NCBI RefSeq assembly: GCF_012271785.1
Contig: NZ_JAAWVT010000007.1
Span: forward strand, 124,001 to 188,000
Direction: 5' to 3'
DNA from: Paeniglutamicibacter terrestris
GTDB taxonomy: Bacteria > Actinomycetota > Actinomycetes > Actinomycetales > Micrococcaceae
Length of the DNA: 64,000 bases
Shown one piece after another: positions 1 to 64,000 of the stretch. How positions within the stretch are numbered: position 1 is the stretch's first letter; each line of letters opens with the position of its first letter. Position numbers and translations under genes: made by a program. The notes beneath the pieces were generated by a model, which was given only the letters and a program-made list of their open reading frames with translations, did no database searches and had not been told where the DNA came from.

Positions 1-557
1 AGCACCTTGATGCGGGTGGGCTGGTCCTGCTCATGGAGCGGGCGGGCTTCCTCTGCGAAGCGGCGCACGTGCGCCGCCGCATCCTTGGTGGTGCAGTGCG
101 GGATGTCGGCGGCGAGCTTCGGGTAGCTCTCGGTGCCAAGCATGAGCGCCAGTGCCGCATTCGAGGTGGCGACCGTGTCGCAGGGAACCTTCTCCGGGTT
201 CCGGTGCTCGTAGTCGGTGAGGTATCCGTCGCGAATCAGCAGGGCGTGGCGGATGGGGCGTCCGGTCCGGGCGAGGATGGTGTCCAGGGCCCGGTACTGT
301 GCCGGGGTCATCGCCCGGTCATTTTCGAAGCTGAGCAGCAGCACCCCGGTGACCTTTGCGAGGCGGTCGACGTAGTGGGTGACTTCGGCGGCCCAGAATC
401 CCGCGGGGGCTTCGGGGCGTGCGTCGAGGCGCAGGGTGGCTGCCACGGTGCGGTGTTCCAGCAGCATCAGCACCACCGAGGAGGTGGGGGTGAAGCCGAG
501 GGAGTGGATGGCGACCGCGACGGTGTCGGCCATCGTGGTGGCGGTGATCTTGTCCAT
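1..557 (-). CDS. DUF4192 domain protein, C-terminus cut by window edge
   Basis: On the minus strand an open frame runs from an ATG at 557 off the left edge, about 185 codons. The N-terminus reads MDKITATTMADTVAVAIHSL, followed by LGFTPTSSVVLMLLE. This matches the opening of DUF4192 proteins of actinobacteria, which start with an I-T-x-x-x-x-x-D-x-x-A-x-x-P/H-x-x-x-G-F-x-P-x-x-S-x-V-x-x-L pattern. A GAGG ribosome site lies about 9 bases before the ATG. The function of the family is not known. It is common on actinobacterial chromosomes, plasmids and phages, so together with the transposon remnants next door it fits an accessory region. Frames in the opposite direction over the same bases are low-complexity and look like shadows. 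Confidence 0.75.
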   Translation of the reverse strand, partial: MDKITATTMADTVAVAIHSLGFTPTSSVVLMLLEHRTVAATLRLDARPEAPAGFWAAEVTHYVDRLAKVTGVLLLSFENDRAMTPAQYRALDTILARTGRPIRHALLIRDGYLTDYEHRNPEKVPCDTVATSNAALALMLGTESYPKLAADIPHCTTKDAAAHVRRFAEEARPLHEQDQPTRIKV

Positions 558-973
558 GATCTTGTCCTCGTTCCAAGGTTTCGGGGGCCGCGGTGCCAGC
601 CCCGCGCTTTGGATCTCTCCCCCCATGTTTTTTGTTTGCTGGCGCAATGAAATGAGCAGGGCCGGGACCAGGCACAGCAACCCGAAGGGCGGGGGCGGGA
701 AAAGTTTGTGGCCGAAATAAGCGACGCAGGAGCGCGGCCACCAAGTTTTCCCGTCACCGGCCCGGAGCGACGAAGGAGCGTAGTGGCTTGTGTGCTTGGG
801 CCCGGCCCATATACTCCGAAGGTCAGCAAACAAAAAAGAAAAAGCGGCCTTTAGGCCGCAGCCTGATTCGCCGGAACGGTGAATCAGGCCAACAGTCGGC
901 CGCGGAGCGGACGTCCGGTTTCTTGGGTGCGAGCGAGCGAGTACCCAAGAGGTCCTGAAACCGGCAGCCACAT
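558..973. other. intergenic, no gene seen
   Basis: This stretch carries the upstream region of the DUF4192 gene and then sequence leading into a decayed transposase. Frames on both strands are arginine- and proline-rich with no recognisable domain. A fragment from about 840 may belong to the lost part of the transposon but cannot be aligned by eye. Confidence 0.5.
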
Positions 974-1723
974 ATGCACGATGAGTTGCACCTGCCGTGG
1001 TCGATGGGTCGACTTGTGGAGAAGCAGAAGGTGTTGGCCCAGGAAGTCAGCGACCTGCTGGCCGAGGCCAAGACCGTGGATGCCACCGAGGACGCGAAGT
1101 TCGGGCCGAGCAGGCTCGGGGACGGGTTGCCGGTGGAGCTGGCCGACCGGCGGGCGCGGGCCTCCCTTGAGGAGGAAGCCGCCGGGAAGGCGCGGGCCGA
1201 GGCCGAGGAGAAGGCCCGGGACCGCGGAGACGACGACATCACCGCCGCCGGGGACAAGGCCGCCAAGGCCGCGGTGCCGAAGCCCAAGGCGCAGCGGAAC
1301 TTCACTGACCTCGATGCCTGGACCATGAAGCGGGCGGACGGCTCTTTTTCGTATTGCTACAAAGGGCAGGCCGTGGTGGACGAATACCGGCAGGTCATCG
1401 TGGCGGCGGAGTATGGCACCGAGTTCTTCATTTCCACCGGCCGGAAGAAGCACGCCACCCCGATCCCGAAGGCACCGAGGGGCCGGATCCCGGCCAATGC
1501 CACCGTGGGCGAGCGGATGGCCCGGAAGCTGAAGACCACGGCGGGGAAGGGGTCTGTTCCCGGCGCAAGGCCATCGTCGAGCCGGTGTTCGGCAGATCCA
1601 CACCCGGCAGGGCAAGCACCTGTTGCTCCGCGGGTTGTGGAAGGCTGCCCTGGAGAGGAAGCTGCTGGCCTGCCTGCCACAACCAAGAAGCTCCACAGCT
1701 ACCGGGAAGAATCGCCGGCATAG
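974..1723 (+). pseudogene. decayed IS1182-type transposase (C-terminal half)
   Basis: The frame carries KAQRNFTDLDAWTMK, then GSFSYCYKGQAVVD and QVIVAA, then FFISTGRKKH and PRGRIPANATVGERMARKL. These are blocks from the C-terminal half of DDE transposases of the IS1182 group. The N-terminal half is missing. Between QVIVAAEYG and FFISTG some 50 residues found in intact relatives are absent, which points to an internal deletion. After KTTAGKG the reading shifts frame to give SRRKAIVEPVFG, shifts again near 1590 to give the block IHTRQGKHLLLRGL, and returns to the first frame for KKLHSYREESPA before the stop. With several frameshifts and a deletion it cannot be active. It is a relic of an old insertion. 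Confidence 0.75.
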
Positions 1724-2356
1724 CGGGAGGTGCGGTGGGGGCCTGCCCTGCGCGCAGACCCCGTTGGGACCCGATCATGGGGCTTGGTGCGGCATCTGAC
1801 AGGTTCCCATGGTGTCTGGCCGGCGGTATCGCCCGGTAAGTGGTTTTTGGTCCAGCTTCCCTGTAACTTGCTGCGGATCGTCAAACCTCTACTGACCCAC
1901 GCACCCAGGCCGTGGCCTTGTTGATGAACGCCTCGAAGTCGATGGCATCGGCCTCGAGCCGCGAACCTCATTCGCGAGCATTAATTATGAGTCAACGCGA
2001 CCTGGCGGTGGTGTGCACGCGGTCGGTGGGGTCCCGGCGTCCACATGTGTGCGGGAAAAGACCGAAGGAAACATCTTTTGCCGTGCCCATGTGGTCGCGG
2101 GGCTAGCCACGGACTTAAGGGACAGCCCCCACGGACGCACACCTTGGGGGAAAGCGCGGACGCGGGGGCTGGTTATCCCGCCCGGTGGCCTCTTGGGGGA
2201 CGGCACTTCCGGGCGAACGCCCTACATTATGCACTCGCCCGAGCGAGTGCAAAAGTCGCGTTCGCGCAGGCCTGCATTCGGCGGTACGTCGTGGAGGTAC
2301 GACTCCCGGGATTGGAAGCGGTCCCGCGCGCGGGGAACCGTCAGGGGGTTCGTAGG
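1724..2356. other. intergenic, no convincing gene
   Basis: No frame here shows a domain or a plausible ribosome site with coding character. On the minus strand around 1905 to 1965 a short piece reads LEADAIDFEAFINKATAWVR, which looks protein-like but stops soon after and is not assigned. It may be another transposon or gene relic. Confidence 0.45.
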
Positions 2357-2625
2357 TCACTCGGTGGCGGAAGGCCCCTGGACGCGCCGCCTTGGTTCGG
2401 GAGCGGTGCCGGAGTGGAGGCGTTCCTCCAGTCCGGCCAGGAGGATGGTGATGCCTTGGTCGAGTTCCTCGGCGCCGTCGTAGTCGGCCAGGGCGGAGGT
2501 GAGGCTGCGCAGCTGGGGGAACTCTTCTGCCGGAAGCCGGTGCAGGCCCAGCCGCAGGATGGCCTCGTTCTCCTCCGGGTCGACAATGAGTTCCTGGAGT
2601 TCGTTCAGGATGTGGCCGTAGATGT
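2357..2625 (-). pseudogene. TetR-family regulator stump (C-terminal domain only)
   Basis: On the minus strand the frame that opens near 2656 reads YIYGHILNELQELIVD, then LGLHRLPAEEFPQLRSL, then ALADYDGAEELDQGITILL and LAGLEERL before a TGA at 2357 to 2359. This resembles the ligand-binding C-terminal domain of TetR(D)-like regulators. There is no start codon in frame and no DNA-binding helix-turn-helix. A strong hairpin (2630 to 2658) sits directly at the upstream edge of the fragment. The gene appears to have been truncated by a rearrangement whose junction lies near 2626 to 2660. Confidence 0.6.
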
Positions 2626-2629
2626 AACG

Positions 2630-2658
2630 GAAGGCCCCTCTACGCCAGAGGGGCCTTC
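2630..2658. terminator. perfect 12-bp hairpin at the edge of the TetR stump
   Basis: The arms GAAGGCCCCTCT and AGAGGGGCCTTC are perfectly complementary around a 5-base loop. There is no long T-run on either side. It is terminator-like. Its position upstream of a truncated coding fragment suggests it came from another transcription unit. The bases from 2659 to 2942 show no gene. Confidence 0.5.
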
Positions 2659-2942
2659 AACGAATGGGGTGGTCTGTCTCGGTTTGGGTTTAGCTTAACG
2701 GCGACGTATTCCTCCCCTCTTGGCTTGTGAAAGCCATCAACGGATTCAAGTAGAAATAGGCTAATAATGGGTGCCGCGCCCTGTCAAACCCAATCCTGGG
2801 CACTCGTTCCGTGGCTGAATATGGCGGGTGTCAAGAGGATCTTCCCTGGCGGAACCCTCGTGTACCGTGACCGAAGATTGATCCTTTCAAGACACCTCCG
2901 ACGGCTCAGCAGGGACGGGCCGTCGGGTCCCAGAGCTGCGGA

Positions 2943-3314
2943 TCACAGCGGATTGGCACCCTTGATGAACTCCGTGGCATGCTTGAGGGCCTTCTTGAAG
3001 GCGTCATTGCGCAGCCTGATGTCCTCCAGCTGTCCGGAGTCGAGATAGCCGGTGGGCCCGGGACGCAGCAACCAGATGTCCCCGGCCGGGGGCAGGTAGA
3101 ACATGGCGAAGGTCCGGTGGGCCTCATCTTCCGTCCAGACCGGGACCACCGCCAGCGCGGCGCCGGTATCGATGTTGATCCACTGGGCCCGAGGCATGGG
3201 TTGCTCGAGGACTTCCGGGTCCAAAAACGGTGCGCTGCCCTTCCCCCAACGCTCCTCGAAGCGTTCGTGGAAGGTCGGCAGCAGCGGTGAATCGTAGCGT
3301 CGCCATGCATTCAT
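2943..3314 (-). CDS. unknown protein in heat-shock module
   Basis: This encodes 123 residues starting MNAWRRYDSPLLPTFHERFE and rich in aromatic residues, with no signal peptide or membrane segment seen. No family was recognised. The ATG at 3314 directly follows the stop codon of the DnaJ-domain gene. Its ribosome site AGGAGG lies inside the last codons of that gene, so translation of the two is very likely coupled. The third position in an hsp20-dnaJ unit suggests a role linked to protein quality control, but that is inference from context only. Confidence 0.7.
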   Translation of the reverse strand: MNAWRRYDSPLLPTFHERFEERWGKGSAPFLDPEVLEQPMPRAQWINIDTGAALAVVPVWTEDEAHRTFAMFYLPPAGDIWLLRPGPTGYLDSGQLEDIRLRNDAFKKALKHATEFIKGANPL

Positions 3315-3710
3315 TTAGATGCTCCTCCTAGTCGGGGGATCCCACCGCAGTGGGGAAACACTCAAGGATTCTCCGCCACCCGGCCTCGAACCCGGGGATG
3401 AGGCCGGACGGAAGGGGGCAGCGGAAGGCTGAGGGATCGGGGGAAGCACCGGGTGGGGGTGGTGTTCCCTGTCGTAGCGGGCACGCCGGATTGGATCGGC
3501 CAGGACCGCATGGGCCTCCATGGCTCGTTGAAGCAGAACGGCATGCTGGTTTGCGTCCTCCACCGATTCCGGTCGATAGCGGGTGTCGGGGTGGTGGCGG
3601 CGCAACAGGGACCGGTAAGCCCGAGCAATGGCCCCGGGGGAGGCTTGGGGATCCAGACCCAACCCCGAATAGTAATCAGGAAATCCGCCCACCGTACGTT
3701 GCACTTCCAT
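3315..3710 (-). CDS. small J-domain (DnaJ-like) protein
   Basis: The protein has 131 residues. An N-terminal J domain covers roughly residues 10 to 80: it contains YYSGLGLDPQASPGAIARAY, the invariant HPD motif in RRHHPDTR, and LADPIRRARYD at the end. A proline-rich tail of about 50 residues follows, without the zinc-finger or C-terminal domains of full DnaJ. Such proteins recruit and stimulate an Hsp70 (DnaK) ATPase. It lies downstream of hsp20 after a gap of 247 bases that shows no gene, and is followed without gap by an unknown gene. The tail might bind clients or simply be disordered. The J-domain call is firm; the partner is inferred. Confidence 0.85.
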   Translation of the reverse strand: MEVQRTVGGFPDYYSGLGLDPQASPGAIARAYRSLLRRHHPDTRYRPESVEDANQHAVLLQRAMEAHAVLADPIRRARYDREHHPHPVLPPIPQPSAAPFRPASSPGSRPGGGESLSVSPLRWDPPTRRSI

Positions 3711-3957
3711 TCCGGCACTTCAGGCTCCGGCGGTGCCGGGCACTGCCTTGGTGGCCACTAGTGAAAGCCGCTGGCCCGGGCGCCATGGCCCGGGACCAAC
3801 GGTGCCGAAAACATTCTGTGAGGGCCGTCCTTGATCGCGCCTTCGGGCGCAATGGCGGGCCACAACGGCTCACGCCCATTTTCCCAACAGGTGGGCGGCC
3901 GCCGGACGCTTCCGGCGTTGCGGGGGACACCAAAGGCATCTCCCGCTTCCCGGTCGC

Positions 3958-4380
3958 CTAGGCGTCTAGCGCCTGGCGATCGGTGTCTGTGGAGGTGATT
4001 TCGATCTTGCGCGGCTTGGCCCTCTCGGCCACCGGAATCCGCAGGCGCAGCACCCCGGTGTCGTAGCTGGCCTCGATGTTCTCCGTATCCAGGTTCTCGC
4101 CCAGGACAAGCTGTCGGCTGAACACACCCCGGGGCCGCTCGGCGGCAAGCATCTCCAGGTCCTTGTCCAAGGCCGGACGCTCCGCCTTGACGGTGACCAC
4201 GTTGCGTTCCACATCCAGATTGATCGAATCCGGGCTGATGCCGGGCAAATCGAATTCGACTTCAAAGGTATCGCCGTCGCGCCAGGCGTCCATGGTCATG
4301 GCCGCCGGACGGGTCGGGGTCCCAAAAACCTGCTGGGCGATCCGGTCGAGATCACGGAAAGGGTCGGTGCTCATCAACAT
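3958..4380 (-). CDS. small heat shock protein, Hsp20 family
   Basis: The protein holds a short N-terminal region starting [20 protein letters not shown] and an alpha-crystallin domain from about residue 30 to 130, including [33 protein letters not shown] and [12 protein letters not shown]. Small heat shock proteins form oligomers that hold unfolding proteins until DnaK or ClpB refolds them. I chose the ATG at 4380 because AAGGAG lies about 10 bases upstream and relatives start M-L-M-x-T-D-P-F; an ATG at 4407 would add nine unlikely residues. The gene has a promoter with an inverted repeat just downstream of it and diverges from an HspR-like regulator, which implies heat-inducible repression control. 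Confidence 0.92.
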
Positions 4381-4429
4381 GGCTGTTGCACTCCTTCGCA
4401 GTGTCATGAGTTGTCATCTTCGGTTGTGC

Positions 4430-4459
4430 ATACCTGCCACGATCTATAGTGGCAGGTAT
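4430..4459. promoter_or_regulatory. operator between hsp20 and hspR-like gene
   Basis: The arms ATACCTGCCAC and GTGGCAGGTAT are perfectly complementary with an 8-base spacer. The site lies just downstream of the predicted hsp20 -10 box and between the two divergent genes. It is the obvious binding site for the MerR/HspR-type protein encoded at 4532. It differs from the well known HAIR consensus CTTGAGT-N7-ACTCAAG bound by classical HspR. Confidence 0.7.
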
Positions 4460-4465
4460 AGCTTT

Positions 4466-4495
4466 TTTATAGCATGAGGCACACAAGGCGTGCAA
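4466..4495 (-). promoter_or_regulatory. predicted hsp20 promoter
   Basis: Read on the minus strand, a TTGCAC -35 box (4495 to 4490) and a TATAAA -10 box (4471 to 4466) are separated by 18 bases. The operator begins 7 bases after the -10 box, so a bound repressor would cover the transcription start. Confidence 0.55.
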
Positions 4496-4531
4496 GCAAT
4501 ATTTTTCTGAAGCGCCCAGGCAACGGAAAGG

Positions 4532-4870
4532 GTGGATGTGGGATCCAACGATCCACGGGAGCACGGGGTGTATGCGATCTCGGTCGCCGCCGAATTGGTG
4601 GGGATGGGCCAGCAAAATCTGCGGCTCTATGAGCGCAAAGGGCTTCTGCAGCCCCAACGCACCGAGAAAGGCACCCGACGCTACAGCGAGGCGGACCTGA
4701 CCAGGTTGCGTCGGATCTCAGAACTCTTGGGGTTGGGGCTGAACCTGTCCGGAATCCGACTTGTCCTCCTATTGGAGGCCGACAACCAGGCCCTGCGCCA
4801 TGAGCTCTCGGGGCGACGCCTCGCTTCAGGGTCCGGCCAGCAGAGACGAACACCGCTTCCCGGTGCCTGA
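4532..4870 (+). CDS. HspR-like MerR-family regulator
   Basis: This encodes 112 residues. The N-terminal MerR winged helix-turn-helix is clear: YAISVAAELVGMGQQNLRLY, ERKGLLQPQRT, GTRRYSEADLTRLRRI, then LGLNLSGIRLVLLLEADN. HspR proteins have the same V-A-E-L-x-G-M-x-x-Q-x-L-R-x-Y-E-R pattern and a short tail in place of an effector domain. They repress chaperone genes, often with DnaK as co-repressor. It is divergent from hsp20-dnaJ and shares the 4430 to 4459 operator, so it probably controls that unit and itself. The IS30 element begins about 130 bases after its stop, which may have separated it from former neighbours. Confidence 0.85.
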   Translation: MDVGSNDPREHGVYAISVAAELVGMGQQNLRLYERKGLLQPQRTEKGTRRYSEADLTRLRRISELLGLGLNLSGIRLVLLLEADNQALRHELSGRRLASGSGQQRRTPLPGA

Positions 4871-5000
4871 GCCTTCGACCCGGGATGCGCACGCACCGCA
4901 TTTGACCCGCCACGGAAACTGGATAGAAGTCATCCGGCCAGGTATGGGCACACCCCCCGGAAAGGCATGTCAGTGTCCATAAGCCGATCGGCGGATTCTG

Positions 5001-6197
5001 GCGGTCATTGCAACAGGAGGCTTCCGATCATCTCGATCGGCTTCCTGAACTCTAGCCGCTTGCGTGGCCGGTCGTTGAGTTCGGCGGCAACCCAGTCGAG
5101 GTCTTCGGCGCTGTGGATGCCCAGGTCCGTGCCCTTGGGGAAGTACTGTCGCAACAGCCCGTTGGTGTTCTCGTTGATGCCTCGCTGCCAAGGCGAATGC
5201 GGGTCGCAGAAGTAGATCTCCATGCCGGTGTCCATCTTGACGCTCTTCCAGGACTGCATTTCGATGCCCTGGTCCCAGGTCAGGGAATGGCGCAGCGATT
5301 CGGGCAGGGTCTTGATCTTTGCGGTCAGCGCCTGACGCATCTGTTCGGCCTTGTATCCCTGGGGCAGGTGGACGAGCATCGTGTAGTTGGTGTTGCGCTC
5401 CACCAGGGTCCCGATGGCGCTCTGGTTGCCCTTGCCGATGATGAGGTCGCCCTCCCAGTGCCCCGGGACGGCGCGGTCTTCCACTTCTGCGGGGCGTTCG
5501 GAAATGTTGATCATTCCCGGGATCCGGTTCTTGCGCTGGCCGGCCTTGCGGCACGGCTTGCGCACGGCCCTGCCGGTACGTAAACACGCGGCCAGATCGC
5601 GGTTCACGGCGCCGCGCGACTGGACGTAGAGGGACTGGTAGATCGTCTCCGGGGACACCCGCATCTCCTGTTGGTCGGGGAACCGCAGGCGCAACCGCCC
5701 CGCTATTTGTTCCGGTGAATACTTCTTGGCAAGGTCCTCCTCGACTATTCCACGCAACACCAGATTCGTGTGAAGCTTGGCGGGTTTGGGACGGGAGGCC
5801 CGCTCGTAGGCCAGCACGTGGGCCGAGGTCGCCCGATACTCATTCCCCGCTTTAGTGTTGCGGCGCAGCTCCCGGGACACCGTCGAGGCGGAGCATCCGA
5901 TCGCTGCTCCGATCTTCCGCAGGGACTGGCCTTGGGCACGCAGGATGGCGATCTCCTCACGCTTTTCAAAGGTCAGGCAGCGGCCCTTGAGGTTCCTGCC
6001 TCGGCGGGGACGGACACCGCCGGCGGCGGCCAGGACGGTGCGCCCGGTGCGTCTGCTGGTGTTCAGGGGAATGACGGCGTCGGTGATGAAATCACCTGCC
6101 TGCATTCCTGCCCAAAAGACCTGCAGAAGATCTGGTCGGTAAAGGATTGAATATTTTCCCATGTCAACACTCATTCACTAAGTGTTGCAATCACCGC
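5001..6197 (-). mobile_element. IS30-family insertion sequence, apparently intact
   Basis: A single transposase gene fills the element. Near-terminal inverted repeats are visible: GCGGTCATTGCAACA at 5001 to 5015 on the left, and on the right the reverse complement of 6183 to 6197, GCGGTGATTGCAACA, with one mismatch. The transposase stop codon lies inside the left repeat. The exact outer ends and a target duplication could not be fixed by eye. It sits between the heat-shock module and the exporter operon. Confidence 0.75.
5005..6174 (-). CDS. IS30-family transposase
   Basis: The frame is full length for the family, 389 residues. An N-terminal helix-turn-helix for binding the element ends is seen in LTFEKREEIAILRAQGQSLR and IGCSASTVSRELRRN. 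The C-terminal half has the DDE catalytic core: VPGHWEGDLIIG supplies the first Asp, TWDQGIEM the second, and the motif HSPWQRGINENTNGLLRQYF the Glu typical of IS30 enzymes. It catalyses excision and insertion of its own element. No frameshift or missing catalytic residue was seen, so it may be active. Confidence 0.92.
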   Translation of the reverse strand: MSVDMGKYSILYRPDLLQVFWAGMQAGDFITDAVIPLNTSRRTGRTVLAAAGGVRPRRGRNLKGRCLTFEKREEIAILRAQGQSLRKIGAAIGCSASTVSRELRRNTKAGNEYRATSAHVLAYERASRPKPAKLHTNLVLRGIVEEDLAKKYSPEQIAGRLRLRFPDQQEMRVSPETIYQSLYVQSRGAVNRDLAACLRTGRAVRKPCRKAGQRKNRIPGMINISERPAEVEDRAVPGHWEGDLIIGKGNQSAIGTLVERNTNYTMLVHLPQGYKAEQMRQALTAKIKTLPESLRHSLTWDQGIEMQSWKSVKMDTGMEIYFCDPHSPWQRGINENTNGLLRQYFPKGTDLGIHSAEDLDWVAAELNDRPRKRLEFRKPIEMIGSLLLQ

Positions 6198-6251
6198 GCG
6201 AACCCAAGGAACGTCTTACGGGTCAGAATCAATCCTTCGTGCGCTAATATG

Positions 6252-6277
6252 AGTGCATAAGTTCGCACCTATGCACT
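6252..6277 (+). promoter_or_regulatory. operator and -10 region of the MFS-arsR unit
   Basis: The arms AGTGCATA and TATGCACT are perfect complements with a 10-base spacer. A TAATAT sequence at 6245 to 6250, directly before it, is a good -10 box. The site precedes the exporter gene and is the likely target of the ArsR-type sensor encoded downstream. Confidence 0.55.
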
Positions 6278-6292
6278 TGATTGGTTGTTGTG

Positions 6293-7579
6293 ATGCTGTC
6301 TGTTCTGAAAAATACGACGTATCGGCGGCTTTTTTCTGCCCAGGTGGTGGCCTTGTTGGGCACGGGAATGTTGACTGTGGCGCTGGGTCTGTTGGCCTTT
6401 GATCTGGCGGGCAAGGATGCGGGTGCGGTGATGGGTACGGCGTTGACGGTGAAGATGGCCGCCTACGTCGGGTTTGCCCCGGTCATTAATGCATTGGTGG
6501 CTAGGCTGCCGAAAAAACCGGTGTTGATCGGTGCGGATCTGCTGCGCGCTGGCATGGCATTGTGTCTGCCGTTCATTACCGAAACGTGGCAGATTTACGT
6601 GTTGATCTTCGTGTTGCAGTCGGCTTCGGCCACGTTTACTCCGGCGTTTCAGTCGTTGATTCCGCAGGTGTTGAAGGACGAGCGTGATTACACGCGGGCG
6701 TTGTCGCTGTCGCGGCTGGCTTATGACATGGAAGCGCTGGTCAGTCCGGCGCTGGCGGCCTTGCTGTTGACGGTGCTCAGCTACAGCAACCTGTTCCTGG
6801 GGACGGCGGTTGGGTTCTTGTTCTCGGCCCTGATGGTCATGTTCACCAGGCTGCCAAGCACGGAACAAACAACCGGGATCCAGGCCTCGCTGTGGCATCG
6901 AACCACGCTGGGGACGCGCATCTTCTGGCACAACCGGCGTCTGCGATCCCTACTGGCACTAAACCTCGTGGTTGCAGCCCCCACCGCCTTGGTGCTGGTC
7001 AACACGGTCGTCTACGTGCGTGAAGTCCTGCACCGTCCCGCGACCGATCTTGCCCTGGCACTGGCATGTTTCGGCATCGGCTCGATGATTGTCGCACTCT
7101 GCGCCCCCAAGTTCTTGGATAGCTTCGGAGACCGGGCGGTCATGCTCACTGGTGCCGCCGTGCTGCCGCTTGTCCTGGTCGGGGCAACCGTCATGACTTT
7201 CTTGCCCCCCGGACCGGAACAGTGGGGGTGGATACTGGGACTGTGGTTCCTGCTCGGTGCAGGTAACTCCACCATCCTGACGCCTTCCTCCCGGCTCTTG
7301 CGCAATGCCTCCACTGAGGAAACCGCCCCCTATGTTTTCACGGCCCAGTTTTCCCTGTCCCACGCCTGCTACATCATCACTTACCCGCTGGCCGGGTGGG
7401 TAGGCGCTGCGGCGGGATTGGGGCCGGCTGCGCTGGCACTGACATTTATTGCGATGATAGGTAGTGCAGGTGCATTCCTGTCCTGGCCCCGCCACTCCCT
7501 GACGGAGGTCCCAGCCGCAGAAACCGAGGAAGCGAACTTTGAGCAGTCAACCGGAGAGCATGTTGAGCGCGGCCACTGA
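6293..7579 (+). CDS. MFS exporter, NreB-like
   Basis: About 428 residues with some ten to twelve hydrophobic segments in the major facilitator pattern. The N-terminus (MLSVLKNTTYRRLFSAQVVA) and the block LQSASATFTPAFQSLIPQVL resemble the MFS group that includes the nickel-resistance exporter NreB. The gene overlaps an ArsR regulator with a metal-binding signature and is preceded by an operator, so metal export is the best guess. A drug substrate cannot be excluded. An in-frame TTG at 6281 would add four residues; the ATG at 6293 aligns better with relatives. No strong ribosome site was seen. The IS30 element ends less than 100 bases upstream. Confidence 0.8.
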   Translation: MLSVLKNTTYRRLFSAQVVALLGTGMLTVALGLLAFDLAGKDAGAVMGTALTVKMAAYVGFAPVINALVARLPKKPVLIGADLLRAGMALCLPFITETWQIYVLIFVLQSASATFTPAFQSLIPQVLKDERDYTRALSLSRLAYDMEALVSPALAALLLTVLSYSNLFLGTAVGFLFSALMVMFTRLPSTEQTTGIQASLWHRTTLGTRIFWHNRRLRSLLALNLVVAAPTALVLVNTVVYVREVLHRPATDLALALACFGIGSMIVALCAPKFLDSFGDRAVMLTGAAVLPLVLVGATVMTFLPPGPEQWGWILGLWFLLGAGNSTILTPSSRLLRNASTEETAPYVFTAQFSLSHACYIITYPLAGWVGAAAGLGPAALALTFIAMIGSAGAFLSWPRHSLTEVPAAETEEANFEQSTGEHVERGH

Positions 7580-7916
7580 ACCGCCGTCGCTCGTCCATGA
7601 AGTCGAGCCCGGCCCCGAACTCCTGGACGCCGCTGCAGCAACATTGCGGATGCTGGCCGAACCCACCCGCCTGCATCTGCTCTGGCAGCTCGCCAACGGA
7701 CCCAAGACAGTTTCCGAACTAACCGCTGCGGCCGGTGTTCCCCGGACTGTGGCCAGCCAGCACCTCGCCAAACTCCGCCACAGTGGCCTGGTCGATACCC
7801 GCAAAGACGGCCGCAACGTGATCTACTCCCTGCGTGATGGTCACTTGGTTCGGCTGATCCGCGAAACAATCAACCACGCCGACCACCAAATGACCGGCGA
7901 ACCCACCCACAGCTAA
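7539..7916 (+). CDS. ArsR/SmtB-family metal sensor with alpha-5 site
   Basis: This is a winged helix-turn-helix regulator of 125 residues: LRMLAEPTRLHLLWQLANGP, then VSELTAAAGVPRTVASQHLA, LAKLRHSGLV and the wing KDGRNVIYSL. The C-terminal helix carries D100-x-H102-x10-H113-x2-H116. This is the alpha-5 metal site of the SmtB, CzrA and NmtR group, which sense zinc, cobalt or nickel; there is no arsenic-type Cys pair. The gene starts inside the end of the MFS gene, with GAGGAAG before a TTG at 7539; an ATG at 7560 is possible. It probably represses the pair until metal binds. Confidence 0.88.
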   Translation: MSSQPESMLSAATEPPSLVHEVEPGPELLDAAAATLRMLAEPTRLHLLWQLANGPKTVSELTAAAGVPRTVASQHLAKLRHSGLVDTRKDGRNVIYSLRDGHLVRLIRETINHADHQMTGEPTHS

Positions 7917-8168
7917 TACCCGCCGCCAACCGGCACAGGCGCATGGGTAGACGTGCCAGCGCGACTCCCCGGCTGTGCCGGCCAGTGAATAAGGGAACAC
8001 ACAGTTCTCGCGGTTTCAGGATAGCTGTTGTGACTGTTCCGTAAGACGGTCGACCAGCGGTGCTTGTGCAGAGGACCTTGGACGACTTCGAAATGTCAGT
8101 TTCCGAAGTCGTCAGCACTTCTGTCCACAGTCCGCCTCATTGCGCCGCACCGTCCGCAAGCGGAACCT

Positions 8169-8552
8169 CTACCGGGACTGCAAAGCGTGCAAGTACGGTC
8201 CCTCGGTGTCACTAAGCAGGATCTCACCGCGGGGTGATTCCTCCATGGCACCGAGAATTTCCAGAGACAGGTAGAAATCGTGGCTTGTACCGGCGCTGGT
8301 GTGAAGATCGGTGATCAGGAGACGCATCTTGGTCTCCAGCGTGGATTGCGTTGATTCGGTCCATTCCGGAATTACCCACGCCCCCCAAAGTAGCCCCCCA
8401 CCAGAAGTAGCAACGACTTGCTGCAAACCATCAGCGGAGAAGACGAGGGTTTGCAGCTGCATGTTGTTGACATAGGTGCACAAGAGCTGGGGTTCTGACT
8501 GGCGGACTTCTGTTTCGGTCCAATCAGGCCAATCAAAATTGATCTCAGGCAT
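8169..8552 (-). CDS. unknown protein
   Basis: 128 residues starting MPEINFDWPDWTETEVRQSE. It is acidic, with no membrane segment or known motif. I took the ATG at 8552 because AGGGGG lies 7 bases upstream; an ATG at 8576 lacks a site. No family was recognised. It stands alone on the minus strand, 250 bases away from the ArsR gene with which it converges. The gap 7917 to 8168 shows no gene or terminator. Confidence 0.6.
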   Translation of the reverse strand: MPEINFDWPDWTETEVRQSEPQLLCTYVNNMQLQTLVFSADGLQQVVATSGGGLLWGAWVIPEWTESTQSTLETKMRLLITDLHTSAGTSHDFYLSLEILGAMEESPRGEILLSDTEGPYLHALQSR

Positions 8553-8730
8553 TTTGTATCCCCCTAGATTGCGCATACGGATATGCTACTTGGCTGCCCA
8601 CGTCCCGCCGTGCCTGCCATCGCAGCGCTAGTGGACCGCGCAACCTGCCCCCTTTGCCAAATAGGGAACGGTTTGCGGTTATGGCGTAATTGTTCCGTGG
8701 TGGGCGAATTTGTCGGGGCCGTCTTCATAA

Positions 8731-9033
8731 TCACGGTTCGAGCATTGGGCTTGGCGGCAACGGCGTTTCCTCTCCGGTGGGCTCCTGCCCGTGCAGCCGG
8801 CACATTCCGATTACGCCTCCATAGTTGTATTCGACCCAGACCACTGCCTGGCGTCCATTCCTGTTGGCTTCCGCCCAGGCAAGGACGTCTTCCACGCACG
8901 CTGCGTTCTCGATCCGGTGCTCGCTGCTGTCGCAGTTTTCATTCCAGAAGTCCACGCGGTACACCGGAGTGAGGTCTTCTTCGCTGACATAGCGCGGATC
9001 AACGGGGGATATCTTCATGCTTTCCACACCCAT
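8731..9033 (-). CDS. small unknown protein
   Basis: 100 residues, or 95 if the start is the ATG at 9018 (MKISPVDPRYVSEEDL). The body contains YRVDFWNENCDSSEHRIENA and VLAWAEANRNGRQAVVWVEY, a soluble alpha/beta pattern. Small actinobacterial proteins of this type are known only as hypothetical. It lies between two other minus-strand genes without close coupling. Confidence 0.6.
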   Translation of the reverse strand: MGVESMKISPVDPRYVSEEDLTPVYRVDFWNENCDSSEHRIENAACVEDVLAWAEANRNGRQAVVWVEYNYGGVIGMCRLHGQEPTGEETPLPPSPMLEP

Positions 9034-9121
9034 GGTGACAATCTATCCCGATCGGGTGAATCATGCAGGAATCCTCTCACCGACCCGCAAGCCGGTCGTT
9101 CCATAGCGCAGGTGTCTTTCC

Positions 9122-9679
9122 TCAGAAGTCTCGGATGTGAAAGACAGATTTGAGGTTCAGCTGCCGCCGCGGCTGGCCCTCCTTAAGGTTGTCAATGAGA
9201 ACCGACGCTCCGATCCACGTGGCTCCGGTTTCCTCCACAAGTCGTTGCAGAGCCAGAAGCTGCCCGCCGGTGTCAATCAGATCGTCCACCGCAAGAACCC
9301 GGTCCCCGGCACGGATAAGGCCTTTGGGCAGACCCAGCTCAAGGTGGCGGTCTTTGTAATCAGGCGGGCTGGTGACCTTGACCCACGGATCGCTGTCGAA
9401 GGACGGTTCCGGATCTTTACGGACGGGGCAAAAACCAACACCGAGACTGGCTGCCGCAAGAACCCCGGTCAGGTGTCCACTGGCCGAAGGACCGATAACA
9501 ACGGTCGGAGAATCGAGGCGGAACGGCTCGCTAAGCAGGGCTCCGAGACCCGCCACAACGTCCGGTTCCCGCCACCAAGCAAAGAGATTGTAGTAGCGCC
9601 GGCCGGTCTCTGGACTGGTCTTCCACTCGAATAGTTCCGTCATACGGTGTCGGAGTTGTCTCGTATCAGCGGCGGTCAT
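9122..9679 (-). CDS. orphan phosphoribosyltransferase, type I fold
   Basis: 185 residues. The PRPP-binding signature RVLAVDDLIDTGGQ is at 127 to 140, with the two acidic residues at 132 and 133 and the following T-G-G loop. Upstream are a hydrophobic strand TVVIGPSASGHLTGVLAA and a flexible region with KDPEPSFDSD. These are features of adenine-type and other type I phosphoribosyltransferases, which transfer a base to PRPP. No purine or pyrimidine gene lies nearby, so the substrate is unknown. It may serve salvage or act on something less usual. Confidence 0.82.
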   Translation of the reverse strand: MTAADTRQLRHRMTELFEWKTSPETGRRYYNLFAWWREPDVVAGLGALLSEPFRLDSPTVVIGPSASGHLTGVLAAASLGVGFCPVRKDPEPSFDSDPWVKVTSPPDYKDRHLELGLPKGLIRAGDRVLAVDDLIDTGGQLLALQRLVEETGATWIGASVLIDNLKEGQPRRQLNLKSVFHIRDF

Positions 9680-11647
9680 GAGTCGAAGTCTATTTCACTC
9701 GTCATTTTCCTCTAAGGCGGCTGCACTGACTGTCCAAACTCCTATGCGTTGCGATTATGCGTTCGCAGGAGGAACCAGGTAGAGCGCCTCTTTTACTACC
9801 GAATCAATGGCGTCGTCCCATTAGGGGTCTGTCCGGATTGACAATTTGAACCGTCCCGATAGGGGGTCCGCTATCGGAACGCACCTGGGCCTGACCTGAA
9901 TGTTCGAGTCTTCTTGGATTCACAGGAAAGTCGAGTGTTCCGTAAGCCCCGTCCGGTGAAACGTCCGGTGATGGGGCCCTATGCGGGGCACGATTTGAAT
10001 CATTCCGAAGCCCTTCTCCGGGGGGATAGTGTCGACTGGGTTTGAGCGGGAGCAATGTGTCGGATCTGGGGGTTCCGGATACTCCAGCGCGTTTCCATTC
10101 CAGTGACTGAGTGGCCGGAGGCGACCTGGGGTATCCAGCCGTCTGTGATTTTTTGGCCACCTTCACCAGGAACGTTTCTGGATGAGGGGAGGAGCCGATA
10201 CGCCTCCAATTGAGAGTAAGCGATGGCGGAGGCGAGCATGACCATGGACGGATAGAGCACCGCAGCTAATTATGCTTGGACGTTTCCCTGTTGGGGGAGT
10301 GCCCGTGCTGGATGATGAGGCTCTTGAGGTGACGCGAGGCCGTGGTGATTTTCGGACAGTCACGGACGCTGAACTGATCACCTGAACCGGCTGTTCTCTC
10401 GCCCATCCAGAGTGCATATGCCGGGCCGAACAGGCGTTCGTGGGTTGTGTGGAAATCAACGTAGTTACCGGCGCCTTCGGCCAGCGTGCAGCGGTGACAT
10501 GCCGGAGTGAGGGTGGTGCGTTTTGGGAGACCGAATAGTTTTCTCGAAACCCAGTCTCGGGGTGTCGGCCGGCCAATTGCGCCATCGCCAGCATGAGGAC
10601 GTCTGGTTCCGTTTGTGTTCATTCGGAGAGGTTGCATGTCCATGGACGCGCCGGGAATACCTGAGAGCTATCATCAGTTCGCCGTGGCGAAGCAGGTTCG
10701 CGGCGCTGACACGGCAAACGAACGAACGCGTAGTTTCATTCTGGAAATGGCGCAGAGGAATCGGCAGCGGACGACAGACTCCACCCTGTGACATTGGCCC
10801 GGCGAACAAAGTAGTCCGGAACGTTCTACGCCTAGGGGAGCGGCACCGGAAGCTTGATCTTGAACGGCTGGGACGATATCCCCGTGACGGTGGCATAGAA
10901 GTGCCAGACGTTTCAGGTGGATTCTTTCTGACCAAGATTCAAAGCCGACACGCCGCCCGATGGAAGCGCGTCAAGAGAGGACTGCGATGTTTCGATGGTC
11001 CTTGTGGGCAGCAACGTGGCGAATCGGCTGTGAGTACTCGGAGTCTGTCGCCTATCAAAGTGCCATGAGGTCGTTGGTTGTGACGGAGGAAATCCGCTCG
11101 CTGAAGATCAGGGAGCCGACTGGCTACTTGGGCCCGGGCTCAACGTCGTGTGCCAACAACGCCCGCCCCATGGCAATCAGTGCCATGAGTAAACTCCCAG
11201 TTGTTTCGGGTGCATTTGTCTCATCGCACCCGAAACAACTGGGAGTAGAGAGATTTCCTCGTCTGTAATGAGGCAAGACAAATGGCGGGCAGCCTGGGGT
11301 TGGTTGAGGAGGGGTCCCAAAACGCTACTTGACATAATGTAGATTATCGGCGAACCGTATACATATCTAAAAGTGGTGATTTTCGGGTTTTTCCAGATTG
11401 ATCCTAAGCTCAAGTTTTCATGTTCCAACGGATGGTTTTGCCGTGATTTCGGGGCGTTGCAGCTCTGGAGCTCGAGCGCACCCGAAATTTTCCGTCACGC
11501 GTCAGCTGGCCGACCGAGCAGCGAACGCTGGTTCTGGATTCTCGCGGCGCAGGAGATTGATGGGCTGGCACGATAGATAGGCTCGAAATTACGAAGTAAC
11601 TCTGGGAAATCCTGTCTCCCACCCGGCTGGCCGCCAGATAAGAATGA
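9680..11647. other. 2-kb stretch without convincing genes
   Basis: All frames over 120 codons here (for example 10266 to 10643 minus and 10523 to 11068 plus) overlap each other, lack ribosome sites and show no domain. The composition looks like decayed coding sequence rather than a designed regulatory region. The one clear structure is the 21-bp inverted repeat at 11193 to 11246. The stretch marks the boundary between the accessory segment and the core genes starting at zapE. Confidence 0.5.
11193..11246. repeat. perfect 21-bp inverted repeat, 12-base loop
   Basis: The left arm 11193 to 11213 begins ACTCCCAGTTGTTTCGGG; the right arm 11226 to 11246 is its exact reverse complement. No T-run follows on either side, so it is not a typical terminator. 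It could be two transposon ends left face to face, a small MITE-like element or an RNA hairpin. Confidence 0.7.
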
Positions 11648-11698
11648 CCTGACATAACTACTTTGCACCAAGTTTTGGCACTTGCATAGTTATTCAGG
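11648..11698. promoter_or_regulatory. imperfect inverted repeat upstream of zapE
   Basis: CCTGACATAACTA at 11648 to 11660 pairs with TAGTTATTCAGG at 11687 to 11698, leaving one unpaired base. It ends 12 bases before the zapE ATG, where an operator or 5' leader hairpin would lie. Confidence 0.35.
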
Positions 11699-11710
11699 GA
11701 AACTCGATGT

Positions 11711-12919
11711 ATGTCATCACCCAAACCGTTCAACTGGAAATCAACTCTCCAGGCAACGAGCCGACAGCAAGGCGACGAAATGCTGTGCGCCATCTCGGCC
11801 CAAGCAGCATCCGATGCTCTGGATCTCGATGCTAGCCAGCTTGAAACGATTGACTTGCTGGTCGGTAGCGCTCTCGGTCATCTTGATCCCGTGCATGGCT
11901 CCCCAACCAAAAACAACGTTTATCTCTGGGGGCCGCCAGGGCGGGGTAAAACTTGGCTCCTTGGCGCATTTTTTGAGGCACTGCCGATCGAAAGCAAGCT
12001 GCGCGTTCACTTTCACGACTTCTTCAGAGACCTCCATGCCACAGCCCACAAGGCCACAGCAGACGCCATGAAAGAGATCGAAATCTCGGACACTGTGGGC
12101 GTAAAACGCGGAAATCCCGATCGTGTTGCTGCACGCACCAGCGCCATAGAACGATCCATCCACAGCATCCTGGGCAACGTGGAGGTACTGTGCTTCGACG
12201 AGTTCCATTGCAACGATCCCGGCGACGCCATGTTGCTAGCCCGCACGGTGAAGTACATTGTTGAGCGCGGCATTTTGCTGATTACCACCTCAAATTACCC
12301 ACCGGAGGAACTGCTCGCCGACGAGTATTATCACCACCTGGTGATGCCGACGATTACCATGATCCGCAGCGAAATGACGGTTCATGAACTCGATGCACAA
12401 CGCGACTACCGAACCCTTGATCGTGCCGAGGATGACCGTGTGGGTTTCAGCAGGGGAAACGTGCTGCATTCCTGGGATAAGGAGATTCTTGCAACCCGCG
12501 GCCTGGTGCAACCGGAGACCAACGATGCAACATTCCTGACACCAACAAGCCACCAGATCAGGGTGCTACGCATTACCGGCCGGCAAATCTGGTTCGACTT
12601 TTCGGATCTGTGCGAGGCGTTAACCTCAACGCTTGACTACCTGAAACTCGCTCAAGACTATGACCACTGGATCATCTCCGATGTACCGAGTGCGGAGCGC
12701 ATGACACCCTTTGGGCTACGCCGGATGGCCAACGCCATTGACGTCCTTTACGACCAGCAGATCCGCCTCGATCTGATAACTGCGGAAAACTTCACCGATT
12801 CCTTTACCCAGCTGCCTGAACTCGAGGCCTCCCGGTTGCACAGCCGTATCAACGCCTTGAATCCCGCCGATGATCAAGCGCTCACCACCATCACCACCCT
12901 GGAAGGATCCGCAGTATGA
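11711..12919 (+). CDS. zapE: ZapE/AFG1-type cell division ATPase
   Basis: 402 residues of the AFG1-like P-loop family. Walker A GPPGRGKT is at 74 to 81, Walker B VLCFDEF about residue 160, and the sensor-1 strand ILLITTSNYPPEEL follows. In E. coli ZapE associates with the Z-ring and helps constriction under stress; the mitochondrial relative AFG1 works in protein quality control. The C-terminal part (RQIWFDFSDLCEA) is also typical. The stop overlaps the start of the peptide deformylase gene by four bases, so the two are translated together. The family is firm, the role in this organism inferred. Confidence 0.9.
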   Translation: MSSPKPFNWKSTLQATSRQQGDEMLCAISAQAASDALDLDASQLETIDLLVGSALGHLDPVHGSPTKNNVYLWGPPGRGKTWLLGAFFEALPIESKLRVHFHDFFRDLHATAHKATADAMKEIEISDTVGVKRGNPDRVAARTSAIERSIHSILGNVEVLCFDEFHCNDPGDAMLLARTVKYIVERGILLITTSNYPPEELLADEYYHHLVMPTITMIRSEMTVHELDAQRDYRTLDRAEDDRVGFSRGNVLHSWDKEILATRGLVQPETNDATFLTPTSHQIRVLRITGRQIWFDFSDLCEALTSTLDYLKLAQDYDHWIISDVPSAERMTPFGLRRMANAIDVLYDQQIRLDLITAENFTDSFTQLPELEASRLHSRINALNPADDQALTTITTLEGSAV

Positions 12920-13581
12920 ACCAGCACCACGAAGCAGCCGTTTCCGAGGTCTACTCCCCCGAACTGATTCGTTCGGAGGTCATTCGACTGGTAGAGCTCC
13001 ATGAATCGGGCGTGCTTCCGCCGATCGTTCAGCTGGGCCACCCCGTACTGCGCATGGCTGCTACACCCTTCACCGACCAACTGGAACCAGAATTACTGCG
13101 GATGCTGCTGGACATCATGCGGATGGTCATGATCGATGCCCCGGGTGTTGGCCTAGCCGCTCCTCAAATTGGCATCCCGCTGCGCCTGGCGGTGCTGGAA
13201 GATCTTTATGAGACCGACCCAGAGGTTGCTGCGGCCAGAGAGCGCGAGCCCTTGGAGTACCTCGAAATCATCAATCCACACTACGTTCAGCTCGGTGATC
13301 CCATGGCGGCGTTCTACGAAGGTTGCCTCTCCTTTAACGGCTACCAGGCCGTGGTAGAGCGTCCCGCGGAGATCGCCACCACCTTTACCGACGCCAACGG
13401 AATCGCACACACGCGAAACTTCTCCGGTTGGCAGGCACGAATCTTCCAGCACGAGACCGACCACCTCGACGGCACCGTATACATCGACAAGGCACTGACC
13501 AGGTCACTATGCGCTAATCACGAGTACCCACGTTGGGCGAACCCCAGCATCGACGAGGCACGCACGGGACTAAACTTCTAG
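12916..13581 (+). CDS. def: peptide deformylase
   Basis: 221 residues, somewhat longer than the typical 170 to 200 because of an N-terminal extension of about 35 residues. All three family motifs are present: GVGLAAPQIG at 77 to 86, EGCLS with the metal-binding Cys137, and QHETDHLDG with His179, Glu180 and His183. The enzyme removes the formyl group from the first Met of new proteins, using Fe(II) or a similar metal. It overlaps zapE in an ATGA junction. Its end overlaps the convergent S9 peptidase gene by 12 bases, so there is no room for a terminator between them. Confidence 0.95.
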   Translation: MNQHHEAAVSEVYSPELIRSEVIRLVELHESGVLPPIVQLGHPVLRMAATPFTDQLEPELLRMLLDIMRMVMIDAPGVGLAAPQIGIPLRLAVLEDLYETDPEVAAAREREPLEYLEIINPHYVQLGDPMAAFYEGCLSFNGYQAVVERPAEIATTFTDANGIAHTRNFSGWQARIFQHETDHLDGTVYIDKALTRSLCANHEYPRWANPSIDEARTGLNF

Positions 13582-15621
13582 GCTCACCGAGGTGGTTTCC
13601 GCAGCCGTGGAAACCGGCAGGAAACGAGCAAACCAGGCAAGAATTTCCTCAAAGCGCTGCCGCCGATGCCAGGGTGTACCAGCACGACTCAGTCCGTGGC
13701 TTTCCCCCGGGAATAGCACAAACTCCGTGGTGACCCCGAGCTGTTTCAATCCCACGTAGTAACGCTGCGCCTGTTCCAGCGGGCAACGGTAATCACCCTC
13801 TGAATGCATGATCAGGGTGGGAGTACGCACGTTTTTTAAGGCGGCCATCGGCGACTGAGCAGCGATGGCCGCCGGATCAGATCCGGTGTAGGCGTCGGCA
13901 AAGAACCAGCCAATGTCGCTGGTGCCGACAAAGGACGCCGGATCAAGGAAGCCACGCTCCACCATGGCCGCGGCGAAACGATGCTCATGGGCGATGGTGA
14001 ACGCCGTCAGATAACCACCGTAGGAACCGCCCAAGATTCCCACACGATCCGCATCCAATGCCGGATCTGCGGCACACGCGCCATCAAGGAATGCCAGCAC
14101 GTCGTCCTTGTCTAGCGTTCCCATGGCTTGCCGGATGGCCAGTCCGTGGTCACGTCCGTAGCTGGCGCTACCTCGGGGATTGCATTGCAGGACCGCATAG
14201 CCTGCCGCGGTGTAGACCTGTGTCTCATCAAAGTAGCTGGGGCCGTACTGCGAAAACGGCCCACCATGAATATTGAGCAGCACCGGATGCGGTCCGGGAC
14301 CTTGCGGCAAGTGAATCCACCCGTGGACCGGATATCCGTCAGGTGCGTTGAATGTCGCCTCCTGCGGTGCGCTAAACGCCGTTTCACGGTTCAGCTCGGC
14401 CGCGAAGTCGGTTAGCTGTCGCAGGTGTTCACCCTCCACGATTGAGCACTCCCCCGGTGAGGAGACCAAAGAATGCGAGACCAGCACAACATCGGCTCGG
14501 GCTGCCGCCGCGTGGATGAAGATCTGCCCCTGCACCAGGACCGAGTTGTTGCCGGTTTTGGTAATGAGATGCAGTTCTCCGGTCCCGCGTACCCGGGCCA
14601 GCGCCAATACACCGGTGGGTCCGTGAGGCACCAACGCGTCACATTCCGTGTAGTCGACAGCTTCTATATTGGTGTGCACCAGAGCCTCGGATTGGGCAAC
14701 GGCCTGGGCCGCAACGGAGCAGACCGCTGTCTGCTTGGCCAAGAAATCGACACCGGAGGACCCCACATGCTGACCGAGCACAAAAAGTGTGGATCCGTCG
14801 TTGCTGAAGCGCGGCGCACGGTAGGTCCACGTAGAGTCCGCGGTACCCAGCACACTTTCGGGTTCAGCGTCGGCTTCTCCATGGCTAGGCACCCGGTAAA
14901 TCTGAGTTCTCAAATCTCCGTCTTGGCCGGGGTGAAGGGCTGCGGCAAAGTAGATCCAAGCGCCATCTGGGCTGAAGCACTGATCGTTGACGTCGTTTTG
15001 TGCTGTGGCGCGTTTGGTGAGCGTGGGTAACCCATCCGGCGCTGTTCCCTCTTTTTCTGCGGCTCGTCCACGCGGTGCGATAAAGGGCTCGCCACCGAGT
15101 TTCGGAACGCTCAACGTGAAGAGCTCCTGGATTTTGTCGTGGGTGAAACCCACCCCATCTCCGCGGTAATTCAGCGTGGAAATGTGTCGCGGTGCCTCGG
15201 CCCCGGGTCCAACTCCCTGGGTCGAACCGTAGCGCCCTGGCTCCGGTGTGCGGGAAATGAGGGCGATTTCCGTGCCATCTGGTGCCCAGCTGAAGGACCC
15301 TACGCCCAAGAGCCGATCGGTCAGGAGCATTGGTTCGCCGCCTGACGCCTCCACGATGGCCAGTTGAGAGACACCCTTGGCATCCGCTCGCAGGAAGGCG
15401 ATGGTGCTTCCGTCGGGTGAATATTGCGGTTGGCTATCTGCCTCACCGCGCGTCAGTCGCCGCGGTGGCCGTGACTGGTCAAGTTCGACTTGCCACAGCT
15501 GTCCGGTGTAGGAATCGGTGCCGAAGTTCGGACGTGAGGCCGACACAACGGCACGTGTGCCGTCGGGCGAGATGCTTGGCGCCGATACAGTAGTCAGTAG
15601 TTCTAGTTGCTCTGGTTTCAC
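13570..15621 (-). CDS. S9-family prolyl oligopeptidase / acylaminoacyl peptidase
   Basis: 683 residues. The N-terminal two thirds form a WD40-like beta-propeller with repeated units such as SPDGTRAVVS, SPDGSTIAFL and SPDGAWIYFA. The C-terminal alpha/beta-hydrolase domain starts at PHPVLLNIHGGPFSQYGPSY. The nucleophile is the Ser in GGSYGGYLT. The Asp is likely in MHSEGDYRCP and the His in GESHGLSRAG. There is no signal peptide, so it is cytosolic and probably cleaves short peptides or N-acylated residues. It is convergent with def and divergent from the methyltransferase gene 40 bases away. Confidence 0.9.
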   Translation of the reverse strand: MKPEQLELLTTVSAPSISPDGTRAVVSASRPNFGTDSYTGQLWQVELDQSRPPRRLTRGEADSQPQYSPDGSTIAFLRADAKGVSQLAIVEASGGEPMLLTDRLLGVGSFSWAPDGTEIALISRTPEPGRYGSTQGVGPGAEAPRHISTLNYRGDGVGFTHDKIQELFTLSVPKLGGEPFIAPRGRAAEKEGTAPDGLPTLTKRATAQNDVNDQCFSPDGAWIYFAAALHPGQDGDLRTQIYRVPSHGEADAEPESVLGTADSTWTYRAPRFSNDGSTLFVLGQHVGSSGVDFLAKQTAVCSVAAQAVAQSEALVHTNIEAVDYTECDALVPHGPTGVLALARVRGTGELHLITKTGNNSVLVQGQIFIHAAAARADVVLVSHSLVSSPGECSIVEGEHLRQLTDFAAELNRETAFSAPQEATFNAPDGYPVHGWIHLPQGPGPHPVLLNIHGGPFSQYGPSYFDETQVYTAAGYAVLQCNPRGSASYGRDHGLAIRQAMGTLDKDDVLAFLDGACAADPALDADRVGILGGSYGGYLTAFTIAHEHRFAAAMVERGFLDPASFVGTSDIGWFFADAYTGSDPAAIAAQSPMAALKNVRTPTLIMHSEGDYRCPLEQAQRYYVGLKQLGVTTEFVLFPGESHGLSRAGTPWHRRQRFEEILAWFARFLPVSTAAETTSVSLEV

Positions 15622-15661
15622 AGCGCTAGCCTATCGAAGTCACCTGAGACAAAGGACACAC

Positions 15662-16534
15662 GTGCAGCAGCAATCGACTCTCGACCAGGGACTTCGTTGC
15701 CCCATCTGCGTTCTGGCGCTGCACCTGCATTCCGAGCCGGGGGCTGGTGCACGACTGGCCTGTGCGAATGGCCATCGATTTGATGCGGCCAAACAGGGCT
15801 ACTTCAACCTGTTAACCGGCAAGGGTACGAACTTTAAGGAAGACGGTGCGGACATGGTGGCGGCCAGAGCATCTTTCCTAGACGCCGGTCACTACGAATC
15901 CCTCGCCGAGGCGCTGGGACACAGAGTGCGTACCGCCCTGCGACATGAGGAGAACCCGCGGATCCTCGATGCTGGCGCCGGTACCGGCTACTACCTCAGG
16001 CAGGTGCTTGCCGCACTTCCGAGCACCCAAGAGGCCACGGCCGTCGCCCTCGACATCTCCCGCTACGCCATGCGGCGGGCGGCCAAGGTTCCTGACACTC
16101 TAGCTTTGGTCTGGGACTTATGGCGCGATCTGCCGATCGACGACGAGAGCTTTGACCTGCTTCTGAACATCTTCTCCCCACACAACGGCACCGAATTCGC
16201 CCGAGTACTCCGCCCCGGGGGTACCGCCCTCGTTGTCACGCCGCTTCCCGAGCACCTCGCCGAGGGGGCCGAACTTTTGGGACTGCTGGGCATCGCCGAA
16301 GACAAAGCAGCAGGCGTCGTGAGCTCCATGGGTGAAGGATTCACGCTTCGGGCCACCGAAGAGGTGCTCATCCCCCTAGTACTGGGTGAAACGCCAGCCT
16401 TCGAGCTGGCCATGATGGGTCCGGCCGGTCATCACCTCAATGCCCAAGTACTGCGTGACAAGCTGTCCGGTGAGAACACACCGGTGCTTCTTACCGCAGC
16501 CTTCCGGATCCAAGAATTCCGCCGGAACGACTAA
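15662..16534 (+). CDS. RlmA-type 23S rRNA guanine-N1 methyltransferase
   Basis: 290 residues from a GTG at 15662 with AAAGGA five bases upstream. The N-terminus has a zinc site: CPIC, then a Cys and His in ACANGHRFDAAKQGYFNLL. This is diagnostic for RlmA proteins. The SAM-binding motif is ILDAGAGTGYYL. RlmA(I) methylates G745 and RlmA(II) (TlrB) methylates G748 in 23S rRNA; TlrB gives resistance to tylosin-like macrolides. Which position is modified here cannot be told from the sequence. The upstream in-frame extension overlaps the divergent peptidase gene and is not likely translated. Confidence 0.85.
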   Translation: MQQQSTLDQGLRCPICVLALHLHSEPGAGARLACANGHRFDAAKQGYFNLLTGKGTNFKEDGADMVAARASFLDAGHYESLAEALGHRVRTALRHEENPRILDAGAGTGYYLRQVLAALPSTQEATAVALDISRYAMRRAAKVPDTLALVWDLWRDLPIDDESFDLLLNIFSPHNGTEFARVLRPGGTALVVTPLPEHLAEGAELLGLLGIAEDKAAGVVSSMGEGFTLRATEEVLIPLVLGETPAFELAMMGPAGHHLNAQVLRDKLSGENTPVLLTAAFRIQEFRRND

Positions 16535-16694
16535 CGCTTCCCTGATCTCTAACAAGCAGTTCAAGGATGGAGGGAGGCGCTGATATCACCGACAATGTCC
16601 TCCAATGTGCTGACGCGTTTTCAACCACCCATCAGGCATGATGGAGTACACGAGGTTGGTGTGGATCCAACGCATCCGGACTTGAGGGGTAAAA

Positions 16695-17162
16695 ATGTAT
16701 GACTGGCTCATAACCAACGCTTGGGTGGTTTGGTTGGCGCTGTTCCTCTTGTTGGCCATCATCGAAATGATCTCCCTGGACCTGTACTTCATCATGTTGG
16801 GTGTCGGGGCATTAGGCGGTGTGACCGTCGCTTTGCTGGGTGGGGAATTCTGGTTGCAGGTAGTGGTCTTCTCCGTTGTGTCACTTCTGATGATCATGCT
16901 GGTGAGACCCATTGCCCTGCGGCACTTGCGCAAGGATCCCGAGGGGCTGCGCACCAACATGGACCGACTCATCGGCGAAGATGCTCTGGTGCTCGAGCCC
17001 ACGTCAAGGATGAACGGACGAGCCAAGATTGGCGGCGAAACGTGGTCGGCTCGCACCGACGACGAGGTTGCCCTGCAGCCCGGGACCTACGGGTCCGTGA
17101 TTCGTATTGATGGCGCAACTGCCTACATCACCCTGCGCACAACGATGCCCGAGCTGGACTAA
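16695..17162 (+). CDS. NfeD-like membrane protein
   Basis: 155 residues with two or three hydrophobic segments in the first 75 (WVVWLALFLLLAIIEMISLD, then LYFIMLGVGALGG and VVVFSVVSLLMIMLV). A C-terminal OB-fold domain of about 75 residues follows, beginning MDRLIGEDALVLEP. Short NfeD proteins of this type partner with SPFH/stomatin proteins in membrane microdomains. Here the partner gene follows after 63 bases, so an operon is likely. Confidence 0.87.
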   Translation: MYDWLITNAWVVWLALFLLLAIIEMISLDLYFIMLGVGALGGVTVALLGGEFWLQVVVFSVVSLLMIMLVRPIALRHLRKDPEGLRTNMDRLIGEDALVLEPTSRMNGRAKIGGETWSARTDDEVALQPGTYGSVIRIDGATAYITLRTTMPELD

Positions 17163-17225
17163 AGCACTTCACCACAAGTTTTCGGCGTCGTCACAGATGG
17201 CGCCCCAACGAAAGAGAGAGAAGAG

Positions 17226-18158
17226 ATGCAATCTTCGGGTCTTGGCCTAACGGTCGTCCTGGTGGTCCTGGCAATCTTCGTGATCATCGTGCTCTTGCGC
17301 TCCGTGCGCATCGTGCCACAGGCACGAGCAGGGATCGTGGAGCGTTTGGGTAAGTACAACCGCACGCTACTTCCGGGACTAACCATCCTGATTCCATTTG
17401 TTGATCGCCTGTTGCCCATGCTGGATCTGCGCGAACAAGTTGTGAGCTTCCCCCCGCAGCCGGTAATCACCGAGGACAACCTGGTGGTCTCCATTGACAC
17501 CGTGGTCTACTTCCAGATCACCGAGCCGCGTGCGGCAACCTACGAAATCGCCAACTACATCATGGCGGTTGAGCAGCTGACCACCACCACGCTGCGTAAC
17601 GTTGTTGGTGGGTTGAACCTCGAAGAGGCACTCACCAGCCGTGACCAGATCAATGGTCAGTTGCGTGGGGTTCTTGATGAGGCCACCGGCAAGTGGGGCA
17701 TTCGTGTTTCCCGTGTTGAGCTCAAGGCCATCGATCCACCACTGTCGATCCAGGACTCCATGGAGAAGCAGATGCGTGCCGAGCGTGATCGCCGTGCAGC
17801 GATCCTGACGGCCGAGGGCACCAAGCAGTCGGCAATTCTTACCGCCGAGGGCCAGCGTCAGGCATCCATCCTGAATGCCGAGGGTGATGCCAAGGCGTCC
17901 ATCCTTCGTGCCGACGGTGAAGCTCAAGCAATTCAAAAGGTCTTTGATGCAATCCACGCAGGTAAGCCGGACCAGAAGCTTCTCGCTTACCAGTACCTGC
18001 AGACCTTGCCGAAGATCGCCGAGGGGTCCGCTAACAAGCTCTGGATCATCCCGAGCGAAGTTGGCGAGGCGCTGAAGGGAATTGGCGGCGCATTGGGTAA
18101 CCTCACCGAATCATCGGGTGAAGATAAGCCTGAAGGAACCAGCAATACGCTGATGTAA
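17226..18158 (+). CDS. SPFH / band 7 (stomatin-like, QmcA type) protein
   Basis: 310 residues. A single N-terminal membrane anchor (LTVVLVVLAIFVIIVLL) is followed by the SPFH domain: RIVPQARAGIVERLGKYNRT, LREQVVSFPPQPVITEDN and the conserved VVYFQITEP. A long helical region rich in Ala and Glu contains repeated AEG units (ILTAEGTKQSAILTAEG), typical of oligomer-forming stomatins. Members scaffold membrane microdomains and associate with proteases. AGAGAG about 5 bases before the ATG serves as ribosome site. It lies downstream of its NfeD partner and ends before a strong hairpin. Confidence 0.92.
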   Translation: MQSSGLGLTVVLVVLAIFVIIVLLRSVRIVPQARAGIVERLGKYNRTLLPGLTILIPFVDRLLPMLDLREQVVSFPPQPVITEDNLVVSIDTVVYFQITEPRAATYEIANYIMAVEQLTTTTLRNVVGGLNLEEALTSRDQINGQLRGVLDEATGKWGIRVSRVELKAIDPPLSIQDSMEKQMRAERDRRAAILTAEGTKQSAILTAEGQRQASILNAEGDAKASILRADGEAQAIQKVFDAIHAGKPDQKLLAYQYLQTLPKIAEGSANKLWIIPSEVGEALKGIGGALGNLTESSGEDKPEGTSNTLM

Positions 18159-18182
18159 CAACCGGCTTTGTGCGAAGCAAAT

Positions 18183-18218
18183 CGGGCGGGTGACCTCTTT
18201 GGTGAGGCCACCCGCCCG
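18183..18218 (+). terminator. hairpin after the NfeD-SPFH unit
   Basis: CGGGCGGGTG and CACCCGCCCG pair, with further pairing of CCTC and GAGG inside. No clear T-run follows, so it may be weak or processing-related. Confidence 0.6.
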
Positions 18219-18235
18219 AATTCGCGTCTAGGCCG

Positions 18236-18241
18236 TATAAT
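18236..18241 (+). promoter_or_regulatory. -10 box of the rbpA promoter
   Basis: A perfect TATAAT lies about 100 bases upstream of the rbpA ATG. No matching -35 hexamer was found 16 to 18 bases upstream, as is common in actinobacteria where RbpA itself helps open such promoters. Confidence 0.5.
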
Positions 18242-18338
18242 AGAAACTTCGAGACTTGCGCCCCGCGGGAATTTTACGGTGAACCGGGACGTTGAAATCG
18301 GTAGCCGAACCCGTATGTAATCGCAGTAGGGAGACAAC

Positions 18339-18698
18339 ATGAGCGATCGCAGCCTGCGAGGAATGCGCCTTGGCGCACAAAGCATGGAAACTGAGGCTGG
18401 CGTAGAGCCAGCAGCGCGTCAGCGCGTTGAATATCGTTGCGAAGATGGCGAGCAGGTGTTCGTGATTTTTGCCGCTGAGGCAGACATCCCGGCCACTTGG
18501 ATGTCCAAGACCGGCAAGATTGCCAAGTTGGTCAACGGTGACGTCGCGGAAGAAGAGAGCAACGAGAAGCCGGTGCGTACCCACTGGGACATGCTGCTCG
18601 AACGTCGTTCCATCGATGAATTGGAAACGATTCTCAAGGATCGCTTGGATAAGCTGCGTACCACCCGTGGTGCAGCCCAGGCAGCGCTCAAGGGTTAA
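18339..18698 (+). CDS. rbpA: RNA polymerase-binding protein RbpA
   Basis: 119 residues matching RbpA along the whole length: an N-terminal tail with RSLRGMRLGAQSMETE, the core domain QRVEYRCEDGEQVFVIFAAE, the basic linker, and the sigma-interacting domain around RTHWDMLLERRSIDELETIL. RbpA binds the primary sigma factor and RNA polymerase and stabilises the open complex; it is specific to actinobacteria. GGGAGA lies a few bases before the ATG. It is convergent with the GT2 gene, and a perfect 52-base palindrome separates them. Confidence 0.95.
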   Translation: MSDRSLRGMRLGAQSMETEAGVEPAARQRVEYRCEDGEQVFVIFAAEADIPATWMSKTGKIAKLVNGDVAEEESNEKPVRTHWDMLLERRSIDELETILKDRLDKLRTTRGAAQAALKG

Positions 18699-18711
18699 TA
18701 CTCCCCCAGTA

Positions 18712-18763
18712 GCAAATAGTAGGGGCCCGAATGGAATATTCCATTCGGGCCCCTACTATTTGC
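18712..18763. terminator. 52-base perfect palindrome, bidirectional terminator
   Basis: The two 26-base halves are exact reverse complements with no spacer: the left begins GCAAATAGTAGGGGCCCG and the right ends CGGGCCCCTACTATTTGC. It lies between the convergent rbpA and GT2 genes. A-rich and T-rich ends flank a GC core, which fits a two-way terminator. Confidence 0.8.
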
Positions 18764-18790
18764 GCAACGCCACTGCTGGGCAGCGAGAAG

Positions 18791-19519
18791 CTACTTGCGG
18801 TTGGTGAGCTTCTTCCAGCGGGCGCTCAGACCCCACTTGGTCACGTTGAGCATGGCTTCAATCACGATGTTCCCGCTCATCTTCGAAACGCCAAGTTCAC
18901 GCTCGACGAAGGTGATCGGAACCTCAACGATGTTTTTGCCCAGCTGAGCCACGCGGAAGGTCATATCGACCTGGAAGCCGTAGCCCACCGAATCGATAGC
19001 GTCAAAGTCCATGGCTTCGAGGGTCTCGCGACGGAAGGCACGGAAGCCGGCGGTGATATCACGCAGGTTCACACCCAGCATGGTGCGTGAGTAGAAGCTA
19101 CCCATACGCGAAATCATCTTGCGGTGCAGCGGCCAGTTCACCACAGATCCGCCCTTTACCCAGCGAGAACCAATGACGAGATCGGCACCCTTAGGGATTT
19201 CGGCTAGCAGCAGCGGAAGCTGTTCTGGCTTATGCGAACCGTCGGCGTCCATTTCCACCAGCACATCGTAACCGGCTTCTAGGGCCCAAGTGAATCCGGC
19301 GAGGTACGCTGCGCCTAGTCCGGCCTTGCCGGTACGGTGCAGTACGTGGATGGCCGAGTCTTCGGCGGCCATTTTGTCGGCCAATTCGCCGGTGCCATCG
19401 GGTGAGTTGTCATCAACGATCAAGACATCCGAATCGGGCACTGCAGCACGCAGGCGGCCCAGGGTGATGGGCAGTGATTCAAGCTCGTTGTAAGTCGGAA
19501 TGATCGTGACTACGCGCAC
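18791..19519 (-). CDS. polyprenol monophosphomannose synthase (GT2)
   Basis: 242 residues of a single GT2 domain: IIPTYNELESLPITLGRL, then the metal-binding VLIVDDNSPDGTG and VEMDADGSH, and VGYGFQVDMTFRV toward the end. It transfers mannose from GDP-mannose to polyprenyl phosphate, giving the donor for lipoglycans and protein mannosylation on the outer membrane face. The enzyme has no transmembrane tail and no fused apolipoprotein acyltransferase domain, unlike some relatives. The pairing with rbpA is common in actinobacteria. The product could also be a glucose transferase; the motifs favour mannose. Confidence 0.88.
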   Translation of the reverse strand: MRVVTIIPTYNELESLPITLGRLRAAVPDSDVLIVDDNSPDGTGELADKMAAEDSAIHVLHRTGKAGLGAAYLAGFTWALEAGYDVLVEMDADGSHKPEQLPLLLAEIPKGADLVIGSRWVKGGSVVNWPLHRKMISRMGSFYSRTMLGVNLRDITAGFRAFRRETLEAMDFDAIDSVGYGFQVDMTFRVAQLGKNIVEVPITFVERELGVSKMSGNIVIEAMLNVTKWGLSARWKKLTNRK

Positions 19520-20049
19520 GCGGCAGTCCCTTTCTGCTGATGGATTGATCCGCGGAAGAGGGCCGCTTGAGGCCGATTACCAACGTGCCGCTGAGCAGTA
19601 ACCCGCTGCGACTGGTTTCAGGGATCGGGTGGGTCAGTGCTCAATTATACGCAACCCGTGTTCAAATGCCCGGATGCTCGCCGTGTGATGCGTAAGACGA
19701 TCGAGATGTGCCGCAGGGCACAAATCAACCCCGCAGGCTTCGGTCCGTCCCGTTGCGCCGCAGACCGACGCGCAGGGTGTTATCTAGTGCCTACGGGGTT
19801 AATTTGTTATCTTGCACTGTCGTGCCGATAAGCCAGATCAATCGATCCGGCATTGCCTCCAGCCTACCGTCCAGTTTTTAACTGTCAACCGTTTGCGGAC
19901 CACCGGCGACATGAATCTTCTCAAGTCAAACGATAGATCGGCGGTTCAAGTAATTTGAGGAAAAAATAATCCCAGTAATTGGTCATATCTCCCCCAACCC
20001 CTTGCCGAATCATCATTTTCCTGATTCGTTAAGGAAACAACTCCGGGAT
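19520..20049. other. 530-base intergenic region, nothing firm
   Basis: This lies upstream of the GT2 gene and downstream of the amidohydrolase gene. A short hairpin, CGAATCA (20006 to 20012) with TGATTCG (20022 to 20028), may end the amidohydrolase transcript. The middle part shows no coding frame with a domain. Confidence 0.45.
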
Positions 20050-21669
20050 CTAGGCCACGCCAAGCGCGTCAAAAAGCACTTCACCCGCACGCACGGTACG
20101 CAAGCAATTGGGTACTTCATCTTCGAGCACCGGCAACATCGGAGTACCGGCTCGTGCATCGGTACTCCACGAAGAAACTCGCAGATCCGGAGTCTGGACC
20201 GAAAGTTCGGCCGCATCCCAAATCGCGAAGGTTGCCTCCGCGCCGGTGACCAGCTGACCGGCGAGGGGATTTGGAACTCCCAGGGCCCGGAACCCCGACC
20301 GAGTATGAGCCATAAAAGCAGCTCGGGCCGAAATACGAGCGCTCGGATCGCTCAGTTCCAAGCAAGCCTTGACGGCAGCCCAGGGATTTACCTTGGTGAC
20401 TGGGGCATCGGAACCGATGACCACCGGCACGCCGGCGGAGAGGAATTGTCCGATGCCGTTCATGGAGGCAGCCCGATTGGCGCCAAGTCGCTGCTCGTAG
20501 AGGCCGCCGGTCGAGCCCCAGGCCGCATCGAAAGCGGGTTGCATGGAGGCAGTCAGTGCGAATCGCAGCATTTGTTCGCGGGCTGCGTCATCAACCATTT
20601 CCACGTGTTCCAGACGATGCCGTCCGGCCTGCACCTTCGCGAGGCCAACTTCTTCTGCTGCTTTGGCAAAGCCGGCCAGCGCGAGATCTAGCCCGGCATC
20701 GCCGATGACATGGAAGGAAGTTTGAATTCCTGCCAAAGAACACGCAGCGATGTGCGCAGAAATCTGTTCGACGCTCAGGTAGCTGGTGCCGCGCTCCCCA
20801 ACCGCGTCGGAGTAATCGGCGCGGAGCAGCGCGGTGCGTGAACCTATCGACCCATCGATATTCAAATCTCCACCCAGGCCAACAACGGCGTGGGAATTGA
20901 ATGACGTCAGCATCTCCCGCGCCGCTGATTCACTGGCGACGGCCTCGGCCCAAAACGCGAAGACCTCGGGTGTACTGGCTTTCTGGGCTTCACTTCGAGC
21001 CAAGAGTGCCTCGAGGTCGCTGCGGCCCGAGATGCCCGGGGATGCCATCTCAACGACCGTGGCATAGCCATTTGCTGCTAAATGGCTGAGTGCTAGATCG
21101 CTATTCTCGGCACCTGTTTGCTGGGCTTCGGAAAAGATCGCGGTACGAACCTGCGTGTGGATTCTTCCCTTGACCAGAGCATCGGTGTACTCGGGGCTCT
21201 CGTTGAGGCCCAGCCGCTGCGCGAGCTTCGCACTGATGAGCGCGGAATGTACATCCACACGGGAAAGATAAATCTCTCGGTCCGGCGCCGCGGCCTGAAG
21301 CTCAGCGGCAGTGGGTAGCGCGCCGCCAGCAAACCTCGACTCGTCCCATCCGGTGCCAACGATCAATCCCGTTGTTGCCCCGGCGGCCGCTGCCACCGCG
21401 TCGAGTAACGCCGTGGCGCTGGTGCTCTCGCTGAGATCTAGCCCCTTAAGGGTGGCCCCCAAGGAACCCAAATGTACATGTGAGTCGACAAAAGCAGGGG
21501 TCATGAGTGCACCCTGCAAATCGATCTCGGTCATTCGAGCATCCAGTAATGCGCCGGCTGCAGCTTCGGTGCCGATCCATGCGACCGTGCCATTTTCTAC
21601 CAACATGGCCGTCGCGAACGGATCGGCAGGTGAGTAGACGGATCCATTGCGATACAGCTCAAGAGACAT
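20050..21669 (-). CDS. amidohydrolase family 3 (YtcJ/AepA-like)
   Basis: 539 residues with an N-terminal beta-sandwich piece, the metal-binding motif DSHVHLGSLG about residue 65, and a TIM-barrel core with NSHAVVGLGGDLNIDGSIGS, HRLEHVEM and GSDAPV as further metal or catalytic sites. Family 3 enzymes hydrolyse imide or amide bonds of unknown or varied small molecules. No signal peptide is seen. It stands 83 bases downstream of the helicase gene on the same strand but does not look linked by function. The substrate is unknown. Confidence 0.85.
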   Translation of the reverse strand: MSLELYRNGSVYSPADPFATAMLVENGTVAWIGTEAAAGALLDARMTEIDLQGALMTPAFVDSHVHLGSLGATLKGLDLSESTSATALLDAVAAAAGATTGLIVGTGWDESRFAGGALPTAAELQAAAPDREIYLSRVDVHSALISAKLAQRLGLNESPEYTDALVKGRIHTQVRTAIFSEAQQTGAENSDLALSHLAANGYATVVEMASPGISGRSDLEALLARSEAQKASTPEVFAFWAEAVASESAAREMLTSFNSHAVVGLGGDLNIDGSIGSRTALLRADYSDAVGERGTSYLSVEQISAHIAACSLAGIQTSFHVIGDAGLDLALAGFAKAAEEVGLAKVQAGRHRLEHVEMVDDAAREQMLRFALTASMQPAFDAAWGSTGGLYEQRLGANRAASMNGIGQFLSAGVPVVIGSDAPVTKVNPWAAVKACLELSDPSARISARAAFMAHTRSGFRALGVPNPLAGQLVTGAEATFAIWDAAELSVQTPDLRVSSWSTDARAGTPMLPVLEDEVPNCLRTVRAGEVLFDALGVA

Positions 21670-21752
21670 GATTAACTTTCGTGTTTAGAAGGGCACCATT
21701 TGCTGTTGCGCCCATCGGTCCTTCTGATCGTTCTCGTGACACCTTGGGGGTG

Positions 21753-24557
21753 TTAGTCGACAACGTTTGAATAAGCGACAACACCACGGCGAATTCGATC
21801 CACCGCACGGTTGCACGAGCGAGCCATTCCGGAATTAAGATCCGGGATTTTGGCCAGCTGGTCGAGTACATCGATGACCTGCTTGGCCCAGCGAACAAAG
21901 TCTCCGGCGGCAAGGTCGGTGCCGCGCAAGCATTCGCGCAGATCCGATCCCCTGGCCCACTTATAGATCGGCCAAATCAGACCCGAGTCCGGTGCGATGG
22001 TTTCGGGCAGGCTCGCGGTGGCCTCGGCGTCTGAAAGCCGTGACCACAGCTTGACCGATGTTTCCCAAGCGACCTGGATCTTGGCCGTGGGCATTCGTGG
22101 ATCGGGTCCGTGATCATCTCGTCGGGCCTGGAAGACCAACGCGGAGACGAATCCTGCCAGTTCCTCCGCCGTCATCTCGTTCATGACGCCGGTTTCCATC
22201 ACGAGGGAAGTCAAAAGGTCGCGTTCGCCATAGATTCTGCGCAACCGTTGACCGGCATCGGTGATTTGTTCCAGGGTCTTGTTGTCCGAGGTGGGCACGA
22301 GATAGTCGAAGTCCTCCAGCACCCGAGCAACGCGGTCAAAGGTCTTTGAGATGGTGTTGGTACGGCCGCTGATCTGAGAGCGTAGCTTGTTCGTGTCACG
22401 CAGGAGTCGGGCATAGCGCTCACCCCAACGCGCATGATCCTCGCGTTCCGGGCAGCCATGGCAGGGATGCGCTCGAAGAGCACTACGCAATTCGGTGATG
22501 CGTGATTCTTGCTCGTTGCTGCCGGTGAATTCAAAGGCCGGGGCGTCGTGCCGCGGCGGCCGAGATTCGGCCAGTGCACTGCGCAAAGAAGCGGCTAGGT
22601 CCTTGCGGTCCTTGGGAGTTTTCCCCGTAAATCCCTTGGGAACACGAATTTGAGAGATCACGTCGAGCGGACCTTCAAGATCCTGAGCGCTGATGCGACG
22701 GATGTGCTTGTCTTCGGTCAGAACCGTGTGCCGGGGTTCGTTCCATGCGGTGTCCAGTTCAATGATCACGCAACGTCCAAGCCTGCGTGCACCCTGAATT
22801 TCGACCACGTCACCGATTTGCAGTGAATCCAACGATTCGGCGGCGGCGGCCCGGCGCAATCTAGTGATAGTTCGAGAGGCTTCTTTTTCGACGTCCGAGA
22901 GTTCCGAGCGAAGGGCCACATATTCGGTGAAATCGCCGAGATGACAGGTCATCGATTTGGCGTAACCCGCCAATGATTCCTCGCGGGAGCGAACTTGACG
23001 TGCCATGCCAACAACCGAGCGGTCGGCCTGGAACTGTGCGAAGGACGTTTCCAAGATGCCGCGGGCTCGTTCGCGTCCGAATTGCGCCGTCAGGTTCAGT
23101 GACATGTTGTAAGTCGGTCGGAAGCTCGAATTGAGCGGGTACGTCCGCTTAGAGGCAAGCCCGGCAACAGCGGCAGGATCGGTGTCCTGCTGCCACAACA
23201 CCACGGCGTGACCCTCAACATCGATTCCACGACGTCCGGCGCGGCCAGTGAGCTGGGTGTACTCCCCCGCGGTAATGGCAACGTGCGATTCCCCGTTGAA
23301 TTTTTCCAGTTTCTCCATGACTACCGAACGCGCCGGCATGTTCACACCCAAGGCAAGCGTTTCGGTGGCGAAGACGGCCTTGACTAGTCCGCGGAGGAAT
23401 AGATCTTCAACTACTTCCTTGAAAATCGGTAGTAGTCCGGCGTGGTGGGCAGCAAAACCACGCATGAGTCCCTCGCGCCATGGCCAGAAACCAAGTACCT
23501 CAAGGTCGTCCTCGGGCAATCTGCTGGCCACGTGGTCGATGGTCCGCTCGATTTCGGTTGCCTCGGCCGTGGTGGTCAAGGCAAGTCCCGAGCGGACGCA
23601 CTGCGCGACAGCACCGTCGCAGCCATTGCGGGAGAAGATGAACACCAATGAGGGTAGTAGACCGGCTCGATCTAGAGCCATGATCATGTCGGGTCGTGAG
23701 ACGCGCGTGCTGATGGGCTCGCTCTTCTCGGCCCAGGATCCCCCACCGCCTCGGCGACCACGTGCACGTGGGCCTCGCGAACGGGATCCAGCCGTGGCAC
23801 GGTGGGCCAACTTGGTGAGTTCTGGGTTCACCGCGATTTCGCGTTCGGGGGCCTCGGCCACCTGGTCGAAGGAGACTTCCTCGGCGAAGAGGTCAAGTAA
23901 GCGTCCCCCGGCCATGACGTGTTGGAAGAGCGGTATGGGGCGATGCTCGGAAACGATGATTCGAGTATCACCTCGCACCGCGTCCAGCCAGCCGCCAAAT
24001 TCTTCGGCGTTAGAAACGGTGGCCGAAAGCGAGATGACTTGGACGTCCTCGCGCAGGTGGATGATGACTTCTTCCCACACTGCGCCACGGAACTTATCGG
24101 CCAAGTAGTGGACCTCGTCCATCACCACGTAGCCCAGCGAGTCCAAGGTGTCGGAGTCCGCGTACAGCATGTTGCGCAGGACCTCGGTGGTCATCACCAC
24201 GATCTCAGCGTCACCATTGATCGTCATGTCACCGGTGAGCAGCCCAACGCGTTCGGGCCCATAAGTGGCGACCAAATCGGAGAACTTTTGGTTGCTCAGA
24301 GCTTTGATGGGAGTCGTGTAGAAAGCCTTCTTGCCGGAACGCAGGGCTTGGAAGATCGCAAACTCTCCCACGACGGTTTTTCCTGCCCCAGTGGGGGCCG
24401 CTACCAAGACTCCGGAGCCGGAGGCAACTGCTCGGCAGGCTTCTTCTTGGAAGGGGTCAAGATCGAATCCGATGGAGGCGCGGAACTCTTGCAGCCCCGT
24501 ATCAGTTTCCTCGTTCGATTCCGTGATTTCTGCGTACTGTTCGGCCGGCGTGCTCAC
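21753..24557 (-). CDS. helY: Ski2-like DEVH-box RNA helicase, HelY type
   Basis: 934 residues. The helicase core holds Walker A APTGAGKT at 54 to 61, the motif MDEVHYL about 150, ISLSATVSN (motif III) and QLTGRAGRRGIDVEGH (motif VI). A C-terminal region with a KOW-like segment (IQIGDVVEIQGARRLG) and Ski2/Mtr4-type helical parts follows. Such proteins unwind RNA for processing or decay; HelY is the actinobacterial member. The start is a GTG at 24557. A strong terminator separates it from tatC on the same strand upstream, so it likely has its own promoter. Confidence 0.92.
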   Translation of the reverse strand: MSTPAEQYAEITESNEETDTGLQEFRASIGFDLDPFQEEACRAVASGSGVLVAAPTGAGKTVVGEFAIFQALRSGKKAFYTTPIKALSNQKFSDLVATYGPERVGLLTGDMTINGDAEIVVMTTEVLRNMLYADSDTLDSLGYVVMDEVHYLADKFRGAVWEEVIIHLREDVQVISLSATVSNAEEFGGWLDAVRGDTRIIVSEHRPIPLFQHVMAGGRLLDLFAEEVSFDQVAEAPEREIAVNPELTKLAHRATAGSRSRGPRARGRRGGGGSWAEKSEPISTRVSRPDMIMALDRAGLLPSLVFIFSRNGCDGAVAQCVRSGLALTTTAEATEIERTIDHVASRLPEDDLEVLGFWPWREGLMRGFAAHHAGLLPIFKEVVEDLFLRGLVKAVFATETLALGVNMPARSVVMEKLEKFNGESHVAITAGEYTQLTGRAGRRGIDVEGHAVVLWQQDTDPAAVAGLASKRTYPLNSSFRPTYNMSLNLTAQFGRERARGILETSFAQFQADRSVVGMARQVRSREESLAGYAKSMTCHLGDFTEYVALRSELSDVEKEASRTITRLRRAAAAESLDSLQIGDVVEIQGARRLGRCVIIELDTAWNEPRHTVLTEDKHIRRISAQDLEGPLDVISQIRVPKGFTGKTPKDRKDLAASLRSALAESRPPRHDAPAFEFTGSNEQESRITELRSALRAHPCHGCPEREDHARWGERYARLLRDTNKLRSQISGRTNTISKTFDRVARVLEDFDYLVPTSDNKTLEQITDAGQRLRRIYGERDLLTSLVMETGVMNEMTAEELAGFVSALVFQARRDDHGPDPRMPTAKIQVAWETSVKLWSRLSDAEATASLPETIAPDSGLIWPIYKWARGSDLRECLRGTDLAAGDFVRWAKQVIDVLDQLAKIPDLNSGMARSCNRAVDRIRRGVVAYSNVVD

Positions 24558-24583
24558 GCAACGACCCCTTTCAGGACATTAGA

Positions 24584-24621
24584 AAATGTTCCCGTGCCCA
24601 GATGTGGGCACGGGAACATTT
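24584..24621 (-). terminator. terminator after tatC
   Basis: AAATGTTCCCGTGCCCA and TGGGCACGGGAACATTT are perfect 17-base arms around a 4-base loop. The hairpin overlaps the tatC stop codon and would end the tat transcript before helY. Confidence 0.8.
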
Positions 24622-25456
24622 AGGGAAGATCGGGTGTCTCGGGAAGATGTGAACCTTCACCAGCGCTTGCGGCTGTTTCGGCCTCAAGCTTGGCTCGCTT
24701 CTTATCTCGCTTGCGATCATTGAAGAAGCAAATTAGCGTCGCCGTAGCGAACGTGACAAATAGCGGACCGCCGAGGGCAAACATGGTGATGGCGTCGCCA
24801 CCTGGTGCTGCCATTGCTGCCACCAAGGCAATCAAAAACACGGTGATGCGCCAGTGCTTCAGGATCATTTTGGCTTTGAGGATTCCAACCATGTTCAAGC
24901 CGACCATTAGGACCGGTGCCAACATGGCGAGACCGAAGGCAATGAGCAGACGGAAAACGAACGGAAGGTACGTGTCCGTCGTCAGCCATGACTGAGCGTT
25001 TTCCGGCGTCAAAGAAATGAAGAACTTCAACGCATGGGGCAGAACCCAGTAGGCCATGCCAACACCAAAGAGGAACAGTGGCACAGCAGCGGAGGCAAAC
25101 GCCAAAGCCGTGTTGCGTTCTTTCTTCTTCAACCCCGGGACAATAAATGCCCACAACTGGTAGATCCAGATGGGCGCGGAGAAGACCAAACCCAAGAGTA
25201 AAGAAGTCTTGAGCATGATATCGAACGGTGCCATGACGGAGGCATAGTTGACTTCGCCGCCGTTTTCAATCACGGGAGCCATGATCAATCGGAGGACATC
25301 GTCATAGAGGAAGAAGCCTCCGACGGTGCCTAGAACGAGGGCGATCAGCGAAATGAAAAGGCGATTCCTGGCTTCAACCAGGTGTGCCTTCAGGGCCATG
25401 CGCCCCTCAGGGTCCTTCTTTCGCCCTTTTTTCGGAGTGGTCTCTTGTTCGCTCAC
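24620..25456 (-). CDS. tatC: Sec-independent translocase subunit TatC
   Basis: 278 residues with six hydrophobic segments in the TatC pattern. The N-terminal signature is MALKAHLVEARNRLFISLIA, followed by APFDIMLKTSLLLGLVFSAP, IWIYQLWAFIVPGLKKKER and, later, VGLNMVGILKAKMILKHWR. TatC is the receptor for twin-arginine signal peptides and exports folded proteins with TatA. A charged tail of about 40 residues rich in Lys and Glu ends the protein. It starts 6 bases after the tatA stop, so the two are one transcript. Confidence 0.95.
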   Translation of the reverse strand: MSEQETTPKKGRKKDPEGRMALKAHLVEARNRLFISLIALVLGTVGGFFLYDDVLRLIMAPVIENGGEVNYASVMAPFDIMLKTSLLLGLVFSAPIWIYQLWAFIVPGLKKKERNTALAFASAAVPLFLFGVGMAYWVLPHALKFFISLTPENAQSWLTTDTYLPFVFRLLIAFGLAMLAPVLMVGLNMVGILKAKMILKHWRITVFLIALVAAMAAPGGDAITMFALGGPLFVTFATATLICFFNDRKRDKKRAKLEAETAASAGEGSHLPETPDLP

Positions 25457-25462
25457 GAAAGG

Positions 25463-25705
25463 CTAGGCGTTGTTCTCACGACGGTCGGGATCAACAATCT
25501 TGCCTTCAACGGTCTCTTCGGCCGCCTCAGGATTCTTGTCGTCATCCTTCATCTGTCGAACCTCGGACTTGAAGATACGCAGGGACTGGCCAACGGAACG
25601 AGCCAAGCCTGGAAGCTTCGGGGCACCGAACAGCAAAAGTGCCAAAATTACGATGATGACCAGATGCCATCCTTGGATTCCACCCATGAGGAACCTACCT
25701 TTCAA
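25463..25705 (-). CDS. tatA: Sec-independent translocase subunit TatA
   Basis: 80 residues: one membrane helix (WHLVIIVILALLLFGAPKLP), an amphipathic helix (GLARSVGQSLRIFKSEVRQM) and an acidic tail. The F-G-x-x-K-L-P hinge is diagnostic. TatA multimers form the export path for folded proteins. It sits directly before tatC and after the small membrane protein gene, in the usual actinobacterial pafBC-tatA-tatC arrangement. Confidence 0.94.
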   Translation of the reverse strand: MKGRFLMGGIQGWHLVIIVILALLLFGAPKLPGLARSVGQSLRIFKSEVRQMKDDDKNPEAAEETVEGKIVDPDRRENNA

Positions 25706-25722
25706 TCACTTTAAGTCTACAG

Positions 25723-26082
25723 TCAGAACAGCTCGAGGTCGGCCACACGTTGGGGTTGACCTCGTCGAGTCTTTCGCTGAACACGAGCATCTCGACGTGC
25801 CGTTGAACGTCTGAGCTTCCCCGCCTCGCGAGCCTCGCTGGCGTCCTCGGGATCCTGGAACAAGGCTGCGACTCCCGAGGGTGTGCGATCTACTGGTTCG
25901 GGATACGCGTACGTTTCACCTGGGGGTTCCATTGCCACCCCGATGCTCTCCATTGCCTCTCCCACGTCAGCGACGAGGCGCATGGAACCGCGAAACAACC
26001 GAATTGCGGCTAATACGAGGAATAGCACCGTACCCAACACCAAAACGACCCACAGAAGGATCCAGAACCACCAGGGCAACAT
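25723..26082 (-). CDS. small membrane protein between pafBC and tatA
   Basis: 119 residues. One long hydrophobic segment at the N-terminus (WWFWILLWVVLVLGTVLFLV) anchors it. The rest is charged and ends in a basic Arg-rich region (RRSTARRDARVQRKTRRGQP). The start overlaps the end of pafBC by little or nothing. I know no function. The position next to tatA suggests a possible accessory role in export, but only by location. Confidence 0.7.
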   Translation of the reverse strand: MLPWWFWILLWVVLVLGTVLFLVLAAIRLFRGSMRLVADVGEAMESIGVAMEPPGETYAYPEPVDRTPSGVAALFQDPEDASEAREAGKLRRSTARRDARVQRKTRRGQPQRVADLELF

Positions 26083-26084
26083 AA

Positions 26085-28040
26085 CTATTTAACTTCCTTG
26101 TTCTCGACTGCCTTACGCAGCCAGGCTTGAACCTCGGTGCGCAAGAGTTCTGGTGCGATGACCCGCAGATCACCGCCGTGAAAAGCGACCATTCCAGCGA
26201 TGCTGGAGAGTGAGGTCATTCGGATCTGGGCGATCGTTTCGTCTTCGCCACGGGCCCACTGCTCCGGAGAATATTCATCTACCAGCGAAGACAGACGCGA
26301 CCCAAAACCAAGCACCACGAGTTCGTCGGTAGGGCCGGGCGTGAAGTAGATGTCCTCATTGTCTTCATGGCGCTCGATATCCCACTCGAAGGTCTTCGCT
26401 GTGGGGTTCACGGTTTGGATCCTGTCGATGCGGAAACTCCGGATCTCTCCGTTGGGAACGGAATAGGCGCGTAGGTACTGTCTACCCGCATGCTCCAGGA
26501 TTCGGATCGGTTCCACTTCCCGAACCCCCACGGCGTCACTCGACGCACTGTAGTAATTCAAGTCAACAACCCGTCGTGTGCGGATAGCCGAAACTAAGGT
26601 GGCATAGTTTTCGTTTTCCTCGCTGGACCGCAAGGCAATGGAGAGCACGGATTCCAGACCCTCAAAGCCCACCGCGGCAGACTGTAACTTTGCGTAGGCG
26701 GAATCGATAGCCGAGGCATGTTCAAAGTGGGGTAGGCCGCGCAGTGAGGCCAGACCGGCGAGCATCGTCGCGGCTTCCGTCAAACTCAGCTTGATGGGTG
26801 CGTTCAGGGCCTCGGCATTATTGATGCTGATCGCGCCGGTCTCCCATTCAACATCGATGAGCTCATCGGGTAGGCCGTTGGGTACTCCGCACATCATGAT
26901 GGTTTGCAGATGCGCCAGTAGCTGCTTCTCACTCAGCCCGAAATGAGTGGCCGTCTGTTCAACGGTCGGAGAGCCGTACTTCGCCACATAGGAGATGATG
27001 TCGAGGTTCAGCGCAACGGCCTCGGTCGACGGTGGGCGACCGGCATTACGCCGTTTGCTCAGTTTGTAGTCGGGGACAGCCTTGAGCTGAGCCTCTAGGG
27101 CCCGGTCAAGTTTATTCTGAACTTCGGTAACCAAGTGCGGGGGTTCGAGCACTCGTGCGGCGGCACCGAGCTTGGCAATATCCGCAGCCAAGCCCATCAT
27201 GTCGTGGAATTGAAGTGTCACGTCGTCGTCCTGAGAACCGGGAATTACCGATTCCGCCTTGGACCGAAGTACCCAACCGGCCTCCTTGGCCACGGTGATA
27301 CGTGCAGTCTGACCGGCAATGTCCGGATCGAGGGCTGCCAGAGATTCTGACATATTAAATCCTGGCGGTCGCGAGGAATGGGCTTGGCCGGTGCGAATAC
27401 CACTCAGAATGCGGGTGAGGCGGAAAATCCGGACTGCCTCACGGTCATGATCAAAGCCGGCGAGGTACCAGTTGCCGAAGCGTTGGCCGATCCCCCACGC
27501 GTCGAGGGTTCGTTGAGTGGAGCGCCCCTGGGAATCGAGATAATCAAAGCTCAACACCTGACGAGCCCAGACCGCTTCGAGGCAGGCGCCGAAGGCCGGT
27601 CCAGCGGCCTGTAGTCGAGGAACATACTCGGTGAAGCTGACTCCGCGCCCGGAATCTTCAAGTCCGGCCGACAACCGGCCGTTGGCACGGGTGGCCGAAG
27701 ACTCAAAATCGGTGTCTTTCCAGAGCTGCGCGGCAAGGCCCAAGGCAGCTGCTTCTTCGGTGGTGAAACTAACCTCTGGAAGTCGGTAGCTCTCCGGGGT
27801 GATCAAGTAACGTTCCTCGGCATCAGTTCCGAGGGTCTTCACCGGAACCCCCATCTCACGCAGGTCCTTCTTGTCCCTATCGAACTTCCTGTCGAAGGCC
27901 GCGTCACCGAGACCCTTGTAATCATCGACAATTTTTCGAAGTTCACGCTTGGAATATCCATGCGGAGTATTGATGAGCGCATAGGTGAGACTGACGAGTT
28001 TCTCGGCACGAGATGGAACGCCTGAGTTATTTTGAGCCAC
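26085..28040 (-). CDS. pafBC: PafBC, fused WYL-domain DNA-damage regulator
   Basis: 651 residues from a GTG at 28040. Two PafB/PafC units are fused. Each has a winged helix-turn-helix (first: RAEKLVSLTYALINTPHGYS; second: DIISYVAKYGSPTVEQTATH) and a WYL domain (first: FGNWYLAGFD about 191; second: GRQYLRAYSVPNG). In mycobacteria the separate PafB and PafC activate the LexA-independent DNA damage response; Arthrobacter has the fused form. An in-frame TTG at 28142 would add 34 residues but its codons run through the terminator of the gene upstream, so I reject it. It lies downstream of the FKBP genes in the proteasome block. Confidence 0.9.
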   Translation of the reverse strand: MAQNNSGVPSRAEKLVSLTYALINTPHGYSKRELRKIVDDYKGLGDAAFDRKFDRDKKDLREMGVPVKTLGTDAEERYLITPESYRLPEVSFTTEEAAALGLAAQLWKDTDFESSATRANGRLSAGLEDSGRGVSFTEYVPRLQAAGPAFGACLEAVWARQVLSFDYLDSQGRSTQRTLDAWGIGQRFGNWYLAGFDHDREAVRIFRLTRILSGIRTGQAHSSRPPGFNMSESLAALDPDIAGQTARITVAKEAGWVLRSKAESVIPGSQDDDVTLQFHDMMGLAADIAKLGAAARVLEPPHLVTEVQNKLDRALEAQLKAVPDYKLSKRRNAGRPPSTEAVALNLDIISYVAKYGSPTVEQTATHFGLSEKQLLAHLQTIMMCGVPNGLPDELIDVEWETGAISINNAEALNAPIKLSLTEAATMLAGLASLRGLPHFEHASAIDSAYAKLQSAAVGFEGLESVLSIALRSSEENENYATLVSAIRTRRVVDLNYYSASSDAVGVREVEPIRILEHAGRQYLRAYSVPNGEIRSFRIDRIQTVNPTAKTFEWDIERHEDNEDIYFTPGPTDELVVLGFGSRLSSLVDEYSPEQWARGEDETIAQIRMTSLSSIAGMVAFHGGDLRVIAPELLRTEVQAWLRKAVENKEVK

Positions 28041-28097
28041 GTTCGCAAGATTACCCCGATGTCCTGAACGTGGGCCAATGCCACACCGCGTTAACGA

Positions 28098-28145
28098 CCT
28101 TTGGCCGTCTTCTCCCGGTTTAACTTGGGAAAATACGGCCAAAGG
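28098..28145 (-). terminator. hairpin after the FKBP gene
   Basis: CCTTTGGCCGT and ACGGCCAAAGG pair perfectly over a 26-base loop that can pair further. It lies between the small FKBP gene and pafBC, so part of the transcript probably ends here. Confidence 0.6.
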
Positions 28146-28160
28146 CGTAAAGCGGGGTGC

Positions 28161-28556
28161 TTAGCGCACAGACACCAGGTCCACCACGAAGATGAGTGCT
28201 TCGTTGGGGCCGATGGCTCCACCTGCGCCGCGAGATCCATAGGCCATCTCGGACGGAATCTCCAGACGGCGACGTCCACCGACCTTCATCCCGATCAGAC
28301 CCTGGTCCCAGCCCTGGATAACCTGGCCGACTCCGGCACGGAAGTCCAGCGGTGCGCCGCGGCCCCAGGACGCGTCAAACTCTTCGCCGGTGGACCATGC
28401 CACGCCGACGTAGTGAGCGGAGATGTTTGAGCCCGGCACAACTTCGGCGCCGTCGCCGGGGATCAAATCCACGATCTTCAGCTCGGTAGGAGCATCGGTA
28501 CCCGGAAAATCGATCTCCGGCTTGGTGCGGTCGTATTCACGCTGTCCAAAAGACAT
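28161..28556 (-). CDS. FKBP-type peptidyl-prolyl isomerase, cytosolic
   Basis: 131 residues forming one FKBP domain: LKIVDLIPGDGAEVVPGSNI, SAHYVGVAWSTGEEFDASWG, VIQGWDQGLIGMKVGGRRRL and the closing ALIFVVDLVSVR. The active-site residues Y, D and W typical of the family are present. It catalyses cis-trans isomerisation of proline bonds and has no signal peptide. It follows a lipoprotein FKBP gene on the same strand after 38 bases. Confidence 0.93.
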   Translation of the reverse strand: MSFGQREYDRTKPEIDFPGTDAPTELKIVDLIPGDGAEVVPGSNISAHYVGVAWSTGEEFDASWGRGAPLDFRAGVGQVIQGWDQGLIGMKVGGRRRLEIPSEMAYGSRGAGGAIGPNEALIFVVDLVSVR

Positions 28557-28594
28557 AGTGGAATCCTTTCGGTTGATGACTGGAAGTGTCTAAG

Positions 28595-29554
28595 TTACTT
28601 TACTTCTTTGATCTCTACGAAGAAGACCAAATTACCCGCTGGGGCACCGGCTGCTCCGGCATAGGCGAGATCCGTCGGGATGCTCAGCATGACCTGGGTG
28701 CCGGCCTTCAGACCCGTGAGGCCTTGGGTCCAGCCCTTGATGACCTGGGTGAGGCCAAATTCGGACGGTTCTCCGCGGTCATAGCTGGAGTCGAACTGCT
28801 TTCCGTCGCTCCAGGTGACGCCCGTGTAGTTGGCGCTCACCGTTGAAGTCTCGGTGGCCACCTTGCCGGTGCCCTCCTTGATGACATCAACTACGAGGCC
28901 AGCTGGCGCTTCCTTGCCCTTGGGGATGGTGATGACGGGCTTGCCGTCCTTCATCTCGGCGGTCGGCAGTGCGCCTTCGTCCTTCAACTTCTTAACCTCG
29001 TCCGCACCGAGCTTCTTGGAGGCCTCCGGGATCGCCTCGGTGGACAAAACCTTCAAAACGACGACGGTTTCGGCGGCGGCAGCAGCGCTTGGGCTGGCCG
29101 AGGGGGCAGCGGATTCGCTGGACGAGGCCGCTGCTTCAGCAACCGGCTCAACCATGGCAACCCACGAGCCGACCTTGGCCTGCATCAGCGTTTCGTAGAG
29201 TGCAGGCAGCTGGGTCTTGAATTCATCGTTGATTGGCAGTGTCACCGGTTCACCGGAGAAACCCGAACCAACCAGGCTGCCATCCTTGGCGTTGTAGGCG
29301 ATCGACTTGAACTTGATGTTCTGGTTTTCTTCGATCTTGTCGCCCTTGCCCTTAACGATGACCTGAGCACCGGTTTCGGTGGCGACCAGCGGGGAATCAA
29401 AAGTGACGGTGGGATCCGAGGCGTCATCGGCCCCCGGGGTGACTTTAACGGAAGAAAGGGGGGCAGTATTGCCACTGGATGCCATCTCGGTTGAACCGCA
29501 GGCCGTCACTAGCAGCAATGAAGCCGTTGCAACGAGTGCCATAACTTTGCGCAC
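28595..29554 (-). CDS. FKBP-type peptidyl-prolyl isomerase, lipoprotein
   Basis: 319 residues from a GTG at 29554 with GAAAG upstream. A lipoprotein signal (MRKVMALVATASLLLVTACG) puts the lipid-bearing Cys at 19, so it is anchored outside the membrane. The middle has an Ala/Ser-rich linker (residues about 150 to 165). The C-terminal FKBP domain reads VSANYTGVTWSDGKQFDSSY and VIKGWTQGLTGLKAGTQVML. A degenerate first FKBP-like domain may precede the linker. It likely folds exported proteins. Its neighbours are pafA and the cytosolic FKBP gene. Confidence 0.9.
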   Translation of the reverse strand: MRKVMALVATASLLLVTACGSTEMASSGNTAPLSSVKVTPGADDASDPTVTFDSPLVATETGAQVIVKGKGDKIEENQNIKFKSIAYNAKDGSLVGSGFSGEPVTLPINDEFKTQLPALYETLMQAKVGSWVAMVEPVAEAAASSSESAAPSASPSAAAAAETVVVLKVLSTEAIPEASKKLGADEVKKLKDEGALPTAEMKDGKPVITIPKGKEAPAGLVVDVIKEGTGKVATETSTVSANYTGVTWSDGKQFDSSYDRGEPSEFGLTQVIKGWTQGLTGLKAGTQVMLSIPTDLAYAGAAGAPAGNLVFFVEIKEVK

Positions 29555-29683
29555 GAAATCAACTTTCAGTAGGGGAATTTGGAGACTGCAGACACCCACA
29601 CTGAATGGTGAGTTAAAAAACAGACTTAAGCCAGCTTAAAGGGTGAAACTGTGAATCACCTTATTATCCGCGGCATTTTGGCC

Positions 29684-31057
29684 CTAAACAGGGCCGCTCA
29701 AGGAGCTGATGAGGGCATCAACTCGCGGATCTTGGTTGGCGAATGGGTCTTTACACAAGACCGTCTGCCCGGGGTGGTCATTAAGCTTCAGGTGCACCCA
29801 ATCCACGGTGAAATCGCGTTCGGCATTTTTTGCCGCACGCACAAAATCCCCACGCATTTTTGCCCGGGTACTCTGTGGCGGATGATCCACGGCAAAGTCG
29901 ATATCATCCTGATCAACCACGGCTTTTGCCCGCCCACGGGCGGCCAACAAATGGAAGAGCCCGCGCCGGGTATCAATGTCGTGATAAGTCAGATCAAGCT
30001 GGGCCAGGCGCTGCGCCCCGAGGTCCAATTGGTGACGGTTAGCGTAGGCGGAGATCAGCTTGTGCTTGATCGCCCAATCAATTTCTGTGTCAATGGAGGA
30101 AAAATTGCCCGACTCCACGGCATCAAGGGTGCGGGTCCACAGATCAAGCACCGCTGGCACCTGATCGTGATGTGCTCCCTCGGTAGCAACAAAATCGGTG
30201 GCAAGAGCCAGGAAACGGCGCTGGAGTTCTAGAGCCGTCAGTTGCTTACCGGTCGCCAGACGAATAACAGTTTTGCCATTGAAGTCGTGCGATATTTCAC
30301 GGATTGAACGGATCGGGTTTTCCAACCGCAGATCGTCCATGACTTTTCCCGATTCGATGATGCGCAGCATCAGGTCGGTGGCGCCGAGCTTCAGTAATTG
30401 GGTGGTCTCGGACATGTTCGAGTCCCCCACAATCACGTGGAGCCGACGGAAGTATTCTGCATCCGCATGCGGTTCATCGCGAGTGTTAATGATGGGCCGT
30501 GAGCGGGTGGTCGCCGAGGAGACGCCCTCCCACACGTGATCGGCGCGCTGCGAAAATGAGTACAGCGGCACCCCCTCCACGTTCACGATCTTTCCGGCAC
30601 CGGCGATCAGCTGCCGAGTGACCAAGAACGGAATCAGGATCTCGGCCAGGCGGGCAAATTCGAGCTTGCGTGGAATTAGGAAGTTCTCATGGCAGCCATA
30701 GGAATTGCCGGCGGTGTCGGTGTTGTTCTTAAAGAGGTACAGCTTGCCGTTGAACCCATCGGCGGCCATGCGTTCTTCCGCGCTGGCTACCAGATCATTG
30801 AGGATCGACTCCCCCGCCCGATCATGAGCGATCAGCTGCCTCAGCCCATCACATTCGGCCGTGGCGTACTCGGGGTGCGAACCCACATCGAGGTATAGCC
30901 GCGAACCGTTGGTCAGGAACACGTTCGAGCTCCGGCCCCAGGCAACGACCCGACGGAAAAGGTATCGGGCGGATTCCTCTGGGGTCAACGGACGGCCCGT
31001 GGGGTCCGAATAATTGATTCCGTACTCGGTCTCGATGCCCATGATTCTGCGGTCCAT
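29684..31057 (-). CDS. pafA: Pup-protein ligase PafA
   Basis: 457 residues. The N-terminus [20 protein letters not shown] carries the ATP/Mg-binding Glu of the carboxylate-amine ligase (glutamine synthetase-like) fold. Further signature blocks are [40 protein letters not shown] and [20 protein letters not shown]. PafA phosphorylates the C-terminal Glu of deamidated Pup and joins it to a substrate lysine. I chose the ATG at 31057 because AAGGAAG lies 7 bases upstream. It follows prcA with a gap of 4 bases. Confidence 0.96.
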
Positions 31058-31061
31058 GTGT

Positions 31062-31772
31062 CTACTTCCTTGAACCCAAAATGCGGGCAATGGTGGGGGT
31101 GTCGAGTCGGCGGAAATGGCGATGCGAGCCGGTGGAGGTCACGCGCTCCAACATGGCGACTTCCAAGAGGCGTGCGTCTTCGGGGCTTTCTCCCACGCCA
31201 GGAAGCACGTGGGCTGCGGCGCGAATGACCTCATCGATGCCGGCCGCGTTGAGGTCCTTGCCCGACCAGTAGCCGTTCCAGGATTCGCGGAGGGCCGGGG
31301 TGTCGCCACCCATGATGATGTGTCCGGGTTGTTCGGCGATGGACCCATCAAAATTCAGTGAGAACAGGGTGTCATCTTCCGGGGATTCCCCGATTTCCAG
31401 TACCGCGAGTTCCACCTCAAAGGGTTTGGCCTCTGCGGTGAATACTGCGCCCAAGGACTGGGCGTAGACACTGGCAAGACCCCTGCCGGTCACGTCGAAG
31501 CGCGAGTAGGAGTACCCGCGGGTGTCCGCATACCGCACTCCGGCCTGACGCAGGGACTCAAACTCGTTGTACTTGCCCACCGCGGCGAAAGCGATCCGGT
31601 CGTAGATCTCACCGATCTTGTGGAGCGAACCCGAAGGGTTCTCGGCGATCAGCGCGATCCCGTCGGCGCAGGAGGCCACAATGACCGCACGTCCACGGGC
31701 GATCCCCTTCCGGGCGAAGTCAGCCCGGTCCTTCATGAGTTGTTCGGGCGAAACGTAATATTGCGCGCTCAT
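31062..31772 (-). CDS. prcA: proteasome alpha subunit
   Basis: 236 residues with the alpha-type N-terminal gate segment ([20 protein letters not shown]) and the core [20 protein letters not shown]. It lacks a catalytic Thr. Seven PrcA subunits form each outer ring of the 20S particle and dock the ATPase. The ATG directly follows the prcB stop codon. Confidence 0.95.
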
Positions 31773-32564
31773 CTAAGCTTCCTTCCCGCTCGCGGTACGT
31801 TCGGCGATGATCTCACGTGCCATATCGGACAAGATCGGTTCTTCCACACGATGAGCTCCGGTGGCATCTACGGTGTAAACCACTGGCCACAGCCCGCGCA
31901 CCGGGTCCGGTCCGCCGGTGGCCGAATCATCATCTGCCGCGTCGTAGAGTGCCTCCACCGCAATTTTCACCGCGGCGGTGGCACCCAGACCGGGTTCCCA
32001 GAGTTTCTTCAGGGCACCGCGGGCATAGGGAGAACCCGAGCCGATGCAATGGTGTTCTACCTCTTCATAGAGGCCACCGGTGATATCGAAGGAGAAAATC
32101 CGCCCCGACCCAGCAAATGTATCGAAACCAGCGAAAAGCGGGACCACGCTCATACCTTGCATGGCCATCTGCAAATTGGAGCGAATCATCGAAGCTAGCC
32201 GATTGGCCTTGCCATCAAGGGAGAGTCGGGTGCCCTCGATCTTTTCGTAGTGCTCCAGCTCCACGCGAAAGAGCTTGGCAATGTCGATGGCTATCCCGGC
32301 GGTGCCCGCAATGCCCAGAACGGAATAGTGGTCGGTCTCGAAGACCTTCTCAATGCGCCGGCTGGCGATAACGTTGCCCATGGTCGCGCGGCGGTCCCCC
32401 GCCATCACGATTCCATCCGCGTAGCTCAGCGCCACGATGGTGGTGCCATGCGGTGCCTTGATAGTTGCCTCCCCTAGCGGCACGGTACTGGTGGCTGGCA
32501 ACAGATCTGGCCGGTCCCGGGTGAGGTGCTCAAAAAATGAGGGCCCGGGACCGAGCTCAATCAC
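31773..32564 (-). CDS. prcB: proteasome beta subunit
   Basis: 263 residues made as a precursor. The propeptide ends at HG, and the mature protein begins [20 protein letters not shown] with Thr41 as nucleophile; the Lys/Arg and Asp of the active site lie in this segment. Seven PrcB subunits form each inner ring and cleave the substrate. It overlaps the pup stop by four bases. Confidence 0.96.
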
Positions 32565-32746
32565 TGACCACCCTTTTGCACAAAGCCGCGCACAAATTCT
32601 TCGGCGTTTCGTTCCAGGACGCCGTCAATTTCATCGAGCAGGTCATCTACTCCGGCGTCCTGACCCGCGGCAACATTAAGATCTTCGGTGGTCTCTTGCG
32701 CTTGGGTTTCTTCACGGCGCTGGGCCGAGTGCTGTTCCTGAGTCAT
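32561..32746 (-). CDS. pup: prokaryotic ubiquitin-like protein Pup
   Basis: 61 residues from an ATG at 32746: disordered N-terminus [13 protein letters not shown], a helical segment [20 protein letters not shown], and the C-terminal GGQ. The Gln end means Dop must deamidate it to Glu before PafA can use it. A GTG at 32758 would add four residues but its spacing to GAAAG is poor. It overlaps prcB by four bases. Confidence 0.95.
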
Positions 32747-32862
32747 GATGTGCCGCACTTTCTGTAACTTTTCGGGGATCAGCCGCAGCCATGCACTAGC
32801 TGTGGTGGAGGTTCATTCCATTTCCGCCTTTGATGATTCCATCTTGCCACTGGGTAGGGTCT

Positions 32863-34461
32863 TTAGCTCCTCAGCGCGGCGATGAACTCGTGGATCTCCA
32901 ATTCTCGATCCAGGAGCTCCCCCACCAGGGCGCGCGTGCCACGCAACGGCTCAAGGGTGGAGACGCGTTCAAGGCGTCGGGCACCGGGCACCGTGAAGGA
33001 CACCGAATCCCAACTCGCGGCAACCACAAATTCCGGGTACTGGTTTAAGACTCGTCCCCGGAAGTAGGCGCGGGTGTCCTCCGGCGGATGAGCAGCCGCG
33101 TGGGCGATCTGTTCGCCCGAGTAGAGCACCTCCATCATGCCGCGGGCGGCCAAGCGATGGTACAGGCCTTTTTCCGGGCGGATATCTGCCCATTGCAGGT
33201 CCATCAGCGCGATCCGCGAATCACTGAAATCCACTCCGTGGCGTTGAGCGTAGGCACTCATCAGCTTGTACTTGGCCACCCAATCCACGGTGCTAGCCGC
33301 GGAGAAGATGTCGGTTTCCAGTTGCTGCAGGGTTTCTTCCCAACGGCGCTGGACTTCCACCGTGGCCTCATCCAGCGCATCGGAGGTGGCGCTGTGTTCG
33401 GCCGCGGCAGCCGCGTAGATTCTTTGGATCTGCAGGGCGGTAAGCCGGCGCCCGTCCACCAATTCGACGGTGGTTGATAGCGACGGATCGTGGCTGATGG
33501 CCTGCAAGGCGGCGACGGGGTCACGAAGTTCGATGTGCGGGGCGGTGCCAGCCTCAATCATCGAGAGCACGAGGGCGGTGGTGCCGGTGCGCAGCAGTGT
33601 GGAGATTTGCCCGAGGTTCGCATCCCCGATGATCACGTGCAGCCGACGGTACTTTTCCCAGTGCGCGTGCGGCTCATCACGGGTATTGATGATGGGGCGA
33701 CGAATCGTGGTCTCCAGGCCGATCTGTGCCTCAAAGAAGTCGGCGCGGGCAGAGATCTGGAAACCGGGGTATTGCCCCAGCATGCCGCGGCCCACACGGC
33801 CGGAGCCGCAGATGATTTGGCGGGTGACAAAAAACGGGATGAGTCCGGCCGCGATGTTCTCGAAGGGCACCGAGCGTGGCATCAGATAGTTTTCGTGCGC
33901 CCCATAGGACACCGACTTGTTATCGGTGTTGTTTTTGTACAGGTGGATATCCGGAACACCGGCCAGCGATTCGATCCGGCGCATGGCTGCCAACGCGACG
34001 TGATCCCCTGCCTGATCCCAGAGCACCGCCGCAAAGGGATTGGAGGTTTCCGGGGAGGAATATTCCGGGTGCGCGTGATCCACATACAGCCGGGCTCCGT
34101 TGCCCAGCACCATGTTCATCAACACCTCGTGGCCGGCCTCGGCCTCCTCATACAGGGTGGAGCCAATCCTCGTATCCCCGCCGGCCAGCGCGACGGCCTC
34201 GGCGTCGAGTTCCGGCTCCTGATCGGTGAGCTGGGAGGGATCGGCGGAGGCACGATCGATGCTGAAGCCGCGCGCATCATTCAGCGGAGTCTCATCGGTG
34301 TAGTCCCAATGCGTACCCGCGATGGCTCCGCGCCCCGCACGCACCAGTGCGGCATAGGAGTTGATGACCTGGGCGGAGAGCATCGTGGCATTGGCCCCGG
34401 GCATCGAGGGCGCCAACACGCCGTACTCGGTCTCCAGACCCATGACCCGATGCACGCTCAC
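32863..34461 (-). CDS. dop: Pup deamidase / depupylase Dop
   Basis: 532 residues, a relative of PafA, with the N-terminus [20 protein letters not shown] and the blocks [40 protein letters not shown] and [21 protein letters not shown] loop of about 40 residues after the first strand, including [13 protein letters not shown], is typical of Dop and absent from PafA. Dop turns Pup-Gln into Pup-Glu and also removes Pup from substrates. The start overlaps the arc stop (ATGA) at 34458 to 34461. Confidence 0.95.
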
Positions 34462-36191
34462 AGGTACTGTCCCGTCTCCGGTACACCGGGGGTCGACAGG
34501 GATTTGCCGCGGCCATTTTTATCGGCCACGATGGTGCGAATGAAGGTGATGCGTTCACCCTTGCGCCCGGAAATTCGGGCCCAGTCATCGGGATTGGTGG
34601 TATTGGGCATGTCCTCGTGCTCGTGGAATTCTTCCACCACCGCGTCCAGCAGGTGTTCCATGCGCAAGCCGCGGGCGCCGCCGGTGAGCAGCGCCTTAAT
34701 GGCCGACTTTTTCGCCCGATCCACCACGTTGCGGATCACCGCGCCGGAGGAGAAGTCCTTAAAGTAGAGGATTTCGGTCTCGGTATTGGCGTAGGTGACT
34801 TCGAGGAACTGATTCTGTTCCCCGGTGGAGTACATGGCATCAACCGTGGCGCCGATCATCGCGCGCACGCAGGCGGCATGATCTCCGCCGTGCTCCGCCA
34901 GATCATCGGGGTGCAGCGGCAGATCACCGGTGAGGTACTTGGCGAAGATCTCCGCGGCACCCTGAGCATCGGGGCGCCGAATCTTGATCTTCACATCCAG
35001 CCGTCCGGGGCGCAGGATGGCCGGGTCGATCATGTCCTCGCGGTTGGAAGCACCGATGACGATGACGTTATCTAATCGCTCCACCCCGTCGATCTCGGCC
35101 AGCAGCTGCGGGACGATCGTCGTTTCCACATCGGAGGAGATGCCGGTGCCGCGGGTGCGGAAGAGCGAGTCCATTTCGTCGAAGAACACCACGACCGGGT
35201 TGCCGCTGGCCGCCTTTTCGCGGGCGCGGGCAAAGATCAGCCGAATGTGGCGCTCGGTTTCCCCGACGTACTTATCCAGCAGTTCGGGGCCCTTGATGTT
35301 CAGGAAGTAGCTCTTGGCGGTGCCGGTGTCCCCGTTGCGCTCATTGGTGCGTTCGGCCAGCGAGTGTGCCACGGCCTTGGCGATGAGCGTTTTGCCGCAG
35401 CCCGGAGGCCCGTAGAGCAGGATGCCCTTGGGCGCGCTCAGCCCGTGTTCGCGGTACAGATCCGGGTGCAGGAAGGGCAGTTCCACCGCGTCGCGGATGG
35501 CCTCGATTTGATCACTGAGTCCACCGATGTCGGCGTAGGAGATGTTCGGGACCTCCTCGAGCACCAGGGATTGCATGTCCGAAAGGTGTACCTTTTCCAG
35601 GCCCAGACCGGTGCGGGAATCAAGGGTCAGCACGTCGCCCACGCGCACGGTGTCCTTGATCAGGGGGGCGGCCAGGCGGATCACGCGTTGGTCATCTGCC
35701 CGTCCCATGGCCACCACGCGGTGATCCTCCAGGACTTCTTTAACCGTGACGAGTTCTCCGGACTTTTCGTAACCGAGCCCCGCGACGATGACCAGAGATT
35801 CATTCAGCAGCACGTCCTGGCCGATGGCCAGCTTCTCGAAGTCGAGCAGCGGGGAAATTCCGACGCGCAGTTTGCGTCCGCCCTGGACGATGTCTGCCGA
35901 CTGCACTCCGGTGGAGGCGATGGCGATACCGGATTCGGGGTGGGAGCGCTGATGTAGTTCGGTGATGGTGCCGTGGCTGAAGGGGGTGTCCCCATCTTTT
36001 TCCAGGCCGGACTTGAGGTTCAGGATTTCCGCACGCGTGCGCTCCAGCATGGAGACCAAGCGGGTGTTGTTGGATCCGGCGGAGGCTAGCTGCCGATCGA
36101 GTTGACGGTTCTTCTCCCGCACGACGTTCAGTGCCCGTGTTGCCGCTGCTATCTGGCCTTGAAGTACGGTGCGATCTGTCTCTTCGCCCAT
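34458..36191 (-). CDS. arc: proteasome ATPase ARC/Mpa
   Basis: 577 residues. An N-terminal coiled coil (about 10 to 65) binds Pup. Two OB-fold domains follow, then an AAA+ domain with Walker A GPPGCGKT, Walker [12 protein letters not shown] and second-region [20 protein letters not shown]. The C-terminal tail ends GQYL, the motif that docks into PrcA and opens the gate. I took the ATG at 36191 ([12 protein letters not shown]); an ATG at 36227 and an earlier one lack support. It is the first gene of the minus-strand run toward pafA. Confidence 0.95.
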
Positions 36192-36392
36192 TATCCACTC
36201 GTTTCGCAGTATCGTTCGTGCTCGCATCCCGAAGCTGCTCCGGTACACGTCATCTAGAGTTCCATCCTATGCACCGGATCACCCGTGCGGCAGATATATG
36301 ACTTTCGGCGCCCGTTTCTCCCCCGCTGACCATGAAGATGGCAGGGGATGAATCGGACGCCGAAGCCTCGGTAGTGCGCGGTGGCGCTGGTG

Positions 36393-37502
36393 TTACTTGT
36401 CCTCGGTCGACTCATCCGTGATAGCCGGCTCGCCCGACTCTGCGGGTTCGACCGGCGCAGCGGCCTCGGTCGCGCGGGGTGCCGAGCCACGCTGGGTCAT
36501 CGATTTGGCGTCCTTAGCGGCGCGGCGCAGCTTACGAGCAGAGGTGCCACGCTCCCCCAGAGCCTCATGGTTCCAATCCTCCGGAGAATCCGAGCGGGTC
36601 CAGGTGGCAAGATCGGCGGCGGAGTAAGTGTGCTCCTTCACGCGCTTGGCACCCGGGATGCCCACCGCTCCATCGGCCAGCCGGCGGCAGGTGATCAGGA
36701 AGGCGGTGTGGGCCACCATGCGGTGATCCGGGCGCACTGCCAGACCCTCAACGTGCCAGCCGCGGACCATGGTCTCGAAGGATTCCGGCTCGGTGTACAG
36801 GCCGGTGGCGCGGATGGCCTCAACGGTGCGTGACATCTGCGTCACGGTGGCCACGTAGTTAACCCAGACTCCGCCGGGCGCCAGCACGGTAGATACGGCA
36901 TCAACACATTCCCAGGGCGAGAGCATGTCCAGCACCACGCGGTCCACGGAGCCGGGCTCCTCGGTTTCCAGCACCTTTTCCTGGAAGTCGCCGATGGAGA
37001 TCTGCCAGGCCGGGTGCGGGCCACCAAAAACGGTGTCCACGTTGCCGCGGGCGATCTCGGCAAATTCTTCACGGCGTTCGAAGGAGTGCAGGTAGCCGGC
37101 GTCCCCTACGGCGCGCAGCAGCGACATCGACAGGGCTCCGGAGCCAACGCCGGCTTCCACGACGCGGGCGCCGGGGAAGATGTCACCCATCTGAATGATC
37201 TGGGCAGCGTCCTTCGGGTAGACCACGGTGGCGCCGCGCGGCATCGAGAGCACAAAGTCCTTCAGCAGCGGGCGCAATGCCTGGTAACGCACCTCGGCGG
37301 TGTTTTGAACGATGCAGCCCTCGGTGGCACCGATCAGCGCATCGTGGTGCAGCACACCCTTATGCGTGTGGAATTCTCCACCTTCGGTCAGCGTGATGGT
37401 GGAGATGCGGCGCTTTTCGTCCGTGAGCTGGACCCGGTCTCCGGGGCGGAAGGGGCCGCGGCGGTTGGTGGCACCGTGCGGTGCTGCTGGTGTTTCGCTC
37501 AT
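36393..37502 (-). CDS. trmI: tRNA (adenine-58-N1) methyltransferase TrmI
   Basis: 369 residues. The N-terminal part has RRGPFRPGDRVQLTDEKRR, and the central Rossmann fold has the SAM site VVEAGVGSGALSMSLLRAVG and the catalytic block VVLDMLSPWECVDAVSTVLA. TrmI methylates A58 of the tRNA T loop for stability. An Ala/Glu-rich acidic tail of about 50 residues ends it. It lies one gene upstream of arc on the same strand, a common linkage in actinobacteria. Confidence 0.92.
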   Translation of the reverse strand: MSETPAAPHGATNRRGPFRPGDRVQLTDEKRRISTITLTEGGEFHTHKGVLHHDALIGATEGCIVQNTAEVRYQALRPLLKDFVLSMPRGATVVYPKDAAQIIQMGDIFPGARVVEAGVGSGALSMSLLRAVGDAGYLHSFERREEFAEIARGNVDTVFGGPHPAWQISIGDFQEKVLETEEPGSVDRVVLDMLSPWECVDAVSTVLAPGGVWVNYVATVTQMSRTVEAIRATGLYTEPESFETMVRGWHVEGLAVRPDHRMVAHTAFLITCRRLADGAVGIPGAKRVKEHTYSAADLATWTRSDSPEDWNHEALGERGTSARKLRRAAKDAKSMTQRGSAPRATEAAAPVEPAESGEPAITDESTEDK

Positions 37503-37583
37503 AACTAGGTATTTTCCTTCGTGTTCACGGTGGGGATGTACTCGTGGGAGTGCGTTGATGGGGCCCGGTGGTGCCGGGATTTG

Positions 37584-38726
37584 TTAGTTAGCCGAGTTCT
37601 TCTCGGGCTTGCCGGTGATGGCCGCGACGATGCGGGACTGGGCCAGCAGCCCGATCACCCGATGCGACTCGTCGATGACCGCATATTCGCTGCCCGGCAG
37701 GGTAGCGAGGTAGCCGATAAGCGCGCGGCCATCGGCGTTGGCGCTGACCACCGCTCCGGAGCCCAGCGCGCGGGCGGCAGAAAGTGCCGGGGAGGAAACG
37801 AGCAGCTCGGGGTGAACCCCGGCCAGCACCGCCTCATCGATCACGCCCACCGGGTTGCCCGACTCATCGATGAGGATGACGCGTCCGCCACGTGAGCCGA
37901 TCCGCTCGCTCACCTGGGCCAGCGTCGCTTCCTGACGCAGTGCGGTGGCCGGGGTCATCAGCGCACGCACCGAGACCAATGGCAGGCGCAGGCGCAGCTT
38001 GGCATGGTTAATGCCCTGGGTGGCACCTGCCCACATAAATCCGCCGACCAGGATCGCGACGATGAGCACCTGGAAGTCCAGCGGTTGATTGTTCACCAGT
38101 GGGGTGATGACGAAGTAGCCGACCACCAAAATCACGATGACCCGTCCGGCCCAGCCGGCGGCCACGGTGCCGCGATCCTGACTGCCGGTATAACGCCAGA
38201 CCGCCGATTCCACCAGACGCCCACCATCAAGGGGTAGGCCCGGGAGCACGTTGAAGATCGCGACCAGCAGGTTGGCCCAAATCAGGATGTCCCAGAGCAG
38301 AAGGACCACACCCTGGGGATCCACCGCGTGCAAGAGGAGGTAGCCAAGCCCGGCGATCACAAAGTTGGCGGCGGGACCGGCCATGGCCACGGCCAGCGAG
38401 CGGCCGGGGGTGGCGTTAAAGGAGGAGAACTGGGTGTGTCCACCCCAGAGGTTCAGCGTGATGCTGGCCCCGGGCCAGCCGAAGGACTTGGCGGTCAGGG
38501 CGTGGGCCAGTTCGTGAATGAGCACCGAGACGGCCAGCAGTACCGCGTAGGTGAAGGCCACCAAATAGGCGGAATAGCCCAATTCTGGCAACGCTCTACC
38601 CACCGTGGGTCCGAAGACCAGCACGATGAAGCCGGTAATGATGAACCAAGACCAGGCCAGGGATACCGGCACTCCGAAGATGGAGCCCAGCGGGATTCCA
38701 CTGCGTTTAGCTGTTGTATCGCTCAT
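37584..38726 (-). CDS. M50-family site-2 protease with CBS-like tail
   Basis: 380 residues with about six membrane segments. The zinc motif HELAH is at 71 to 75, and the second site is LDGGRL in NVLPGLPLDGGRLVESAVWR. The C-terminal soluble region of about 130 residues, with SVRALMTPATALRQEATLAQ, looks like a CBS pair that could sense nucleotides. Such enzymes cut membrane-spanning proteins. Substrate unknown. It overlaps the upstream HAD phosphatase gene by four bases. Confidence 0.88.
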   Translation of the reverse strand: MSDTTAKRSGIPLGSIFGVPVSLAWSWFIITGFIVLVFGPTVGRALPELGYSAYLVAFTYAVLLAVSVLIHELAHALTAKSFGWPGASITLNLWGGHTQFSSFNATPGRSLAVAMAGPAANFVIAGLGYLLLHAVDPQGVVLLLWDILIWANLLVAIFNVLPGLPLDGGRLVESAVWRYTGSQDRGTVAAGWAGRVIVILVVGYFVITPLVNNQPLDFQVLIVAILVGGFMWAGATQGINHAKLRLRLPLVSVRALMTPATALRQEATLAQVSERIGSRGGRVILIDESGNPVGVIDEAVLAGVHPELLVSSPALSAARALGSGAVVSANADGRALIGYLATLPGSEYAVIDESHRVIGLLAQSRIVAAITGKPEKNSAN

Positions 38727-39442
38727 GCGCGGCTCGTGACGGTAAGCAGGGATTCAAGGGTGCGCAGGTTCAGCGAGCTCAATGAGTCCACGCGGTGCCA
38801 GGCGTCTGAACTCGGCACCTCTGACAGGTGTGGCACCAAAACGGCGGTGATGCCGCTGGCCGCGGCCGAGCTGATTCCGGGAGCCGAGTCCTCCAGCCCG
38901 ATCACGCGCGTGGCCTCCAGGTCCGGCACATATCCAGCGAGCATTTTCAGGCCCAGCAGATACGGCTCGGGATGCGGTTTGCCTTGAGCGACCATGTCCC
39001 CGGTGACGCGGAAGTCGAAGTATTTTTCCGGCAGCTGATCCAGCACCAATTTGGCCAGGGGTTCTTCGGACATGGTGACCAGTCCGCAGGGAATACCCGC
39101 GGCGTGAAGTTCGGCCAGCAGTTCTAGGGCGCCGGGGCGCCAGCTGACGTGTTCGGCGACCCCGACTGCGACCTCGTCGATGAGTCGGTTGATGATTTCG
39201 CGGGTGGGAAGCTTCACCCCGGCTGCCTGTAGTGCCGCCGCGGAATCGGGCAACGCCTTGCCCACCAGTTCTAGGCCCTGTTCGTGGCTCCAGCGGCCAC
39301 CAAATTCGGCCACCAAATTCGCTTCGGCGGCCATCCAGTGGGGTTCGGTGTCAAGCAGGGTTCCGTCCATGTCCCACAGCACGCCCTGGATCACGGTGAC
39401 CTGGGGGCGTACGGGCAAGGGCTCGTAATTCTGGGTTGGCAT
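38723..39442 (-). CDS. HAD-family phosphatase
   Basis: 239 residues. Motif I is DMDGTLLDTEP with the nucleophile Asp, motif II is LVTMSEEP, the Lys is in MVAQGKPHPEPYLL, and motif IV is IGLEDSAPGISSA. The cap domain is the four-helix type, as in beta-phosphoglucomutase and sugar-phosphatase relatives. The substrate is not set by the sequence. It is joined to the M50 protease gene by a four-base overlap. Confidence 0.9.
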   Translation of the reverse strand: MPTQNYEPLPVRPQVTVIQGVLWDMDGTLLDTEPHWMAAEANLVAEFGGRWSHEQGLELVGKALPDSAAALQAAGVKLPTREIINRLIDEVAVGVAEHVSWRPGALELLAELHAAGIPCGLVTMSEEPLAKLVLDQLPEKYFDFRVTGDMVAQGKPHPEPYLLGLKMLAGYVPDLEATRVIGLEDSAPGISSAAASGITAVLVPHLSEVPSSDAWHRVDSLSSLNLRTLESLLTVTSRA

Positions 39443-39503
39443 GAGCCAATTCTAGTGTGTGTGCCGTTGCGCCGACGACCGATGAGCGCGCTAGGGTGAG
39501 GAT

Positions 39504-40505
39504 GTGAGCGAAGATATGAATGATCCGGTGACACTTTCATCCCTGGTTTCCGCCTCCACGACGCCACAAGGCGTGCGTCCGGCCATCATGGTGGTCGCTT
39601 TCGAGGGCTGGAACGATGCAGGAGATGCCGCGAGCTCGGCCCTGAAACACCTGAAGTCTGCCACCTCGGCGCGCCGACTCGAAGGCATCGGGGACGATGA
39701 CTACTACGACTACCAATTCTCCCGTCCGCACGTGCGACGCAACGCCAGCGGCAAGCGCGTGGTGAAATGGCCAACAACTCGCATCTACCGCGCGGCGCTG
39801 CCACATACAGAGCTTGATCTGTTGCTGGTGCGCGGTGTGGAGCCGACGTATCGATGGAAGGCCTTCATCGCCGAGCTGCTGATGCGCGCAGAGGTGGAGA
39901 ATGTTCAGGGCGTGATGGCTCTGGGGGCGCTGCTGGCCGATGTTCCGCACACCCGCCCCATTCAGGCCTCCATTTCCAGCGATGATCCGGTGGTCCGCGA
40001 GGCGCTGGGCGCCAGCGAATCTACGTATGAGGGTCCGACGGGGATTCTGGGGGTGCTGGCCCAATTTGCTGAGGCTGCGGGTCTGCCCACGGTTTCCATC
40101 TGGTCGGCGGTACCGCATTACGTGGCTCAGCCTCCATCGCCGAAGGCAGAACTTGCCATCCTGCATCGCATCGAGGAACTCTTGCCCGTGGGGCTGGACC
40201 TGCATGAACTCACCGAGGATGCCCTCGCCTGGGAGCGCGGAGTTAACGCGCTGGCCACGGGAGATGCGGATATTGCCGCCTACGTGCAGCAGCTGGAGCA
40301 GGCCCAGGATGAGACTGAGTTGCCCGAGGCCAGCGGTGAGGCCATCGCCAGGGAATTTGAGCGCTATCTTAAACGCCGGCATCGCCCGGGTCCCGCGACC
40401 GGGACTTCGGATGCTTCGGCCGTCGAGGGACCCCAGGCTCCCCCGGAATCTCCGCGTTCACCCGATACGCCCGATACGCCCGACACACCCGGCACACCGG
40501 AATAG
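39504..40505 (+). CDS. PAC2-family protein with Pro-rich tail
   Basis: 333 residues from a GTG at 39504. The PAC2 domain covers most of the protein: VVAFEGWNDAGDAASSALKH, PTTRIYRAALPHTELDLLLV, and GPTGILGVLAQFAEAAGLPT. In eukaryotes PAC2 is a proteasome assembly chaperone; bacterial relatives have no proven role. The last 20 residues repeat Pro-Asp-Thr units (SPDTPDTPDTPGTPE), encoded by near-identical 9-base units. The nearness to the proteasome genes is suggestive only. Confidence 0.9.
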   Translation: MSEDMNDPVTLSSLVSASTTPQGVRPAIMVVAFEGWNDAGDAASSALKHLKSATSARRLEGIGDDDYYDYQFSRPHVRRNASGKRVVKWPTTRIYRAALPHTELDLLLVRGVEPTYRWKAFIAELLMRAEVENVQGVMALGALLADVPHTRPIQASISSDDPVVREALGASESTYEGPTGILGVLAQFAEAAGLPTVSIWSAVPHYVAQPPSPKAELAILHRIEELLPVGLDLHELTEDALAWERGVNALATGDADIAAYVQQLEQAQDETELPEASGEAIAREFERYLKRRHRPGPATGTSDASAVEGPQAPPESPRSPDTPDTPDTPGTPE

Positions 40506-40522
40506 TTCGCCCGCACTTAACG

Positions 40523-40562
40523 AAAAACGCGTCCCCCAGGAAACTCTGGGGGACGCGTTTTT
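40523..40562. terminator. bidirectional terminator between PAC2 and mshC
   Basis: AAAAACGCGTCCCCCAG and CTGGGGGACGCGTTTTT are perfect arms with a 6-base loop and A/T runs on both flanks. It serves both convergent genes. Confidence 0.88.
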
Positions 40563-40580
40563 TATGCGGTGTGCCGCGTA

Positions 40581-41858
40581 TTAGACGATCTTCAGACCCA
40601 GCAGGGAGTCAAGTGCGTCGGTGAGCAGCTGGGCACCGGTGCCGCGTGCGGCAAGATCATCGGTAGGTTCCTGCGCGCTGAAGGCGTCCAGCACGGCCAA
40701 GGCGCCGGGGGCATTTAGATCGTTGGCCAACCTGGCACGGATCCGAGTGACGGTGGCTGTGGCCTCGGCGAGTGTCGCGTTGGGGATGCTTTTGCGCCAA
40801 TTGGCCAGACGGTCCTGGGCGGCGGAGAGCAATTCGTCGGTCCAGAACCAGTCGCTGCGGTAGTGCTGTCCCAGCAGTACCGTGCGGATGGCCACCGGCT
40901 CAACACCGGCGGCGCGCAAACGTGAGACCAGCACCAGGTTACCCAGGGACTTGCTCATCTTTTCGCCGTCGAGGCCCACCATGCCGGTGTGTACGTAGGC
41001 TTCGGCCAGCGCCTTGCCATCAAGGGCTGCGGCATGACCGGCGGAGAATTCGTGGTGCGGGAAGATCAGGTCCGATCCGCCGCCCTGGACGGTGAAGGGT
41101 GCGGGCAGGAAGCGTCGGGCAATGACCGAACATTCAATGTGCCAGCCCGGACGGCCCTCACCCAGGGTGCCACCGTCCCAGCGTGGTTCACCGGTACGGG
41201 CTACGCGCCAGAGCAGCGGGTCCAATTCATCACGCTTGCCCGGACGCTGTGGATCCCCTCCACGTTCGGAGAAGAAGCCAAGCATGGTTTCGCGGTCGTA
41301 GCCGCTGACGGTACCCAGTTCCCAGGACTCGTTGGCGGCTGCCACGGCGTCGAAGTAGATATCACCGTCGGGCTCACCATTTTCACCGGGAACCGCGTAG
41401 GCCAGATCCTTGGCCACCAGTTCCTCAATGAGCGGGACGAGCCAAGTGATGGACTCAACGGCACCGATGTAGTGCTCGGGTGGGATGACGTTGAGCGCTT
41501 CCATATCGGCACGGAAGAGGTTGGTCTGCTCTACGGCAAGATCCTGCCAGTCGACACCGGTGGCGGTGGCCCGCTCAAGCAGCGGGTCATCGATATCGGT
41601 GACGTTCTGGACGTAGGTCACTGCCCGTCCGGCGTCGCGCCAGGTGCGCTGCAGTAGGTCAAAGGTCACGTAGGTGGCTGCGTGGCCCATGTGCGTCGCG
41701 TCGTAGGGAGTAATTCCGCAGACGTACATGCTCGCAGCGGCGTCAGATTTTTCTGCCGGTGCGGTGTCTTTCACTCGTCCCGTGGAAGTGTCATGCACTT
41801 CGAGGATTGGTGCGTTTCCCGGGACATGGGGAATGGTGGGCGCGGACCATGCGAGCAC
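40581..41858 (-). CDS. mshC: mycothiol ligase MshC
   Basis: 425 residues from a GTG at 41858. It resembles cysteinyl-tRNA synthetase: [20 protein letters not shown] holds the HIGH-like motif and a zinc Cys, [15 protein letters not shown] and [11 protein letters not shown] the other zinc ligands, and KMSKS the second signature. The N-terminus [14 protein letters not shown] is specific to MshC. It joins cysteine to glucosaminyl-inositol using ATP, the third step of mycothiol synthesis. The convergent PAC2 gene is separated by a terminator; uppP lies upstream. Confidence 0.93.
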
Positions 41859-41936
41859 GGAGCGTCCTTTCTCTTAGATGTTTGCTCGGCCACGGCCGGA
41901 ACAAAAAAAGCTGATGCTTACTTGGAACAAGTCCAA

Positions 41937-41967
41937 CGGGGCCACACTTATTCCATGTCCGGCCCCG
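41937..41967 (-). terminator. possible terminator after uppP
   Basis: CGGGGCC and GGCCCCG pair over a 17-base loop, followed on the minus strand by a second small hairpin and a run of seven T about 40 bases on (41903 to 41909). Confidence 0.4.
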
Positions 41968-41977
41968 GAATTTTGAT

Positions 41978-42802
41978 TTAGGCGTTGATGACGCCGAAGC
42001 CAAGCAGCAGGTAAAGGGCAAGGCCCAGGGCCACGCGGTACCAGACAAAAATGCGGTAGCTGTGCGTGGAAACGTATTTGAGGAACCATCCGACGATGAC
42101 GAATCCGACGATGAAGGCCACCAAGGTGGCAAGTCCTGTCTGCGGCAGCGAGTACACACCGGGCTCGTCAAAGGACTTGGCCAGTTTGTACAGACCAGAG
42201 GAGAAGACCGCGGGGATGGCCAAGAGGAAGGAATAGCGTGCCGCCGCACCACGGGTGTAGCCCATGAACAGTCCGGCGGTGATGGTGCCACCGGAGCGCG
42301 AGACGCCCGGGATCAGCGCAAGTGCCTGGGCGAAGCCGAAGAGAATGCCGTGTTTGGGGCTCAGTGTATTCAGTTCCCGATCCTGTTTACCGTAGTAGTC
42401 GGCGACGGCAAGGATCAGGCCAAAGACCACCAGCGTGGTCGCAACGATCCATAGGGAGCGCAGGGAGGTGTCGATCTGGTCTTCAAAGAGCAGGCCAAGC
42501 ACGGCGATGGGCAGGGAGCCGATGATGATCAGCCAGCCCATCTTGGCATCCGGATCGCTATGCGGGACTCGGCCGCGCAGAGCGTTAAACCATGCGCCAA
42601 TGATCCGCACGATGTCTTTCCAGAAGAAGACCACCACGGCGGTTTCGGTGCCCAGCTGCGTGATCGCAGTGAACGCCGCCCCCGGATCAGCCGCATTGGG
42701 CAATAGCTCTCCCACGATGCGCAGATGGGCGCTCGAGGAGATGGGGAGAAATTCTGTCAGACCCTGGATCAGCCCTAAGAAGGCCGCTTCAAACCAATTC
42801 AC
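41978..42802 (-). CDS. uppP: undecaprenyl-diphosphatase UppP/BacA
   Basis: 274 residues with about eight membrane segments. Both signatures are present: [20 protein letters not shown] near the N-terminus and [20 protein letters not shown] in the middle with the catalytic Arg. It dephosphorylates undecaprenyl diphosphate so the lipid carrier can be reused for cell-wall synthesis; higher levels give bacitracin resistance. It lies 119 bases upstream of mshC on the same strand. Confidence 0.95.
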
Positions 42803-42935
42803 GGTTCGACACTACTGCACCGCAGCATCTCAATACCCATTGGCGCTCCCGACGGAGGTGAACTTCATACCAAGGTATTAGAGCCTCGACATGGAGTTAT
42901 TGCCGCTTAGGGTTGATCCTCAGCGAGTCTTCACG

Positions 42936-43187
42936 CTAGTCGGATTTGGACTCATGCTCCTCGTCATAGGGATCATCGTCGTCGTCCTCATCGGTAATGG
43001 TGAGCGGCAGAAACTCCTCGTACGCCTCGTATAACGAGTCCTCGTATTCCTCAAAGGCGTCGGCCACGGCCAGGAATGCGGCACTGATGGACGCGTCTTG
43101 GGCGCCACGTTTCCCCGACACAGCCGAAAGGTGTTCTTCGAGACAGCTGATCAATACACTGAGGGCTACACGCGGATCTGTACTCAT
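42936..43187 (-). CDS. small acidic conserved actinobacterial protein
   Basis: 83 residues from an ATG at 43187: MSTDPRVALSVLISCLEEHL, then AVADAFEEYEDSLYEAYEEF and a very acidic tail with DEDDDDDPYDEEH. Similar short proteins are widespread in actinobacteria, sometimes labelled primosomal without proof. The next gene starts only 30 bases away in the opposite direction. An upstream extension of the frame overlaps that gene and is rejected. Confidence 0.75.
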   Translation of the reverse strand: MSTDPRVALSVLISCLEEHLSAVSGKRGAQDASISAAFLAVADAFEEYEDSLYEAYEEFLPLTITDEDDDDDPYDEEHESKSD

Positions 43188-43217
43188 GTGATTGACGTTA
43201 CAGGCACAAGCCACACT

Positions 43218-43484
43218 ATGGACAGGGTCATGATCGAAAAGAAGATAGCTATCCCCCACCCCGTAGATCAAATGCCCGGGGACCCCGAACACCGTTATGA
43301 ATACCTCATCATCACCGCTCGCCCCGGCGAGCATCGCTCGGTCGCCCGAGCGGCATTGCGTGAGCATTCGGAATACGGGAAGTGGGAACTGATACGCACC
43401 TGCCTCTATGAGGGCGGCGGGCAGAAGTACTGGTTACGCCGGCGAGTCATGCGCGTGAAACCGACGCTGAATATCCGGGCCTGA
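43218..43484 (+). CDS. DUF5703-family protein
   Basis: 88 residues: YEYLIITARPGEHRSVARAA, then LREHSEYGKWELIRTCLYEG and KYWLRRRVMRV. This is the pattern of DUF5703, an actinobacterial family of unknown role whose C-terminus ends in K-x-W-L-R-R-x-x-x-R. I start at the ATG 43218; the ATG at 43230 is an alternative. It diverges from the acidic small protein, an arrangement I recall from relatives. Confidence 0.75.
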   Translation: MDRVMIEKKIAIPHPVDQMPGDPEHRYEYLIITARPGEHRSVARAALREHSEYGKWELIRTCLYEGGGQKYWLRRRVMRVKPTLNIRA

Positions 43485-43522
43485 GACCTCTCACAGCACC
43501 GACGATCGGGTGCCCTGGACCG

Positions 43523-44680
43523 CTAGCCGCGCGGTGGACCGAGCAGCCAGGACGCCACGGTTGAATGTGCCGATTCGGCATCCGAGGGGTGATACAGGCT
43601 GGCCAGGGCATCACGGTAGAGCCGTTCGAGCTCCGAGCCGCGGAAGTATTGCCCGCCGCCGGAAACCTTAGCGGCGATGTCCATGCACGAACGTGCAGCG
43701 TCTCCCGCTTGGGTGCGCAGCGTGACCAACCGCGGGAACCAGGACGGGCCATGATCAACCAGGTCATCTAGATCCCGTGTGGTCAGTCGCAGCATGGCGT
43801 CAAGTTTGAGAATTTCCATCCCCGCGTTGGCCACCTGCCAGCGAATATCCGGATCCTGGTCATAACTGCGTCCGGCGTTTTTCAGCGAGGTGCGCCGGGC
43901 CGGATTGGCTGCGGCCAACTGCATGCCGCGTTCGGCCAGACCCACATATACGGATGCGGTCAGCGAAAGAAATGCGGCGAAAATGCCGAAGATCAGCGGA
44001 TCTGCCACCGGGCCCATCGGCAGGATGCTGTGGATGTCTTCGGCTTTTACGCGCGCATTGCTCAGAATGGTGGTGTTCGACTGCGTGGCACGCATGCCCA
44101 ACGTGTTCCAGTTATCCGGAATTTCAATCCCGGAAGCATCTCGGTGCAAAAAGCCGTGGACTAGCGTCGGCTCCTCGGTGCTTGAATCCTTGCCAAAGAC
44201 TCCTAGCCGCGTCCATACCGGTGCCAAGGAGGTGAAGACCTTCACGCCACTGAACGCATAGGATCCGTCGGGCGCCGGCACCGCGCGCGTCACCGAGTCG
44301 AAGAGGACCTCGTCGTTCCCGGCCTCCGAGACTCCAAAGGCCATCACCTCGCCGTCGGCCACCCAATCGAGGACCTTTTCCAGGCGTTGATCTCCCCGTG
44401 CGCCCAGTAGAGCCGCCACCCCGGTCCAGACCAGATGCATGTTCACGGCCAGGGCGGTGGCCGGGGCGTAGGACCCAAGCAGGCGTTGAGCGCTGGTCAT
44501 CTGCTCCATGCCCCAGCCAAGGCCACCGCGGGCCACCGGCAGCATGGCCTTGAGATACCCCACCTCAGTGAGCTCCTCGAAATCGTCAACGCAGAAGGTG
44601 TTCTCCGCGTCGTAGCCAGCTGCCCGAGAGCGGAAACGCTCGAGCATCGCGGTATCAAGGACCTCGTGGATGGATTTCAC
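43523..44680 (-). CDS. acyl-CoA dehydrogenase family protein
   Basis: 385 residues from a GTG at 44680, with AGGAAG about 10 bases upstream. The order of domains is N-terminal helical (GGLGWGMEQMTSAQRLLGSY), beta-barrel (MAFGVSEAGNDEVLFDS, NWNTLGMRATQSNTTILSNA) and C-terminal helical (CMDIAAKVSGGGQYFRGSEL). These bind FAD. The catalytic Glu position is not clear, and proteins of this sort include flavin monooxygenase-like members. Substrate unknown. Its neighbour is an M20 peptidase gene transcribed in the same direction. Confidence 0.82.
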   Translation of the reverse strand: MKSIHEVLDTAMLERFRSRAAGYDAENTFCVDDFEELTEVGYLKAMLPVARGGLGWGMEQMTSAQRLLGSYAPATALAVNMHLVWTGVAALLGARGDQRLEKVLDWVADGEVMAFGVSEAGNDEVLFDSVTRAVPAPDGSYAFSGVKVFTSLAPVWTRLGVFGKDSSTEEPTLVHGFLHRDASGIEIPDNWNTLGMRATQSNTTILSNARVKAEDIHSILPMGPVADPLIFGIFAAFLSLTASVYVGLAERGMQLAAANPARRTSLKNAGRSYDQDPDIRWQVANAGMEILKLDAMLRLTTRDLDDLVDHGPSWFPRLVTLRTQAGDAARSCMDIAAKVSGGGQYFRGSELERLYRDALASLYHPSDAESAHSTVASWLLGPPRG

Positions 44681-44744
44681 GTGTGTCTTCACTTCCTGTC
44701 CCCCCGGCCTGCGCCAGGGGACGCCCACGAGGGGGGTGTGATAG

Positions 44745-46070
44745 TTAGTAGTTGGTCAGTAGATCGCGCAGCACCCGGGTGCCGAACTTCAGCGAGTCCA
44801 CCGGGACTCGCTCATCAACACCATGGAACATGCCGGTGAAGTCCAATTCGGCAGGCAGCCGCAGCGGGGCGAATCCATAGCCCGTCACACCCAATCGAGC
44901 CAGAGACTTGTTGTCGGTTCCGCCGGAGAGCATGTAGGGAAGTACTACTGCCTCGGGGTCCTCACGGTTGAGCGAAGCGACCATGGAATCAACGAGGTTT
45001 CCAGCGAAGGGCACCTCGAGGGCTCGGTCCAGGTGCAGGGCACTGAGTTCAACGTCGGGGCCGGCGAGCCGGCGCAGGGTCTCCATGACCGCATCGTGCT
45101 GTCCGGGCAAGGTACGGACGTCAAGCAGGGCCTCGGCGGCACCGGGAATGACATTGTGCTTGTATCCGGCGGACAGCACCGTGGGGTTGGCCGTGTTTTG
45201 CAGGGTGGCACCTACAAAGCGAGCAACATTGCCCAGCTCGGCCAGCAACACCTGTGGGTTATCGTCGGTGAATTCGATCCCGGTCATGTTCGAGACACCC
45301 TCGAGGAAGCCGCGCGTGGTGTCGGTGTAAGAAATCGGCCAATCGTGTTCGCCGATGCGGGTAATGGCTGCCGCCAATCGCGTGACGGCATTTTCCTCAT
45401 TGATCTGGGAGCCGTGGCCGGCGCGGCCTGCGGCGGTGAGCTGAAGCCAGGCGATGCCCTTTTCGGCGGTCTGGAGCAAATAGGCGCGCTTGCCCGCGAT
45501 GGTGGCGGAGAACCCGCCCACCTCGCTGATGGCCTCGGTGGCACCGTCAAAGAGTTCGGGGTGGTTCTCCACCATCCAGCGTGCTCCGTAGTCGCCTCCG
45601 GCCTCTTCATCGGCGAAGAACGCAAAGATCAGGTCGCGACGCGGGCGGGTGCCGGTTCGCTGCATTTCCCGCATGACCGCAAGAATCATCGCGTCCATGT
45701 CTTTCATGTCTACGGCGCCACGGCCCCAAATCATGCCGTCCTTGATCTCGGCACCAAAGGGATCGACCGACCATTCATCTTTAAGGGCCGGAACCACGTC
45801 CAGGTGGCCATGGACAATCAGGGCCGGCAATGACTTGTCGGTTCCCTCGATGCGCGTAACGACGTTGGCGCGTCCCTGAGCTGATTCCAGGACCGTGGCT
45901 TCAAGGCCGGCCTCCGAGATCAGTCCGGCAACATACTCCGCTGCCTTGCGCTCCCCCGCGCCTTCGTTGTTGCCGTAGTTAGTGGAATCAATGCGGATGA
46001 GGGCCTGGCAGATGTCTGCGACCTCATCCTCGGCGATGAGCGTGTCCGGGGTTTTCTGCGCTGCTGACAT
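44745..46070 (-). CDS. M20-family metallopeptidase
   Basis: 441 residues from an ATG at 46070, with AAGGA 7 bases upstream. Zinc-binding and catalytic motifs are IVHGHLDVVPA, GRGAVDMKDMDAMI and FFADEEAGGDYGARW; the last His is in MLSGGTDNKSLARLG or near it. A dimerisation domain lies in the middle. Members hydrolyse dipeptides or N-acyl amino acids. Substrate unknown. It ends shortly before the acyl-CoA dehydrogenase gene. Confidence 0.9.
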   Translation of the reverse strand: MSAAQKTPDTLIAEDEVADICQALIRIDSTNYGNNEGAGERKAAEYVAGLISEAGLEATVLESAQGRANVVTRIEGTDKSLPALIVHGHLDVVPALKDEWSVDPFGAEIKDGMIWGRGAVDMKDMDAMILAVMREMQRTGTRPRRDLIFAFFADEEAGGDYGARWMVENHPELFDGATEAISEVGGFSATIAGKRAYLLQTAEKGIAWLQLTAAGRAGHGSQINEENAVTRLAAAITRIGEHDWPISYTDTTRGFLEGVSNMTGIEFTDDNPQVLLAELGNVARFVGATLQNTANPTVLSAGYKHNVIPGAAEALLDVRTLPGQHDAVMETLRRLAGPDVELSALHLDRALEVPFAGNLVDSMVASLNREDPEAVVLPYMLSGGTDNKSLARLGVTGYGFAPLRLPAELDFTGMFHGVDERVPVDSLKFGTRVLRDLLTNY

Positions 46071-46214
46071 GGGGCATCCTTCGGCGGAGGGTTCGTAGGT
46101 GACGTTCTCCCCCACCCTATCGAGGTTCCCTAGTGCAGCGCGAGGCCCGGGACGTGGAACGTCACCGGCCACCGCAAACTCAACGCGAGAGCATTGCCTC
46201 GCAAACATAGAAAA

Positions 46215-46246
46215 ACCCCCGACCAGACTTTCGTCTGGTCGGGGGT
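46215..46246 (-). terminator. terminator after tRNA-Leu
   Basis: ACCCCCGACCAGAC and GTCTGGTCGGGGGT form a 14-base stem with a 4-base loop. On the minus strand a run of five T follows. It lies 8 bases after the tRNA. Confidence 0.88.
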
Positions 46247-46254
46247 CTCATCTG

Positions 46255-46337
46255 TGCGAAGGAGGGGACTTGAACCCCCACCCACTTACGTGGACTAGCA
46301 CCTCAAGCTAGCGCGTCTACCATTCCGCCACCCTCGC
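46255..46337 (-). tRNA. tRNA-Leu, anticodon GAG
   Basis: On the minus strand the 5' end reads GCGAGGGTGGCGGAATGG and pairs with CCTTCGC at the 3' end, with discriminator A. The anticodon stem CTAGC/GCTAG encloses the loop TTGAGGT, which gives anticodon GAG. The long variable arm is typical of class II tRNA-Leu. The CCA end is not encoded. It reads CUC and CUU codons. Confidence 0.93.
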
Positions 46338-46700
46338 TGGTCGCCGCTACTCCGGTGAAGTTCGTGAAGAACTTTGTTTCCGTTGTCCGCGGCGAGATAA
46401 GACTCTAGCACGGGTTTGGCGCACAGTTCAATTCGAGGGGTACTTTGGGCGAAAACCTCCTATTTACAAGGGTATTTGCGGTTTTTGAGGGTCAAAATCG
46501 GGTGTTTACACAAAATCTGTGACCAGCGTCATATTCACAGTGTGAAAAGTGCTGTTCTCCAGCCTCTGGAGATCCTCGCGACTCCCGGGTGCAGCTACGT
46601 AGGATGGTGGTGTTGGCCCACACCGTGATCACTTATAGGTGCTGTGGCATCAACGCCATATCCACCCTTGCTCTCATTTGTAGGCGGCCAGAAACTCCCC
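46338..46700. other. intergenic region between tRNA-Leu and mshA
   Basis: No coding frame is convincing here. It holds the promoter regions of the tRNA (minus) and mshA (plus). The CRP-like sites at 46518 to 46546 are the main visible structure. Confidence 0.5.
46518..46546 (+). promoter_or_regulatory. tandem CRP/GlxR-like sites upstream of mshA
   Basis: TGTGACCAGCGTCATA at 46518 to 46533 matches TGTGA-N6-TCACA with one change. Directly after it, TTCACAGTGTGAA at 46534 to 46546 is a perfect 13-base palindrome containing the same half-sites. They lie about 155 bases before the mshA start. Confidence 0.5.
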
Positions 46701-47909
46701 ATGTCTGAATCTTCAGCACTCCCCCAGCGCATCGCGATGATCTCCCTACATACTTCCCCCTTGGAACAACCCGGATCCGGGGATGCGGGCGGAATGAACG
46801 TCTACATCCGACATTTGGCTCTAGCCCTCGCCGCACGCGGTGTCCACGTAGATATCTTCGTTCGTGGGGCGAGCACCAGCACTGCCACCAGCATCGGTGA
46901 CGGCGTCACCTGCCATGAGGTTCAGGCAGGCCCACTAGGAAAACTCAGCAAGGAGCACCTTGCCGAGCATCTTCCCGCCGTAGCACTGGCGATCCAGCAC
47001 TACGCCGCCAACTTCGCCCCCTACGACGTCATTCATTCGCACTATTGGCTCTCCGGGGTTGTTGGGCTGAAGCTGAGCGAGGCATGGAACGTGCCGCTAG
47101 TGCACACCATGCACACCATGGGAAAGGTCAAGAAGCTCACGGCCGACACCGAGGAGTCGAGTGCTCGGATTCGTGGCGAAATGCTGATCTGTGCCGAGGC
47201 CGAGCGGCTCACCGCAAATACGCCGGCCGAGATCCAGGAGCTTGTTGAGCTATACGGGGCCGAGCTGCACAACGTTGACATCGTTGAACCCGGCGTTGAT
47301 CTAGCGACGTTCCACCCCGGGGTATGTGCGGCCCGACAGGCCGTCCCGAATTCGCTGCGCGTTGTTTTTGCCGGACGCATCCAGAAGCTCAAGGGACCGC
47401 AAATCCTGGTCCGCGCCCTGGGGATTCTGTCCCGGGAACGAGAGGAACTCGACGTGAAACTTTCGGTGATTGGCGCACGCTCGGGATCAAAGGAATTGAA
47501 TCTGCAGAAACTGGTGGAGGCCGAGGGTGTTGAGCACCTGGTGCGTTTCTCCCTGCCGATGCCAGCAGCACACCTGGCCAAGGCATTCCGTGGCGCAGAT
47601 GTTGTTGCGGTGCCCTCCTACAGCGAGTCCTTTGGCCTGGTGGCGTTGGAAGCACAGGCCTGTGGCACTCCGGTGCTGGCCCGCCGCGTCGGTGGCCTGC
47701 CGCACGCTGTGCGAGAGGGACAGACGGGGATCTTGGTTGATGAGGCCGATCCCATTACCTGGGCCAAGGCCCTGGCCTTGCTGGCCACCGATGAGCCACT
47801 ACGCACCATGCTGGGTCGAAACGCGGCGGAATTTGCTGCGGATCATGGTTGGGAAAAGACTGCCGCCGCGGCCATCAACTCCTATGTTCGAGCCATCGAG
47901 GGCACCTAG
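46701..47909 (+). CDS. mshA: mycothiol glycosyltransferase MshA
   Basis: 402 residues of the GT4 family (GT-B fold). The N-terminus RIAMISLHTSPLEQPGSGDA and the following GGMNVYIRHLALALAARGV are typical of MshA, as are IHSHYWLSGVVGLKLSEAWN and VPSYSESFGLVALEAQACGT near the UDP site. It transfers N-acetylglucosamine from UDP-GlcNAc to inositol-3-phosphate, the first step of mycothiol synthesis. The start at ATG 46701 has a weak ribosome site; an in-frame GTG at 46644 is possible but adds atypical residues. Confidence 0.93.
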   Translation: MSESSALPQRIAMISLHTSPLEQPGSGDAGGMNVYIRHLALALAARGVHVDIFVRGASTSTATSIGDGVTCHEVQAGPLGKLSKEHLAEHLPAVALAIQHYAANFAPYDVIHSHYWLSGVVGLKLSEAWNVPLVHTMHTMGKVKKLTADTEESSARIRGEMLICAEAERLTANTPAEIQELVELYGAELHNVDIVEPGVDLATFHPGVCAARQAVPNSLRVVFAGRIQKLKGPQILVRALGILSREREELDVKLSVIGARSGSKELNLQKLVEAEGVEHLVRFSLPMPAAHLAKAFRGADVVAVPSYSESFGLVALEAQACGTPVLARRVGGLPHAVREGQTGILVDEADPITWAKALALLATDEPLRTMLGRNAAEFAADHGWEKTAAAAINSYVRAIEGT

Positions 47910-47926
47910 CCCACGGTCAGTGGCGA

Positions 47927-48048
47927 AGCCGTGCTCATCATTGGCTCGGATGATGATGAGCACGGCTCAGGTGGTCCGCCCGATTTTCTGCGGGCGGACC
48001 ACCTGTAGGTGCCACTGAGTGCTCACTTATTGATGCAGGTGAGCACTC
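47927..48048. terminator. three consecutive hairpins between mshA and the MaoC gene
   Basis: First: AGCCGTGCTCATCAT (47927 to 47941) with 47953 to 47967. Second: AGGTGGTCCGCCCG (47969 to 47982) with 47991 to 48004. Third: GAGTGCTCAC (48017 to 48026) with 48039 to 48048, overlapping the stop of the convergent MaoC gene. All three stems are perfect. Confidence 0.8.
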
Positions 48049-48934
48049 AGGCCAATGGCGTCACTGTTCCGCTGAAATGCGGTTTGCCGCTACGTGATCC
48101 CCACCCGCTGAACTCAGTTTTGTCGAGCGCGGACGTGATGGCGATATCAACCGTGGAAGGCAGGAATACCGGGGTGGCAAAGCTGATCTCCCACGCGTAG
48201 CCAGTCCCGTGCGGCGCGGCGCCGGCAAGCGCCCGACCGGCCAGGTACATGCCGTGCGCAATGGCGCTCTTCATGCCCAACACCTTGGCGGATGGTGCCG
48301 AAAGATGGATCGGGTTGTAGTCCCCCAAAACGGCCGCGTATTCACGTCCCGTTGCGGCACCCAACCGCCATGAGGCGGTACGCGTTGGATGGGTGAACTC
48401 CTGGTGTGGCCGAGCTTCTTCACTCGGCCGCTCGCCCAGGAACACGCCCCGCGCCAAATAGGTTGAGACCGAGCGCCACACCAGTTCGGTACCGGCACTG
48501 ACCTCCACCAGAAGATCAACCTGAGTTCCCGCGCGATGGCCGCGCAAGTTCTCTGCGTGTGCCACCGCCGTTAGCACCGCAGACGGAGCAATCGGCGCGA
48601 GGTGCGTGACCGCGTTGCTCAGGTGCACCATGCCCAACAGTGGCAGCGGGAAGTCATCGCGCACCAGCACCGACATGGCCAGCGGGAAAACGATCCCGTG
48701 CACAAACACGCTGGGCAGTTCATCACGTACGGTGTCCCCCATCAACCGCTGGTAGTCGACCAACTTCTGCCGATTGATGGGCAGGCTCTCCAGCCGATGC
48801 TCCACCTGGGGCACCGTACGGGCCGCGGGTTTGCTACCGGGCAGCAGCCCACGCAATTTTCCCGCCGCCGCTGTGGCATAGAGCGAACCCAAGGATGGAG
48901 CTGCCGGCAAGATCAGGGTGCTGAGCTCACTCAT
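48047..48934 (-). CDS. MaoC-like hotdog dehydratase (HtdX type)
   Basis: 295 residues. Double hotdog fold with the hydratase-2 signature in the C-terminal half: YAAVLGDYNPIHLSAPSAKV, then GMKSAIAHGMYLAGRALAGA, where Asp and His are catalytic. The N-terminal half is degenerate. In M. tuberculosis HtdX (Rv0241c) lies next to FabG4 in the same order. It probably dehydrates 3-hydroxyacyl-CoA or -ACP. The ATG at 48934 overlaps the stop of the fabG4-like gene. Confidence 0.85.
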   Translation of the reverse strand: MSELSTLILPAAPSLGSLYATAAAGKLRGLLPGSKPAARTVPQVEHRLESLPINRQKLVDYQRLMGDTVRDELPSVFVHGIVFPLAMSVLVRDDFPLPLLGMVHLSNAVTHLAPIAPSAVLTAVAHAENLRGHRAGTQVDLLVEVSAGTELVWRSVSTYLARGVFLGERPSEEARPHQEFTHPTRTASWRLGAATGREYAAVLGDYNPIHLSAPSAKVLGMKSAIAHGMYLAGRALAGAAPHGTGYAWEISFATPVFLPSTVDIAITSALDKTEFSGWGSRSGKPHFSGTVTPLA

Positions 48935-50268
48935 GCGCCCACCAACGACTGTCCGCACACCCGCAGGGTACGCCCGTTGATACCAGCGGCTGCGTCGGAG
49001 GCGAGGAACCCGATGGCCTCGGCAACATCAATGGGCAAGCCGCCCTGCATGAGCGAGGGCATGAGCATCCGCGCGACGGTGCGCGTGGCGACCGGGATCT
49101 TTGCTGTCATCTCCGTTTCGATGAATCCGGGGGCAACGGCATTGATGCTGCCGCCGGCCTCGGCGAAGGCAGCGGCCGAGGCGCGCACCATGCCGATGAC
49201 CCCGCCCTTGGATGCGGCGTAGTTTGACTGACCGCGATTCCCGGCGATCCCGGAGGTTGAAGCGAGTGAAACAACACGCAGGCCCGAAAGCTTGGCGGCC
49301 AGAAACGCCTCATTCATGGCCAATTGGGAGGAGATGTTCACGGCGATCACCGAGTCCCAGCGTGCTGCGTCCATATTGGCGAGCAACTTATCCCGGGTGA
49401 TCCCGGCATTGTGGATCACGATGTCCAGCGAGCCGTGCCGAGAGATCGCATGCTCAATGATCTTCGCCCCGGCATCCGCGCGAGTGATGTCCAATTGCAG
49501 TGCGGTGCCCGAAATCTTATTGGCGACCTTGGCCAGGGCATCGCCTGCTGCTGGGACGTCAACCACTACCACCGTGGCACCGTCGCGGTGCAGCGTGTTC
49601 GCAATGGCCGCACCAATACCGCGAGCGGCTCCCGTGACCACGGCGACCTTGCCGGCCAGCGGTGCTCCCTGCTGCTCGGGCGCCACCCCCGCATCGGTGC
49701 TGATCGTCAGGAACTGTCCATCAACGTAGGCGCTGCGCCCGGAGAGCAAAAAGCGCAGGGCGGCCAGGGCGGAGGGAACTACCGGTGACAGATCATCGGT
49801 GAGCACAATGCCGTTGGCGGTGGCACCACCGCGCAACTCGCGGCCCACCGATCGAATCGTTCCGTCGATGCCCTGACGCACCGCGGCAAGGGCCGGCGCA
49901 TCGGTGGCAAGAGCCGGACGAGAGAAGGACACCACGCGACCGCCCGGTACCAACCCGCGCAGTGCGGAGCCGGCCAAGAGCATCGGTGCGGAGAGTTCCG
50001 CGGGGCAACTGAGCTCATCGAGGAGCAAGATGATGGCACCGAGGCGTTCCTGCCCGGCACTGTGTCGGCGAACCTCCAGCCCCCAGCCCAGCAAGACATC
50101 GGCTAGCGCTTGCGCGCCGGAAGATTCTCCGAGCAGCAGCACCACACCGGGCACCAACGGTGCTCCTGGCACATGCCGACGCAAGACCGCCGGTCGCGGC
50201 AGGCCAAGGGTGGCGGCGAGCTTCTTGGTGAAGCCGGAATTCACGAGTTCTAGGTACTTATCGGCCAT
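48931..50268 (-). CDS. high molecular weight 3-oxoacyl reductase (FabG4 type)
   Basis: 445 residues, about 200 longer than common FabG. The N-terminal half is a degenerate flavodoxin-like domain. The C-terminal SDR domain has TGAARGIG at 212 to 219, the Ser in VVSLASTSGIAGNRG and the Tyr/Lys pair in SNYAASKGG. M. tuberculosis FabG4 (Rv0242c) has this two-domain form and prefers NADH and long-chain CoA substrates. It is followed by the MaoC gene (ATGA overlap) and preceded by the thiolase gene after 2 bases. Confidence 0.88.
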   Translation of the reverse strand: MADKYLELVNSGFTKKLAATLGLPRPAVLRRHVPGAPLVPGVVLLLGESSGAQALADVLLGWGLEVRRHSAGQERLGAIILLLDELSCPAELSAPMLLAGSALRGLVPGGRVVSFSRPALATDAPALAAVRQGIDGTIRSVGRELRGGATANGIVLTDDLSPVVPSALAALRFLLSGRSAYVDGQFLTISTDAGVAPEQQGAPLAGKVAVVTGAARGIGAAIANTLHRDGATVVVVDVPAAGDALAKVANKISGTALQLDITRADAGAKIIEHAISRHGSLDIVIHNAGITRDKLLANMDAARWDSVIAVNISSQLAMNEAFLAAKLSGLRVVSLASTSGIAGNRGQSNYAASKGGVIGMVRASAAAFAEAGGSINAVAPGFIETEMTAKIPVATRTVARMLMPSLMQGGLPIDVAEAIGFLASDAAAGINGRTLRVCGQSLVGA

Positions 50269-50270
50269 GA

Positions 50271-51569
50271 TTAGCGCGCCTCAAGAATCGCGACGATGCC
50301 TTGTCCGCCAGCGGCACAGACGGATATGAGCCCGCGGCCCGAACCCTTTTCGTGGAGCATTTTTGCCAGCGTGGCAACCAGTCGGCCACCGGTAGCGGCG
50401 AAGGGGTGGCCGGCTGCCAGCGAGGAGCCGTTCACGTTGAGCTTGGTGCGATCGATCGCGCCCAGTGGTGCATCAAGTCCCAGCTTGTTCTTGCAGAAGT
50501 CGGCATCTTCCCAGGCGGCCAGGGTGGAAAGTACGGTGCCGGCGAAGGCCTCGTGGATTTCGTAGAAGTCAAAATCCTGCAGGGTGAGGTTGTTGCGCTC
50601 CAGGATGCGGGCGACGGCATAGGCCGGGGCCATCAGCAGGCCCTCGGCGCCATGGACGAAGTCCACCGCTGCCGCCTCGAAGTCAACAAAGTTGGCTAGC
50701 ATCGGTAGCTCGTGCTGCCGGGCGAAGTCTTCGGAGCCCAATAGGACCACGGAGGCACCATCGGTGAGCGGGGTGGAGTTTCCCGCGGTCATGGTGGCCT
50801 CGGCCCCCAGATTCTTGCCAAAGGCGGGCTTGAGGCTGGCCAGCTTTTCCAGCGTTGAATCGCCCCGCAGGTTGGTGTCCTTGGTGACGCCGGCGAAGGG
50901 CGTGATCAGGTCATCAAAGAAGTTGCGCTCGTAGGCGGCGGCCAGGTTCTTGTGGCTGGCCAAGGCCAATTCGTCCTGGGCGACACGAGTGATGTTCCAG
51001 GCCTTGGTGGTGATCGACTGGTGATCACCCATGGACATTCCGGTGCGTGGCTCGCCGGTACCCGGTGCATTGGGTGCCAAATCGCGGGGGCGGAACTTGG
51101 ACAGTGCCTTCAGCTTCGCGCTGGTTGACCGTGCCCGAGAAAGCTCCAGAAGTACCTGACGCAAACCCTCCGAGACGGCGATGGGCGCATCCGAGGTGGT
51201 ATCAACGCCGCCGCCGATGCCCGACTCCAGCTGGCCCAGCTTGATCTTGTTGGCCAGCGAACCGATGGCTTCCATGCCGGTGGCGCAGGCCATTTGCACG
51301 TCGTAGGCGGGAGTGTCGGCGGATAGTGAGGTGCCCAGCACGGATTCGCGCATCAGGTTAAAGTCCTTGGAATGCTTCAGTACCGCACCACCTGAGACGG
51401 CGCCGATGCGCTGGCCCTGCAGTCCGAAGCGTGCCACGAGGCCATCAAGCGCTGCGGTCAACATGTCCTGGTTGCTCGCGTGGGAATACGCACCGTTGGA
51501 CCGGGCGAACGGGATGCGGTTTCCGCCGATGACGACGGCGGGACGGATGCTCTGTGCTGCTTGCGACAT
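50271..51569 (-). CDS. acetyl-CoA C-acyltransferase (FadA2/FadI type)
   Basis: 432 residues of the thiolase family. The nucleophile Cys95 is in VQMACATGMEA, the His in LAAGHPFAATGGRL and the second Cys in SVCAAGGQGIVAI. It cleaves 3-ketoacyl-CoA to acetyl-CoA in beta-oxidation or works in reverse. It is the first gene of the minus-strand unit thiolase-fabG-maoC. The divergent TetR gene shares an operator with it. Confidence 0.92.
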   Translation of the reverse strand: MSQAAQSIRPAVVIGGNRIPFARSNGAYSHASNQDMLTAALDGLVARFGLQGQRIGAVSGGAVLKHSKDFNLMRESVLGTSLSADTPAYDVQMACATGMEAIGSLANKIKLGQLESGIGGGVDTTSDAPIAVSEGLRQVLLELSRARSTSAKLKALSKFRPRDLAPNAPGTGEPRTGMSMGDHQSITTKAWNITRVAQDELALASHKNLAAAYERNFFDDLITPFAGVTKDTNLRGDSTLEKLASLKPAFGKNLGAEATMTAGNSTPLTDGASVVLLGSEDFARQHELPMLANFVDFEAAAVDFVHGAEGLLMAPAYAVARILERNNLTLQDFDFYEIHEAFAGTVLSTLAAWEDADFCKNKLGLDAPLGAIDRTKLNVNGSSLAAGHPFAATGGRLVATLAKMLHEKGSGRGLISVCAAGGQGIVAILEAR

Positions 51570-51608
51570 GCTCTATTGCTCCTAGGGGCAGATGTGAGAT
51601 GGATTACT

Positions 51609-51639
51609 GATACCCAGCGTACCTGATACGCTGGGTATC
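51609..51639. promoter_or_regulatory. TetR operator between thiolase and TetR genes
   Basis: GATACCCAGCGTA and TACGCTGGGTATC are perfect 13-base arms with a 5-base spacer. The right arm abuts the GTG start of the TetR gene, and the thiolase start lies 40 bases away on the other side. Confidence 0.8.
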
Positions 51640-52347
51640 GTGAACAACCTGCAAGCCTCAAACGCCCCAGCTTCCACACCGGATTCACCCGGTGATGGTC
51701 GCTCTGCCCGCTGGGACAGCCACCGCGCCGCCCGGCGCCTTGAGCTGATCAAGCTGGCGCGGCGCACCATCCACCTGCTGGGCCCCGGCGCGTCGATGGA
51801 AGACATTGCCGCCGCGGCCAACACCTCGAAGTCCGTTTTTTACCGCTATTTCGGCGACAAAGAGGGAATGCGTGCGGCCCTGGGCGAATACGTCATCACC
51901 AACTTCCGCGCCCAGGTCATCGCCGCCGGGCGCAGCTCATCGGGGGAAAGCGAAGCACTGCACGCCATGGTGCTCGCCTACCTGCAGATGGCTTCCACCT
52001 CACCGAACATCTACTTTTTTGTCACCGCGGTCCCCTCCGCCGACATCCTGACCAACCCCAGTGCCGAGCTAGAACCCGATACCGGGGCGAGTGCACTGAA
52101 CAACTTCTTTGATGAGCTCACCGCCATGATGCGCACCCGCATGCATTCCTATATGGGAATCCCGGAGGGCCACACGGCATCCGCGGCACTGGAACTCTGG
52201 CCACGCGCGTCCATCGGCATGGTCAGGGCCGCCGGTGAACTTTGGCTCCGGGCACCGGAGGGCAGCCAGCGTCCGTCCATCGAGGAATTGGCCACCGCCA
52301 TCACCGCGTGGTTAACCCACGGAGTAACCCACCAACCGCCCGGGTAA
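51640..52347 (+). CDS. TetR-family regulator of the fatty acid locus
   Basis: 235 residues from a GTG at 51640. The N-terminal helix-turn-helix is at about 45 to 90: ASMEDIAAAANTSKSVFYRY followed by FGDKEGMRAALGEYV. The C-terminal domain is all-helical and would bind an acyl-CoA or similar. The start codon touches the 31-bp operator, so there is no room for a leader with ribosome site if transcription starts in the operator. Control of itself and of the divergent thiolase unit is very likely; the downstream acyl-CoA dehydrogenase may be read through. Confidence 0.9.
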   Translation: MNNLQASNAPASTPDSPGDGRSARWDSHRAARRLELIKLARRTIHLLGPGASMEDIAAAANTSKSVFYRYFGDKEGMRAALGEYVITNFRAQVIAAGRSSSGESEALHAMVLAYLQMASTSPNIYFFVTAVPSADILTNPSAELEPDTGASALNNFFDELTAMMRTRMHSYMGIPEGHTASAALELWPRASIGMVRAAGELWLRAPEGSQRPSIEELATAITAWLTHGVTHQPPG

Positions 52348-52428
52348 TGTCCTGGCCCCACGATTTTTGTTTGTCCCCTTCGTTGATCCATCCCCGCAGC
52401 ACTTCCCGATCGAAAGGCAGAAACGCCA

Positions 52429-54510
52429 GTGAGCACCGAACAACTTTCCGCAGAAACAACCAACGTGAGCATCGATGTTGCAGCCCTCGGCGAGCAACTG
52501 CTGGGCAACTGGGCAGCGATCCGCAAAGAAGCCCGCGCACTGGCCGGATCCGAAGCCCTGCGCGGCACCCCGGGACTGAGCATGGACGATCACCGCGAAC
52601 GCGTTTTTGCCCAGCTCCACGAGCTAGTCAACGCCAAGTCCGTCCACCGCGCCTTCCCCAAGCACCTCGGCGGGGAAGATAACCACGGTGGATCCATCGC
52701 CAGCTTTGAAGAACTTGTCACCGCAGATCCCTCCCTGCAGATCAAGGCCGGCGTGCAGTGGGGTCTCTTCGGCTGCGCGGTGCTCCACCTGGGAACCGAA
52801 GAGCACCACAATAAGTGGCTGCCTGGCATCATGTCCCTGGAAATCCCTGGTGCCTTCGCCATGACAGAGATCGGTCACGGATCCGATGTAGCCTCCATCG
52901 GCACCACCGCTACCTACGATGTGGCAACGCAGGAATTTGTCATCAACACGCCGTTCAAGGCCGCATGGAAGGAATACTTGGGCAATGCCGGTGTGCACGG
53001 CAAGGCGGCTGTGGTCTTCGCCCAACTGATCACCAACGGAGTTAATCACGGCGTCCACGCCTTCTACACGGACATTCGTGATGATAACGGATTCCTGCCC
53101 GGTGTTGGTGGCCTCGACGACGGTCTAAAGGGCGGACTCAACGGCATCGACAACGGTCGGTTGCACTTCGACAATGTCCGCATCCCGCGCACCCATTTGC
53201 TCAACCGCTACGGAAACGTCACCGAGGACGGCACCTACTCCTCCCCCATTCACTCCCCGGGTCGGCGCTTCTTCACCATGCTCGGCACCCTGGTCCAGGG
53301 CCGTGTATCGCTGGACGGCGCAGCCACCGCCGCCTCGAAGATCGCCCTACAGATTGCCGTGACCTACGGTAACCAGCGCCGCCAGTTCAACGCCTCCTCG
53401 GACACCCATGAGGAAACGATCATGGACTACCAGCGCCACCAGCGCCGATTGCTCCCCCGACTGGCTCGCACCTACGCGGCGTCATTCGCCCACGAGGAGC
53501 TGCTGGAGAAGTTTGACGGCGTGTTCTCCGGAGCCACCGACACCGACGCCGATCGCCAGGATCTTGAGACCCTGGCCGCGGCACTGAAGCCGCTGAGCAC
53601 CTGGGACGCGCTTGACACCCTGCAGGAAGCCCGCGAGGCCTGCGGCGGTTCCGGCTTCATTGCAGAAAACCGTTTCACCGCCCTGCGCGCGGACCTAGAT
53701 ATCTACGTCACCTTCGAGGGTGATAACAACATCCTGCTGCAGCTGGTGGGCAAACGCCTGCTGACCGACTACGGCCAGGAGTTCCGCCAGCTGAACGCCG
53801 GCGTCCTGGCCCGCTACGTGGTGAAGCAGGCAGAAAACGTGGCACTGCACCGCACCGGGCTGCGCTCGGTCGGCCAGTTCATCGCCGATACCGGCAACGA
53901 GCGCAAGAGCGCGAACTTCTTCAAGGACGAGGCCAACCAGCGCGCGCTGCTCACCGACCGGATCAACACCATGGTCGCCGAGATCGCCGATGCTCTGCGC
54001 GGGGTTAACCCCAAGGACCGTGCCGCCTCGGCTGCTGCCTTCAACGAAAAGCAGGACGCGCTCATCGCTGCAGCCCGCGCACACGGCGAACTGCTGCGCT
54101 GGGAGGCCTTCACTCGCGCCCTGGCCAAGACTCCCGATGCCGGCACTCGTACCGTGCTGACGTGGCTGCGTGATATCTACGCGCTGTCGCTGATCGAGGA
54201 GAACCTCGGCTGGTACCTGATGAACGGTCGCCTCTCGATGCAGCGTGCTCGTACGCTGAGCGGCTACATCAATATCCTGCTGGCTCGGGTGCGCCCGCAC
54301 GCCCAAGATCTGGTGGACGCCTTCGGTTACGGCCCGGAGCACCTGCGGGCCACCATCGCCAACGGTGGCGAAGCCGAGCGCCAGGACGAGGCTCAGGAGT
54401 ACTACCGCAAGCTGCGTGCCAGCGCGGACGCTCCGCTGGATGAAAAGGTGCTGATCGCCCGCGAAAAGGCCGCCAAGAAGATGGCACATCAGGCGACTGC
54501 CAAGAAGTAG
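52429..54510 (+). CDS. acyl-CoA dehydrogenase (FadE5-like)
   Basis: 693 residues, longer than the usual 380 to 600. N-terminal helical and beta domains include VQWGLFGCAVLHLGTEEHHN, GAFAMTEIGHGSDVASIGTT and FDNVRIPRTHLLNRYGN; the C-terminal part has LQEAREACGGSGFIAENRF and FEGDNNILLQL. The pattern resembles acyl-CoA oxidases and large FadE proteins. In mycobacteria FadE5 lies next to FadA2, FabG4 and HtdX, the same set as here. It introduces the 2,3 double bond in acyl-CoA using FAD. A strong terminator follows. Confidence 0.88.
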   Translation: MSTEQLSAETTNVSIDVAALGEQLLGNWAAIRKEARALAGSEALRGTPGLSMDDHRERVFAQLHELVNAKSVHRAFPKHLGGEDNHGGSIASFEELVTADPSLQIKAGVQWGLFGCAVLHLGTEEHHNKWLPGIMSLEIPGAFAMTEIGHGSDVASIGTTATYDVATQEFVINTPFKAAWKEYLGNAGVHGKAAVVFAQLITNGVNHGVHAFYTDIRDDNGFLPGVGGLDDGLKGGLNGIDNGRLHFDNVRIPRTHLLNRYGNVTEDGTYSSPIHSPGRRFFTMLGTLVQGRVSLDGAATAASKIALQIAVTYGNQRRQFNASSDTHEETIMDYQRHQRRLLPRLARTYAASFAHEELLEKFDGVFSGATDTDADRQDLETLAAALKPLSTWDALDTLQEAREACGGSGFIAENRFTALRADLDIYVTFEGDNNILLQLVGKRLLTDYGQEFRQLNAGVLARYVVKQAENVALHRTGLRSVGQFIADTGNERKSANFFKDEANQRALLTDRINTMVAEIADALRGVNPKDRAASAAAFNEKQDALIAAARAHGELLRWEAFTRALAKTPDAGTRTVLTWLRDIYALSLIEENLGWYLMNGRLSMQRARTLSGYINILLARVRPHAQDLVDAFGYGPEHLRATIANGGEAERQDEAQEYYRKLRASADAPLDEKVLIAREKAAKKMAHQATAKK

Positions 54511-54528
54511 TCACACCGTCGCACCAAG

Positions 54529-54586
54529 AGCTGGGGGCGCCGCGGTTCAGTGGGTTAAAACCTGCCGAACCGCGTCGCCCCCAGCT
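54529..54586 (+). terminator. terminator after the acyl-CoA dehydrogenase gene
   Basis: AGCTGGGGGCGCCGCGGTTC (54529 to 54548) pairs with 54567 to 54586 with one mismatch over an 18-base loop; a TTTTT run follows 5 bases later. Confidence 0.8.
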
Positions 54587-54615
54587 TCATCTTTTTAAGG
54601 AGATCGAGCTGCTCA

Positions 54616-55260
54616 TCACCGATTGATCTGGTCACCGAAGCTCGCGGCGCCGGGCCCGGTCAGTGGATTTCGCGTATCAACACGCCCAGAGACCGCCAGA
54701 AGTAAGCTGAGCGCGGAGCCACGGACCTCCGGTCCGCTCCCGTGCACAAGATCGGTGTCAGTGGCCGCCAGCGTGAACCCCTGTGCCAGTTCCCTGCCTC
54801 CGCCGAGCTTGGCGCTGGTCGCCAGCTGATAGCGCAGTGCCGTGGCCACATGTTCAACCGGGTAATCTCGAACGATGCCCAACGGCACACGGATATCTTC
54901 CCCATGGACAAATGCCTCAACCAATCTGGTGGCGAGGTGTGCCGGCGGGGTGCGGGTGAAATCGAGAATCTCCCCGAAGGCGCTCAGAGTCGCTGCCGGA
55001 TTCTCTTCTCGTTCCTTGGATACTCCACGAGCGTTGTCCTCATCAAAATCGAATCTAGCTAGGGCCATTCGCCGCACGAAGCCCCACCGAGTGGTCTTGG
55101 CACTGTCAATCAGGTGCGCCACGACGTCGTGCACGTCCCAGCCCTCACACAGCGAGGTGACGCGCCAGCCTTCTGCGGGTAGCGATCGAAGATCGTGGAG
55201 TAGCGCTCGGCGTTCGGCGTGGACGACCGGCCAAATCACGGAGTTAGACGGGGAATCCAT
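54616..55260 (-). CDS. maleylpyruvate isomerase family, mycothiol-dependent type
   Basis: 214 residues from an ATG at 55260. The N-terminal four-helix bundle reads HAERRALLHDLRSLPAEGWR, then LCEGWDVHDVVAHLIDSAKT with a metal-binding His, and a later His in VEAFVHGEDIRVPLG. The family (DinB-like fold) uses mycothiol as thiol cofactor in isomerases and transferases, which fits mshA and mshC nearby. The true substrate is unknown. It is convergent with the acyl-CoA dehydrogenase gene. Confidence 0.82.
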   Translation of the reverse strand: MDSPSNSVIWPVVHAERRALLHDLRSLPAEGWRVTSLCEGWDVHDVVAHLIDSAKTTRWGFVRRMALARFDFDEDNARGVSKEREENPAATLSAFGEILDFTRTPPAHLATRLVEAFVHGEDIRVPLGIVRDYPVEHVATALRYQLATSAKLGGGRELAQGFTLAATDTDLVHGSGPEVRGSALSLLLAVSGRVDTRNPLTGPGAASFGDQINR

Positions 55261-55403
55261 AGACCCTACCCAAGCATCTCGTGGGCAGTGGAGCAAGAAA
55301 TTAGGTGTTCATGCGGTGCCCAACATCCCGCAATAGGTTCGCCATGCGGCTCATGTCGCATAGAATTGTTGCAAACCGGCTGATGAAAGGGCCTTACTCC
55401 CTC

Positions 55404-56216
55404 ATGACGAAGAACTCTATTTTTTCCCGCCTTTTCCGCATTGGAAAGTCCAACGCCAATGCGGCATTGGATGCCTTGGAAGATCCGCAGAAGATGCTGG
55501 ATCAGCAGGTTCGCGACTACAGCAACAACATCGCAGAAGCCGAAACCGCCGTCGCTCAGACGATTGGTAACCTGCGCATGATGGAGGAAGACCACACCAT
55601 CGCCCTGACCGAGGCCAAGGAGTGGGGCGCCAAGGCGCTGGCCGCATCCAATAAGGCGGAGGAATTTGCGGCATCGGGTGACGGTGCTAACGCCGAGAAG
55701 TTTAACAAGTTGGCGACGTTGGCCATTCAGCGTCAGATGGCTAGCGAAAAGAAGGCGTCTTCCACCGCGCCGAGCATCGAGTCGCAGCGCAAGATTGTTG
55801 AGCAGCTCAAGACCGGTCTGAGCACCATGTCGACCAAGCGCCAGGAACTGGTCTCCAAGCGTGATGAGTTAGTAGCTCGTGCCCGCAACGCCAAGACTCA
55901 GGGCCAAATGATGGATGCCGTGAAGGCTCTAGACATGAGTGATCCGACATCGGAGATCGGACGCTTCGAGTCCAAGATTCGTTCGGATGAAGCCCGCGTG
56001 CGTGGTGCTGCCGAACTGGCGTCGTCCACTCTCGATGCCCAGTTCGCCTCCCTCGAGGATTTGGGTGAGAGCACCGAGGTTGAGGCGCGTTTGGCCTTGA
56101 TGAAGGGACAGAAGAACGTGCTGGAAGAAGCACCCGCCGCAGACGCACTCGAAGAGGCACCGCAGCCTTCGGAGATCGAGGCTCGGCTGGCAGCACTGAA
56201 GGCCAAAAATCAGTAA
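55404..56216 (+). CDS. pspA: PspA/IM30-family protein
   Basis: 270 residues from an ATG at 55404. Long helical coiled coil through most of the chain: SIFSRLFRIGKSNANAALDA, PQKMLDQQVRDYSNNIAEAE, AVAQTIGNLRMM, and a middle region of heptads (SQRKIVEQLKTGLSTMSTKR). Members are ESCRT-III-like and protect the inner membrane under stress. The last 45 residues are Ala/Glu-rich. Earlier in-frame ATGs overlap the region of the divergent gene; AAAGG before 55404 supports this start. Confidence 0.9.
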   Translation: MTKNSIFSRLFRIGKSNANAALDALEDPQKMLDQQVRDYSNNIAEAETAVAQTIGNLRMMEEDHTIALTEAKEWGAKALAASNKAEEFAASGDGANAEKFNKLATLAIQRQMASEKKASSTAPSIESQRKIVEQLKTGLSTMSTKRQELVSKRDELVARARNAKTQGQMMDAVKALDMSDPTSEIGRFESKIRSDEARVRGAAELASSTLDAQFASLEDLGESTEVEARLALMKGQKNVLEEAPAADALEEAPQPSEIEARLAALKAKNQ

Positions 56217-56255
56217 GACTGTGAAATAGCGGTTGCCCTAAGCGGGATACCACTG

Positions 56256-56286
56256 GTGGCGGATACGAGTATCTCGTATCCGCCAC
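56256..56286 (+). terminator. terminator after pspA
   Basis: GTGGCGGATACGAG and CTCGTATCCGCCAC are perfect 14-base arms with a 3-base loop. It separates pspA from the convergent trpS. Confidence 0.75.
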
Positions 56287-56345
56287 TGCTGTCTTTCGGG
56301 GGTGCCATTCGAGAGCAAAATCTTCCCCGGCACCCCGCCGGCTCT

Positions 56346-57431
56346 TTAGTAGTAGGTCTTCATGGCCTTTCTGACTTCTTCTAGGGTCTGCTCGGCGACG
56401 GCATTGGCTCGTTGATTGCCGACCCGCAGGACATCACGGAGGTAACCCGGGTCTTTGGCCAGCTCGATCCGCCGCGCCCTGATGGGCGCCAGATGCTCGT
56501 TAACAGCGTCGATGACCAGAGATTTCAGGGCGCCCGAACCGGCGGAGCCGAGCTCATCTCCAACCTCGTATGGGTCTTTGTTCTGGCACAGCGCGGCGAG
56601 CAAAACAAGGCTGGAGACTTCCGGCCGGTGCTCGGGGTCGTAGGATATCTGCCGAAACGAATCCGTTTTAGCGCCGCGTATCAGGCGAGCAGTTGTATCG
56701 GCATCATCCGCCAACGCCACCGCGTTATTGCGGCTCTTGCTCATCTTTCCGCCGTCGGTGCCCAACAGCAATGGAGCGGCGGAGAGTAAGGCGGTAGGTT
56801 CGGCGAAGATACTCTTTTCCGGGGCATAACGGGTGTTGAACCGTCGCGCGATGGTGCGCGTGAGTTCGAGGTGCGGCAGTTGATCTTTGCCGACCGGCAC
56901 CACGTTTGCCTTACAGAACAAGATGTCGGCTGCCTGATGTACCGGATAGGTGAACATCAGACCACTGACCGAGGACTGCTTCGAATGCGTTATCTCGTCC
57001 TTAACGGTGGGATTGCGCTCTAATTCCGCGACCGAAACTAGGGAGAGGAACGGGAGGAGTAATTGGTTCAGGGCAGCGATGGCACTGTGCGTGAAGATGG
57101 TGGTGCGTAGCGGATCGATTCCCACCGCCAAGTAATCCAGAACCAAGCCGTGGACGGCCAGCTCGAGATTGTTGGCCACGTCCCGGTCTGTCAGTACTTG
57201 GTAGTCGGCAATGAGGACAAAGGACTCGACTCCGAGGTTTTGTAGTCGGACGCGATTCTGTAGCGTGCCGAAATAGTGGCCGAGGTGCAATGACCCCGTC
57301 GGTCGATCGCCGGTGAGTACCCTGAATCGGTCGGGATTGACCCGTAGCTGGTCTTCGAGCGATGAGTCCTGCTCCACAGCGGGATCCGTGCCGAGCATTG
57401 ATGATGGTGGGGATAGCTGGTGATCGTGCAT
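56346..57431 (-). CDS. trpS: tryptophanyl-tRNA synthetase, attenuator-controlled
   Basis: 361 residues, class I synthetase. The HIGH-like motif HLGH is at 49 to 52 (in VLTGDRPTGSLHLGHYFGTL) and KMSKS at 229 to 233. It joins Trp to its tRNA. The N-terminal form (VLTGDRPTG, then TLQNRVRLQ) looks to me like the second type of bacterial TrpRS, known from Streptomyces coelicolor TrpRS1 and Deinococcus TrpRS II, rather than the common housekeeping form. TrpRS1 is resistant to the inhibitor indolmycin. That assignment is from memory and is not proven. Upstream is a full Trp leader and terminator. Confidence 0.92.
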   Translation of the reverse strand: MHDHQLSPPSSMLGTDPAVEQDSSLEDQLRVNPDRFRVLTGDRPTGSLHLGHYFGTLQNRVRLQNLGVESFVLIADYQVLTDRDVANNLELAVHGLVLDYLAVGIDPLRTTIFTHSAIAALNQLLLPFLSLVSVAELERNPTVKDEITHSKQSSVSGLMFTYPVHQAADILFCKANVVPVGKDQLPHLELTRTIARRFNTRYAPEKSIFAEPTALLSAAPLLLGTDGGKMSKSRNNAVALADDADTTARLIRGAKTDSFRQISYDPEHRPEVSSLVLLAALCQNKDPYEVGDELGSAGSGALKSLVIDAVNEHLAPIRARRIELAKDPGYLRDVLRVGNQRANAVAEQTLEEVRKAMKTYY

Positions 57432-57502
57432 GTGGTGCTCCTAGTGGCTTGAGGATGACACCGTCCGCGTGGAATGGCACCATACCCCTTGCTTTGGAGC
57501 AC

Positions 57503-57528
57503 AAAAAAGACCGTCCATGCGAACGGCC
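57503..57528 (-). terminator. attenuator terminator before trpS
   Basis: On the minus strand GGCCGT and ACGGTC (one G-T pair) enclose an 8-base loop and are followed by six T (57508 to 57503). It lies between the leader peptide and trpS, 72 bases before the trpS start. Confidence 0.75.
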
Positions 57529-57571
57529 TGATTTCTAACACGAAATGCGGCGGTTCCTAGTTGGAACGCCA
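57529..57571 (-). promoter_or_regulatory. attenuator hairpin regions 1 and 2
   Basis: Read on the minus strand, GGCGTTCC (region 1, from inside the second Trp codon) pairs with GGAACCGCC (region 2) with one bulged base. Region 2 GAACCGCC can instead pair with GGCCGTTC in the terminator stem with a single mismatch, forming an antiterminator. A ribosome stalled on the Trp codons would block region 1 and favour the antiterminator. Confidence 0.65.
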
Positions 57572-57598
57572 CCAAGCAAAACTCCGTGAATTGATCAT
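57557..57598 (-). CDS. trp leader peptide
   Basis: A 13-codon frame from an ATG at 57598 encodes MINSRSFAWWRSN with two adjacent Trp codons at 9 and 10, and a TAG stop at 57557 to 57559. The ribosome site is weak. Its position just before mutually exclusive hairpins and a U-run terminator makes a leader-peptide role very likely. Confidence 0.72.
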   Translation of the reverse strand: MINSRSFAWWRSN

Positions 57599-57695
57599 GG
57601 ACTCATGCTACAACTTTTCCCATGGCCAATCTTGCGCCTCGCAGTGGCCTTGTCATGGCTACGAAGTGTGGTTGATCCCATGCACCCCAGCCGTA

Positions 57696-57714
57696 GCGTG
57701 CCCCCGGGGCACGC
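57696..57714. promoter_or_regulatory. 19-base palindrome upstream of the SDR gene
   Basis: GCGTGCCCC-C-GGGGCACGC is perfectly symmetric. It ends 4 bases before a TAGACT sequence (57719 to 57724) that could be a -10 box, and 20 bases before the ATG. An operator is plausible. Confidence 0.45.
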
Positions 57715-57734
57715 CCGGTAGACTTGATGGCGAC

Positions 57735-59249
57735 ATGACTGAGAATTTTCCTGAGGCCGATCTGGTCAACAACGACGATCTTTTCACCGCTGCCGAGCTC
57801 GAGGCCGCCATCAAGGTGCTGGGTTTGGTTCACCGGCTAGAACCGGAAGACGAGCGTCACATCGCCGTGCGCCGAGCCACCGGAAAGATGTTTAAGTCCG
57901 CGAAGCGGCACCGCAAGAACGAAAAGCGCTCGGCCATCAACGCCGCCGATCGCGCGGTTGTAGAGCGGACCGCCACCGGCTCCCCCCAACGCCTGGATGA
58001 TGAGACATTGGGACTGGATCTAAGCACCCCGACCGATGAGCACACGGCCGGTGAGTACATCAAGCCGCGTGGTTGCTACATCTGTAAAAAGCGCTACACC
58101 ACGGTGGATGCCTTCCACCACTACCTATGCCCCGAGTGTGCTGCAGCCGGCCGCGAACGCCGTGACGCCCGCGCCGACTTGAGTGGCAAGCGTGCCCTGC
58201 TCACCGGTGGCCGAGCCAAGATTGGCATGCACATCGCCCTGCGCTTGCTGCGCGATGGTGCCCACACCACCATCACCACGCGCTTCCCGCGCGATGCTGC
58301 TAGGCGTTTTGCCGCGTTGGAAGACTCCTCCGATTGGATTCACCGCCTGCGCATCGTCGGCATCGATTTGCGTGATCCCTCCCAAGTCATTTCCCTCGCC
58401 GATCGCATTGCGGCCGAGGGGCCACTGGACATCCTGATCAACAACGCGGCGCAGACCGTGCGACGCACCTCGAACTCGTATCTGCACCTGGTCGAGTCGG
58501 AAACCCAGCCGCTTCCGGCCGAACTCGAATTTGTTGCAGGTGGCCCCGAGGTGTGGGGCGAGGCCAATCCCCCATCCGAACACCCGCGCGCACTGGCCAG
58601 TGCCTTCCGCTTGGAAGACTCCGCCCTGCTGGTTCCTGCGACGTCCACGAACTACGACGCTCAAGCGGTGGCCGATCTGGCGATGACTGCCGGCTCCGCC
58701 ACGCTGGAGCGCATCGCGGCGGGAACCGCCATCGATGCCGGCGGTTTGGTGCCCGACGTGGTCACCGAGAACTCCTGGACGCAGATCTTGGGAGATGTCG
58801 ACGCGCTGGAAATGCTGGAGGTGCAGCTGTGCAACGTCACCGCCCCGTTCCTGCTGGCCTCGCGTCTGCGCCCGGCGTTGGCGGCAAGCGATGCGCACCG
58901 CAAGTACATCGTGAACGTCTCGGCCATGGAGGGCCAGTTCTCCCGCCGCTACAAGGGTGCCGGCCATCCGCACACCAACATGGCCAAGGCCTCGCTGAAC
59001 ATGCTCACTCGCACCAGTGCCGAGGAAATGCTGCAGACCGATCGGATCTTGATGTCCGCGGTGGATACCGGCTGGATCACCGATGAGCGGCCACACGATT
59101 CCAAGGTCCGCATGGTGGCCGAGGGCTGGCATGCGCCGCTGGACTTGATTGACGGGGCGGCGCGGGTTTACCAGCCCATCGTTGATGGCGAACGCGGCAT
59201 TGACCTTTACGGTTGCTTCCTGAAGGACTACGAGCCCTCCCCCTGGTAG
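57735..59249 (+). CDS. SDR oxidoreductase with N-terminal zinc-ribbon-like segment
   Basis: 504 residues from an ATG at 57735. The first 110 residues are charged and unlike SDR. A Cys-rich segment follows with C114, C117, C132 and C135 (RGCYICKKRY and LCPECAA), suited to bind zinc. The SDR domain starts near 150 with TGGRAKIG at 157 to 164; NNAAQTVRR and the Tyr in RRYKGAGHPHTNMAKAS follow. It has a long insertion of about 100 residues between the NNAA motif and the active site. The function is unknown. If the TAGACT box is real, the transcript would be nearly leaderless. Confidence 0.82.
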   Translation: MTENFPEADLVNNDDLFTAAELEAAIKVLGLVHRLEPEDERHIAVRRATGKMFKSAKRHRKNEKRSAINAADRAVVERTATGSPQRLDDETLGLDLSTPTDEHTAGEYIKPRGCYICKKRYTTVDAFHHYLCPECAAAGRERRDARADLSGKRALLTGGRAKIGMHIALRLLRDGAHTTITTRFPRDAARRFAALEDSSDWIHRLRIVGIDLRDPSQVISLADRIAAEGPLDILINNAAQTVRRTSNSYLHLVESETQPLPAELEFVAGGPEVWGEANPPSEHPRALASAFRLEDSALLVPATSTNYDAQAVADLAMTAGSATLERIAAGTAIDAGGLVPDVVTENSWTQILGDVDALEMLEVQLCNVTAPFLLASRLRPALAASDAHRKYIVNVSAMEGQFSRRYKGAGHPHTNMAKASLNMLTRTSAEEMLQTDRILMSAVDTGWITDERPHDSKVRMVAEGWHAPLDLIDGAARVYQPIVDGERGIDLYGCFLKDYEPSPW

Positions 59250-59265
59250 ACAGCTCCGCAGCATC

Positions 59266-59347
59266 AGCAAAGGCCCCGATCGAAGCGCAAATATCCTGTT
59301 GACCATCACAGGACAGCGGCACGACGGGGCCTTTGCTGTACCCCGGG
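59266..59347 (+). terminator. nested hairpin after the SDR gene
   Basis: AGCAAAGGCCCCG (59266 to 59278) pairs with CGGGGCCTTTGCT (59335 to 59347) over 56 bases. Inside, TCCTGT (59294 to 59299) pairs with ACAGGA (59308 to 59313). Confidence 0.65.
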
Positions 59348-59436
59348 CCGGCCGCCATCTGGCTGCCAACGTTGGATGCCACCAACTGGCCGAGGTGATC
59401 CGAGCACTGACTCTATTTGCACCGAATGCAACATTG

Positions 59437-59451
59437 CACTTAGTGTAAGTG
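59437..59451. promoter_or_regulatory. TetR operator before the TetR-MMPL pair
   Basis: CACTTA and TAAGTG are perfect arms with a GTG spacer. It ends one base before the GTG start of the TetR gene. Confidence 0.6.
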
Positions 59452-59452
59452 G

Positions 59453-60082
59453 GTGAGTCCATCAACACCGGCCGTGGATCGACGTGCCGACATCAAGAAC
59501 AGACACCGTCGCGCCATTCTCGATGCAGCGGCAGCCATCATGCGCGAACGTGAATCCAGTGTGTTCTCCGTTGACGAACTCGCTGCCCGAGCGAACGTGT
59601 CACGCCGAACCGTCTTTAACCACTTTGCCTCCATTGACGACGTGGTGATCGCCGTGTTCGGCATCGAACTTGGCGCCGTCGTGGAGCGGCTTGCCACGAT
59701 CCCGGAGGGTCCCGGATCCTCTATGTTCGACGATCTGGCCGAAACTGTGCGCTCCACCGATCTGGTGCCGCCCATGGTCTACCTGACCCGCGTGCTGGGC
59801 GGCGATGAACCCGAGCCGACCCCCAAGCAGGCACTACTGGCCGCCCGAACGTTCACCGAAATCAGTACGGGCCTCGCTGCTGAGATGCAAAGGCGCCATC
59901 CGGGAGCCACAGCGCTTCGGGTCAACCTGTTGGTCGGATCGCTGACCAGCGGCCTGCTGGTGATCTATCAGCAATGGTTCACCGAGTGCGGAGCTTTTGA
60001 CACCGTGCAGACCCGCAGTCACTGGACCGAGCTCGTCGAGACTCTCCTCGAATCCCTAAGAACCGGTTTCGGAGCACGCTAA
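59453..60082 (+). CDS. TetR-family regulator
   Basis: 209 residues from a GTG at 59453. The N-terminal helix-turn-helix reads RAILDAAAAIMRERESSVFS, DELAARANVSRRTVFNHFAS and IDDVV. The C-terminal part is helical. An inverted repeat touches the start and an MMPL transporter gene follows after 43 bases, so it likely represses itself and the exporter. The ligand is unknown. Confidence 0.9.
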   Translation: MSPSTPAVDRRADIKNRHRRAILDAAAAIMRERESSVFSVDELAARANVSRRTVFNHFASIDDVVIAVFGIELGAVVERLATIPEGPGSSMFDDLAETVRSTDLVPPMVYLTRVLGGDEPEPTPKQALLAARTFTEISTGLAAEMQRRHPGATALRVNLLVGSLTSGLLVIYQQWFTECGAFDTVQTRSHWTELVETLLESLRTGFGAR

Positions 60083-60125
60083 CGCGTCCCCTTTTTTCTC
60101 CCGCTTGACCAATTTGAAGGACATC

Positions 60126-62681
60126 ATGGCCGAATTTCTCTATCGTCTGGGACGCGGATCAGCGCACCACGCACGAAAAATCATTGCCGCATGGATCGCG
60201 ATCCTGGTCTTGGCAGCGGTGGCATTTTCCATCGGCGGAGGCACCCTATCGAGCAGCATGTCGATCCCCGGAACCCCCACCGCCGAGGTGACCGACAGGC
60301 TGGCCGCAGAGTTCCCCTCCGCCTCCGGTGGAACCGGAAACATTATCGCGCAAAGCACTGACGGCCAACCGTTCACCGATGCCCAGCAGAAAGCCATCGG
60401 AACCCTCACGGCCGACGCTGCCACCATCGACGGTGTAGAGAGAGTCATCGATCCGTTCACCACCGAAGCGCAGCGCGCCGACTCGGCACGAGCGATCACG
60501 GACGGTAGCTCAAAGATGGCCGACGCCAGGGAGCAGCTCGACGCCGGCGACACCGAGCTGAAGACATCCCAGGCGCAATTGGCCGCTGGCCAAAAGCGAC
60601 TTGATGCCGCCATTGCCCAGGCGCGTGCGGCAGGGATGTACGAGCAGGCCAAGGACGAGCTCGAGCGCCAGCAAGCGCAACTTGACGCCGCCACCAAGAA
60701 GCTGGATGCCGGGGCTGCCACGCTCCAAGAGAACCGCTCGAAACTGGATCAGGAAGCCACCAAGCTCGAACAGGGCGAATCGATGCTGAACATGGCCGCC
60801 GAAATTCGCACGGTTTCGCAGGACGGCGGCGCGGCCATCACCATGGTGGTCTTCACCGCCGCCCAGATGGACATCACGCAGGAAACCAAGGATGCCTTGG
60901 TGGCGCTCTTTGAAAACGCCGACGTGGACGGAGTCCAATTCGATTTCTCCTCCGAGATCACTCAGGGCGTCCCGAGCGTTTTCGGGCCCGGTGAGGCCAT
61001 CGGGCTGGTTGTGGCCGGCATCGTGCTGGTGCTCATGCTGGGCACCTTCATCGGCGCCGGGTTACCCCTGCTCACCGCGCTGGTGGGTGTGGGTATCGGC
61101 GCCCTCGGTGCCCTTTCGCTCTCCAGTGTGTTGGAGATGTCCTCGGTGACCCCGATGCTGGGGCTGATGCTCGGCCTGGCCGTGGGCATCGACTACTCGC
61201 TGTTCATCATCAACCGCCACCGGCACCAGCTCAAGGACGGCTACGAGGTCCGCGAGTCCATCGCGCTGGCCAACGGCACCTCCGGCAACGCCGTGGTCTT
61301 CGCCGGGGCCACGGTCTTCATCGCCTTGCTGGCGCTGAACGTCACTCGCATCCCGTTCCTCGGGCTCATGGGCTCCGTCGGCGCGGCCAGCGTGCTGATC
61401 GCGGTGCTGGTGGCCATCACGCTGACCCCGGCACTGCTCTCGCTGGTGGGGAGAAAAATCCTCAGCCGCTCAGAACGTGCTGCTCTGGCAACCGGCACCG
61501 CACCAAAAAATGCTTCTGCGGCACCAGCCCCCAAGACCCGCGTTCGTCCGATGTCCACCGCTGGCGCGATCCTCACCGCGATCGCTTCCGTCGCGGTGCT
61601 GCTGGTGGTAGCCACCCCCGCCCTGGACCTGCGGCTGAACCTACCCGACGGATCCTCCGAGTCTCACGAAAGCACCCAGTACCGGGCCTACTCCGCGATC
61701 TCCGAACGCTTCGGTGAGGGCCAAAACGGTGCGCTGCTCATCGTGGCTGACCTGCCCGGATCCCCCACCGAGGAGGAGTCTCAAGCCCACCAAACACGTA
61801 TCGCCGAGACGTTATTCGCCCAAGACGACGTCATCGCCGTCGCACCCGCCGGCACCTCCGCGGACCGAACCGTGGCAGCGTTCCAGCTCATCCCCGCCCA
61901 GGGCCCCACCAGCGTCTCAACCGAGGAGCTGGTGCATTCATTGCGCGACCTCTCCCCGCTGGATGGAACCTACCCGATCGGGGTGGCCGGCTCGGCCAGC
62001 GGCAACGTAGATATCTCGCAAAAACTTTCCGATGCACTGCCGTTCTACTTGTTGGTGGTCATCGGGCTTTCGATGCTGATCCTGCTGTTGGTCTTCCGCT
62101 CCATCGTGGTCCCCATCATCGCCACCCTCGGCTTCATCCTGTCCTACTACGCCGCACTGGGCGGCGTCGTGGCGATCTATCAGTGGGGCTGGCTGCCGGC
62201 GATCTTCGGCGTGGACACCCCGGGGCCCATCCTCAGCTTCCTGCCCACACTCCTGGTCGGGATCCTGTTCGGACTGGCGATGGACTACCAGCTCTTTTTG
62301 GGCACCGGCATGCGCGAGGCCTTTGTGCACGGCGCCCCGGCACGCCTAGCGGTCGTGAAGGGTGTCCGGGCCGGACGTGCCGTGGTCTCGGCCGCGGCCA
62401 TCATCATGATCTCGGTCTTCGGCGGATTCATCTTCGCCGAAAGCGCGATGATCCGACCGATCGGCTTTGCGCTGGCCTTCGGCGTGCTGCTGGACGCCTT
62501 TGTGGTGCGCATGCTGCTGATCCCGGCCCTGATGCATCTGGCCGGCGACAAGGCCTGGTGGCTGCCGCGCTGGTTGGAGAAAATCCTGCCGGACATCGAC
62601 GTGGAGGGTGCCAAGCTTGAACGCCGACACCCACATTCCGAGGCCGCCGAGAGTGCCGAGGCACCTGCCGCACACAACTGA
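60126..62681 (+). CDS. MMPL-family RND transporter
   Basis: 851 residues from an ATG at 60126, with AAGGA just upstream. There are about eleven to twelve membrane segments in two halves. The first half has an extracytoplasmic domain with a coiled coil (residues about 140 to 215, rich in Ala, Gln, Leu). GIDYSLFIINRHR and LAMDYQLFLGTGMREA are the two matching MMPL signature sites with the proton-relay Asp-Tyr pairs. MMPL proteins export lipids, siderophores or drugs using the proton gradient. Substrate unknown; a TetR gene upstream suggests drug or lipid efflux. Confidence 0.92.
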   Translation: MAEFLYRLGRGSAHHARKIIAAWIAILVLAAVAFSIGGGTLSSSMSIPGTPTAEVTDRLAAEFPSASGGTGNIIAQSTDGQPFTDAQQKAIGTLTADAATIDGVERVIDPFTTEAQRADSARAITDGSSKMADAREQLDAGDTELKTSQAQLAAGQKRLDAAIAQARAAGMYEQAKDELERQQAQLDAATKKLDAGAATLQENRSKLDQEATKLEQGESMLNMAAEIRTVSQDGGAAITMVVFTAAQMDITQETKDALVALFENADVDGVQFDFSSEITQGVPSVFGPGEAIGLVVAGIVLVLMLGTFIGAGLPLLTALVGVGIGALGALSLSSVLEMSSVTPMLGLMLGLAVGIDYSLFIINRHRHQLKDGYEVRESIALANGTSGNAVVFAGATVFIALLALNVTRIPFLGLMGSVGAASVLIAVLVAITLTPALLSLVGRKILSRSERAALATGTAPKNASAAPAPKTRVRPMSTAGAILTAIASVAVLLVVATPALDLRLNLPDGSSESHESTQYRAYSAISERFGEGQNGALLIVADLPGSPTEEESQAHQTRIAETLFAQDDVIAVAPAGTSADRTVAAFQLIPAQGPTSVSTEELVHSLRDLSPLDGTYPIGVAGSASGNVDISQKLSDALPFYLLVVIGLSMLILLLVFRSIVVPIIATLGFILSYYAALGGVVAIYQWGWLPAIFGVDTPGPILSFLPTLLVGILFGLAMDYQLFLGTGMREAFVHGAPARLAVVKGVRAGRAVVSAAAIIMISVFGGFIFAESAMIRPIGFALAFGVLLDAFVVRMLLIPALMHLAGDKAWWLPRWLEKILPDIDVEGAKLERRHPHSEAAESAEAPAAHN

Positions 62682-62708
62682 TAGAGCGCCCATGTACGGG
62701 CAGTGACG

Positions 62709-62742
62709 GGGGTGGGTTCCACGCATAAATGGAACCCACCCC
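62709..62742 (+). terminator. terminator after the MMPL gene
   Basis: GGGGTGGGTTCCA and TGGAACCCACCCC are perfect 13-base arms with an 8-base loop. Confidence 0.75.
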
Positions 62743-62829
62743 TTGGTGTCTGGCCGAGGTCGGGTGCGTCATCGACTCCCCGGCATGTGTAAAGCGCTCG
62801 TTTCATGTTTCAATGGTCTGGTGGATCAC

Positions 62830-64000
62830 ATGCAGAGAATCTCCGGCCCGAACGAAAACCTTTCCCGCGACGCGGCAGCGTGGCGAAAGCAGAACATCAG
62901 CGTTCTCGCCTATGAGATCGAGCTTGATCTCTCCCACGCCCAGGATCCAAGCGTGAAGACCTACCGCTCTAAGACCACCATGCGCCTGCGTGCCCACGGC
63001 AGCAGCGAAACATTCCTCGACTTCATTCATGACTCCATCGAGTCAATTACCCTCAATGGAAAGAGTATTGACCCCGCCACGGCCGTGCACGGATCACGCA
63101 TTTACCTGCATGATCTCATTCAGGGTGCCGATGCCCTCAATACGCTCACCATCGACGGACAGGCGTTGTACTCGCGCAGCGGCGAGGGCCTGCACCGCTA
63201 CGTGGATCCCGCCGACGGGGCCACCTACTGCTACACCCAATTTGAGCCGGCGGACGCTCGACGCGTGTACGCCAACTTTGAACAACCGGATCTGAAGGCG
63301 GCCTTCACCTTCATCGTGCGTGCACCACAAGACTGGCACGTGGCCTCCAACCAGTCCCCCGTCCGGGTGGACAACCACGGCGACGGGAGCGCCACCACGC
63401 ATTTCGCTCCAACGCTGCCCATCTCCACCTACATCACCGCGGTACTCGCCGGACCCTACTTCGTGGCCGCCGATACCTACACCTACACCCGGGACGATGG
63501 CAGCGAACTGCTCATCCCGCTGAACGCCACCTGCCGCGCCTCACTCGCCGAACACTTTGACGCGGAACAAATCCTGAAGCTGACCCGCGCCGGGCTGGAC
63601 TTCTTCCACGAGCTCTTTGACTACCCTTACCCCTGGGGCAAGTACGACTCCGCTTTTGTGCCCGAATACAACCTCGGCGCCATGGAAAACCCCGGGTTGG
63701 TCACCTTCACGGAGTCCTACGTGTTCACCTCCCGGGCCACCGAGGCGCAGTACGAGGCCCGCGCCAACACCATCATGCACGAGATGGTACACATGTGGTT
63801 CGGGGATCTGGTCACCATGGCCTGGTGGGATGATCTCTGGCTAAAGGAGTCATTCGCCGACTACATTGGCACGCTGGCCAACGCCGAAGCCACGGAATTT
63901 ACTACCGCTTGGGTAGCGTTTGCCAATCGCCGCAAGGCCTGGGCCTACGTGGCGGATCAGCTGCCATCCACGCACCCGATTGTTGCCGACATTACCGATC
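62830..64000 (+). CDS. pepN: aminopeptidase N, C-terminus cut by window edge
   Basis: 390 codons are visible with no stop. The N-terminal beta domain (QNISVLAYEIELDLSHAQDP) and the catalytic domain are present: GAMENPGLVTF is the substrate-binding G-x-M-E-N motif, and the zinc site HEMVHMWFGDLVT is followed by WLKESFADY with the third ligand. M1 aminopeptidases remove N-terminal residues from peptides. I start at the ATG 62830; a GTG at 62821 is possible. Full length relatives have about 850 residues. Confidence 0.92.
   Translation, partial: MQRISGPNENLSRDAAAWRKQNISVLAYEIELDLSHAQDPSVKTYRSKTTMRLRAHGSSETFLDFIHDSIESITLNGKSIDPATAVHGSRIYLHDLIQGADALNTLTIDGQALYSRSGEGLHRYVDPADGATYCYTQFEPADARRVYANFEQPDLKAAFTFIVRAPQDWHVASNQSPVRVDNHGDGSATTHFAPTLPISTYITAVLAGPYFVAADTYTYTRDDGSELLIPLNATCRASLAEHFDAEQILKLTRAGLDFFHELFDYPYPWGKYDSAFVPEYNLGAMENPGLVTFTESYVFTSRATEAQYEARANTIMHEMVHMWFGDLVTMAWWDDLWLKESFADYIGTLANAEATEFTTAWVAFANRRKAWAYVADQLPSTHPIVADITD

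Follow-up and report, generated by a model that had tools for sequence, protein, structure and literature searches.

A probable leaderless tryptophan attenuator before an auxiliary tryptophanyl-tRNA synthetase gene of Paeniglutamicibacter terrestris

On the minus strand of the window, by which we mean the whole stretch of 64,000 nucleotides of P. terrestris DNA that was analysed, a leaderless ribosome-mediated transcription attenuator very probably controls the gene of an auxiliary tryptophanyl-tRNA synthetase (TrpRS). Attenuation of a tRNA synthetase had been proposed in the initial annotation of this DNA, and it is supported by the conservation of the Trp codons, by compensatory changes in the 1:2 helix, by the geometry of the ribosome and by a predicted switch of folds. 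The mechanism is already known; here, it probably drives an enzyme family that moves horizontally and differs from that of the best-known Streptomyces case. Leaders of this kind would give a cheap genome rule for inducible backup synthetases, some of them perhaps resistant to TrpRS inhibitors. They also make a natural set of leaderless attenuators of near-constant geometry, in which ribosome loading onto leaderless mRNA can be put to the test.

Layout of the leader and its predicted switch

The minus-strand frame of 13 codons with tandem Trp codons noted in the initial annotation is present, and the 1:2 hairpin, the 2:3 pairing with a single mismatch (57552 x 57525) and the 3:4 terminator with six T described there could all be located in the sequence. 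The elements are as follows:

57605-57610, minus strand: -10 box TAGCAT
57598, minus strand: predicted transcription start, the A of the leader ATG
57598-57557, minus strand: leader peptide ORF MINSRSFAWWRSN and its stop, 13 codons, ATG (57598) to TAG (57557), predicted to be leaderless
57574-57569, minus strand: tandem Trp codons of the leader
57563-57570, minus strand: segment 1 (partner, segment 2), overlapping the second Trp codon
57549-57557, minus strand: segment 2 (partner, segment 1, or segment 3 as antiterminator)
57521-57528, minus strand: segment 3 (partner, segment 2 or 4)
57516-57509, minus strand: segment 4, followed at 57508-57503 by the six-T tract, an intrinsic terminator together with segment 3
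57438-57442, minus strand: AGGAG, likely ribosome site of trpS, read from the sequence
56346-57431, minus strand: second tryptophanyl-tRNA synthetase gene (trpS), 361 amino acids

The three helices are mutually exclusive, and the terminator with its T tract precedes the gene, 125 nt lying between the stop codon of the leader and the start of trpS. The terminator hairpin is the sole terminator-like site in 57400-57700, where shuffled sequences average 0.2. For the 25-nt stretch that spans it the folding energy is -10.8 kcal/mol (z -3.7), a value matched by 0 of 200 shuffles, while the fold of the leader region (-37.1 kcal/mol, z -2.86) was equalled by 2 of 200. The same window also holds a tRNA-Leu (GAG) gene, at 46254-46337 on the minus strand.

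In the mechanism that we propose, transcription would begin at the leader ATG and the ribosome would load on the 5' end of the transcript. When charged tRNA-Trp is plentiful, the ribosome would reach the UAG and cover segment 2, leaving 3:4 to terminate transcription. When charged tRNA-Trp is scarce, owing to starvation or to inhibition of the housekeeping TrpRS, it would stall on UGG UGG and cover segment 1; 2:3 would then pair, with read-through into trpS. The cell would benefit from tRNA-Trp being kept charged while its main enzyme is starved or poisoned.

Predicted folds are consistent with this switch, on the assumption that the ribosome covers 12 nt counted from the first base of the A-site codon. 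By that geometry, a stall on Trp places the ribosome over segment 1, with segment 2 free, and a ribosome at the stop codon covers segment 2. With its edge at Trp the window's leader folds as 2:3 (-18.5 kcal/mol for the free RNA), with its edge at the stop codon as 3:4 (-17.6 kcal/mol). Four leaders were folded in all: the full-length RNA of three of them (G285, G004, G352) keeps the terminator even when the ribosome is on Trp, and the antiterminator 2:3 forms in all four when the RNA ends at segment 3, so that kinetic trapping must be assumed.

The stems were compared in an alignment (A2) of 20 leaders of the window's clade, 19 of them distinct. Compensatory changes, which had been put forward as a check, were found in 1:2 (three pairs) and in 2:3 (one pair), and none was found in 3:4. 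In the 1:2 helix 92.8% of the cells are paired; as judged by shuffles that ignore the relatedness of the rows, the three pairs changed on both sides were reached in 14 of 500 cases and the covariation score in none of 500. The 2:3 helix, with 92.1% of its cells paired, has four cells with two-sided changes (0 of 500 shuffles); these are confined to a single pair, as much as 313 of 500 shuffles attain, and one of its pairs is broken in 6 of the 19 distinct rows, the window's among them. The 3:4 helix is 100% paired and has zero two-sided changes, and covariation is therefore no test of it. Slid controls pair 30-65% for 1:2, 23-55% for 2:3 and 14-62% for 3:4.

Two further candidate structures were discarded. 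A basal stem seen by eye, joining the leader start to the stretch before segment 3, had a mean z of -0.04, and only 1 of 53 leaders was beaten by at most 10 of 200 shuffles, the test being a blunt one in which the stretch can reach segment 3. An ungapped search for a three-way complementary set was given no weight: it succeeded in 48 of 53 leaders, yet 576 of 1060 shuffles gave such a set too, and five of the six leaders in the window's clade, where a bulge and a mismatch occur, were missed.

A translated leader might also act through translation of trpS or through access of Rho, with no part for an intrinsic terminator. We consider this improbable, even though a run of at least four T follows the hairpin in only 22 of 53 relatives, the other 31 being without one in the stretch tested, and S. 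lividans trpL2 is reported as having no U-rich stretch (PMC8079986). The window itself, by contrast, has a strong hairpin and then six T, and its T tract lies some 60 nt away from the trpS ribosome site.

Conservation of the Trp codons and of the promoter spacing

The trpS of the window belongs to a type, designated type II, that was collected from 59 genomes, namely 14 of 197 genomes of the family (E up to 1e-90) and 46 of 394 genomes of the class (E up to 1e-70), the window's own genome being counted in both surveys. The upstream regions were searched for a short ORF with tandem Trp codons (WW) at most 420 nt before trpS. In this comparison, which the initial annotation had suggested, the Trp codons are conserved in relatives: such an ORF precedes 49 of the 59 type-II genes, whereas among the second trpS genes of these genomes it precedes 6 of 53, and it occurs in 0.95% of shuffles. 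When a TANNNT box that ends 6 or 7 nt ahead of the start codon is required as well, the counts become 45 of 59, 0 of 53 and 0.034%. The second TrpRS genes from 53 of the 54 genomes served as controls, G342 being omitted for too short an upstream region; among them, that of G554 belongs to the K family described below, and the start of the match overran the gene start in G257 and G311. Five of the six control matches lie at -380 to -410, and the sixth, that of G554, was later judged to be a real leader.

That the hairpin should be an ordinary terminator and the ORF a chance frame is thus very improbable. WW frames do turn up in control upstream regions, one of the six having since been recognised as genuine, but the gene upstream of the attenuator is divergent (57732-59249, plus strand), and the coincidence of WW with the fixed -10 spacing sets the relatives apart from controls and shuffles alike. 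As for a T-box or another riboswitch binding tRNA or a metabolite, such as the T-boxes that control many synthetase genes of Firmicutes (PMC1262725), it can practically be set aside: Rfam, T-box models included, gives no match at the locus at gathering scores and, at E up to 1, only one microRNA match that scores well below its threshold, and the peptide is conserved, beyond the RNA alone.

Four more type-II genes (G039, G151, G571, G527) have the box and a leader in which a single W or W-R-W takes the place of WW, and the leader of G355 is cut off at the end of a contig. No leader was found before type-II trpS in 5 of the 59 genomes (G286, G554, G334, G428, G435). In G286 (L033, L201) the hairpin sequence is retained before the type-II gene and the ORF with Trp codons is absent; the other TrpRS of this genome lies at the end of a very long branch and has the sequence KPTG, and the roles of its two enzymes may have changed too. 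Among the matches listed in a wider genome scan, 34 loci (L062-L094 and L096, with L095 omitted) comprise eight with a leader, all in Actinomycetes; in the same listed loci no leader was recognised in Bifidobacterium, in Coriobacteriia or in other phyla, the two-W frames of L070, L076 and L094 having been dismissed as chance by eye.

An RNA model of the leader scores 97.9 bits at the window's locus, and its next match in the genome, at 20 bits, looks like an ordinary terminator. Besides six true matches, the genus gave nine weak ones, of which, by eye, several are plain terminators and others apparently coding. A 17-bit match in the window's genome (L208, C23:339946-340066) contains a WW frame of 21 codons.

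The geometry of the start is almost invariant. In 49 of 53 leaders the TANNNT box ends 6 nt (40 leaders) or 7 nt (9 leaders) 5' of the start codon, start codons having been picked by hand and the -10 box having sometimes decided among in-frame options; the counts of 49 and 45 out of 59 given above are independent of these choices. A scan of distances 0 to 19 gave, besides 6-7, a single case at distance 1, and none at 2-5 or 8-19. The remaining four leaders have CATAAT or CATACT at the place of the -10 box. Start codons are ATG (27) or GTG (26), and a 4-base Shine-Dalgarno core is present in 3 of the 53; the window's leader is without such a core and has its -10 box at the fixed spacing. No -35 box was found in the window or in the aligned leaders, where the conserved promoter positions are the T, A and T of the -10 box and a G two places upstream of it, and nothing else. 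This pattern fits a promoter of the extended -10 type. The fixed spacing, as in leaderless transcripts, points to a leaderless mRNA, so that the weak ribosome site of the leader, held in the initial annotation to be the main weakness of the proposal, would no longer be one. The trp leaders of S. lividans are reported as leaderless (PMC8079986).

Two TrpRS families and the known attenuators

The trpS product passes TIGR00233 with 243 bits (cut-off 177). A search for a second trpS, suggested at the outset, found one other in the genome, 36% identical and on a separate contig. The nearest solved structures are those of Deinococcus TrpRS II (PDB 1yi8, 2a4m), ranked first in both comparisons, and the active-site motif GDRPTG is common to the two enzymes in alignments; by its sequence, the window's enzyme belongs with the Deinococcus TrpRS II family. 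In alignment, the other TrpRS of the genome has His at the position of Bacillus His43, where the window's TrpRS has Gln. Replacement of His43 by Asn in Bacillus TrpRS is reported to give resistance to indolmycin (PMC4899734), and the Gln suggests that the window's enzyme may be resistant as well. Deinococcus TrpRS II is reported to work with nitric oxide synthase (PMC9437257). A TrpRS with 57% identity is encoded in an unannotated phage record from human faecal samples (MT835538.1, 17187-18239).

A second TrpRS family, present in 43 of the 394 class genomes, was labelled K after the Lys found in 18 of 30 fetched sequences at the place of the window's Arg 43. In all 30 K loci fetched, out of the 43, a short ORF with Trp codons lies upstream, and in 29 of the 30 a -10 box ([T/C]ANNNT) stands 6 or 7 nt before its start. 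A tree of the N-terminal parts of 56 sequences separates type II and K into distinct clades (100/99 and 100/98), with the K clade on the housekeeping side of the TrpRS tree. Both types occur together in 1 genome of 394 against 5.0 expected, with a p of 0.026 that assumes that both surveys drew the same 394 genomes and that kinship makes optimistic; every one of the other 42 K genomes contains one or more additional TrpRS and no type-II gene (best score 178 bits, type II exceeding 380). In G554 (L202 / L253) the K-family TrpRS has a WW leader of its own and the type-II trpS shows none.

Leaders were found in 52 of 54 genomes with at least two TrpRS, versus 2 of 5 with a type-II gene alone (Fisher p 0.003, with small numbers), in a table compiled by reading loci and in which G355 counts as bearing a leader. 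Since in G554 it is the K gene that has a leader, none being found for the type-II gene, this suggests that the attenuator marks an auxiliary role and not one enzyme family. We lean slightly towards the view that two unrelated TrpRS families came to be controlled by leaderless Trp attenuators of one kind, each on its own or through replacement of the enzyme that follows the leader, and that they serve actinomycetes as interchangeable, horizontally moving backups, seldom both in one genome. This view has its limits: type-II and K leaders could share one origin, the mutual exclusion is mild, and one strain, Microbacterium sp. No. 7, carries two copies of one TrpRS type on two plasmids.

Attenuation of trpRS1 of S. 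coelicolor was reportedly described by Vecchione and Sello, and it is to this case that the initial annotation had likened the present one. In S. lividans a trpL2-trpS attenuator has been reported from RNA-seq (PMC8079986). It is like the window's in that a short leaderless leader with Trp codon(s) and two hairpins precede trpS, and differs from it in that trpL2 has one W and is reported there without a U-rich stretch, whereas the window's leader has two W and six T. As printed in that source, the S. lividans trpS leader has 11 of 13 residues in common with a K leader; with the window's leader it shares 3 of 13, and with none of the eight type-II leaders compared more than 4 of 13. By this indirect evidence of leader likeness, the attenuated Streptomyces trpS probably belongs to another TrpRS family than the window's. 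Because the S. lividans leader is K-like and type II and K form separate clades, the window's enzyme is probably not the counterpart of S. coelicolor TrpRS1; the likeness to that case applies to the mechanism, and probably not to the enzyme.

Similarly, a candidate classical attenuator has been predicted before trpS2 of S. avermitilis (PMC1262725). The attenuators of the trp operons of Corynebacterium and Streptomyces also have Trp codons, with an antiterminator and a terminator that share a complementary triple, but they control biosynthesis where the window's would control a synthetase (PMC1262725). Trp attenuators in Actinobacteria are the subject of a 2015 paper, cited in PMC4833913, that may already cover this group. 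Titles and openings of abstracts, for the most part outside subscription journals, yielded no further description of an actinobacterial trpS attenuator. In the window's genome no trp-type leader was recognised in the 600 nt upstream of trpE; two WW frames (18 and 39 codons) there were judged to be chance by position, without a hairpin test, because both are inside the preceding open frame.

Mobility of the leader and its gene

The leader travels with the gene, on the chromosome as judged from the tree and also on plasmids, in five records or more. A type-II gene is present in 7 of the 15 genomes of the genus. Six of these genes form a clade (100/99) within a clade of 21 rows (98/99) that includes Streptomyces and Actinomadura, and lie at most 1.3 kb from the same SDR-like gene; the seventh, of G004, is placed among other members of the family to which the window belongs. 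A stretch of 49 residues, 47% identical, that resembles the C-terminal part of type-II trpS stands next to that SDR-like gene in G013 and G014:

L245 3115-3261 and L248 1255-1401: trpS-like stretch of 49 residues, G013 and G014

G012 has an SDR-like and a pspA-like gene, and no trpS match lies between the two; in the other six genomes of the genus neither trpS nor pspA was seen within the 1.5-kb flank. The trpS of G010 (L025, L008) is matched in two pieces and that of G123 (L030) has an in-frame TAG, either of which may reflect decay or an assembly error.

A plasmid collection searched at E up to 1e-60 gave ten records, nine of them with leader and box; the leader is absent from the tenth, of Collinsella. 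A 24-kb piece of the window had three short matches, and no others, among plasmids. Four of the nine records, although filed as plasmids, measure 2.8 to 11.9 Mb, and at least one of these is as large as a chromosome. The other five are plasmids of 94-423 kb from three lineages, represented by Streptomyces, by two near-identical Rhodococcus regions and by two Microbacterium plasmids. In Microbacterium sp. No. 7, the two plasmids have in common an identical block of 3,911 bp, comprising leader, trpS, istB and istA, with flanks that differ:

L230 and L231, 2715-6625: Microbacterium block with ends TGA..TCA and IS21 istB-istA

This 3.9-kb block looks like a transposon that carries the attenuated trpS, as though it had moved as one unit.
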